Positions 1-32,246 of a stretch of DNA of 32,246 bases are shown one piece after another; the first letter of the stretch is position 1; every line of letters starts with the position of its first letter. The translations under genes and the position numbers were made by a program. The stretch covers positions 1 through 32,246 of the forward strand of contig SKXL01000093.1 in the NCBI GenBank assembly GCA_007128425.1. The letters are read 5' to 3'. The notes beneath the pieces were generated by a model that saw only the letters and a program-made list of their open reading frames with translations, made no database searches and was not told the DNA's origin. Origin of the DNA: Balneolales bacterium. GTDB lineage: Bacteria; Bacteroidota; Rhodothermia; Balneolales; Natronogracilivirgulaceae.

Positions 1-2
1 CC

Positions 3-464
3 CGCGATACGCTGATCATGCGCATGAGTGAAGAACAGTGGGATGAGGTGATTCAAACCAATCTCAAAAGCGTATTCAACTATTCCAAGGCTGTTATACG
101 TCCCATGATGAAGGCAAGAGCAGGATCCATCATCAACATCAGTTCAGTAGTGGGAATATCCGGCAATGCCGGACAAACCAATTACTCCGCTTCAAAGGCG
201 GGCATCATAGGGTTTTCCAAATCCCTTGCAAAAGAAGTCGCTTCCCGCAATATCAGGGTCAACGTGATTGCACCCGGATACATATCCACAGAAATGACAG
301 GACAGCTGGATGAGAGCATCCTGAAAAGTATTGAAGCGAGCATACCACTGAAAAGAGCGGGTGAACCTGATGAAGTTGCTCATTCCGTTGTATTTCTGGC
401 CTCAAGTGCATCCTCCTATCTCACCGGTGCTGTTTTGACTGTTGACGGAGGCATGGCCATGTAG
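3..464 (+). CDS. fabG: 3-oxoacyl-[acyl-carrier-protein] reductase, 5' end missing
   Basis: NADPH-dependent reduction of 3-oxoacyl-ACP in the fatty-acid elongation cycle, cytoplasmic. The gene runs off the left edge. The frame is open from base 3 and reads [13 protein letters not shown], the usual FabG stretch after the NAG motif, so the first in-frame ATG (18) is internal. About 153 residues are visible, so roughly 90-95 N-terminal residues with the Rossmann glycine motif are missing compared with the usual 245 or so. Visible SDR features are the NISSVVG strand with the catalytic Ser, the YSASK motif with catalytic Tyr and Lys, the [11 protein letters not shown] segment, and the C-terminal [12 protein letters not shown] typical of FabG. 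It sits upstream of acpP and fabF, which supports fatty-acid synthesis over another SDR role. Confidence 0.95.
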
Positions 465-478
465 CCTTACTCATAAAG

Positions 479-510
479 TTGATTTAACAGGAATCTATTT
501 TTATTATAAT
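479..510 (+). promoter_or_regulatory. possible acpP promoter
   Basis: The 126-base gap between fabG and acpP is AT-rich and contains a perfect TATAAT at 505-510. A TTGATT lies at 479-484 (spacing 20, longer than ideal) and a TTAACA at 484-489 (spacing 15). acpP is usually transcribed more strongly than its neighbours, so a separate promoter here is plausible. This is pattern matching only, and the promoter consensus of this lineage is uncertain. Confidence 0.3.
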
Positions 511-590
511 AGGCGTTTAAGCGAGCCCATTGGTAAATTCCAAGAATCGCGAAATCAAACACATAACTCACAATAAACAGGTAACACATT

Positions 591-830
591 ATGTCGAAAG
601 ATATCGATGCAAAAGTAAAAGCAATTATCGTTGACAAGCTTGGAGTCGATGAATCCGAGGTAAACAACGATGCAAATTTCACAAATGACCTGGGAGCGGA
701 TTCCCTGGATACTGTGGAACTTATCATGGAGTTCGAAAAAGAATTTGATATCAGTATACCTGATGAAGATGCAGAAAATATTGCAACTGTCGGTGATGCT
801 GTAGAATATCTGAAAGGAAAAATCTCCTAA
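591..830 (+). CDS. acpP: acyl carrier protein
   Basis: Carries the growing acyl chain on a 4'-phosphopantetheine arm during fatty-acid synthesis. The product is 79 residues, the normal length, acidic and four-helix in character. The phosphopantetheine attachment motif GADSLD is at residues 35-40, with Ser38 as the modified residue. The following [20 protein letters not shown] is the classical helix II region that docks to fatty-acid enzymes. The ATG at 591 has no Shine-Dalgarno sequence upstream, as for most starts here. It lies between fabG and fabF, with fabF starting 20 bases downstream. Confidence 0.98.
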
Positions 831-850
831 CCGTCACCTACCTTTTTTTA

Positions 851-2095
851 ATGTCTAAACGCAGAGTAGTAATTACCGGAATTGGGGCCCTTACTCCCAT
901 TGGTAAAGGTGCCCCCGAATTTTGGAATGGGTTGATATCCGGGAAAAGCGGTTCAAAGTCGATTGATAACTTTGATGTCAGCAATTTTCCCACCAGGTTT
1001 GCCGCACAGATTGAGGATTATGACGCCTCGGAGTACATGAATGCCAAAGAAGCCCGTCGCATGGACAAGTTCTGTCAGTATGCGATGATCACTGCCGATG
1101 AGGCACTCGAAGACTCCGGACTTGATTTTGATCAGGTTGACAAAAATCGTGTTGCCGTCATCATTGGTAGTGGAATAGGCGGTATGCAGACCTTTTATCA
1201 GCAGTCCGTTGATTTTTATGAAAAGGGACAGCGGGCAGTTTCTCCATTCTTCATACCCATGCTTATTCCCGATATGGCTTCCGGGCAGATTTCTATAAAA
1301 CACGGCTTTCGTGGACCTAATTTCTGTGCTGTTTCGGCATGTGCCACCGGTTCCCACAACATAGGCCTGGCTTATGATGCCATTGTCAATGGAAACGCCG
1401 ACTTTGCGGTTACCGGTGGAGCAGAAGCCTCCGTCTTCGGAATGGGATTGGCTGGTTTTAACGCTGTCAGGGCTATGTCAACACGTAATGATACTCCGGA
1501 AACGGCATCTCGTCCATTTGATAAAACCCGTGATGGATTTGTTTTGGGGGAAGGTGCCGGCATGCTGTTCCTGGAGTCATACGAATCAGCTATGAAACGT
1601 GGTGCCAGGATTTATGGCGAAATCAGCGGATACGGATTTTCTGCCGATGCCCATCACATAACGGCGCCGGATCCCGAAGGTAAAGGGGTTATTCTCGCCA
1701 TGACCAGTGCCCTTAAATCTGCCGGCATACGACTTGAAGATGTTGACCATATCAACATGCATGGCACATCAACACCGTTGGGGGATATTGCTGAAACACG
1801 TTCCATAAAGAAGGTATTTGGGGATCATGCCTATAAAATGAACCTCAATTCCACCAAATCGATGACAGGACATACACTTGGTGCAGCCGGTGCCATAGAG
1901 TCCATTGCCACCGTTCTGGCTATCTATCATGGAATCATACCTCCAACAATCAATTATGAACACCCTGACCCTGAATGTGATCTGAATTATACCACCAATG
2001 AAGCCGAGGTCCGTAATATTTCCTATGGTTTGAATAACGCTTTCGGTTTTGGTGGTCATAACACAACAGTGGTTTTTAAAAAATTCGCGGAATAG
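851..2095 (+). CDS. fabF: 3-oxoacyl-[acyl-carrier-protein] synthase II
   Basis: Condenses malonyl-ACP with acyl-ACP in fatty-acid elongation. The 414-residue length matches the family. The thiolase-fold catalytic triad is complete: Cys164 in SACATGSHNIG, His304 in NMHGTSTPLGD and His341 in TKSMTGHTLGAAG. The C-terminal NAFGFGGHN gating loop is present. FabF is preferred over FabB because of the two-His Cys-His-His arrangement and the acpP-fabF gene order. The stop codon TAG overlaps the GTG start of rnc by one base (TAGTG), so the two are very likely co-transcribed and translationally coupled. Confidence 0.97.
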   Translation: MSKRRVVITGIGALTPIGKGAPEFWNGLISGKSGSKSIDNFDVSNFPTRFAAQIEDYDASEYMNAKEARRMDKFCQYAMITADEALEDSGLDFDQVDKNRVAVIIGSGIGGMQTFYQQSVDFYEKGQRAVSPFFIPMLIPDMASGQISIKHGFRGPNFCAVSACATGSHNIGLAYDAIVNGNADFAVTGGAEASVFGMGLAGFNAVRAMSTRNDTPETASRPFDKTRDGFVLGEGAGMLFLESYESAMKRGARIYGEISGYGFSADAHHITAPDPEGKGVILAMTSALKSAGIRLEDVDHINMHGTSTPLGDIAETRSIKKVFGDHAYKMNLNSTKSMTGHTLGAAGAIESIATVLAIYHGIIPPTINYEHPDPECDLNYTTNEAEVRNISYGLNNAFGFGGHNTTVVFKKFAE

Positions 2096-2841
2096 TGATT
2101 AAACGAATCCGGGCATTGCTTGAGCGGAAGCAACTCGATTCTGAGCATAAAAAAAAAATCAAAGCTGTCAGTAAACTGGTTGGCCTGCCTGCCTGTCGAC
2201 CAGCACTATATCTGAAAGCATTGAGGCATCGCTCTTTGGTTGCAGAGAAAAATATGGCAGCAACAGAGTCTTATGAACAGCTGGAGTTTCTAGGTGATGC
2301 CGTTCTTGACCTCGTTGTCTCCGAGATAATTTATGAAATGTATCCGGATGCCGGAGAAGGAAAACTTACTCAGCTGAGATCACGCCTCGTAAAAGGCGAA
2401 ATGCTGGCGCATATTGCCCGAAACATTCAATTGATGGATTATATTGAACTTGGGGAAAGGGTGAAAAACCAGGGTGTTGAACAGTCTGAAAGTGTACTTG
2501 CTGATGCTTTTGAAGCGTTGGTTGGTGCTGTATTCCAGGATCATGGCTTCAATGCATGCCGTGATTTTGTTGTAAAACTCTATAAAGACAATGTCGACTT
2601 CGATGAGCTGATCACCCTGAGCGATAACTATAAAAGCATTCTTTTGGAAGTAGCACAGGCAAAAAAAATGCCTGCACCGATATACCGAATTGTCAAGGAG
2701 ACAGGCCCGGGACACGAAAAAATCTTTGATGTCGAGGTGCGTGTCAATAACAATGTCATGGGAACCGGTAGCGGAAAGAACAAGAAAAAAGCCGAGCAGG
2801 CAGCAGCACGATCTGCTCTAAATATCTTGAGGAACATGTAG
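2095..2841 (+). CDS. rnc: ribonuclease III
   Basis: Double-strand-specific endoribonuclease for rRNA and mRNA processing. The product is 248 residues, with an N-terminal RNase III domain and a C-terminal dsRNA-binding domain (about 175-245). The signature YEQLEFLGDAVLD (60-72) supplies Glu61, Glu64 and Asp68, and DAFEALVGAVF supplies Asp137 and Glu140, so all the usual metal-binding acidic residues are there. The dsRBD ends in the expected GSGKNKKKAEQAAA helix. The start is GTG at 2095, inside the fabF stop and without a Shine-Dalgarno sequence, which points to translational coupling. An rnc gene behind acpP-fabF is a widely conserved arrangement. Confidence 0.96.
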   Translation: MIKRIRALLERKQLDSEHKKKIKAVSKLVGLPACRPALYLKALRHRSLVAEKNMAATESYEQLEFLGDAVLDLVVSEIIYEMYPDAGEGKLTQLRSRLVKGEMLAHIARNIQLMDYIELGERVKNQGVEQSESVLADAFEALVGAVFQDHGFNACRDFVVKLYKDNVDFDELITLSDNYKSILLEVAQAKKMPAPIYRIVKETGPGHEKIFDVEVRVNNNVMGTGSGKNKKKAEQAAARSALNILRNM

Positions 2842-2919
2842 TTATTCTGTTGTATCTTCAAATAAATATTATTCGGTTATACACACCCAGGTATCCACAA
2901 CAATAATTCTCAGTTTTGT

Positions 2920-3990
2920 ATGTCACAATCGACGATCGAAATAAAAAGAACGCAACATTCGCGTTTAAACGAGATTGATTTTGATAATCTTACTTTCGGT
3001 GAACAGTTTTCAGATCACATGCTTGAAGTCCGCTTTAGTGATGGACGGTGGCACGAGCCCCAGATTTTACCCTACGGACAAATACCCATGTATCCTGCTG
3101 TCTCCACACTGCATTATGGGCAAGCTGTATTTGAGGGCATGAAAGCTTTTCGCTATGAGTCGGATAAAGTTAATATTTTTAGAATTGAGAAGCATTACGA
3201 CCGATTTCGGCGTTCCTGCGAACGGGTTTGCATACCAGAAGTGCCCGAAGAAGTCTTCAAGGAGGGGATGGTGGAACTTGTCCGTACCGATCGCGAATGG
3301 GTGCCCAGAAACAAATACAAATCACTGTATATACGGCCAATTGTATTTGCTACAGACCAGACACTTGGGTTGCGTGCTTCCAGAAATTATCGTTTTTATA
3401 TTATTTGCAGTCCGGTTGGCAACTACTATTCTGAGGGTATCAAACCAATACGTCTTACCACAATGCCAAAGTATGTGCGAGCCGTTCTTGGAGGTGTAGG
3501 TGATGTAAAGGTACCAGGCAATTATGCAGCAAGTCTTCAACCTACCACCAAAGCTCAGCATATGGGCTACACACAGGTACTCTGGCTTGATGCAGTAGAA
3601 CACAGATTTGTGGAAGAGGTTGGAAGCATGAATATTTTTTTTGTGATAGGAGACACTCTGGTCACACCACCGCTCAATGGAAGCATACTGCCGGGAATCA
3701 CACGCAACAGTATTCTGGAACTGGCAAAAGCCGAAGGCCTGAAATATGAAGAACGCCCGGTATCTATTGAACAGCTGGTATCCTTGCATAACAAAGCACA
3801 GGTGAAAGAGATATTTGGTGCCGGAACGGCGGCGGTCATTTCACCTGTTGGCTTGATACACCATGAAGAGTATGAAATCACAATAGCAGCTGATGAGATG
3901 GGTCCGGTCGCCCGATGGTTTTACGACAAAATAACAGGCATACAACACGGCGAAGTTGCAGCCCCTGATTCCTGGTGTACAGTTATCTAA
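2920..3990 (+). CDS. ilvE: branched-chain amino acid aminotransferase
   Basis: PLP-dependent transamination, the last step of leucine, isoleucine and valine synthesis and the first step of their breakdown. The product is 356 residues, a normal length for the large (BCAT group) class-IV aminotransferases. Recognisable blocks are STLHYGQAVFEGMKAFR (62-78), GDVKVPGNYAAS (194-205) with Lys197 as the Schiff-base lysine, the VEEVGSMNIFFV block, LPGITRNSILELA, and EIFGAGTAAVISPV. The usual residue after GDVK is Cys or Met and the next is Gly; here it is VKVPGN, a mild variation. It is separated from rnc by 78 bases, and thyA follows after 31 bases. Confidence 0.95.
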   Translation: MSQSTIEIKRTQHSRLNEIDFDNLTFGEQFSDHMLEVRFSDGRWHEPQILPYGQIPMYPAVSTLHYGQAVFEGMKAFRYESDKVNIFRIEKHYDRFRRSCERVCIPEVPEEVFKEGMVELVRTDREWVPRNKYKSLYIRPIVFATDQTLGLRASRNYRFYIICSPVGNYYSEGIKPIRLTTMPKYVRAVLGGVGDVKVPGNYAASLQPTTKAQHMGYTQVLWLDAVEHRFVEEVGSMNIFFVIGDTLVTPPLNGSILPGITRNSILELAKAEGLKYEERPVSIEQLVSLHNKAQVKEIFGAGTAAVISPVGLIHHEEYEITIAADEMGPVARWFYDKITGIQHGEVAAPDSWCTVI

Positions 3991-4021
3991 TTTTCTCTCA
4001 TTATTTTTAATCTCGGTTATC

Positions 4022-4870
4022 ATGAAGGCATATCTGGATCTGGTCGAGCGAGTGCTTCAAAACGGCACCAGAAAGGAAAATCGAACGGGTATTGATACGA
4101 TCTCATCCTTTGCCGAGTTCTACAAAGTCAATTTGCAGGATGGATATCCGCTGTTAACCACAAAAAAAATTCCATTTCGATCCGTTATTCTTGAACTGCT
4201 CTGGTATCTTAGAGGGGAAGATCATATTCGCTGGCTTCGGGATGAAAATGACTGCCATATCTGGGATGCCTGGGCAGATGAAAACGGATATGTCGGGCCC
4301 ATTTATCCGGTTATGTGGAGACGCTTTCCTTCTCTGGACGAGGAAGAGGTCGATTTGGAAGGCAATGCGGGTACGATAAAAAAAATGGCTCCCCATAAAA
4401 AAGAGCACGATCAGATTCGTAATGCCATTGAATTGCTTCGCACCGATCCACACAGCAGGCGTATTGTGGTTAATGCCTGGCATCCCGGCCTCCTGGATAA
4501 AATGGCTCTTCCACCATGTCACGTCATGTTTATTTTCAATGTCACTGAGGGCAGATTGAATTGCCACTTGACCCAGCGTTCGGGTGATATCGCATTGGGG
4601 ATTCCATTTAACATGGCTTGCTATTCTGCGCTCACCATGGCTATGGCAAAAATAACCGGGCTCGAACCCGGAGAGTTTGCTCATACCATTGTGGATGCTC
4701 ATATCTATGTTAATCATATAGCTGGTCTTCAGGAGCAGCTTGCGCGTGAACCTCGCAACCTGCCAAAGCTGGAGATTAATGCGATAGATATTGATGAACT
4801 TTCTCTGGAAGATTTCAGGCTCATTAATTATAATCCCCATCCCAGAATATCCTTTGAAGTAGCTGTTTAA
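4022..4870 (+). CDS. thyA: thymidylate synthase
   Basis: Methylates dUMP to dTMP using methylenetetrahydrofolate, which is oxidised to dihydrofolate. I place the start at ATG 4022 (MKAYLDLVERVL), giving 282 residues. The frame stays open upstream to an ATG at 3956, but that start lies inside ilvE and adds 22 residues unlike the family. Key features: Arg21 in the phosphate-binding RTGIDT loop, the EllWyLRG block near 58-65, the double-Arg HSRRIVVNAWHP (144-155), the nucleophile Cys166 in LPPCHVMF, and LTQRSGDIALGIPFN (184-198). All are intact. The dihydrofolate reductase gene follows 14 bases later, so the dihydrofolate made here can be recycled by its neighbour. Confidence 0.97.
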   Translation: MKAYLDLVERVLQNGTRKENRTGIDTISSFAEFYKVNLQDGYPLLTTKKIPFRSVILELLWYLRGEDHIRWLRDENDCHIWDAWADENGYVGPIYPVMWRRFPSLDEEEVDLEGNAGTIKKMAPHKKEHDQIRNAIELLRTDPHSRRIVVNAWHPGLLDKMALPPCHVMFIFNVTEGRLNCHLTQRSGDIALGIPFNMACYSALTMAMAKITGLEPGEFAHTIVDAHIYVNHIAGLQEQLAREPRNLPKLEINAIDIDELSLEDFRLINYNPHPRISFEVAV

Positions 4871-4884
4871 ATCTGTACGATACC

Positions 4885-5361
4885 ATGATAATCAGCATGA
4901 TCGCGGCACATGACCCTGATCTGGTCATTGGAATAGAAGGAAAACTCCCCTGGCATATCCCGGAAGACCTTGCGCATTTCAAGAGCAGAACTGAAAATTA
5001 TCCCGTTGTCATGGGACGGGGTGTTTTTGAGGAGTTGGGTGAAAAACCGCTGCCTGACAGACGCAATGTTGTACTTTCAAGAAGCAAAACATACGAGCAT
5101 GTTGAGATCTGCCGAAGTAAGGAGGAGGTACTGAGGCTCCTTGACGATGAAAAAAAAATCTATATCATCGGTGGAGAACAGATATACAGAATATTTTACC
5201 CGATCTGCACACGACTGGAGTTGACGGTCATTTATGAGCGTTATAGCGGTGACACTTTTTTCCCGGAATATCGAAATGACATCGGAAAGCTTTGGAAAGA
5301 GGTTTTCAGAAAGGATGCAGACGGGCTTTCATTCGTTGATTACGAACGAATTCGCTCTTAA
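4885..5361 (+). CDS. folA: dihydrofolate reductase
   Basis: NADPH-dependent reduction of dihydrofolate to tetrahydrofolate, completing the thymidylate cycle with the upstream thyA. The product is 158 residues, close to the usual 159. The start ISMIAAHDPDLVIG, the substrate site LPWHIPEDLAHFK (21-33, with Asp28 in the catalytic acid position and Trp23), the Arg in PLPDRRN, the IIGGEQIY motif and GDTFFPEY are all present. One deviation is visible: the cofactor-contacting MGRxTxE motif reads MGRGVFEELG (43-52), with Val in place of the common Thr. The stop TAA shares its last base with the ATG of the next gene. Confidence 0.95.
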   Translation: MIISMIAAHDPDLVIGIEGKLPWHIPEDLAHFKSRTENYPVVMGRGVFEELGEKPLPDRRNVVLSRSKTYEHVEICRSKEEVLRLLDDEKKIYIIGGEQIYRIFYPICTRLELTVIYERYSGDTFFPEYRNDIGKLWKEVFRKDADGLSFVDYERIRS

Positions 5362-7067
5362 TGATAATGTATTTACTAATTGCTGTCATTGCTGTAATTC
5401 AACTTTTGGGTGGTGGATCTCAAACAGATGTGTTTCCAGTGGTGCCTTTGAATGAATACGAAAACAATATTCTTGACTCAGGTGGCGATCTGCTGAAAGA
5501 ACAGGCGGCCCTGGACATACATTTTTACGAGCTGGATTTAACCATAAATCCCTTTGATAGCACGATCGCCGGAAGCGTGCGGATGCATTCTCGCGTACTT
5601 TATGAAACGGAGACGTATGTAGCGCATCTTGACACTCTGTTTGATGTACATCACGTCCACTATCAGTCAGATGATACATCGGTCGTTTTTCCACTTGCTT
5701 TCACACATAGTGACGGCCTTGTAATTGCACAGCTTCCGGAAGTGTCTGCGCCCGGCAGTACTCTTACGATTACTGTTACGTATACCGGAAAACCGAGAAT
5801 GGCGCCCAATCCACCATGGGAAGGCGGGTTTACCTGGGCATGGACTGATGACGGCAAACCCTGGATTGGCGTCTCCTGTCAGGTAAACGGCGCGGATATC
5901 TGGTGGCCGGTGAAAGACCATCCCTCTGACCGGCCCGATTCGGTATCCCTGAAATTCACCGTACCGGATTCCGTAACAGCCGTATCCAACGGTCTGCTCA
6001 GATCGGTGGAACAGAGAAGTCAGGGAACGAAAACGTACCATTGGGTGACCAATTATCCGATAAGCAATTATGCGGTCACCGTGAATGTTGGTCCCTATAT
6101 AGAGCTTGAACGGACATACAAAAGCATAACCGGCGAAACTTTTCCCGTCTACTTCTGGGCGTTGCCGCAACATAAAGTCAAGGCAGAACAACTATTGGAT
6201 CAAATTGATCACCAGATGCGGTTCCTGGAGGATCTTTTGGGACCATACCCCTACCGAAATGAAAAATACGGTGTGGTTGAAGCACCTTTTTTCGGTATGG
6301 AACATCAGACCATCATTGCCTATGGCGCCGGCTACAAAAACGACACCGTTTTTGATACAGATTCGGGTTTCGATGATTTGCACCATCATGAACTTTCCCA
6401 TGAATGGTGGGGCAATTACGTAACGGCTTATGATTGGAAGGATTTCTGGATACATGAGGGGTTCGGCACGTATATGCAACCATTGTACGCCGAGCATTTG
6501 CACGGCAAAGAACATTACCGCTACTTTATGAAGCGCCTTTATCAAAGAATTTTAAATAACATCCCAGTCGCACCGTCTGAAAGCCGCACCACCCGGGAAA
6601 TGTTTGAAGGCAGAGATATTTACATGAAGGGTGCCTGGGTTCTGCATACGTTGCGAAAAATGATAGGTGATGAGTCCTTTTTTGCAGCATTGAGAGAGAT
6701 GGTATACCCACGAACAACGGAACGGCAGAACTATGCCATGGTTTCGGCGCGATTTACTGATACGCAGGATTTTATTCGTATCGTTGAAAAAATATCAGAT
6801 CGAAAACTGGATTGGTTTTTCACTACTTATCTGAGATACAGTGACTTGCCAATCCTTGAAAAAAGATGGGTCAATAATTCACTGATTTTGTCTTGGTCCA
6901 CACCGTCTAACCAGGAATTTCCCATGCCGGTAGAGGTTTGTGATGGAACGCACTGCACAACGGTTATACCCGATGGGAAAACACCGCTCACCATACAATA
7001 CCCCGACAGACTGGTGATTGATCCCTACAACAGGATTCTGCGCTCTGGATTGTACCACCAGCCTTGA
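5361..7067 (+). CDS. M1 family zinc metallopeptidase (secreted or membrane-anchored)
   Basis: Probable exported aminopeptidase of the M1 (gluzincin) family, 568 residues. Residues 3-20 form a hydrophobic signal segment. An N-terminal beta domain (about 45-245) precedes the catalytic domain. The zinc site is complete: HELSH at 343-347 (two His plus catalytic Glu344) and Glu366 at the expected spacing in WIHEGFGTY. Tyr421 in GRDIYMKGAWVLHTLR is the usual transition-state Tyr. The GxMEN exopeptidase motif is modified to GMEHQ (312-316), which may change N-terminus recognition. The first base overlaps the folA stop, so it appears to be the last gene of the ilvE-thyA-folA run. No rho-independent terminator is visible after it. 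Confidence 0.9.
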   Translation: MIMYLLIAVIAVIQLLGGGSQTDVFPVVPLNEYENNILDSGGDLLKEQAALDIHFYELDLTINPFDSTIAGSVRMHSRVLYETETYVAHLDTLFDVHHVHYQSDDTSVVFPLAFTHSDGLVIAQLPEVSAPGSTLTITVTYTGKPRMAPNPPWEGGFTWAWTDDGKPWIGVSCQVNGADIWWPVKDHPSDRPDSVSLKFTVPDSVTAVSNGLLRSVEQRSQGTKTYHWVTNYPISNYAVTVNVGPYIELERTYKSITGETFPVYFWALPQHKVKAEQLLDQIDHQMRFLEDLLGPYPYRNEKYGVVEAPFFGMEHQTIIAYGAGYKNDTVFDTDSGFDDLHHHELSHEWWGNYVTAYDWKDFWIHEGFGTYMQPLYAEHLHGKEHYRYFMKRLYQRILNNIPVAPSESRTTREMFEGRDIYMKGAWVLHTLRKMIGDESFFAALREMVYPRTTERQNYAMVSARFTDTQDFIRIVEKISDRKLDWFFTTYLRYSDLPILEKRWVNNSLILSWSTPSNQEFPMPVEVCDGTHCTTVIPDGKTPLTIQYPDRLVIDPYNRILRSGLYHQP

Positions 7068-7148
7068 TCGCCTGGTCTTTATTATCCGTTCCTGCAGAAA
7101 TCAACAAGACATAATGGCTTTGTAAACAGGATGTCTATCTTGGCAACC

Positions 7149-8165
7149 TTAACTCTCAGCTGGAAACCTTTTACTTGCTGTTTCCGTGTCGGGGTTGTCA
7201 ATGACAAACGTATACGGTGTTGACCAGTTGCCCGAAACTCCATAGAAGTCAATGGCCATAATCCGGATTGTATATTCGCCGGATTCAGACAAGAGGGTAG
7301 AGAATTCATTTCTATGGTGAAGTGTTGCCGTGTGATGTTTTTTTCGTACCTGGTTTGGAAGGTTCTGATATATGTGCACAAGGTATTGATCCGCCATGGG
7401 AACGGAAGACCATTGAAAAGAGACATGGTACATTTTGGGGGCAACTGACTCGATTGTTGTATCAGGTTTCGCGACAATGGAATCAAGAATTATTGGCTTC
7501 TCAGGCAGCGTGATATGAGAATAGTTCGCTGTGGTGATTCTGCCCATTATGCCACTCCCAGCTTTAATTTCACAAGGTTCTCGCCGGCAGTTCCACCAGA
7601 CGGATCCTTGTTTTGATGCCACTATCATACCGGATTCCCCTCTGCAATGAACACCGAAGGAGACGGGTGGTCCTTCCGAAGGATATATCGATTTATCGTA
7701 ACAGCGAAGGATTTTTGGAAGTGAGGAAGTATGAGCGTGGTTTTCAAAATGGAGCTCAGCACCCTTCAGGATGATATCAGTACCATCTGATCCGAAGGCA
7801 ATCCTGGAGGATGGATACAGGATCAAAATGCCGTCTGGATGAAAATCGAGTATGGCAAAATGCCTTGCACATGTTTCGACAATATCTCCTGGCAACAGTC
7901 CGGTATCAGTCGTCAGGTCCAACAGTGTATCATCCCGGGAGATCTTAAGGCTGCTGTGTGAGTAGGAGATTTCTGCAAAAGAGGACTCTTTCATGGTGGT
8001 TGTATCAATCCGAGTTTTTTGCAGAACCGAACTATCATTTACAAGCTTCACTAATTCAGGTATTTCTGAAAGGGAGCCGGCATCCGAAGTATTACCAGTG
8101 TCGCTCAGGTAATAAACAGCAGCTGATATGGCAAGCAATAAGATGGTGGTCGGTCGGATGTACAT
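7149..8165 (-). CDS. membrane-anchored protein with FecR-like and FnIII-like domains
   Basis: 338 residues, function unknown. The N-terminus has one hydrophobic segment (about 7-20), acting as an anchor or uncleaved signal, so the rest should be outside the cytoplasmic membrane. The segment LLPGDIVETCARHFAILDF with DGILILYPSSRI (about 90-122) has the spacing of FecR domains, followed by beta-rich sequence with LKGAELHFEN and KQGSVWWNC (to about 200). A C-terminal FnIII-like beta sandwich (about 245-323) contains FQWSSVPMADQYLVHI and GEYTIRIMAIDFYGVSGNWS. Four or more Cys residues lie between 155 and 198. FecR domains are best known in sigma-factor regulation, but there is no ECF sigma or TonB receptor gene here. 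It starts 11 bases after the HD-domain gene and probably shares its transcript. Confidence 0.7.
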   Translation of the reverse strand: MYIRPTTILLLAISAAVYYLSDTGNTSDAGSLSEIPELVKLVNDSSVLQKTRIDTTTMKESSFAEISYSHSSLKISRDDTLLDLTTDTGLLPGDIVETCARHFAILDFHPDGILILYPSSRIAFGSDGTDIILKGAELHFENHAHTSSLPKILRCYDKSIYPSEGPPVSFGVHCRGESGMIVASKQGSVWWNCRREPCEIKAGSGIMGRITTANYSHITLPEKPIILDSIVAKPDTTIESVAPKMYHVSFQWSSVPMADQYLVHIYQNLPNQVRKKHHTATLHHRNEFSTLLSESGEYTIRIMAIDFYGVSGNWSTPYTFVIDNPDTETASKRFPAES

Positions 8166-8176
8166 GAAAAGGGTGT

Positions 8177-9439
8177 TTATGCTTCGTGAAACGTGAGATC
8201 TTTCAAATGTACTACATAGTGTTTTATCACTGGCCGGGTTAGAGCAATAATATGTTGGCTGTCGGATGCTTTGGAAAACTCAACAGCCACATCGTCGTTT
8301 TGCAGAATCCAGATGCCGTCGCTTTGGTAGGTATAAGCCTCACTCTCACTATAATCATGAAAAAGGTAACAATCAACTGTTTGCCGATCAGATGGCAGAC
8401 CCATGGTTTCAAGTGAAATGGCAGTCTGTTTCCTCCATTTGGCAAGCTGTTTATCCGTTGGTTTCTTGTCCAAGAAAGTAGTGCGAAAAAAATCACGATT
8501 CAAAAAACGCCTGCACAAGTCACGCAAAACAGGATAATCAAAACTCTGCCAATATTTCAGATTTATCAGGATGTCATTGTCGTCAAGGTCCACAAAAGAA
8601 TCCAGCATTTTATTAGTTACTTTCTTTGCCGAAGCATGACCATTGCGAAAAAAGTACTCAAGTGCCTGTGAATTAAATGGAAGCTCTGCATTTTGACGCA
8701 ACAGGTCTCGTACTTGTTTTAATATGGCAAGCAACAGTTTGTCTCCGGCCAGTACCGTCTTGTGAAGGTATACCTGCATATACATCAGTCTTCGGGCAAC
8801 GATATAATTTTCTATGGCATAAATGCCTTTTTTATCGATGACGATGTTACCCTGATGCACCCGCATGGTACGGATGATACGATCGATGCCGACAGCACCT
8901 TCCTGAACACCAGTGAACATGCTGTCGCGCCGAATATAATCAAGCCGGTCTATATCAAGCTGGGAAGAAATAAGTTGATGAAGAAATTTTTTGGGATAGC
9001 GATTCGTAAAAATTTCGATGGCCGTGTCAAGTCGACCTTGAAACTGCCGGTTTAACTCTTCCATTAGCAGCAAGGTGAGCTGCTCGTGATTGGTGTGCCG
9101 GATGATACACTTTTCGAGTGTATGAGAAAAAGGACCATGTCCGATATCATGAAGCAGTATGGCGACCAGGGTGCTTTCGAATTCTTTGTGGGTAATCGTG
9201 GTATCTCTTTCCCGGAGATGGTTCAGTACCCGCTGCATGAGGCCTAAAGCGCCTAAAGCATGAGAAAACCTGGAGTGCTCCGCTCCGGGAAATACCGTAT
9301 TGGCGAGACCGAGCTGACGAATGCGACGCAATCGCTGTACATAAGGATGGTCCAGAAGGCGCAGAACCAGCCCTTTGGGTACGTGAATAAACCCGTGTAC
9401 AGGATCGGTAAAGATTTTGTATTGCGTTGATTTGTCCAT
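8177..9439 (-). CDS. HD-domain phosphohydrolase (SAMHD1/dNTPase-like)
   Basis: 420-residue cytoplasmic HD-superfamily enzyme of the COG1078 type, whose relatives include deoxynucleotide triphosphohydrolases. N-terminal FTDPVHGFIHVP and RLRRIRQLGLANTVFPGAEHSRFSHALG are the diagnostic blocks. Metal ligands are visible: His55 in HSRFSH, His97-Asp98 in LLHDIGHGPFSH, and an Asp in LDIDRLDYIRRD (161-172). The C-terminal half is variable, as in the family. Exact substrate specificity cannot be read from sequence; dNTP hydrolysis is the best guess and GTP or dGTP could be an activator. It is the first gene of a two-gene minus-strand unit with the FecR-like gene, and is divergent from the M42 peptidase across about 120 bases. 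Confidence 0.88.
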   Translation of the reverse strand: MDKSTQYKIFTDPVHGFIHVPKGLVLRLLDHPYVQRLRRIRQLGLANTVFPGAEHSRFSHALGALGLMQRVLNHLRERDTTITHKEFESTLVAILLHDIGHGPFSHTLEKCIIRHTNHEQLTLLLMEELNRQFQGRLDTAIEIFTNRYPKKFLHQLISSQLDIDRLDYIRRDSMFTGVQEGAVGIDRIIRTMRVHQGNIVIDKKGIYAIENYIVARRLMYMQVYLHKTVLAGDKLLLAILKQVRDLLRQNAELPFNSQALEYFFRNGHASAKKVTNKMLDSFVDLDDNDILINLKYWQSFDYPVLRDLCRRFLNRDFFRTTFLDKKPTDKQLAKWRKQTAISLETMGLPSDRQTVDCYLFHDYSESEAYTYQSDGIWILQNDDVAVEFSKASDSQHIIALTRPVIKHYVVHLKDLTFHEA

Positions 9440-9559
9440 TTATGTGAAATCTCCTGACACCTTAGTTCGGATGTTCCGCGGCTGCAGCTATAAAGTACTG
9501 AAATGGTCCGGGAAAATAAGTATTATTTGGCACCCGGAATAATGACTAAAGGAATTGAT

Positions 9560-10636
9560 ATGACATTTGATAAAAGAACAGAAGAGTTTTTGGAAAATCT
9601 TTTGGTTACACCAAGCCCGACCGGTTTTGAAAAAGCGGGCCAGCAGGTCTGGCTTGACTATCTGAAACCGGTTGCCGACGTTATCGAAACAGATGCCTAT
9701 GGATCTGCGGCTGCGCGGTTAGAAGTGCATCCGAAAGCAATCACGGTTATGCTTGAGGCACATTGCGATGAAATAGGCATGATTGTCCAGTATATCGACG
9801 AATCGGGATTTGTTTATGTAAATCGTGTTGGCGGAAGCGATCCGGGTATTGCCAGGGCCAGAAAAGTGTTCATCCACAGCCGGGATGGCATTGTCAGTGG
9901 TGTGATTGGCAGTACAGCCATACATCTTCAGGATCGTGAAAACAACAAGCTGCCCAAGTGGACCGATCTTTTTATTGATATCGGCGCTTCAAGCAGGGAG
10001 GAGGCGCTTGGAATGATTCGTGTTGGGGATCCGGTTACCATTGCCGAGCAGTTTGAATATATGTCCGATGAGCTCATCACCGGACGGGCGCTGGATAATC
10101 GACTTGGAGGGTTTGCTGTTGCCAGAGTAATTGAATTACTGTGCGAGAGAAGGGATGAGCTGAATGTCAATGTCATTGCCCTGAATGCAGTTCAGGAGGA
10201 AGTTGGGGGGTTTGGGGCACGGATGATGGCCTATAGATATGATCCGGATGTGGCAGTTGTCACGGATGTCACACACGCCACAGACACCCCTGGTATAAAT
10301 CACAAGCAGCACGGACTGGTGAAACTCGGTAAGGGACCTGTAATCAACCATGGTGGAGCAAACCATCCCGTTGTTTTGTCACATTTTGAAAATGTTGCCA
10401 TGAAGATGGGTATGCAGCTGCAACGTGAAGCTTCAGGCTCGCGCACAGGAACCGATACCGACTCAATATTTTATCAGAAAAGGGGAATACCCAGCGGATT
10501 GGTATCGCTTCCCTTGCGATATATGCACAGCCCGGTAGAGTTGGCCTCATTGTCGGATGTAGAACAGCTCACGGACTTTCTGGTTGAAGTTGTACTGGCA
10601 ATGGAAAAGAATCAATCCTTCTCTCTTTTTGATTGA
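9560..10636 (+). CDS. M42 family metallopeptidase (glutamyl/leucyl aminopeptidase type)
   Basis: Cytoplasmic di-zinc aminopeptidase, usually a tetrahedral dodecamer acting on peptides from the proteasome or other proteases. With ATG 9560 as start it has 358 residues, the usual M42 length. The frame is also open from ATG 9503 and ATG 9542, but those add residues without family similarity. An AAAGGA at 9548-9553 sits 6 bases before 9560, one of the few good ribosome-binding sites here. Metal and catalytic residues are all present: His68 and Asp70 (AHCDEIG), Asp179 (GRALDNRLGG), Glu213-Glu214 (VQEEVGGFGA), Asp236 (VVTDVTHA) and His323 (RYMHSPVE). A strong terminator follows. Confidence 0.92.
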   Translation: MTFDKRTEEFLENLLVTPSPTGFEKAGQQVWLDYLKPVADVIETDAYGSAAARLEVHPKAITVMLEAHCDEIGMIVQYIDESGFVYVNRVGGSDPGIARARKVFIHSRDGIVSGVIGSTAIHLQDRENNKLPKWTDLFIDIGASSREEALGMIRVGDPVTIAEQFEYMSDELITGRALDNRLGGFAVARVIELLCERRDELNVNVIALNAVQEEVGGFGARMMAYRYDPDVAVVTDVTHATDTPGINHKQHGLVKLGKGPVINHGGANHPVVLSHFENVAMKMGMQLQREASGSRTGTDTDSIFYQKRGIPSGLVSLPLRYMHSPVELASLSDVEQLTDFLVEVVLAMEKNQSFSLFD

Positions 10637-10663
10637 TTCCCGTTATACATCGGGTCCAAACAT

Positions 10664-10699
10664 AAAAAAGCCAATTCGGTTAATTGAATTGGCTTTTTT
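10664..10699. terminator. bidirectional rho-independent terminator
   Basis: A perfect 14-bp inverted repeat: AAAAAAGCCAATTC (10664-10677), an 8-base loop, then GAATTGGCTTTTTT (10686-10699). The A-run and T-run on either side of the stem make it usable from both strands. It lies 27 bases after the M42 stop on the plus strand and 29 bases after the H1-like stop on the minus strand, so it fits both convergent genes. Confidence 0.9.
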
Positions 10700-10728
10700 A
10701 AATGCTTTATAAAGAACAGGATAATTCT

Positions 10729-10902
10729 TTATTGCTTTTTATTGTTTTGGATATCCACACGGATGTCCTGTGACAATTTTTTAAGATCCTGGAGTAATTT
10801 TCTCGCGCGAGTTCCAGCAGTTTTGTTGCCCTTGCTGTAGAACTTCTCCATATCCACCTCTAAATCATCAACCAAAGTTTTTATTTCGTTGAATCTGTTC
10901 AT
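10729..10902 (-). CDS. histone H1-like (Hc1-type) small basic protein
   Basis: A 57-residue gene found by reading the minus strand of the interval between the M42 and kinase-like genes. The start is ATG at 10902-10900 and the stop TAA at 10731-10729. It begins MNRFNEIKTLVDDLEVDM, continues with EKFYSKGNKTAGTRARKLL, and ends with a Lys/Gln-rich tail. The FEKFYxKGNKxAGTRxRK core is the hallmark of the small H1-like proteins common in Bacteroidota and relatives, related in part to chlamydial Hc1. These are nucleoid-associated proteins thought to bind DNA through the basic residues. Upstream (minus strand) is a TTGACA at 10999-10994 and TATATTTA at 10981-10974, spaced too closely for a textbook promoter, and an AGACGTCT palindrome at 10946-10953. 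It ends at the bidirectional terminator. Confidence 0.85.
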   Translation of the reverse strand: MNRFNEIKTLVDDLEVDMEKFYSKGNKTAGTRARKLLQDLKKLSQDIRVDIQNNKKQ

Positions 10903-11001
10903 GAATTGACTCCGTTAATTTTCAATTGAATTACAAGTTACAAGAAGACGTCTCGCCTCCGTTTGGTGGAAGCTAAATATAAGCTATCCAAGATGTCAAG
11001 T

Positions 11002-11023
11002 AAAAATCGCCAATCAGGCGTTT
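11002..11023 (-). terminator. possible weak terminator after the kinase-like gene
   Basis: Read on the minus strand, a CGCC (11020-11017), 5-base loop, GGCG (11011-11008) hairpin is followed by ATTTTTA. The stem is short, with A/T pairs beyond a mismatch. It lies about 60 bases after the stop of the kinase-like gene and upstream of the H1-like gene, so it would separate the two transcripts. Confidence 0.35.
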
Positions 11024-11083
11024 AAAAAGCAGTTTTATTTTTGAAAAAAGTATGATATTTAGGTAATACAGAGATCAAGAGGT

Positions 11084-11725
11084 TCATAAAGCTTGCAAAC
11101 CCTTTCTATCAGGAAGGTCTCCAAATGCTCTTAATGAGCTTAGAAAGCTGTTTATGGGTGGTGGATCAAGTTCTTTGGGGATTTTATTTGAAAAGTCCAG
11201 TACCTGCCCGGCACTGGTTTCATCATCCGAATTATTTTTTAAAAAAATTGATTCATAGTCGTCATCTGTAGAAAAAATGACTACAGTATCCCGATTCAAC
11301 TGTATGGTGAGGGCCTCTGCCAGGGTATGTAATGGCATTGAAACAATTTTCTGAGCATCTGCATCCCATATCAGATTTGAGAGAACCAGATGCGTGCCTG
11401 CCGGACGCTCTTCTATCCAGCTGTCATTAATATGCAGCGTATTACCCGTTTTCTTTATAATTTGTTTCTGATATCCATTTAAACCAATGCCGGCAACACC
11501 ATTGTCTGCAAGCAATGCTACGATTCTGTGATTTAAATCCCGGGTGCTTCTGATTGTGGCTTCATCTCTCATAGTTCCGGTCTGGATGAGACGTTCGGTA
11601 TAAGCACTGTCACCATGCAAAATTATGCCCGAACATCCCACCTGTTGCGCCATGGCTTCGGAAAAGGATTTCATGAAAAGCGAATGATCGAGGTGTTCAT
11701 AGTCGATAATTGCAATGTATTTCAT
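11084..11725 (-). CDS. degenerate amino-acid-kinase-fold protein (acetylglutamate kinase-like)
   Basis: 213 residues, function unknown. The middle resembles acetylglutamate kinase: GIILHGDSAYTERL corresponds to the HGGG strand-loop, GTMRDEATIRSTRDLNHRIV to the substrate-loop and following helix, and ALLADNGVAGIGLNG to the conserved VGLsGkD segment. LSNLIWDADAQKIVSMPLHTLAEAL and LNRDTVVIFSTDDDY align with the NVNADxAAxxLA and LilLTDvdG blocks. The catalytic features look lost: the N-terminal KLGG is replaced by IAIIDYEHLD, HGGG by HGDS, and the NVNAD position by SMPLH. The product is also shorter than the usual 260-300 and lacks the C-terminal Lys region. It is therefore probably a pseudokinase or amino-acid sensor. 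It starts 10 bases after the cytidine deaminase gene and is likely co-transcribed with it. Confidence 0.55.
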   Translation of the reverse strand: MKYIAIIDYEHLDHSLFMKSFSEAMAQQVGCSGIILHGDSAYTERLIQTGTMRDEATIRSTRDLNHRIVALLADNGVAGIGLNGYQKQIIKKTGNTLHINDSWIEERPAGTHLVLSNLIWDADAQKIVSMPLHTLAEALTIQLNRDTVVIFSTDDDYESIFLKNNSDDETSAGQVLDFSNKIPKELDPPPINSFLSSLRAFGDLPDRKGLQAL

Positions 11726-11735
11726 CGCTTTGTGT

Positions 11736-12539
11736 TCATTTTGATTTAATATTTGAAAGATACTGAGCTTTTAATTGGTAGGGTAGCAGCTCAGAAACGG
11801 TGAGCCTTGAAAGTTCAAATTCATTGTGGTGAAGCAGCATGGTTCCACTGCTCATATGTTCAAGAAGAACCTGCCTGCAGGCGCCACAAGGACTCACATA
11901 ATCACTTTTTGGCGCATAAACATGGATACTGTGTAGTTTTCTGGCGCCAGATGCAAGCGCTTTGGCTAATGCTGTCCGCTCGGCGCATAGCCCTTTTTGC
12001 CAGTCGGAAATCTCTATATTGACACCTGAAAAGATACCGGCATCGGTGATCAGAAGTGATGCGACGGGGAATGAGGAATGTGGTGTGATACAGCGGCCTG
12101 TCAGTTCATTGAGTCGATCCACACCATTTCGAGTTTCACTTGTCTGAAAAAAACGGTCCATCTCAAGGTCAAGAATTGATGGTCGGGTTTCGCACGTCAT
12201 TCCAGTCTGTTCACACCAGAAAGTCACTGTTGCAGATCCGCATGTAAAAAGCTTCTGCTGCTCAATCAAATCCGTTGCCGGGCTGCCGACAGCAGATCCA
12301 GGAGTTCCAAATGTTGTTCCGGTTTCAGGCAACATGAGCATTTGAGGTGAATCACCCTCGCTGAGGCATGTGAAAACAGCTGCCTGAACAGCATCTATTG
12401 TGAGAGGAAATGAGACATTCTCGACTCGCACACCCGGATAATAGGTACCCGTTTTTCCCATAACAATACAGGCCTGCTTGATTCCGGAGTAGGGAACATA
12501 GCTTCGGGTTAACAGGTTTTTCCAACTGACTTTATGCAT
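11736..12539 (-). CDS. cdd: two-domain cytidine deaminase with inactive N-terminal domain
   Basis: Hydrolytic deamination of cytidine and deoxycytidine to uridine forms (pyrimidine salvage). The 267 residues hold two deaminase-like modules. The C-terminal module (about 125-267) has the full zinc site of the tetrameric type: CAE at 185-187 in GLCAERTALAKAL and CGAC at 218-221 in VSPCGACRQVLLEH. The N-terminal module (about 5-70) keeps the surrounding pattern YVPYSGIKQACIV, YYPGVRVENVSFPLTI, but CAE reads DAV (49-51) and no PCxxC follows, so it should not bind zinc. The order, dead then live, is opposite to the E. coli type, which has its active domain first. A single-domain enzyme is about 130 residues. 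It heads a unit with the kinase-like gene. Confidence 0.85.
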   Translation of the reverse strand: MHKVSWKNLLTRSYVPYSGIKQACIVMGKTGTYYPGVRVENVSFPLTIDAVQAAVFTCLSEGDSPQMLMLPETGTTFGTPGSAVGSPATDLIEQQKLFTCGSATVTFWCEQTGMTCETRPSILDLEMDRFFQTSETRNGVDRLNELTGRCITPHSSFPVASLLITDAGIFSGVNIEISDWQKGLCAERTALAKALASGARKLHSIHVYAPKSDYVSPCGACRQVLLEHMSSGTMLLHHNEFELSRLTVSELLPYQLKAQYLSNIKSK

Positions 12540-12597
12540 ATACCTATTCGGATATTATTTTTGTGTAACGTGAGAATATCAGGATGCCAGCCCTTAA

Positions 12598-15000
12598 TCA
12601 TGGCTCAAATTCTTGAATAAGTTCAAACTTCCGTGATTGAGATGAAAATGGGTGTACAGGCGACTTGAGAGCTCCTTCATTCCATAGCAGGAACTGATCG
12701 CTGTAGTGATCGGAGAATACATGCCCGGATTGACCGGTGCTTAACACCGACACAAACATGTTTTCTGGTTGTAGCGTCATAATGCGTTTACTCGTTGTCG
12801 CACCTGCCAGTGTAGCTCCATTATTATGGCTCAGATGAACGGTCTGCAGTGAATGTGGAGACCCTGATACATCAGCCCTGCCAGGTTTGAACAGGTTGCG
12901 TTCCGCGAGGCGTGCAGATTTGCTTGAGTGTTGGGTCTCATCAAAAAGTACATCTTGAAATGAGCCGTCAACTATCCGCTGCCACTGCCAGGTATGCAGT
13001 TCGTTGCCATATTTATCCGAAAGATAACGTATGGCACCTGAGATGCTTTCAAACACCCACTCACTGTATGAATAGGGGTGACTTGCGGGCCATTTGTCAG
13101 GATCTTTCAAAAGAGCGGCAACAACGGAATACGGAATGTTCGGAGAACTGTATACCATCTCAATATACTTTTCATCAAGATAGCCGCGATACAGGTTTCT
13201 GCCTGCGTAAACGATAAAAAGCTGGAATAGGGTAGCAGCTGTCTCATTTTGTCCGAACTCGTGGTTCCAGTTTTGCAGATACGGGAGAATAGCTTCGATC
13301 CTTGCGTCGCCATCAAAATGTTTAAGATGAGCCAGAATGAGTGGTGAGTGCCATGCAGCAAAATGGGAGTAGGTGTCCCTGTGCCATCGGGTCATCATAT
13401 CAATGGCAATACGGTCGTGCGGCGTTTGCGATAACAGTTCCAGCAGTCTTTCAGAACGATCAAAAGGTGGAGAAAAAAGGCATTCATGGCTGACATGCTC
13501 TCTGGTTGATGTAGTTTTGACAAGGGGGAATACAGGTTGACCGTCAGATTGAACCAAATCATTGAAGAATTCGCTTGCATCTGCCGCTTCAGACTCCGCT
13601 TCATTCTTGCGAATACTCAGGGGATACCGGCCCGTAAAGACCTTTCCTGCATGAAAGCGTCCTGCCTGACCGCCGGTGCTGGTAAAAAGAACCTGAACAG
13701 CAGGAGAGGAGATGGAGGAAACCAGGTTGTGTAATTGGTCAGGATCATTGACATGCATCAGATCCATAAAAGCCGTGATATCGGTTGATGGTGACAGGCC
13801 GGCCCATTCAAATGCCAGATATCGGTTTCTGCCTTCTGCTAAGGCAACAACGGGGTGGCCTTTTGCTTTTTTCGTGACAATCTGCTTCTCACCTCCGTTC
13901 TTAAGTGTGAGGATGTGCCGGTTTAGGGTAATATCCTTACTCAGGTATGCCAAGATCCCCGGATCTGTATTCCAATCAACGGATTGTGCCGGCGGACCGG
14001 TAAACAGCGAATCAGTGAAAAAGTTGCCGTCATCCAGTTGCAATGGTTTCAAGGACCAGGCCATGGTTTCGTTCTGTCCTGAAATCATCGCGGGGAACCC
14101 CGGAACAGTCAATCCGGCACTTCTGCCCCGTGCGCTTTCTACTATCAGTTCGTAGCCCTGGTCCGGTACGTTAAGATGTGATTCTCCGGTTGTGTAGAGC
14201 ATGCTGATAGAATGGGGCGATTGCCGCGACAATGCCATGCCTGTTCCTGTTAATCCGCTCACCTTGGGTTTTACCGGTTCCGTGAAATCCAGGAATTCAT
14301 CCATCAGTAGATCATATGAAATTTCATCAAATACCGGCTTTTCGGAACCAAATAAAACCTGATGTGGTACATCCATGCCCGTGAGCGCACGGGTTGCTCC
14401 AGCATCCTGAAGAAAATGTAGCGAAGCTAATGCCGGTTTGGTCCAGAATGCCTGCTGATGCTCCCAGAACCAAAGGATTTTAGCTCCTACGGCATGCCAG
14501 GGCTCCCATGTCACTGGATTCGCATCACTCAGTGCAAATTCTACGGATAAGTGTTTCCTGTTTTTATCGATGTAGTGGTTTACACCATTTGCGTATGCTT
14601 CCAGCAGCTGACGGCTGCGAAGAGGCATCTGATTAAAGGCATCCCTTGCCAATTCACCGAATGACATGGTGAGATAAAACCGGTCAATATCGTTGAGATT
14701 TTCATCTAATTCCCTGGAATGCAACCCCTCAAGCTTGTATTGTTTGAGCGTCATCTGCCAGAGCCGGTCACGTGCATGGAGATAGCCCATTGTCATAAAA
14801 ACATCCGCATCCTCAGAGGCTGTGATATGGGGGATCTGATGTTCATCCCATGAAACGACCACTTTGTTTGTGAGACCAGGCAGTTTAATGGAATTATCCA
14901 GTGACGGTACAACCCTGTAGAATGTCCAATAGGCAGACAATCCGGATACCACCGCTATCAGAAAAATGAAAAGCATGATGATTTTGAGAGCGGATTTCAT
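12598..15000 (-). CDS. penicillin acylase family protein with altered nucleophile region
   Basis: Ntn-hydrolase-fold protein of the S45 family, 800 residues from ATG 15000 (a TTG one codon earlier is less likely). Residues about 5-25 form a hydrophobic anchor. Family blocks seen are YLHARDRLWQM, LLEAYANGVNHYI, NPVTWEPWHAVGAKILWFW, VPGFPAMISGQNETMAW (with the oxyanion Asn at 310) and QVLFTSTGGQAGRF. In active members a GSN(A/N)W motif carries the self-cleaving Ser nucleophile; here the matching place reads TGTGMALS (about 251-258), so a Thr, near 253, is the only candidate, and the usual Trp and ANDPH motif are also missing. It may be inactive, or a Thr-nucleophile variant. Divergent from lysA. 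Confidence 0.8.
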   Translation of the reverse strand: MKSALKIIMLFIFLIAVVSGLSAYWTFYRVVPSLDNSIKLPGLTNKVVVSWDEHQIPHITASEDADVFMTMGYLHARDRLWQMTLKQYKLEGLHSRELDENLNDIDRFYLTMSFGELARDAFNQMPLRSRQLLEAYANGVNHYIDKNRKHLSVEFALSDANPVTWEPWHAVGAKILWFWEHQQAFWTKPALASLHFLQDAGATRALTGMDVPHQVLFGSEKPVFDEISYDLLMDEFLDFTEPVKPKVSGLTGTGMALSRQSPHSISMLYTTGESHLNVPDQGYELIVESARGRSAGLTVPGFPAMISGQNETMAWSLKPLQLDDGNFFTDSLFTGPPAQSVDWNTDPGILAYLSKDITLNRHILTLKNGGEKQIVTKKAKGHPVVALAEGRNRYLAFEWAGLSPSTDITAFMDLMHVNDPDQLHNLVSSISSPAVQVLFTSTGGQAGRFHAGKVFTGRYPLSIRKNEAESEAADASEFFNDLVQSDGQPVFPLVKTTSTREHVSHECLFSPPFDRSERLLELLSQTPHDRIAIDMMTRWHRDTYSHFAAWHSPLILAHLKHFDGDARIEAILPYLQNWNHEFGQNETAATLFQLFIVYAGRNLYRGYLDEKYIEMVYSSPNIPYSVVAALLKDPDKWPASHPYSYSEWVFESISGAIRYLSDKYGNELHTWQWQRIVDGSFQDVLFDETQHSSKSARLAERNLFKPGRADVSGSPHSLQTVHLSHNNGATLAGATTSKRIMTLQPENMFVSVLSTGQSGHVFSDHYSDQFLLWNEGALKSPVHPFSSQSRKFELIQEFEP

Positions 15001-15082
15001 CAAAGAGTAAAATATGTGTAAGTTTAAGGTTGCTGAAAGAATGAAATAAATTACGAATTCTATATAAGAACCGTTTCATTAA

Positions 15083-16351
15083 ATGCAGTCTATCCACTCC
15101 TTGCCGGTCGACCCCGACCGCCTGCACGCCATTGCCGGGAAATGGGGTACCCCGACCTATGTCTACATGGAGGACATGATCCGAGAGCGTTGTCTGCTGC
15201 TTAAAAACCTGTTTCCGAATTTTCCCGTATCCTGGCTTTACGCTGTCAAGGCCAACGATAATCCGCACATCCTGAAAATTATTGCAAACGAAGGGTTTGG
15301 ATTTGATACGGTGAGTTATGAAGAGGTACTGCTGTGTCTGAAACTCGGAACCAATCCCGGTGATATATTCTACACCGAAAACAACATGACCGACGTGGAG
15401 ATGCACTGTGCGGCAAAACAAGGCGTGGTGCTTAATATCGGTTCTATTGGTCGTCTGAAAAGTTTTTGTGAAGCATATCCGAAATCTGAATGCAGCATCC
15501 GAATCAAACCCGATATCAGCGATGGACACCATGCCAAGGTAGATACCGGCAACCAGGACAGTAAGTTCGGCATCCGGCTGGATCTTGTTTCCGAAGCGGT
15601 TGGCATTGCCAGTGAAAGCCAGGTTCAAATCAGCGGCATTCATGCTCATATAGGAAGTGGGATCAGAGAACCCGAAAATCTGTTGACGGAAATTGAGGTT
15701 CTGCTTGAGGCCTCTGAAAAGCTGCGTGATCTCAAGTTCATCAATTTTGGTGGTGGCATGCCGATTCCATATAGAAATGATGAGAGGTCATTCGATTTAA
15801 ATCGTTTTGCCAAAATGGCATCCGAGCGATTCAGGTCTTTTCTTGATAACATCAACCGGCCTTTTTCGTTTTATTTTGAGCCCGGCCGATGGGTGGTTGG
15901 TCCGGCCGGCATCCTGCTTACGCAGGTGAACACAGTCAAGGATCAGGGGCGCAAACTGTTTCTTGGAACGGACACCGGTTTCAATCATCTCCTTCGTCCG
16001 GCTCTCTATGATTCCTACCATGAAATTGTCAATATCAGTGCGGATCCCGAAAACAGAATGCAGAGCTACCATGTAGCCGGAAATATATGCGAAAGCGGAG
16101 ACATCCTGGGATTTGACAGAACCCTTCCTGAAAGCAAATCAGGAGACTATCTTGCTATTTTGGATGCAGGCGCTTATGGTATGACCATGGCATCTCATTA
16201 CAATCGCAGGGCTTTGCCGGCCGAAGTTTTGATTACAAAAGAAGGTTATCACAAAACCATCCGTAAAAGGAAGACGCCAGATGAGACCGTTGATGGTTTT
16301 TTAAGTGACACAGGTATGATTAGGATGGATGAAAAGGACGGTGCCGTATGA
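15083..16351 (+). CDS. lysA: diaminopimelate decarboxylase
   Basis: Decarboxylates meso-diaminopimelate to L-lysine with PLP (fold type III), the last lysine-synthesis step. 422 residues, normal length. Lys56 in YAVKAN is the PLP lysine; HAHIGSGI (188-195), INFGGGMPIPY (221-231), FEPGRWVVGPAG (266-277), ICESGDILGFDR (336-347) with active-site Cys337, and DAGAYGMTMASHYNRR (362-377) are classical LysA motifs. The DSKFGI segment (160-165) also fits. A related decarboxylase of another carboxylated amino acid cannot be fully excluded. The last four bases ATGA overlap the threonine aldolase start, making a coupled pair. The 82-base gap to the divergent penicillin-acylase gene should contain both promoters. 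No lysine riboswitch is apparent in so short a space. Confidence 0.92.
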   Translation: MQSIHSLPVDPDRLHAIAGKWGTPTYVYMEDMIRERCLLLKNLFPNFPVSWLYAVKANDNPHILKIIANEGFGFDTVSYEEVLLCLKLGTNPGDIFYTENNMTDVEMHCAAKQGVVLNIGSIGRLKSFCEAYPKSECSIRIKPDISDGHHAKVDTGNQDSKFGIRLDLVSEAVGIASESQVQISGIHAHIGSGIREPENLLTEIEVLLEASEKLRDLKFINFGGGMPIPYRNDERSFDLNRFAKMASERFRSFLDNINRPFSFYFEPGRWVVGPAGILLTQVNTVKDQGRKLFLGTDTGFNHLLRPALYDSYHEIVNISADPENRMQSYHVAGNICESGDILGFDRTLPESKSGDYLAILDAGAYGMTMASHYNRRALPAEVLITKEGYHKTIRKRKTPDETVDGFLSDTGMIRMDEKDGAV

Positions 16352-17370
16352 TTGATTTGCGAAGTGATACCGTAACCCGACCTACGGAGGGCATGTGGAA
16401 TGCCATGAACAGAGCTCCGGTGGGTGATGATGTATTCCGTGAAGATCCGAGCGTAAATGCTCTTGAGGAGGAAATATCTCTGCTGTTTGGAAAAGAGGCA
16501 GGTGTATTCGTTCCGAGCGGCACCATGGGCAACCAGATTGGACTCAAGGTTCATACACAACCTGCGGATGAAGTGATTATAGATGAATTGGCACATATCT
16601 ATCACTCTGAAGGTGCTGCGGGAGGGCTTATATCGGGTATTCAGCTTCGGCCTCTTGCAGGGATAAGGGGAGTGCTATCCACCGGCCAGGTTAAAGATGC
16701 CGTTCGCAGCCGCAATGACTGGGACCCTCACTCTTCCGTTGTCGCTCTGGAGAACACATCGAATATGGGTGGAGGAACCTGCTATGGCATTGAAACAATT
16801 CGTGATCTGTATCAACTTGCCGGGGACTATAATCTCGCATTGCATATGGACGGCGCGCGAATCTGGAATGCATCCGTTGCCACCGGAACTGAGCTAAAAG
16901 AATATGGTGCTTGTTGTGATACCATATCCGTCTGTTTCAGCAAGGGTCTCGGAGCGCCTGTAGGCTCAATGTTGCTGGGCAGCGAAAAAAAAATAAAGCT
17001 GGCCCGAAGATACCGGAAGATCCTTGGCGGGGGAATGCGCCAGGCCGGCATGCTGGCAGCTGCTGCTTCCTATGCGGTGAATCATCATTTTGAAAAACTG
17101 GTAGATGATCATCGAAAGGCAAAAAAGCTGGCCGAGACAATATCGGAATCTGTTTTTTTTGAAATAAACCCTGATGATGCAGAAACCAACATAGTTCTAT
17201 TCCGGGTAGTCCGTGGAACGGTTTCCGAAGCACTTGACTGGTTTGCCTCCCGTAATGTGTCCATGATACCTTTTGGCGGCAATACCATTCGCGCCACCTT
17301 CCACTTCCAGATCACTGATAACGATTTGGACCAGGCAATCAGCGCAGTGGAAACATACAACGGCATTTAG
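16348..17370 (+). CDS. ltaE: low-specificity L-threonine aldolase
   Basis: PLP-dependent cleavage of L-threonine and L-allo-threonine to glycine and acetaldehyde. 340 residues, as expected. The start MIDLRSDTVTRPT is diagnostic. Other blocks are APVGDDVFREDPSV (23-36), FVPSGTMGNQIG (54-65), LENTSNMGGG (134-143), LHMDGARIWNA (165-175, with Asp168 and Arg171) and SVCFSKGLGAPVGS with Lys199 as the PLP lysine. The ATG shares four bases with the lysA stop. The MFS transporter starts 12 bases after its stop, so the aldolase and transporter may act on related amino acids, though this is only suggested by position. Confidence 0.93.
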   Translation: MIDLRSDTVTRPTEGMWNAMNRAPVGDDVFREDPSVNALEEEISLLFGKEAGVFVPSGTMGNQIGLKVHTQPADEVIIDELAHIYHSEGAAGGLISGIQLRPLAGIRGVLSTGQVKDAVRSRNDWDPHSSVVALENTSNMGGGTCYGIETIRDLYQLAGDYNLALHMDGARIWNASVATGTELKEYGACCDTISVCFSKGLGAPVGSMLLGSEKKIKLARRYRKILGGGMRQAGMLAAAASYAVNHHFEKLVDDHRKAKKLAETISESVFFEINPDDAETNIVLFRVVRGTVSEALDWFASRNVSMIPFGGNTIRATFHFQITDNDLDQAISAVETYNGI

Positions 17371-17382
17371 GATGGCAGGCCA

Positions 17383-18612
17383 TTGAATTTCTATCAATTT
17401 GTACTTCGTTATCATCGTCTTGTACTTTTTGGTCTCGGCTTGACCTTTTTTTCAAGTTTTGGCCAAACTTTTCTGATTTCCCTCTTTGTACCGGAATTCC
17501 AGAACCAATTTGGTATATCCAACGCCTATTTTGGAGTCATCTATTCCATCGCAACACTCACAAGTGCCTTTGTGCTTGTCTGGATTGGAGCCAGAATTGA
17601 CCGCGTTCAACTCAGAAGATATGCACTGATCGTTGCCGGTGGATTGATTCTTTCAACCCTGCTCATAGCTGCAAGCCAGTGGGTATGGATGCTTTTTTTG
17701 GGATTATTCGGCGTACGGCTGTTTGGACAAGGTCTTTGTGGCCATACTGCGAATACTTCCATGGCAAGATATTTTATTGCCCTGAGAGGAAAAGCTCTTG
17801 GTATTGCAAATCTTGGTTTTTCCCTGGGTGAAGCCGTATTTCCCATCACCATCACTGCCATGCTGAGTGTTGTTGGCTGGCGATTGGGCTGGACATTCAT
17901 CACTATTTTTATATTATTTTTTCTACCGGCATTGATTATGGTGACATTAGGCCGTAATCCACTGGACCATGCCGAAGAAGGTGTTCGGGAACATCGTACC
18001 GGCTCTGAAAAATTACCTGGAAGCCAGTGGCGACGCCGGCTGGTATTGAGAGATCCTCGCTTTTATCTGCTTTTACCTGGTTCATTCGCATGCCCGTTCC
18101 TGCTTACAGGTTTTTTTCTGTATCAGACACAACTGGCATCCTTCAAGGGTTGGGACATCGAAATTCTTGCATCTGCATTCGTTGCATTTGCTTTTACCAA
18201 ATCAGCTGCATCTGTTGCCTCCGGACCGCTTATTGATCGCTTCAAGGCTTGCCGAATATTTCCGTTTTACCTCTTGCCATTGCTTGCCGGACTCTTGCTG
18301 CTTTTTTTATTCAGTCATCCATGGGCTGCCTTTGGTTATATGTTTCTGGCAGGTATTTCCATGGGAATAGCATCCAATGTTACCACATCGCTGTACGCCG
18401 AACTTTATGGTACAGCAAACCTGGGAACCATCCGGAGTATGATGACGATGTTTATGGTAATCAGCACAGCCATTAGTCCGGTTTTATTCGGTTTTCTGCT
18501 CGATGCAGGTTTTACTTTTGTTCTGATTATACAAAGCTCAATGACCTTCGTGATAATATCCATTATCCTTGCTATTTTTATATATCGCGAAGCGGACAAT
18601 ACCATATCCTGA
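17383..18612 (+). CDS. MFS transporter
   Basis: Major facilitator superfamily membrane protein, 409 residues, with about 12 hydrophobic segments. The start is TTG at 17383: the ltaE stop lies in the same frame 15 bases upstream, leaving no other start, and the next residues NFYQFVLRYHRLVLFGLGL lead directly into the first membrane segment. A short GGCAGG precedes the TTG. Conserved MFS features are the WIGARIDRVQLRRYAL loop 2-3 region, RGKALGIANLGFSLGEAVFP and the PLIDRFKACRIFPFYLL loop 8-9. The substrate cannot be assigned; resemblance to Bacteroidota MFS proteins that import or export small organic acids or amino acids is weak. It sits between threonine aldolase and an alpha/beta-hydrolase-like protein. 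Confidence 0.88.
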   Translation: MNFYQFVLRYHRLVLFGLGLTFFSSFGQTFLISLFVPEFQNQFGISNAYFGVIYSIATLTSAFVLVWIGARIDRVQLRRYALIVAGGLILSTLLIAASQWVWMLFLGLFGVRLFGQGLCGHTANTSMARYFIALRGKALGIANLGFSLGEAVFPITITAMLSVVGWRLGWTFITIFILFFLPALIMVTLGRNPLDHAEEGVREHRTGSEKLPGSQWRRRLVLRDPRFYLLLPGSFACPFLLTGFFLYQTQLASFKGWDIEILASAFVAFAFTKSAASVASGPLIDRFKACRIFPFYLLPLLAGLLLLFLFSHPWAAFGYMFLAGISMGIASNVTTSLYAELYGTANLGTIRSMMTMFMVISTAISPVLFGFLLDAGFTFVLIIQSSMTFVIISIILAIFIYREADNTIS

Positions 18613-18621
18613 TTTGATTAT

Positions 18622-19206
18622 ATGAGCAAATACGAACTCTTACTTTCTGGCAAGGCCTCATTTTCACTTGAAGTGCCATATCGATTATTTAAAACCGGAA
18701 ATACCGGAAAACAACCTCTTTATGTTTATCTGCATGAAAACGGGTCCAACCTTTCCATAACTGAAAAGTTGACAGAGCCCCTGAGAATTCTGACTGGCTA
18801 CCATCTTCTGATACAAGCACCCTATCCCGATATCAGGGCGAATGACTCCGGCAGAGCCTACTTCTGGATACCTGATTACGAAGACGAACAGACCATAACT
18901 GCGGCCAGGGAGTATGTGTCTGAGTTCCTGCAGGAAGTCATTGATGGTCTTCTTCCCCATATCGATGCCGGCAGATTGGTATTGATAGGCTGGGAAGGCT
19001 CGAGTAACCAGATCTCCTACTTCTGTGGCACCAGGCCGCATTACATTAATGAAATGATACTTTTCGGTGGTTCTGTGAACAGATCCTGGATGGAACAGGA
19101 CAGTAAGCGATACAAACACTTGCGAATGCTTGGATTATCCGGGAAAGATGCAGAAATTAACTCTGAAACGCCGGAAATTATCCAGCACTGGCTTCGGGAC
19201 GATTAG
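18622..19206 (+). CDS. alpha/beta-hydrolase-like protein lacking the nucleophile
   Basis: 194 residues, function unknown. The pattern fits a phospholipase/carboxylesterase-type alpha/beta-hydrolase: LYVYLHENGSN (33-43) stands where active members have LHGxG, YHLLIQAPYPD follows as strand 4, and LVLIGWEGSSNQISYF (119-134) sits at the nucleophile elbow. There the usual GxSxG reads GWEGS (123-127), so the catalytic Ser is Glu125. The strand HLRMLGLSGKDAEINSETPE resembles the acid/His end, but the C-terminal His segment is short and no clear catalytic His follows. It is likely non-catalytic, if the fold assignment is right. It follows the MFS gene by 9 bases and appears to be the last gene of the lysA operon. 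Confidence 0.5.
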   Translation: MSKYELLLSGKASFSLEVPYRLFKTGNTGKQPLYVYLHENGSNLSITEKLTEPLRILTGYHLLIQAPYPDIRANDSGRAYFWIPDYEDEQTITAAREYVSEFLQEVIDGLLPHIDAGRLVLIGWEGSSNQISYFCGTRPHYINEMILFGGSVNRSWMEQDSKRYKHLRMLGLSGKDAEINSETPEIIQHWLRDD

Positions 19207-19225
19207 CAGATATCTGGCAAAGTAA

Positions 19226-19339
19226 TTGACAATGTCAATAAAAACATATCCTGCCTGGCAATTTACCGGCATAGAATGATATCAAGTAAAAACTTGTTAT
19301 TTAATCAGGATTTTTCACTATTTTTCCAAGTGATATCAT
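19226..19339. promoter_or_regulatory. palindrome and inverted repeat upstream of the response regulator
   Basis: The 218-base gap before the response-regulator gene is AT-rich and contains a 13-base palindrome TTGACAATGTCAA (19226-19238) and a 9-base inverted pair ATGATATCA (19276-19284) and TGATATCAT (19331-19339) with 46 bases between. A CAAGT/ACTTG hairpin (19284-19297) is next to the left copy. Operator sites for the regulator itself or another factor are possible. Nothing in the sequence identifies the binding protein. Confidence 0.35.
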
Positions 19340-19424
19340 GCGATTTCAGCAGAAAATGTATTCTGTGAAAGTGTCAGATTCTCAAGGACCTTTTAATAAC
19401 TGATATTCACACTGCGAGTTTTTT

Positions 19425-20120
19425 ATGAAAATACTTGTTATTGAGGACGACAGGATCGTACGAACCTTGGTCAAACACGTATTGGAAAACGAAGGCCATG
19501 AAGTTACGATTGCCGACAGGGCAGAAACAGGCGAGAAAATGGCGCTTGAAGATGAACATGAGATCATCATCCTGGATCTCGGTCTGCCGGACAGAAGCGG
19601 GCTCGAAGTTTGCAAGGCAATTCGCAGCAATAATATAACTACGCCAATTCTGATACTTTCAGCCTATCAAAATACCGATACCAAAATTGCCGGACTCAAT
19701 ACCGGCGCTGATGATTATCTTACTAAACCATTCGACAATAAAGAACTGCTTGCCCGTATTAATGCTATTATCCGCCGGGTGAAGAAGGGAGACGTCACCA
19801 GTAATACGTATGAATGCGGTGAGCTTAAAATCGATCTGGTTAATCGTGAATTTTTTGTACGGGATACAAAGGTATTGCTGACCAATAATGAGTTCAATCT
19901 CATGGCGTACTTTATGAAGAATCCTGACAGAATTCTCTATAAAGATGAACTCACCAATAATGTCTGGGACATTAACTTCGATACAAACACCAACTTCCTG
20001 AATGTTTACATCAGTTACATCAGAAAGAAAATCGAAGAGCTTACCCCTGTTAACTATATCCAGACCGTTAGAAAAAAGGGTTTTAAACTAAACAGTAATC
20101 CGGTCAAGGAATACGATTGA
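19425..20120 (+). CDS. OmpR/PhoB-family response regulator
   Basis: Two-component output protein of 231 residues. The receiver domain (about 1-115) has the acidic pocket Glu7-Asp8-Asp9, phosphoacceptor Asp51 in IILDLGLPDRSG, Ser79 in ILILSAY and Lys101 in LTKPFDNKELL. The C-terminal winged-helix domain (about 130-225) shows LTNNEFNLMAYF and NVYISYIRKKIE before YIQTVRKKGFKL, the typical OmpR end. So it should be phosphorylated and bind DNA. No histidine kinase is in the window, so its partner is elsewhere. It is followed after 14 bases by the methyltransferase gene. Confidence 0.93.
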   Translation: MKILVIEDDRIVRTLVKHVLENEGHEVTIADRAETGEKMALEDEHEIIILDLGLPDRSGLEVCKAIRSNNITTPILILSAYQNTDTKIAGLNTGADDYLTKPFDNKELLARINAIIRRVKKGDVTSNTYECGELKIDLVNREFFVRDTKVLLTNNEFNLMAYFMKNPDRILYKDELTNNVWDINFDTNTNFLNVYISYIRKKIEELTPVNYIQTVRKKGFKLNSNPVKEYD

Positions 20121-20134
20121 GAACTTCCTGCGCA

Positions 20135-20854
20135 ATGAGCTTGCCACAGGATCCAGATATCAAAAAAAAGGAGACAACCTTTTTTTCGCAATATGTTAGT
20201 GAGCATAAAAAGGAGTTGTTTCTCAATATCCTTAGTAATCGAACACGATTTTTTACTGTTGTACTTGAAGATATCTACCAGGCCCAGAATGCATCAGCTG
20301 TTCTTCGAAGCTGTGACGCATTTGGAGTTCAGGACGTTCACGTTATTGAGAACCGCAATGTTTTCGATGTCGATAAGGGGGTAACCATTGGGTCGGATAA
20401 ATGGCTTCATGTCTTCAGGTATCGTCAGAAGGCCATTAACAACACTGAGGTTGCTTATAAAGAGCTGAGAGATCGAGGATACCGGATTGTAGCAACCACG
20501 CCCCATCACAAGCAGACGGATCTGCCTGATTTTAAACCGCAACAACCTGCAGCACTGGTTTTTGGAACCGAAAAACTGGGACTGACACCCTACGCTATCG
20601 AGGAGGCTGACGATTGGCTGCATATTCCGATGCATGGCTTCAGTGAGAGTTTCAATATATCCGTCAGCGTTGCGCTCTGTCTGTACCATCTTCGAAGGTA
20701 CATGGAATCAGGTGAGATCGAATGGCACCTTTCAGAAAGCGATAAACAGGACCTCTATCTTCTATGGCTCAGAAAATCGGTTCATCGCTTACCTGCTCTT
20801 GACCGAAAGTTCAGGGAAGTTCTGAAGCATTCCCGTCTGCCATTTCAAGGCTGA
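20135..20854 (+). CDS. trmH: TrmH-like 2'-O-ribose RNA methyltransferase
   Basis: SPOUT-family RNA methyltransferase, 239 residues from ATG 20135. (The frame also allows a TTG at 20117 that would overlap the upstream stop.) It probably makes 2'-O-methylguanosine 18 in the tRNA D-loop, using SAM. Motif 1 NASAVLRSCDAFGV (52-65, Asn52 and Arg58), motif 2 ALVFGTEKLGLT (140-151, Glu146) and motif 3 IPMHGFSESFNISVSVA (164-180) all fit TrmH, and the FSESFNISVS part is characteristic. An rRNA 2'-O-methyltransferase of the same superfamily is the alternative. Its last 44 bases overlap the 3' end of the convergent Tex gene. Confidence 0.88.
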   Translation: MSLPQDPDIKKKETTFFSQYVSEHKKELFLNILSNRTRFFTVVLEDIYQAQNASAVLRSCDAFGVQDVHVIENRNVFDVDKGVTIGSDKWLHVFRYRQKAINNTEVAYKELRDRGYRIVATTPHHKQTDLPDFKPQQPAALVFGTEKLGLTPYAIEEADDWLHIPMHGFSESFNISVSVALCLYHLRRYMESGEIEWHLSESDKQDLYLLWLRKSVHRLPALDRKFREVLKHSRLPFQG

Positions 20855-23009
20855 TCCGGCCACGTTGTTCATCAACTTTTAGTATCCTCACCCTGATAAT
20901 TTCCCCGACGGAAACGACATCATGCGGATTGGCAATTCGTTTCCGGCCCATTTTCGATATATGCAGCAAGCCATCCTGTTTGACCCCGATATCAACAAAA
21001 GCACCGAAATCCACCACATTTCTCACGGTGCCCTCCAATTCCAGGCCCTCATTGAGATCATTCATTGTCAATATCTCTTGCCTCATCAGTGGTTTGGGCA
21101 GCGTTTCTCTGGGATCGCGACCGGGCTTTTGGAGATTCTCCATAATGAGCTCAAGGGTAGGAATTCCAATATCGAGTTTTTCCGCCGTTTCTTGGAGATT
21201 CAGACTCTGAAACCTGACAGGAAAAAGTGTTATGGACTCACTGAAATCAGCAGCGTCAATACCGATAGATTTACAGAGTCTGATTGCGGCATCATAACTT
21301 TCAGGGTGGATTGCAGTGTTGTCAAGAGGCTGCGGAGAATCCGGAATTCGCAAGAATCCCGCTGCCTGCTGAAACCGAAACGCACCAAGTCCAGATATTT
21401 TTTTCAGTTCCTCTCGGTTGCTGAACGGACCGTTTTTATCTCGATAATCGATAATCTTGTCGGCCACATTTCGACTCAATCCGGATATATAGGTCAGCAA
21501 AGAGGAGCTGGCTGAATTAAGATTCACACCCACACTATTGACACAACTTTCAACAACGTCATCCAGCTTTCTGGTTAGCTTTGACTGATTCACATCATGC
21601 TGATAGAGGCCAACACCAATGGATTTGGGGTCAATTTTAACCAGTTCTGCAAGCGGGTCCTGAACGCGTCGGGCAATGGATATATTCCCTCTCATTGCGG
21701 CATCCAGATCGGGAAACTCCTGACGGGCAATGGAAGAGGCAGAGTATACCGATGCACCGGCCTCATTAACGATAAGGTAGTGCAGCTGCTTCTTGTTATT
21801 ATTCCCAAATCTATCGGATATCAGGTCAGCTACCACCTGCTCGGTCTCGCGGCTTCCGGTGCCGTTGCCAATTGCAATCAAATCCACATTGTACTTTTTA
21901 ACAAGCTTTTCAAGCACATCCATGGATTCTCTGATTTTCTTTAACGGTGGTGTGGGGAAGATGGTGGTGCCCTCAAGATATTTCCCGGTACCGTCTACCA
22001 CGGCAACTTTACAACCCGTCCGATAACCAGGGTCGATGCCCATTACCGTCTTTGAAGAGAGCGACGGCTGAAGCAGCAGGTTTTTTAAATTTTCAGCAAA
22101 TGTCTGTATAGCATGATCTTCTGCTTTTTCGGTGAGTTCTTTTCGAGCTTCCCGCTCCAATGATGGAAACAACAGCCGCTTGTAGCAGTCGTTGATTGCT
22201 GCAACCAAATGCACCGCAAAGACAGAACGGCGGTTGGTTACCAGTAACCTCTCCATTCTTTCCAGTGCTTTTTCATCCATGATCTCAACACGCACAGACA
22301 GGACGCCTTCCCGTTCTCCACGATTGATCGCAAGCACCTGATGCGGTTTGATGTAGCACAACTTGCACTTGTATTCGTAATACTCCCGGAACGTCTCCTT
22401 TTCATCCGGATTATCGGCTTTGAAAACCTTGACTATGCCATGTCTTTGAATCTGGCTGCGCAATCCGTTACGTATGTCAATCTCTTCATTAATCCATTCC
22501 GCACAGATATCCCGGGCTCCCTGGAGCGCTTCATCTGCACTGTTGACCTCTTTGTCATGATCAATGAATGCAGCAGCCAATTCATCCGGATCACCCTTGG
22601 TTATCTCTTCTTCCCAGATCAATCCTGCCAGCGGTTCAAGTCCTTTTTCCCTTGCTAAACCGGCACGTGTTTTTCGTTTGGGCTTGTATGGAAGATAAAT
22701 ATCCTCAAGATCTTTAAGTGACTTGCACTTCAAAATTTCATTTTCAAGTACATCTGTCAGTTTATCCTGTTCCCGGATAGACTCAATAATTGAGGTTTTT
22801 CGCTCGTTCAGCGTTCTGGAATATTCTATTTTATCACGTATGTCTCTGAGAATCTCCTCATTGAGTCCACCTGTTCGCTCCTGACGGTAACGTGCTATGA
22901 AGGGGATGGTGGCTCCTTCATCCAGTAATGAAGCGACAGCGGCAATCTGTTTAGGTGAGAGGGAAAGTTCATTGGCGATATCAGGAATAATTCCTTCAGA
23001 TGACATCAT
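20811..23009 (-). CDS. tex: Tex family transcription accessory / RNA-binding protein
   Basis: Nucleic-acid-binding protein linked to transcription in other bacteria, 732 residues. An N-terminal helical region (LSLSPKQIAAVASLLDEGATIPFIARYRQERTGGL region, about 15-50) is typical. A YqgF/RNase H-like domain starts at VMGIDPGYRTGCKVAVVDG (about 322-340). Helix-hairpin-helix motifs follow (LNSASSSLLTYISGLS and ISGLGAFRFQQAAGFLRI). A C-terminal S1 domain (GTVRNVVDFGAFVDIGVKQD, DGLLHISKM, VRILKVDEQRGRISLEM) completes the family order. MM at the start comes from two ATGs (23009 and 23006). Its 3' end overlaps the methyltransferase gene by 44 bases on the other strand. Confidence 0.95.
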   Translation of the reverse strand: MMSSEGIIPDIANELSLSPKQIAAVASLLDEGATIPFIARYRQERTGGLNEEILRDIRDKIEYSRTLNERKTSIIESIREQDKLTDVLENEILKCKSLKDLEDIYLPYKPKRKTRAGLAREKGLEPLAGLIWEEEITKGDPDELAAAFIDHDKEVNSADEALQGARDICAEWINEEIDIRNGLRSQIQRHGIVKVFKADNPDEKETFREYYEYKCKLCYIKPHQVLAINRGEREGVLSVRVEIMDEKALERMERLLVTNRRSVFAVHLVAAINDCYKRLLFPSLEREARKELTEKAEDHAIQTFAENLKNLLLQPSLSSKTVMGIDPGYRTGCKVAVVDGTGKYLEGTTIFPTPPLKKIRESMDVLEKLVKKYNVDLIAIGNGTGSRETEQVVADLISDRFGNNNKKQLHYLIVNEAGASVYSASSIARQEFPDLDAAMRGNISIARRVQDPLAELVKIDPKSIGVGLYQHDVNQSKLTRKLDDVVESCVNSVGVNLNSASSSLLTYISGLSRNVADKIIDYRDKNGPFSNREELKKISGLGAFRFQQAAGFLRIPDSPQPLDNTAIHPESYDAAIRLCKSIGIDAADFSESITLFPVRFQSLNLQETAEKLDIGIPTLELIMENLQKPGRDPRETLPKPLMRQEILTMNDLNEGLELEGTVRNVVDFGAFVDIGVKQDGLLHISKMGRKRIANPHDVVSVGEIIRVRILKVDEQRGRISLEMADGNASELP

Positions 23010-23158
23010 TTTTACTATTTTAGAATTTCTAAGTCAAAAGACGTTTCTTACTGAACCAACAAACCAAACCGGTTTCGCCGGCGTTACTGAAACAAACCTG
23101 TGATCGGCCACATGCCGTTTGGATGTGCCAAATATATCAGCCCGAAAATCTATTTACA

Positions 23159-23938
23159 ATGGATATAAACAGAAAAGAAGAACTACTGCAATTTGCCATC
23201 TATCTTGCCAGAACGGCTGGGAAAAAAACCCTCGAACATTTCGGTAAAAAGATTGATGTTGATCGGAAAGGGGATGATTCGCCGGTGACCGTTGCCGATC
23301 GTGAAGCCGAAAAGTGGATGAGAGCCCGCATACAGGAGAAGTATCCGGATCACGGGATTGTGGGTGAGGAGTACGGTATCGAAGGCACACAGAAATCTAT
23401 TAAATGGATACTGGATCCGGTGGATGGGACACTTTCATTTATACATGGCATTCCGCTTTATACGACACTGGTCGGTGTCACCATTGATGACGAACCGGAA
23501 TTAGGGGTGATCTATGCGCCGGCGACCGACGAGCTGTGTGAGGCCGGAACGGGTCTTGGTGCACGTTACAACGGGCAGGACTGTCGCGTCTCGAATACCT
23601 CTGTGATCAGAAAGGCAACACTCCTGAGCACGGATATGACTACAATTATCAGTGAAGGGCTGGAAAATCCATTTCGTATTCTTCTTCAGGAATGCAGATT
23701 GCATCGAACCTGGGGTGATGCGTATGGCCACATGATGGTCGCAACCGGCCGAGCCGACATTATGTTTGATCCATTGCTTAATCTCTGGGATGCCGCACCG
23801 TTGCTTCCTATTATGCAGGAAGCCGGAGGAGTGTTCCTGGACTTTTCCGGACGTGCCGTCATTAGCAGCGGTCACGGCTTCTCATCCAACGAGAAGCTTG
23901 CAAGCATTGTATTATCCGCCATTGAGAAGGAGAACTGA
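23159..23938 (+). CDS. hisN: inositol monophosphatase family protein, probable histidinol-phosphatase
   Basis: Metal-dependent phosphatase of the IMPase superfamily, 259 residues from ATG 23159 (an upstream ATG at 23123 adds 12 residues of no family likeness). Metal ligands are Glu70 in GEEYG, Asp86 and Asp89 in LDPVDGT, and Asp211 in LWDAAPLLPIM. The DPVDGTLSFIHGIPLYTT and TWGDAYGHMMVATGRADIMFDP stretches match the HisN branch that hydrolyses histidinol phosphate, rather than SuhB, which usually has DGTxNF. Histidine biosynthesis is therefore the likely role, but no his genes are nearby. It is divergent from tex across 149 bases, which contain a bulged CACAT/ATGTG hairpin (23106-23129). Confidence 0.8.
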   Translation: MDINRKEELLQFAIYLARTAGKKTLEHFGKKIDVDRKGDDSPVTVADREAEKWMRARIQEKYPDHGIVGEEYGIEGTQKSIKWILDPVDGTLSFIHGIPLYTTLVGVTIDDEPELGVIYAPATDELCEAGTGLGARYNGQDCRVSNTSVIRKATLLSTDMTTIISEGLENPFRILLQECRLHRTWGDAYGHMMVATGRADIMFDPLLNLWDAAPLLPIMQEAGGVFLDFSGRAVISSGHGFSSNEKLASIVLSAIEKEN

Positions 23939-23965
23939 TTCAATCTTACATTATAAACAAGCAGT

Positions 23966-26314
23966 ATGACAACTTATCATATGACATTGACAAACAAAGC
24001 GATAGCCGCTTGCATATCAATAATTAGTTTAGCATCAATTCTCACGTTCATACCATTGAAGGTTTTTTCTCAACAGGGGGGTGATTACGTGATCAGACCT
24101 GTTTCAGAGATCCAGTATACTAGCCTGGAACTTCACCTGGAGGCCGGATTTGAAGAAAAAACCATACGCGGCTCTGCCAGATACCATTTCCGGCCCAAGC
24201 ATGCATATGTTGACAGCATTTCCTGGATGGTACCCGGCATGGACATTCTAAAACTTGAACTGGATGGCCAGAAAATACCATACAGCAGAAATGGTGATTC
24301 ACTTGTAATTTCTTTTGATGATCATCCTGATCCGGCACAGCAATATACGATTGCAGTCTCTTATGAATCGAAACCCGCTTTTGGTGTTCATTTCAAACAC
24401 AATGGAACCATCTTTTCATCAACCCTTCCGGGCAGTGTTGCTCACTGGCTGCCCGGACCGATTCACCCGCGTGTCTCAATGCCTGTAACCATTACACTGG
24501 AAGCCCCAGGAAATTATAATGCCGTTGCTACTGGTTCACCGTCGGATGAGCAAGCTACGGAAAAGGGTAGAAAATTTGTGTTCTCATCGGATAACGAAAC
24601 ACCTGTTTCTGAATTATTTTTCGCTGTTGGTGATTTCGCCATGGAGGAATCATTTTCGGGTACAAAGAATATCAGGGTTTACCACGAACATGGAGTAGTT
24701 GAAGACGGGCGCTCGAGAGAGATACTCTCCTACATGATACAACGCATACGCGAACATGAGCGTTATTTTCGCAGTGAGCTGCCTGTTTCTGCGTTCCATA
24801 CTCTGATACTTTCAGATGATAAATGGGAAACCCGTCCCTATGCAGCAGGGATTGCAGTATTTTCCAGCCCACAGGGGCAAATTGAGACACTGATCTCTCG
24901 TGCAATCGCATCACAATGGATCGGCATTTCCTCGCGGGCAGAACAGTGGGCGGATTCTCGTTTTATTGTGCTGCTCCAGGCTTTGGTAGCAGAAGAATTG
25001 GATGATCCTGAATGGCAGTCGGTAGCAGATCCACTTGAACAGGCTTTCAGAGTGCCCCGGACACTGTATTCCGAGCAAACGATGGAAAGGTGGCAGTGGG
25101 CACGTCGTTATTTGCGAGATCAAGCTCCGCCGCTTCTATCGGATGTACTGCCATACCTTGTCAGAGATTTTTCAGGTAATTCCGGAGTTTACGAAGCGGA
25201 TGATTTTTCCCGCATGGCATATCAAAAGACCGGAAGGTGGATTTCCTATCCTGTAATCAATGAACCTGTACCGGAATCAAAACCAGTGTATCGTGTTCTG
25301 ATATCAGAGACAAGAGACTCAGAACGGCTTGCACTGGCTTTGGTGCCCACCGGTGATTACAGGGAACGCGTTAATACAGCAACCATTAACTGGACTCATA
25401 ACGGTGAATTTTTCGATAGGCAAGTGGAGTTTCGCGGAACAGGAGATACACTAAATATTCCGATAAATGGCCGCGTCAGTAATGTATGGATTAGTGCTGG
25501 TGATGATTCGGACGTAAACTTCGAAATCGATAAGCCCTTTTCGTTCTGGCTCTACCAGCTGCGTCGAGACGACCGCCCTGAAAAGAGACGAGAAGCCGCC
25601 CTGGCGCTGAAGGACCATGACTCGGATCCTGATCTGCAATTGGCGGTGCAGGATATAATGAACCGCGAAGAAAATACCGAAGTGCTGGCAGCGCTTTATC
25701 GTCTCATGGCAAAACTGACATCAGGAGCCAGCGGTACAGAAAGGCGCTTTCTGGAAGGAGTCACCTCTCCTGATGCAGAGATCCGTATGGTCTCCATGCA
25801 ATCCCTTAAGGCATACCCCGGTAATTCGCAAGTCCAAAACAGGGTTTTGGAGATCATACAAACGTCTGATGACATTCCACTTGTCAACCAGGCTGTACGT
25901 ACCTACAGAAATCTGATTGATGAGGATGAGTTTCGTGATTTCGCCATCAGGTTTTTAAGAGAAGACCGTCAGGAACTGCTTTTCACCAAAACATTGCTGG
26001 AGGAGCTTTTTGAAGTACCGGTGGATGATACCTCTTTTGAAGCAGCTGTCGAATACCTCAATCCGGGCTACGCTTTCAAAATCCGGTGGCTGGCCTATAT
26101 TCAGTTGAGCAGATTTGCAGCTGATCGCGAATGGCAGGCCGATTTTGCCAGGAACAATTCGGATGATCCGGATCCCAGAATACGGTTTGCGGCGATTTTT
26201 TCTGTGCCACAGATAGATTTGCAGGATCAGGTACCTTTTTTGCAGTCACATATGTTGCTTGAATATGATATTCGTATATTAAAGCAGGCAAGTGAACTCG
26301 CCAATGCCGAATAG
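23966..26314 (+). CDS. M1-fold protein without zinc-binding residues, with helical-repeat tail
   Basis: 782 residues, probably exported (signal segment about 10-35 ending near FSQQ). An M1-like N-terminal beta domain (45-235) leads into a helical domain. At the zinc site the line reads ISRAIASQWIG (310-320), where active members have the HExxHxWxG pattern. The two His and the catalytic Glu are Arg312, Ser316 and Ala313. The third ligand, 19 residues after the second His, is Val335 (in WADSRFIVLLQAL), not Glu. The exopeptidase motif region reads PYAAGIAVFSS, with no GxMEN. The C-terminal part (about 545-780) is helix pairs like HEAT repeats (FLEGVTSPDAEIRMVSMQSL). A binding role is likely, comparable to TAF2, but the function is not known. 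The active M1 at 5361-7067 is a distant paralog. Confidence 0.75.
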   Translation: MTTYHMTLTNKAIAACISIISLASILTFIPLKVFSQQGGDYVIRPVSEIQYTSLELHLEAGFEEKTIRGSARYHFRPKHAYVDSISWMVPGMDILKLELDGQKIPYSRNGDSLVISFDDHPDPAQQYTIAVSYESKPAFGVHFKHNGTIFSSTLPGSVAHWLPGPIHPRVSMPVTITLEAPGNYNAVATGSPSDEQATEKGRKFVFSSDNETPVSELFFAVGDFAMEESFSGTKNIRVYHEHGVVEDGRSREILSYMIQRIREHERYFRSELPVSAFHTLILSDDKWETRPYAAGIAVFSSPQGQIETLISRAIASQWIGISSRAEQWADSRFIVLLQALVAEELDDPEWQSVADPLEQAFRVPRTLYSEQTMERWQWARRYLRDQAPPLLSDVLPYLVRDFSGNSGVYEADDFSRMAYQKTGRWISYPVINEPVPESKPVYRVLISETRDSERLALALVPTGDYRERVNTATINWTHNGEFFDRQVEFRGTGDTLNIPINGRVSNVWISAGDDSDVNFEIDKPFSFWLYQLRRDDRPEKRREAALALKDHDSDPDLQLAVQDIMNREENTEVLAALYRLMAKLTSGASGTERRFLEGVTSPDAEIRMVSMQSLKAYPGNSQVQNRVLEIIQTSDDIPLVNQAVRTYRNLIDEDEFRDFAIRFLREDRQELLFTKTLLEELFEVPVDDTSFEAAVEYLNPGYAFKIRWLAYIQLSRFAADREWQADFARNNSDDPDPRIRFAAIFSVPQIDLQDQVPFLQSHMLLEYDIRILKQASELANAE

Positions 26315-26334
26315 CACCATATATTACTTTCAAT

Positions 26335-26598
26335 ATGAACTATATTATTAAGCTTCCACCCAAATCCAAGCGTGATGATATCATTGAAGCATGGGTCAAT
26401 GATGTGCTACATGATCATGACTATGCCAGACTTCGTGCCGTATTAAACCAGTTAATTGAAAGTGGATTTAATAGAGATGGCGTCATGTTCATGTACCTTC
26501 ACCGCTCCACACACGAGCTCGCCTGCAAAAAAATTGTTGAAGAATCACGGTATGATCTGGCCGAAATTGCATTCAGTAACCCCATCAGTCTCAACTAA
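26335..26598 (+). CDS. small protein of unknown function
   Basis: 87 residues, not recognised. The composition is soluble and mostly helical, with charged stretches (KSKRDDIIEAWVNDVLHDHDYARL), no signal peptide or membrane segment, and a single Cys near residue 64. It starts 20 bases after the degenerate M1-like gene on the same strand and probably shares its mRNA. Its TAA stop overlaps the TAG stop of the convergent ABC permease by two bases, so the 3' ends share sequence and there is no intergenic terminator. Confidence 0.7.
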   Translation: MNYIIKLPPKSKRDDIIEAWVNDVLHDHDYARLRAVLNQLIESGFNRDGVMFMYLHRSTHELACKKIVEESRYDLAEIAFSNPISLN

Positions 26599-27890
26599 TT
26601 CTCTCGAACCCACTTCCACAATTCCCTGAAGCCGGCTTTTTTTCCGTACATCAGAATACCAGTGCGGTAAATTCTGGCGCTCATCCAAATAAGGACTACA
26701 AACGTCAGAATCATCAACAAGACCGTGCCCCAGAGCTGCCAAAATGGAATTTGGATTACGGCCATTCGAACCGGCATGAGAATCGGTGCGAAAAACGGCA
26801 CCATCGATAATACGACCGAGAGTGTCGAGGCCGGATCATCTGATACCGGAAACAGAAACATAAGCGGGATGATTATCAACATAATAATCGGCATCTGAAG
26901 CTGCTGGCTGTCCGATTCCTGATCAACGGCCGAACCTACAGCGGCAAACAAAGAGCTGTAAATCAGAAACCCCAGAAGAAAAAACAGCACAAAGCTGATC
27001 CAGATAAACGGATCGATAGACGGAATGCTGAACGCTGCTGCATCGGTTGATGCACCCACAGGTTGTTCATGTATTGCGCCGCTTTCCATGAACAGTGCCA
27101 TAATCGGTCCGGCAATCATCATTATTCCGGCTCCGGCAGCAGCCCAAATAGCAAACTGTGTGAGACCGAGAAGGGCTACACCGGTCACTTTACCCATCAA
27201 CAATTCAAATGGTCGCACGGATGAAGCAATCACCTCCACAATGCGACTTGTTTTCTCCTCCATCACACTTCTCATAATCACGGCACCGTAACCGAACATA
27301 GCTCCGTAAATGATGAAGCCCATGACAAAGCCGAGAAGCATGAAAAAACCGCTATCGGCTTCTTCTGTACCTTCAGCAGTAATGGTAAGATTCTCTGTTT
27401 GTACCCGATCGGCCAAAATGGCACGGACTTCGGCAGGGGTATCCAACCGGTCCAGCCGAATATCACGGACAATCTGTTGCACATCCGATCTGATCCGGGA
27501 AGTTACTGTCATGCCTGCTGTACCACCATGGAAGAATGTGACCTTGCCCTGACCATCAAGTATTTCATGAGGGATGACCAGGTAACCCTCGATCGATCCG
27601 TTAATGAGTCGGGTTCGCAACTCATCCGGGGCGTCACTTGTCAACTTGTAATAAATCGAGTCATTGGCCACCAGTCCGGATCCCACTTCACCGGTTTCAT
27701 CGTATACCAGAAACTGGCGCTCTCTTTCAGCAGTCATGGTCTGGATGAGCGTAGGAAGGATCAGCAGTAGAATCATCACTACAGGGGCAAGGATCGTGGT
27801 TACAATGAAAATCTTGCTCCTGAGGCGGGTCAGATATTCTCTTTGGATTATCAGGAAGAGTTTCTCTTTTTGAATCAAGTCAAAAGTCAT
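26595..27890 (-). CDS. ABC-2 type transporter permease
   Basis: Membrane subunit of an ABC exporter, 431 residues, of the NatB/YhaP type. After REYLTRLRSKIFIVTTILAPVV the first membrane span (about 25-50) leads to a large extracytoplasmic domain (about 55-185), then five or more spans, with SRIVEVIASSVRPFELLMGK as the conserved loop before the third span. The C-terminal part ends in VLIWMSARIYRTGILMYG. The substrate is not evident; relatives export sodium or unknown hydrophobic compounds. The start ATG overlaps the end of the ATPase gene by four bases (ATGA), the typical coupling of NatAB-like pairs. Confidence 0.88.
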   Translation of the reverse strand: MTFDLIQKEKLFLIIQREYLTRLRSKIFIVTTILAPVVMILLLILPTLIQTMTAERERQFLVYDETGEVGSGLVANDSIYYKLTSDAPDELRTRLINGSIEGYLVIPHEILDGQGKVTFFHGGTAGMTVTSRIRSDVQQIVRDIRLDRLDTPAEVRAILADRVQTENLTITAEGTEEADSGFFMLLGFVMGFIIYGAMFGYGAVIMRSVMEEKTSRIVEVIASSVRPFELLMGKVTGVALLGLTQFAIWAAAGAGIMMIAGPIMALFMESGAIHEQPVGASTDAAAFSIPSIDPFIWISFVLFFLLGFLIYSSLFAAVGSAVDQESDSQQLQMPIIMLIIIPLMFLFPVSDDPASTLSVVLSMVPFFAPILMPVRMAVIQIPFWQLWGTVLLMILTFVVLIWMSARIYRTGILMYGKKAGFRELWKWVREN

Positions 27891-28786
27891 TTTGAAACCG
27901 AATCGATAAAAATTTCCTGGATGCTGGGCTGTACCAGTTCGAATGCATGGATTCTAACGTGACGTTGCGCTTCACGTAGAATCAGCTGGTCGTTTGCCCC
28001 CTCAAGAAGCCGGAGTTCAGCATAATTTGTGGAACGGTTGTTGATCCGTATGTTTTCCATATTGTTCAGAAACCTGCTGTCACCACTGAATCGTAGACGG
28101 ATACTATTCAGTCCGTATGATGAACGAATTTCAGTCAGATCGCCCTGCAGAATGAGCTTGCCCTTGTTGAAAAGGGCTATATCATCGCATAGTTGTTCTA
28201 CTTGTTCCATCCGGTGTGTGGCAAAGAAAATGGTTTTACCTGCATCACGGAGTTCAAGGATGGCCTCCTTGAGCATCTCACTGTTAATAGGATCAAGCCC
28301 ACTGAAAGGCTCATCAAAAATAAGACAGTCCGGATCATGGGCAATTGTGGCTATAAACTGAACTTTTTGCTGCATTCCCTTGGAAAGCTCGCCGACTTCC
28401 TGCCCAATCCAGTCAAGGGCACCAAACCGCTCAAGCCAATAACGAATTTGGCTACGTGCCTTTTCCCTGGTAAATCCTTTCAGGCGACACAAATAGATGA
28501 GTTGTTCACCGACTTTCATCTTTTTATACAGGCCACGCTCTTCGGGCAGATAACCCAGTTTTTTTTGTGTTTCGGGTCCAACAGGCTGACCAAACATTTT
28601 TATGGATCCTGAATCGGGCTTGAGAATGTAGGTAAGCATTCGAATGCTGGTCGTTTTCCCCGCTCCATTAGGACCAAGTAATCCAAAAATTCGTCCCTTC
28701 CTGACTACAAAACTTACATTGTCCACAGCCCGGTGGTTTCCGAACTGCTTGGTTACATTACTGAATTCTACAATGGAATCACTCAT
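27887..28786 (-). CDS. ABC transporter ATP-binding protein
   Basis: Cytoplasmic ATPase partner of the ABC-2 permease, 299 residues. Walker A GPNGAGKT (38-45), a Q-loop region near LPEERGLYKKM (80-90), signature LSKGMQQKVQ (134-143), Walker B CLIFDEPFSGLDP (154-166), and H-loop FATHRMEQ. The signature is LSKGMQQ rather than the classical LSGGQ, as in the NatA/YhaQ group. A C-terminal extension (about 215-299) is typical. It is divergent from the glycogen operon across 224 bases and heads the ABC pair. Confidence 0.93.
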   Translation of the reverse strand: MSDSIVEFSNVTKQFGNHRAVDNVSFVVRKGRIFGLLGPNGAGKTTSIRMLTYILKPDSGSIKMFGQPVGPETQKKLGYLPEERGLYKKMKVGEQLIYLCRLKGFTREKARSQIRYWLERFGALDWIGQEVGELSKGMQQKVQFIATIAHDPDCLIFDEPFSGLDPINSEMLKEAILELRDAGKTIFFATHRMEQVEQLCDDIALFNKGKLILQGDLTEIRSSYGLNSIRLRFSGDSRFLNNMENIRINNRSTNYAELRLLEGANDQLILREAQRHVRIHAFELVQPSIQEIFIDSVSK

Positions 28787-28849
28787 GGATCAGACGTGTT
28801 GTACATAAAAAAAAACTATCCAATAGTAAGAAAGTCTTTAAAAATAAAG

Positions 28850-28880
28850 TTTGTAAGATAGCCTTTGAATTTCTTATATA
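28850..28880 (+). promoter_or_regulatory. possible promoter of the glycogen operon
   Basis: In the 224-base divergent gap, TTGTAA (28851-28856) and TATATA (28875-28880) are spaced by 18 bases. Read instead as a Bacteroidota-type promoter, the TTTG at 28850-28853 lies 21 bases before TATATA. A start of transcription near 28888 would leave a leader of about 120 bases. The rest of the gap holds a CATTC/GAATG hairpin at 28911-28923 and no obvious gene. Confidence 0.35.
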
Positions 28881-29010
28881 CATGTTAAAAGTCGAATCGT
28901 TCGATGCATCATTCAACGAATGCAGGAAATTGAAAAATATGTTTCATCGGGTGAAATGCGACTTCAGGTTATGTCGGTTTCTTACGGTCAAAACAGCAAA
29001 TTAGTTTCAC

Positions 29011-30453
29011 ATGCAAGTTATTCACATCAGTTTCGAGTGTTATCCGGTAGCAAAAGCAGGGGGACTGGCCGACGTTGTCGGATCACTGCCCAAGTATTTA
29101 CAGCAGTTTAATGTTGAATCGTGGGTCGTGATGCCTCATTTTGATATCGAATGGGTGCGCAACCACGAATTTGAGACCGTCCATCAAGGTATTGCCCGGC
29201 TTGGTGATAACCGCTTCGAATACCGCATCCTGCATGAAGCGGGAGATGTGCTTGGATTTCCGGTTTATCTGGTTGACATACCCGGCAGACTGGACCGCTC
29301 CGGTATTTATATTGACGCTCAAAGTGATTTTCCCTACTGGGATGAGTTTGAACGGTTTGCGACCTTTCAAATTGCTACACTGGACTGGATGAAATCATTC
29401 AGTAAAAAACCGGATATTATACATTGCCATGATCATCACACCGCACTGATTCCTTTTTTAATGACCAGTTCACCGGTATATCACGAATTCCGTTCCATTC
29501 CTACTGTGCTGACGATTCATAATGGACATTACCAGGGCTGGTATGATCAGGACAAGAGAAATCAACTTCCTAAAATCGATCCCGAACGCGAAGGTTTTTT
29601 ATACTGGAACGGCCGAATGAATGCGCTTTCTGCGGGAATAAGAACCGCATGGAGAATTACTACCGTCTCGGATTCGTATCTTGAAGAGCTTCAACACTCA
29701 TGCAAGGGACTGGAGTCGCTGCTTTCTTACGAGAAAGACAAGTCGCTGGGAATAATCAACGGAATCGACACCGATGTCTGGGACCCGGCTTCAGATCCAC
29801 TTATTGTGGCTAATTATGATTCCGACACATTTGTCGAGGGAAAAAGCAAAAATAAGAACTGGCTATGTGAAAAATTTGAATTTGACCCCAATCTGCCGCT
29901 GTTTTCATTTATCGGCAGACTTGTCGATGAAAAGGGTGCTGACATTCTTCCGGATCTTATAACACGATTTATCGAAACCGGTTTTAAGGGAAGCTTTCTG
30001 ATTTTGGGCACAGGAGAACCGTGGCTGCACAAGAGGTTTCAGGAGATGAAGGGGCAGTATGTTGATTTTTTTGATGCCTCACTGACCTATAACGAAAAAC
30101 TGGCTCATCGCATGTATGCGGGTAGTGATTTTCTTCTGATGCCGTCCCGTGTAGAACCTTGCGGGCTGAACCAGATGTATGCCATGAGGTATGCCACGAT
30201 TCCTGTTGCAAGAAGTATCGGCGGCCTGAAAGACACCGTCATCGACTACTCTGAAAAGGAAGGATACGGCATTCTGTTTGATCAATTCAATCTGGATGAT
30301 GCCTTTAATGCGCTGAAACGAGCCACCACTGTTTACTCTGACAAGACCCTCATGGAGGGGCTTCAAAAAAAAGCGGCTCTCAAAGATTTTTCCTGGCATA
30401 ATTCGACAAAAAAGTATCATGAAATGTACCAATTATTAATCATGGAGAAGTGA
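29011..30453 (+). CDS. glgA: glycogen synthase (GT5)
   Basis: Transfers glucose from ADP-glucose to a growing alpha-1,4-glucan, 480 residues, close to the family's usual 475-480. The N-terminal KAGGL (15-19) of the ADP-glucose site, HCHDHH (138-143), LTIHNGHYQGWY (167-178), NGIDTDVWDP (250-259), GRLVDEKG (302-309) and the C-terminal EPCGLNQMYAMRYATIPV with Glu382 are all in place. The IHNGHYQG part is a variation on the usual IHNxxxQG. The pair with glgC suggests use of ADP-glucose from the neighbour. It starts ATG 29011 without a Shine-Dalgarno sequence. Confidence 0.92.
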   Translation: MQVIHISFECYPVAKAGGLADVVGSLPKYLQQFNVESWVVMPHFDIEWVRNHEFETVHQGIARLGDNRFEYRILHEAGDVLGFPVYLVDIPGRLDRSGIYIDAQSDFPYWDEFERFATFQIATLDWMKSFSKKPDIIHCHDHHTALIPFLMTSSPVYHEFRSIPTVLTIHNGHYQGWYDQDKRNQLPKIDPEREGFLYWNGRMNALSAGIRTAWRITTVSDSYLEELQHSCKGLESLLSYEKDKSLGIINGIDTDVWDPASDPLIVANYDSDTFVEGKSKNKNWLCEKFEFDPNLPLFSFIGRLVDEKGADILPDLITRFIETGFKGSFLILGTGEPWLHKRFQEMKGQYVDFFDASLTYNEKLAHRMYAGSDFLLMPSRVEPCGLNQMYAMRYATIPVARSIGGLKDTVIDYSEKEGYGILFDQFNLDDAFNALKRATTVYSDKTLMEGLQKKAALKDFSWHNSTKKYHEMYQLLIMEK

Positions 30454-30454
30454 T

Positions 30455-31723
30455 ATGAATTCAATAATCGCTGTCATTCTCGGTGGCGGTGCCGGAACCC
30501 GTCTCTATCCTCTTACGAAAAACAGGTCAAAACCGGCTGTTCCGGTCGGTGGTAAATACCGGCTAGTAGATATTCCCATCTCCAACTGTCTCCATTCCGA
30601 TATACGCCAGATCTACGTGCTGACACAGTTCAATTCTGCTTCGCTGAATCAGCACATAAAAAACACATACCATTTCGACGCTTTCGCAAGGGGTTTTGTC
30701 GATATTCTTGCAGCCGAACAGACTCCCAGCTCGCACCAGTGGTTTCAGGGAACGGCTGATGCTGTGAGACAAACTTTCCGTTATCTGCAAAATCACAAGG
30801 CAGACAGAATTCTGATCCTTTCGGGCGACCAGCTCTACCAGATGGACTACCGCAGCATGATGGATAATCATGAGGATCATAACGCCGAGCTGACCATTGG
30901 AACGATACCGGTGACAGCGCAGGATGCCACCGGATTTGGTATCCTGAAAACCGATCGTGATGGGATGATCACCAGTTTTATCGAGAAACCCACCCTGGAC
31001 CAGCTCGAAGGATGGGAATCCGAGGTATCCGATGAACTTAAGGCGCAAGGAAAAGTCTATCTTGCCTCCATGGGCATTTACGTGTTTAACAAGGATACAC
31101 TTTGGCACCTCATCAATGACAACCCGGAATCGGTAGATTTTGGCAAGGAGGTCATACCGAAAGCAATATCTTCCAAATTGAAAGTAGCCAGCTACAAGTA
31201 TACGGGTTACTGGACGGATATTGGAACCATTGCATCTTTTTACGATGCCAATCTGGAGCTGGCCGATGCTTTGCCCCAGTTTGATCTCTATGCACAGGGG
31301 AAACGGATTTTTACACGTCCGCGTCTGCTGCCACCAACCAAATTATTTGGAACCAGTGTCGATCGCTCGCTGATCGCAGAAGGCTGTATTATTGAAGCAG
31401 ATTCGATTTTCCATTCCATTGTCGGTATCCGGGCCCGAATCGGTGATGGAACGGTTATTTCGGAGTCGATCGTAATGGGCAATGATTTCTACTCCACGCT
31501 CGAAGAGCTTCAGCAGGGAAACCCTGATTTTCCGAACAGGGGAATAGGCAGTCACTGCCACATTGAACGCGCTATCATCGATAAAAATGCCAGAATTGGA
31601 AATAATGTGAAAATAACCGGCGGTCCACACCTCACAGATACAAGCAATGAAAACTACACAATTGTTGATGGTATTGTAGTCGTTGAAAAAAACGGAGTGA
31701 TCAAAGACGGTACGGTAATCTGA
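30455..31723 (+). CDS. glgC: glucose-1-phosphate adenylyltransferase
   Basis: Makes ADP-glucose from glucose-1-phosphate and ATP, the rate-setting step of glycogen synthesis. 422 residues, usual size. N-terminal nucleotide-binding LGGGAGTRLYPLT (9-21), followed by KPAVPVGGKYRLVDIPISNC, is diagnostic. The QGTADAVRQ block, GDQLYQMDY, FIEKP and GYWTDIGTIASFYDANL follow, then a C-terminal left-handed beta-helix with IVGIRARIGDGTVI and IGSHCHIERAIIDKNARIG. It starts one base after the glgA stop, with a good GGAG (30444-30447) 7 bases before the ATG, unlike most genes here. Confidence 0.96.
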   Translation: MNSIIAVILGGGAGTRLYPLTKNRSKPAVPVGGKYRLVDIPISNCLHSDIRQIYVLTQFNSASLNQHIKNTYHFDAFARGFVDILAAEQTPSSHQWFQGTADAVRQTFRYLQNHKADRILILSGDQLYQMDYRSMMDNHEDHNAELTIGTIPVTAQDATGFGILKTDRDGMITSFIEKPTLDQLEGWESEVSDELKAQGKVYLASMGIYVFNKDTLWHLINDNPESVDFGKEVIPKAISSKLKVASYKYTGYWTDIGTIASFYDANLELADALPQFDLYAQGKRIFTRPRLLPPTKLFGTSVDRSLIAEGCIIEADSIFHSIVGIRARIGDGTVISESIVMGNDFYSTLEELQQGNPDFPNRGIGSHCHIERAIIDKNARIGNNVKITGGPHLTDTSNENYTIVDGIVVVEKNGVIKDGTVI

Positions 31724-31730
31724 TAAAAAC

Positions 31731-32246
31731 ATGATCCAATGTAGATATTTTCTCTGCATCACATTGTTGACATACCTGCTGTTTTTCGTTTTTTCGTGCA
31801 AGCAATCTTTGGAAAGTGACAGCGAAGCAGCACTGTCACCAGGGGACACCATCAGCCTTGCGGTTATGGCGACAGCAGATGTCCACGGACGCGTTCGGGC
31901 TTGGGATTATTATCGTGACCGGGAAGAGCCACGGTATGCTTTGTCAAAAGTTGCCACACTTGTTGATTCGATACGATCTGTATACCGGTACCACCTGCTT
32001 CTGGATGCCGGTGACTGGTTGCAGGGAAACCCATTTGCGGAATATTTTGCTCTTCATGATCCCCAGGAGCGTCATTTCCCATTTCTTGAAGTAGCGGATG
32101 CAATGGAATTTGATGCGATAGTTCTGGGCAACCATGAGTTCAATTTTGGTCTGGATTATCTGAACAGACAGATTGAAATGACCAGAACGCCCATTATCGG
32201 TGCCAATATATATAACCATGGGACGAACCAGCCGGCCTATCCACCT
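31731..32246 (+). CDS. lipoprotein 5'-nucleotidase / metallophosphatase, 3' end missing
   Basis: The first 172 residues of a secreted phosphoesterase of the UshA/CpdB type; it runs off the right edge without a stop. The start is ATG 31731, 7 bases after the glgC stop. Residues 6-22 form a signal segment that ends in a lipobox-like VFSC, with Cys23 as the probable lipidation site. Metallophosphatase metal motifs follow: DVHG (Asp50, His52), DAGDWLQGNP (Asp95) and GNHEFNFG (Asn134, His135). Its likely role is dephosphorylating extracellular or periplasmic nucleotides. It appears co-transcribed with glgA-glgC, though the biochemical link to glycogen is not obvious. Confidence 0.88.
   Translation, partial: MIQCRYFLCITLLTYLLFFVFSCKQSLESDSEAALSPGDTISLAVMATADVHGRVRAWDYYRDREEPRYALSKVATLVDSIRSVYRYHLLLDAGDWLQGNPFAEYFALHDPQERHFPFLEVADAMEFDAIVLGNHEFNFGLDYLNRQIEMTRTPIIGANIYNHGTNQPAYPP

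Follow-up and report, generated by a model that had tools for sequence, protein, structure and literature searches.

Nearly all bacteria of the order Balneolales carry an exported protein that we read, with a probability of roughly 0.7, as a former M1-HEAT aminopeptidase that has no catalysis left and that selection maintains for binding or scaffolding. Dead relatives of the M1 peptidases are known mainly from eukaryotes. Pseudo-M1 proteins as such have been described, with TAF2 as one case and Tma108 as a partly intact one; the case described here is an exported bacterial family that extends across an order. Searches of the available literature found no report of this family. The protein analyzed here is encoded on a stretch of 32,246 nucleotides from a Balneolales bacterium (the window), and its features are collected in Table 1.

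Available annotation models recover only parts of this protein. Its sole Pfam name comes from a HEAT match (PF13646, E 2.4e-8), and the Peptidase_M1 model (PF01433) gives no match to it at E<=1 and none to ten relatives at E<=0.01. The LTA4H model of NCBIfam (TIGR02411) matches weakly (E 8e-5) over residues 48-247 in the N-terminal domain, and six relatives pass the Pfam cut-off for M1_N (PF17900). The profile of 69 relatives with 21-83% identity to the window protein (alignment A1) was compared by hhalign with one of nine zinc-bearing M1-HEAT aminopeptidases from the same class and phylum (A3). The two align over 732 columns (probability 100, E 1.1e-58), a span that takes in the saddle, the thermolysin-like domain, the beta-sandwich and the HEAT array; against M1-HEAT proteins of this class that lack the zinc site the same profile aligns at full length with E 4e-61. 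Among PDB structures it finds TAF2, LTA4H and IRAP at E 1e-18 to 7e-21, as well as Tricorn F3 and other M1 structures, with an overall range of E 7e-21 to 4e-14. Judged by these alignments, the window protein is a member of the M1 family over its full length and in all four domains. The M1 architecture that the preliminary description had recognized is thus borne out by the domain models, the PDB matches and the 732 aligned columns. The C-terminal helical repeats, which it had called an addition, are indeed present as a HEAT array, but the zinc-bearing Bacteroidota M1-HEAT aminopeptidases have a collinear array and align through it, so that the array belongs to the inherited plan. AlphaFold models built from two and three sequences were poor (pLDDT 36-40). 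Foldseek searches with both models returned TFIID/TAF2 and M1 peptidases, and a TFIID chain, most likely TAF2, ranked first each time; the ranking is weak support because of the low pLDDT of the models. The mean entropy per domain is lowest in the HEAT array (2.25 bits), followed by the saddle (2.38), the thermolysin-like domain (2.64) and the beta-sandwich (2.84). The HEAT domain contains the blocks QLR...NPDLQLAL.D...GASGTE and DPRIR...EYD.R, and D556, L559, D563, G590 and R740 are invariant in the 69-sequence alignment.

Table 1. Features of the window, with nucleotide positions counted from its first letter
Feature	Position	Strand	Basis
Complete ORF (782 aa, ATG start) of the exported M1-HEAT protein without zinc site	23966..26314	+	ORF and homologues
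Probable Sec signal peptide, ~aa 1-36, cleavage near FSQ-Q	23966..24073	+	hydrophobic N-termini of relatives; site by eye
M1 N-terminal beta-saddle domain, ~aa 43-245, limits approximate	24092..24700	+	TIGR02411 48-247; PF17900 in relatives
Thermolysin-like domain without catalytic residues, ~aa 246-430	24701..25255	+	hhalign to catalytic M1-HEAT; purifying selection
Conserved D284-x-x-W287-E288, in the stretch replacing GxMEN	24815..24829	+	column counts, 69 relatives
RAIASQWIG, aa 312-320, opposite HExxHQWFG	24899..24925	+	MAFFT and hhalign; column counts
Val335, possible third-ligand position; variable column, unsure register	24968..24970	+	MAFFT vs hhalign
Trp376, opposite the catalytic Tyr of YxKG	25091..25093	+	alignment; W in 45/69
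Beta-sandwich domain, ~aa 431-522, least conserved folded domain	25256..25531	+	entropies; hhalign
C-terminal HEAT-repeat domain, aa 523-782, most conserved domain	25532..26311	+	PF13646; entropy
Inositol monophosphatase-family gene (HisN-like), directly upstream; probably same operon	23123..23938	+	PF00459 E 1.8e-52
Second M1 protein, 568 aa, intact HELSH...HEGFGTY site, directly after dihydrofolate reductase gene	5361-7067	+	
Penicillin amidase-family protein, 801 aa	12598-15003	-	

From the alignments it is near certain that the whole Balneolales family has lost the M1 zinc site. MAFFT and hhalign agree in placing the HExxHQWFG motif on RAIASQWIG, and no HExxH occurs in any of the 70 aligned sequences, down to about 21% identity. 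The column of the first His, R312 in the window protein, holds Arg in 54 of the 69 relatives; the Glu column (position 313) holds Gly, Ala or Ser in 57 and the second His column (position 316) Ala, Gly or Ser in 61. The same register continues into a nearly invariant QW.G (Q317 in 67/69, W318 in 66/69, G320 in 69/69). GxMEN is likewise gone and is replaced by D..WE....AG, with D284 kept in 66, W287 in 64 and E288 in 61 of the 69 relatives. At the column of the catalytic Tyr (YxKG) the window protein and 45 of the 69 relatives have Trp. The loss is coordinated, with Arg in place of His, small residues in place of the Glu and the second His, and mostly Trp in place of the Tyr. Y419 was considered as a surviving catalytic Tyr and rejected, since YxKG of the active M1-HEAT enzymes aligns near residue 376, whereas Y419 belongs to a helix further on. 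These data agree with the preliminary description in its reading of RAIAS at the HExxH position, in the disappearance of GxMEN and in its view that the whole zinc site has been replaced. Its argument from Val335, whose 19-residue spacing was thought to strengthen the alignment, adds little. Val335 stands opposite the third-ligand Glu in MAFFT, whereas hhalign opens a 4-column gap there, and the column is variable among the 69 relatives (T 15, E 15, L 9, V 7); the Glu of those 15 never occurs together with both His ligands. Val335 therefore carries no weight. Of the positions to be checked in homologs for conservation as non-ligands, those of RAIAS are so conserved, as R312 illustrates, and that of Val335 is not.

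The gene is found in 114 of 129 Balneolales genomes, in 80 of the 84 that are well assembled and in all ten genomes of the source genus, essentially as a single copy. Two genera (g28 and g29) account for 11 of the 15 genomes that lack it. A plasmid search gave no match to the M1-like protein. A peptide-pattern search of genome contigs yielded a single close relative. This protein, from a Balneolales bacterium MAG, has 83% identity over the whole protein, and comparison of the two genes gives a dN/dS of 0.21 overall and of 0.14-0.28 by domain, with the thermolysin-like domain at 0.14 (dN 0.072, dS 0.507). An N-terminal hydrophobic segment is present in 67 of the 69 relatives and a later membrane segment in none, which supports the export proposed earlier. 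At the level of sequence, the protein occurs across the order, carries an export signal and is under purifying selection.

Directly upstream on the same strand lies an inositol-monophosphatase gene in 60 of 68 loci. The commonest spacing is a 4-nt overlap, and the two genes mostly overlap or lie within a few tens of bases; an ABC transporter, glgA and glgC are often kept in place beyond it. In loci of the genus g11 (L036, L039, L043 and others) the gene is not immediately upstream, and in L145 the distance between it and the M1-like gene is about 1.3 kb. Across the order the inositol-monophosphatase gene (HisN-like, just below the NCBIfam cut-off) is coupled to the M1-like gene, even though a cytosolic product is expected of the former and an exported one of the latter. 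Ordinary M1 genes coexist with the family, as judged from PF01433 matches (1-8 per genome) in 126 of 127 Balneolales genomes; the source genome has three, one of them within the window.

Since the protein retains the M1 build without any catalytic residue and is still under selection, its most likely function is to bind or organise other proteins in a binding or scaffold role, comparable to that of TAF2 with its M1 build. In this scheme it is an M1-HEAT aminopeptidase in which the zinc site, the GxMEN strand and the catalytic Tyr have all been replaced. The HEAT arm, as the most conserved domain, would dock a putative partner protein, comparable to domain D4 of TAF2, for which the published domain layout and contacts include a crosslink to a Taf8 helix (PMC6220335). 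The old substrate cleft, now with W287/E288, R312 and W318, may be closed by an Arg-Glu pair, or may alternatively still hold a peptide without cutting it. We count against a binding or scaffold role that the operon neighbour is an enzyme of the cytosolic type. A narrower form of the same reading is that the protein acts as a regulator, which would pair with the active M1 aminopeptidases of the same genomes or compete for their substrates. The coexisting M1 genes speak for it, including the intact one at 5361-7067, but the conserved neighbour is the inositol monophosphatase, and the active M1 genes show no conserved linkage to the family; we regard a regulator as decidedly unlikely.

It is also conceivable that the N-terminal segment is retained as an anchor, so that the body of the protein would work on the outer side of the inner membrane. 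The single long hydrophobic segment would fit such a tether. However, in many relatives it ends with AQ, SQ or AxA-like sites, which are typical of cleaved signal peptides, and we hold tethering to be doubtful. Far less probable is another catalytic or metal site, in which H160 and H167 of the HWLP..DHP loop would bind a metal together with D284 and E288 and serve a different hydrolase activity. These residues are well conserved (80%, 86%, 96% and 88%, respectively), but in the alignments they fall opposite ordinary stretches of M1 proteins that hold no ligand, no HxH, Cys cluster or new motif was found, and no confident model brings them together. The loss of every catalytic residue might finally be taken to indicate a decaying aminopeptidase that has no function. 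This is refuted by full-length open reading frames across the order, the low dN/dS in each domain, the single copy and the conserved gene order, and its probability is negligible.

Profile searches of the class and the phylum sorted the relatives into three sets, namely zinc-bearing M1-HEAT proteins from many families, zinc-less proteins in other families of the class, and the Balneolales family. The zinc-bearing Bacteroidota proteins (for example L124-L128, about 810-830 aa) have the same four domains in the same order and a HEAT array with the QLR motif. In contrast to the Balneolales family, they keep HExxH, the third Glu and a Tyr of the YxKG type, and most of them keep GGMEN. The other zinc-less proteins of the class (L104-L110, L166 and relatives) have lost the zinc site, GxMEN and the Tyr as well and have kept the HEAT array. 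They differ in having replacements of their own, such as RLLAR and TNLAK, in partly keeping the WL.(D/E) helix and the KG of YxKG, and in the absence of the inositol-monophosphatase neighbour from the three loci examined. Zinc-less M1-HEAT proteins that have lost QWFG too were seen in family f19 of the class (L166, L167, L178-L181, L184-L186). In a tree built with the zinc-site columns removed, the Balneolales proteins form one group (support 100), and all zinc-less proteins lie together with L113 on one side of a branch of modest support (79). L113 (G151:C155) is a partial M1-HEAT protein that keeps WLNEGFATYL with the third-ligand Glu and YRKG with the catalytic Tyr; its HExxH region falls beyond the end of the contig. 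Possibly L113 is a member with an intact zinc site that falls within the group without one, and either the zinc site was lost repeatedly or L113 is misplaced in the tree. The same genome contains a different, HExxH-bearing M1 fragment (L155, G151:C73).

Human TAF2 is the top PDB match of the Balneolales profile and likewise of the profile of the other zinc-less proteins. The matches are collinear in the M1 core, the beta-sandwich and the HEAT array, with the QLR segment at residues 647-689 of human TAF2. With the zinc-bearing profile TAF2 comes 15th, below PSA, IRAP and others, a rank that is expected if the lost site simply costs score there. Profiles restricted to the HEAT array find TAF2 at E 1.3e-4 and 7e-9; many unrelated HEAT proteins match too, and M1 proteins other than TAF2 are unmatched among the matches listed. 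Both proteins combine an M1 fold without the zinc site with a HEAT-like fourth domain, which for the Balneolales protein is judged by sequence profile. In contrast to the exported bacterial protein, TAF2 is a nuclear, eukaryotic protein of about 1200 aa that binds promoter DNA and other TAFs. Bacteria are not known to have TFIID. TAF2 acts in the nucleus and on promoter DNA, a role that an exported protein cannot share. The earlier choice of TAF2 as dead M1 counterpart stands, given that it is the best profile match of known structure and alike in architecture. The profile data speak for a like architecture and a like loss in the two proteins and do not show a special kinship beyond the M1-HEAT plan. 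That TAF2 descends from a bacterial M1-HEAT stock, with bacterial zinc-less members among its nearest living relatives, seems to us very improbable. The yeast M1 relative Tma108 resembles the Balneolales protein in its proposed non-enzymatic role, the binding of nascent chains (PMC11266112), and differs in having an active site that is almost complete and in acting at the ribosome.

The analysis would correct the annotation of a protein that Pfam calls a HEAT-repeat protein only. The Balneolales family offers a small bacterial comparison for TAF2, and if TAF2 did come from such a stock, the bacterial zinc-less members would exhibit, in a protein that is exported, the pseudopeptidase state or the stage immediately preceding it. 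Together with relatives in the same phylum that bear zinc or are partly degraded, the family makes up a natural series for studying the passage from an aminopeptidase to what is probably a binding protein.
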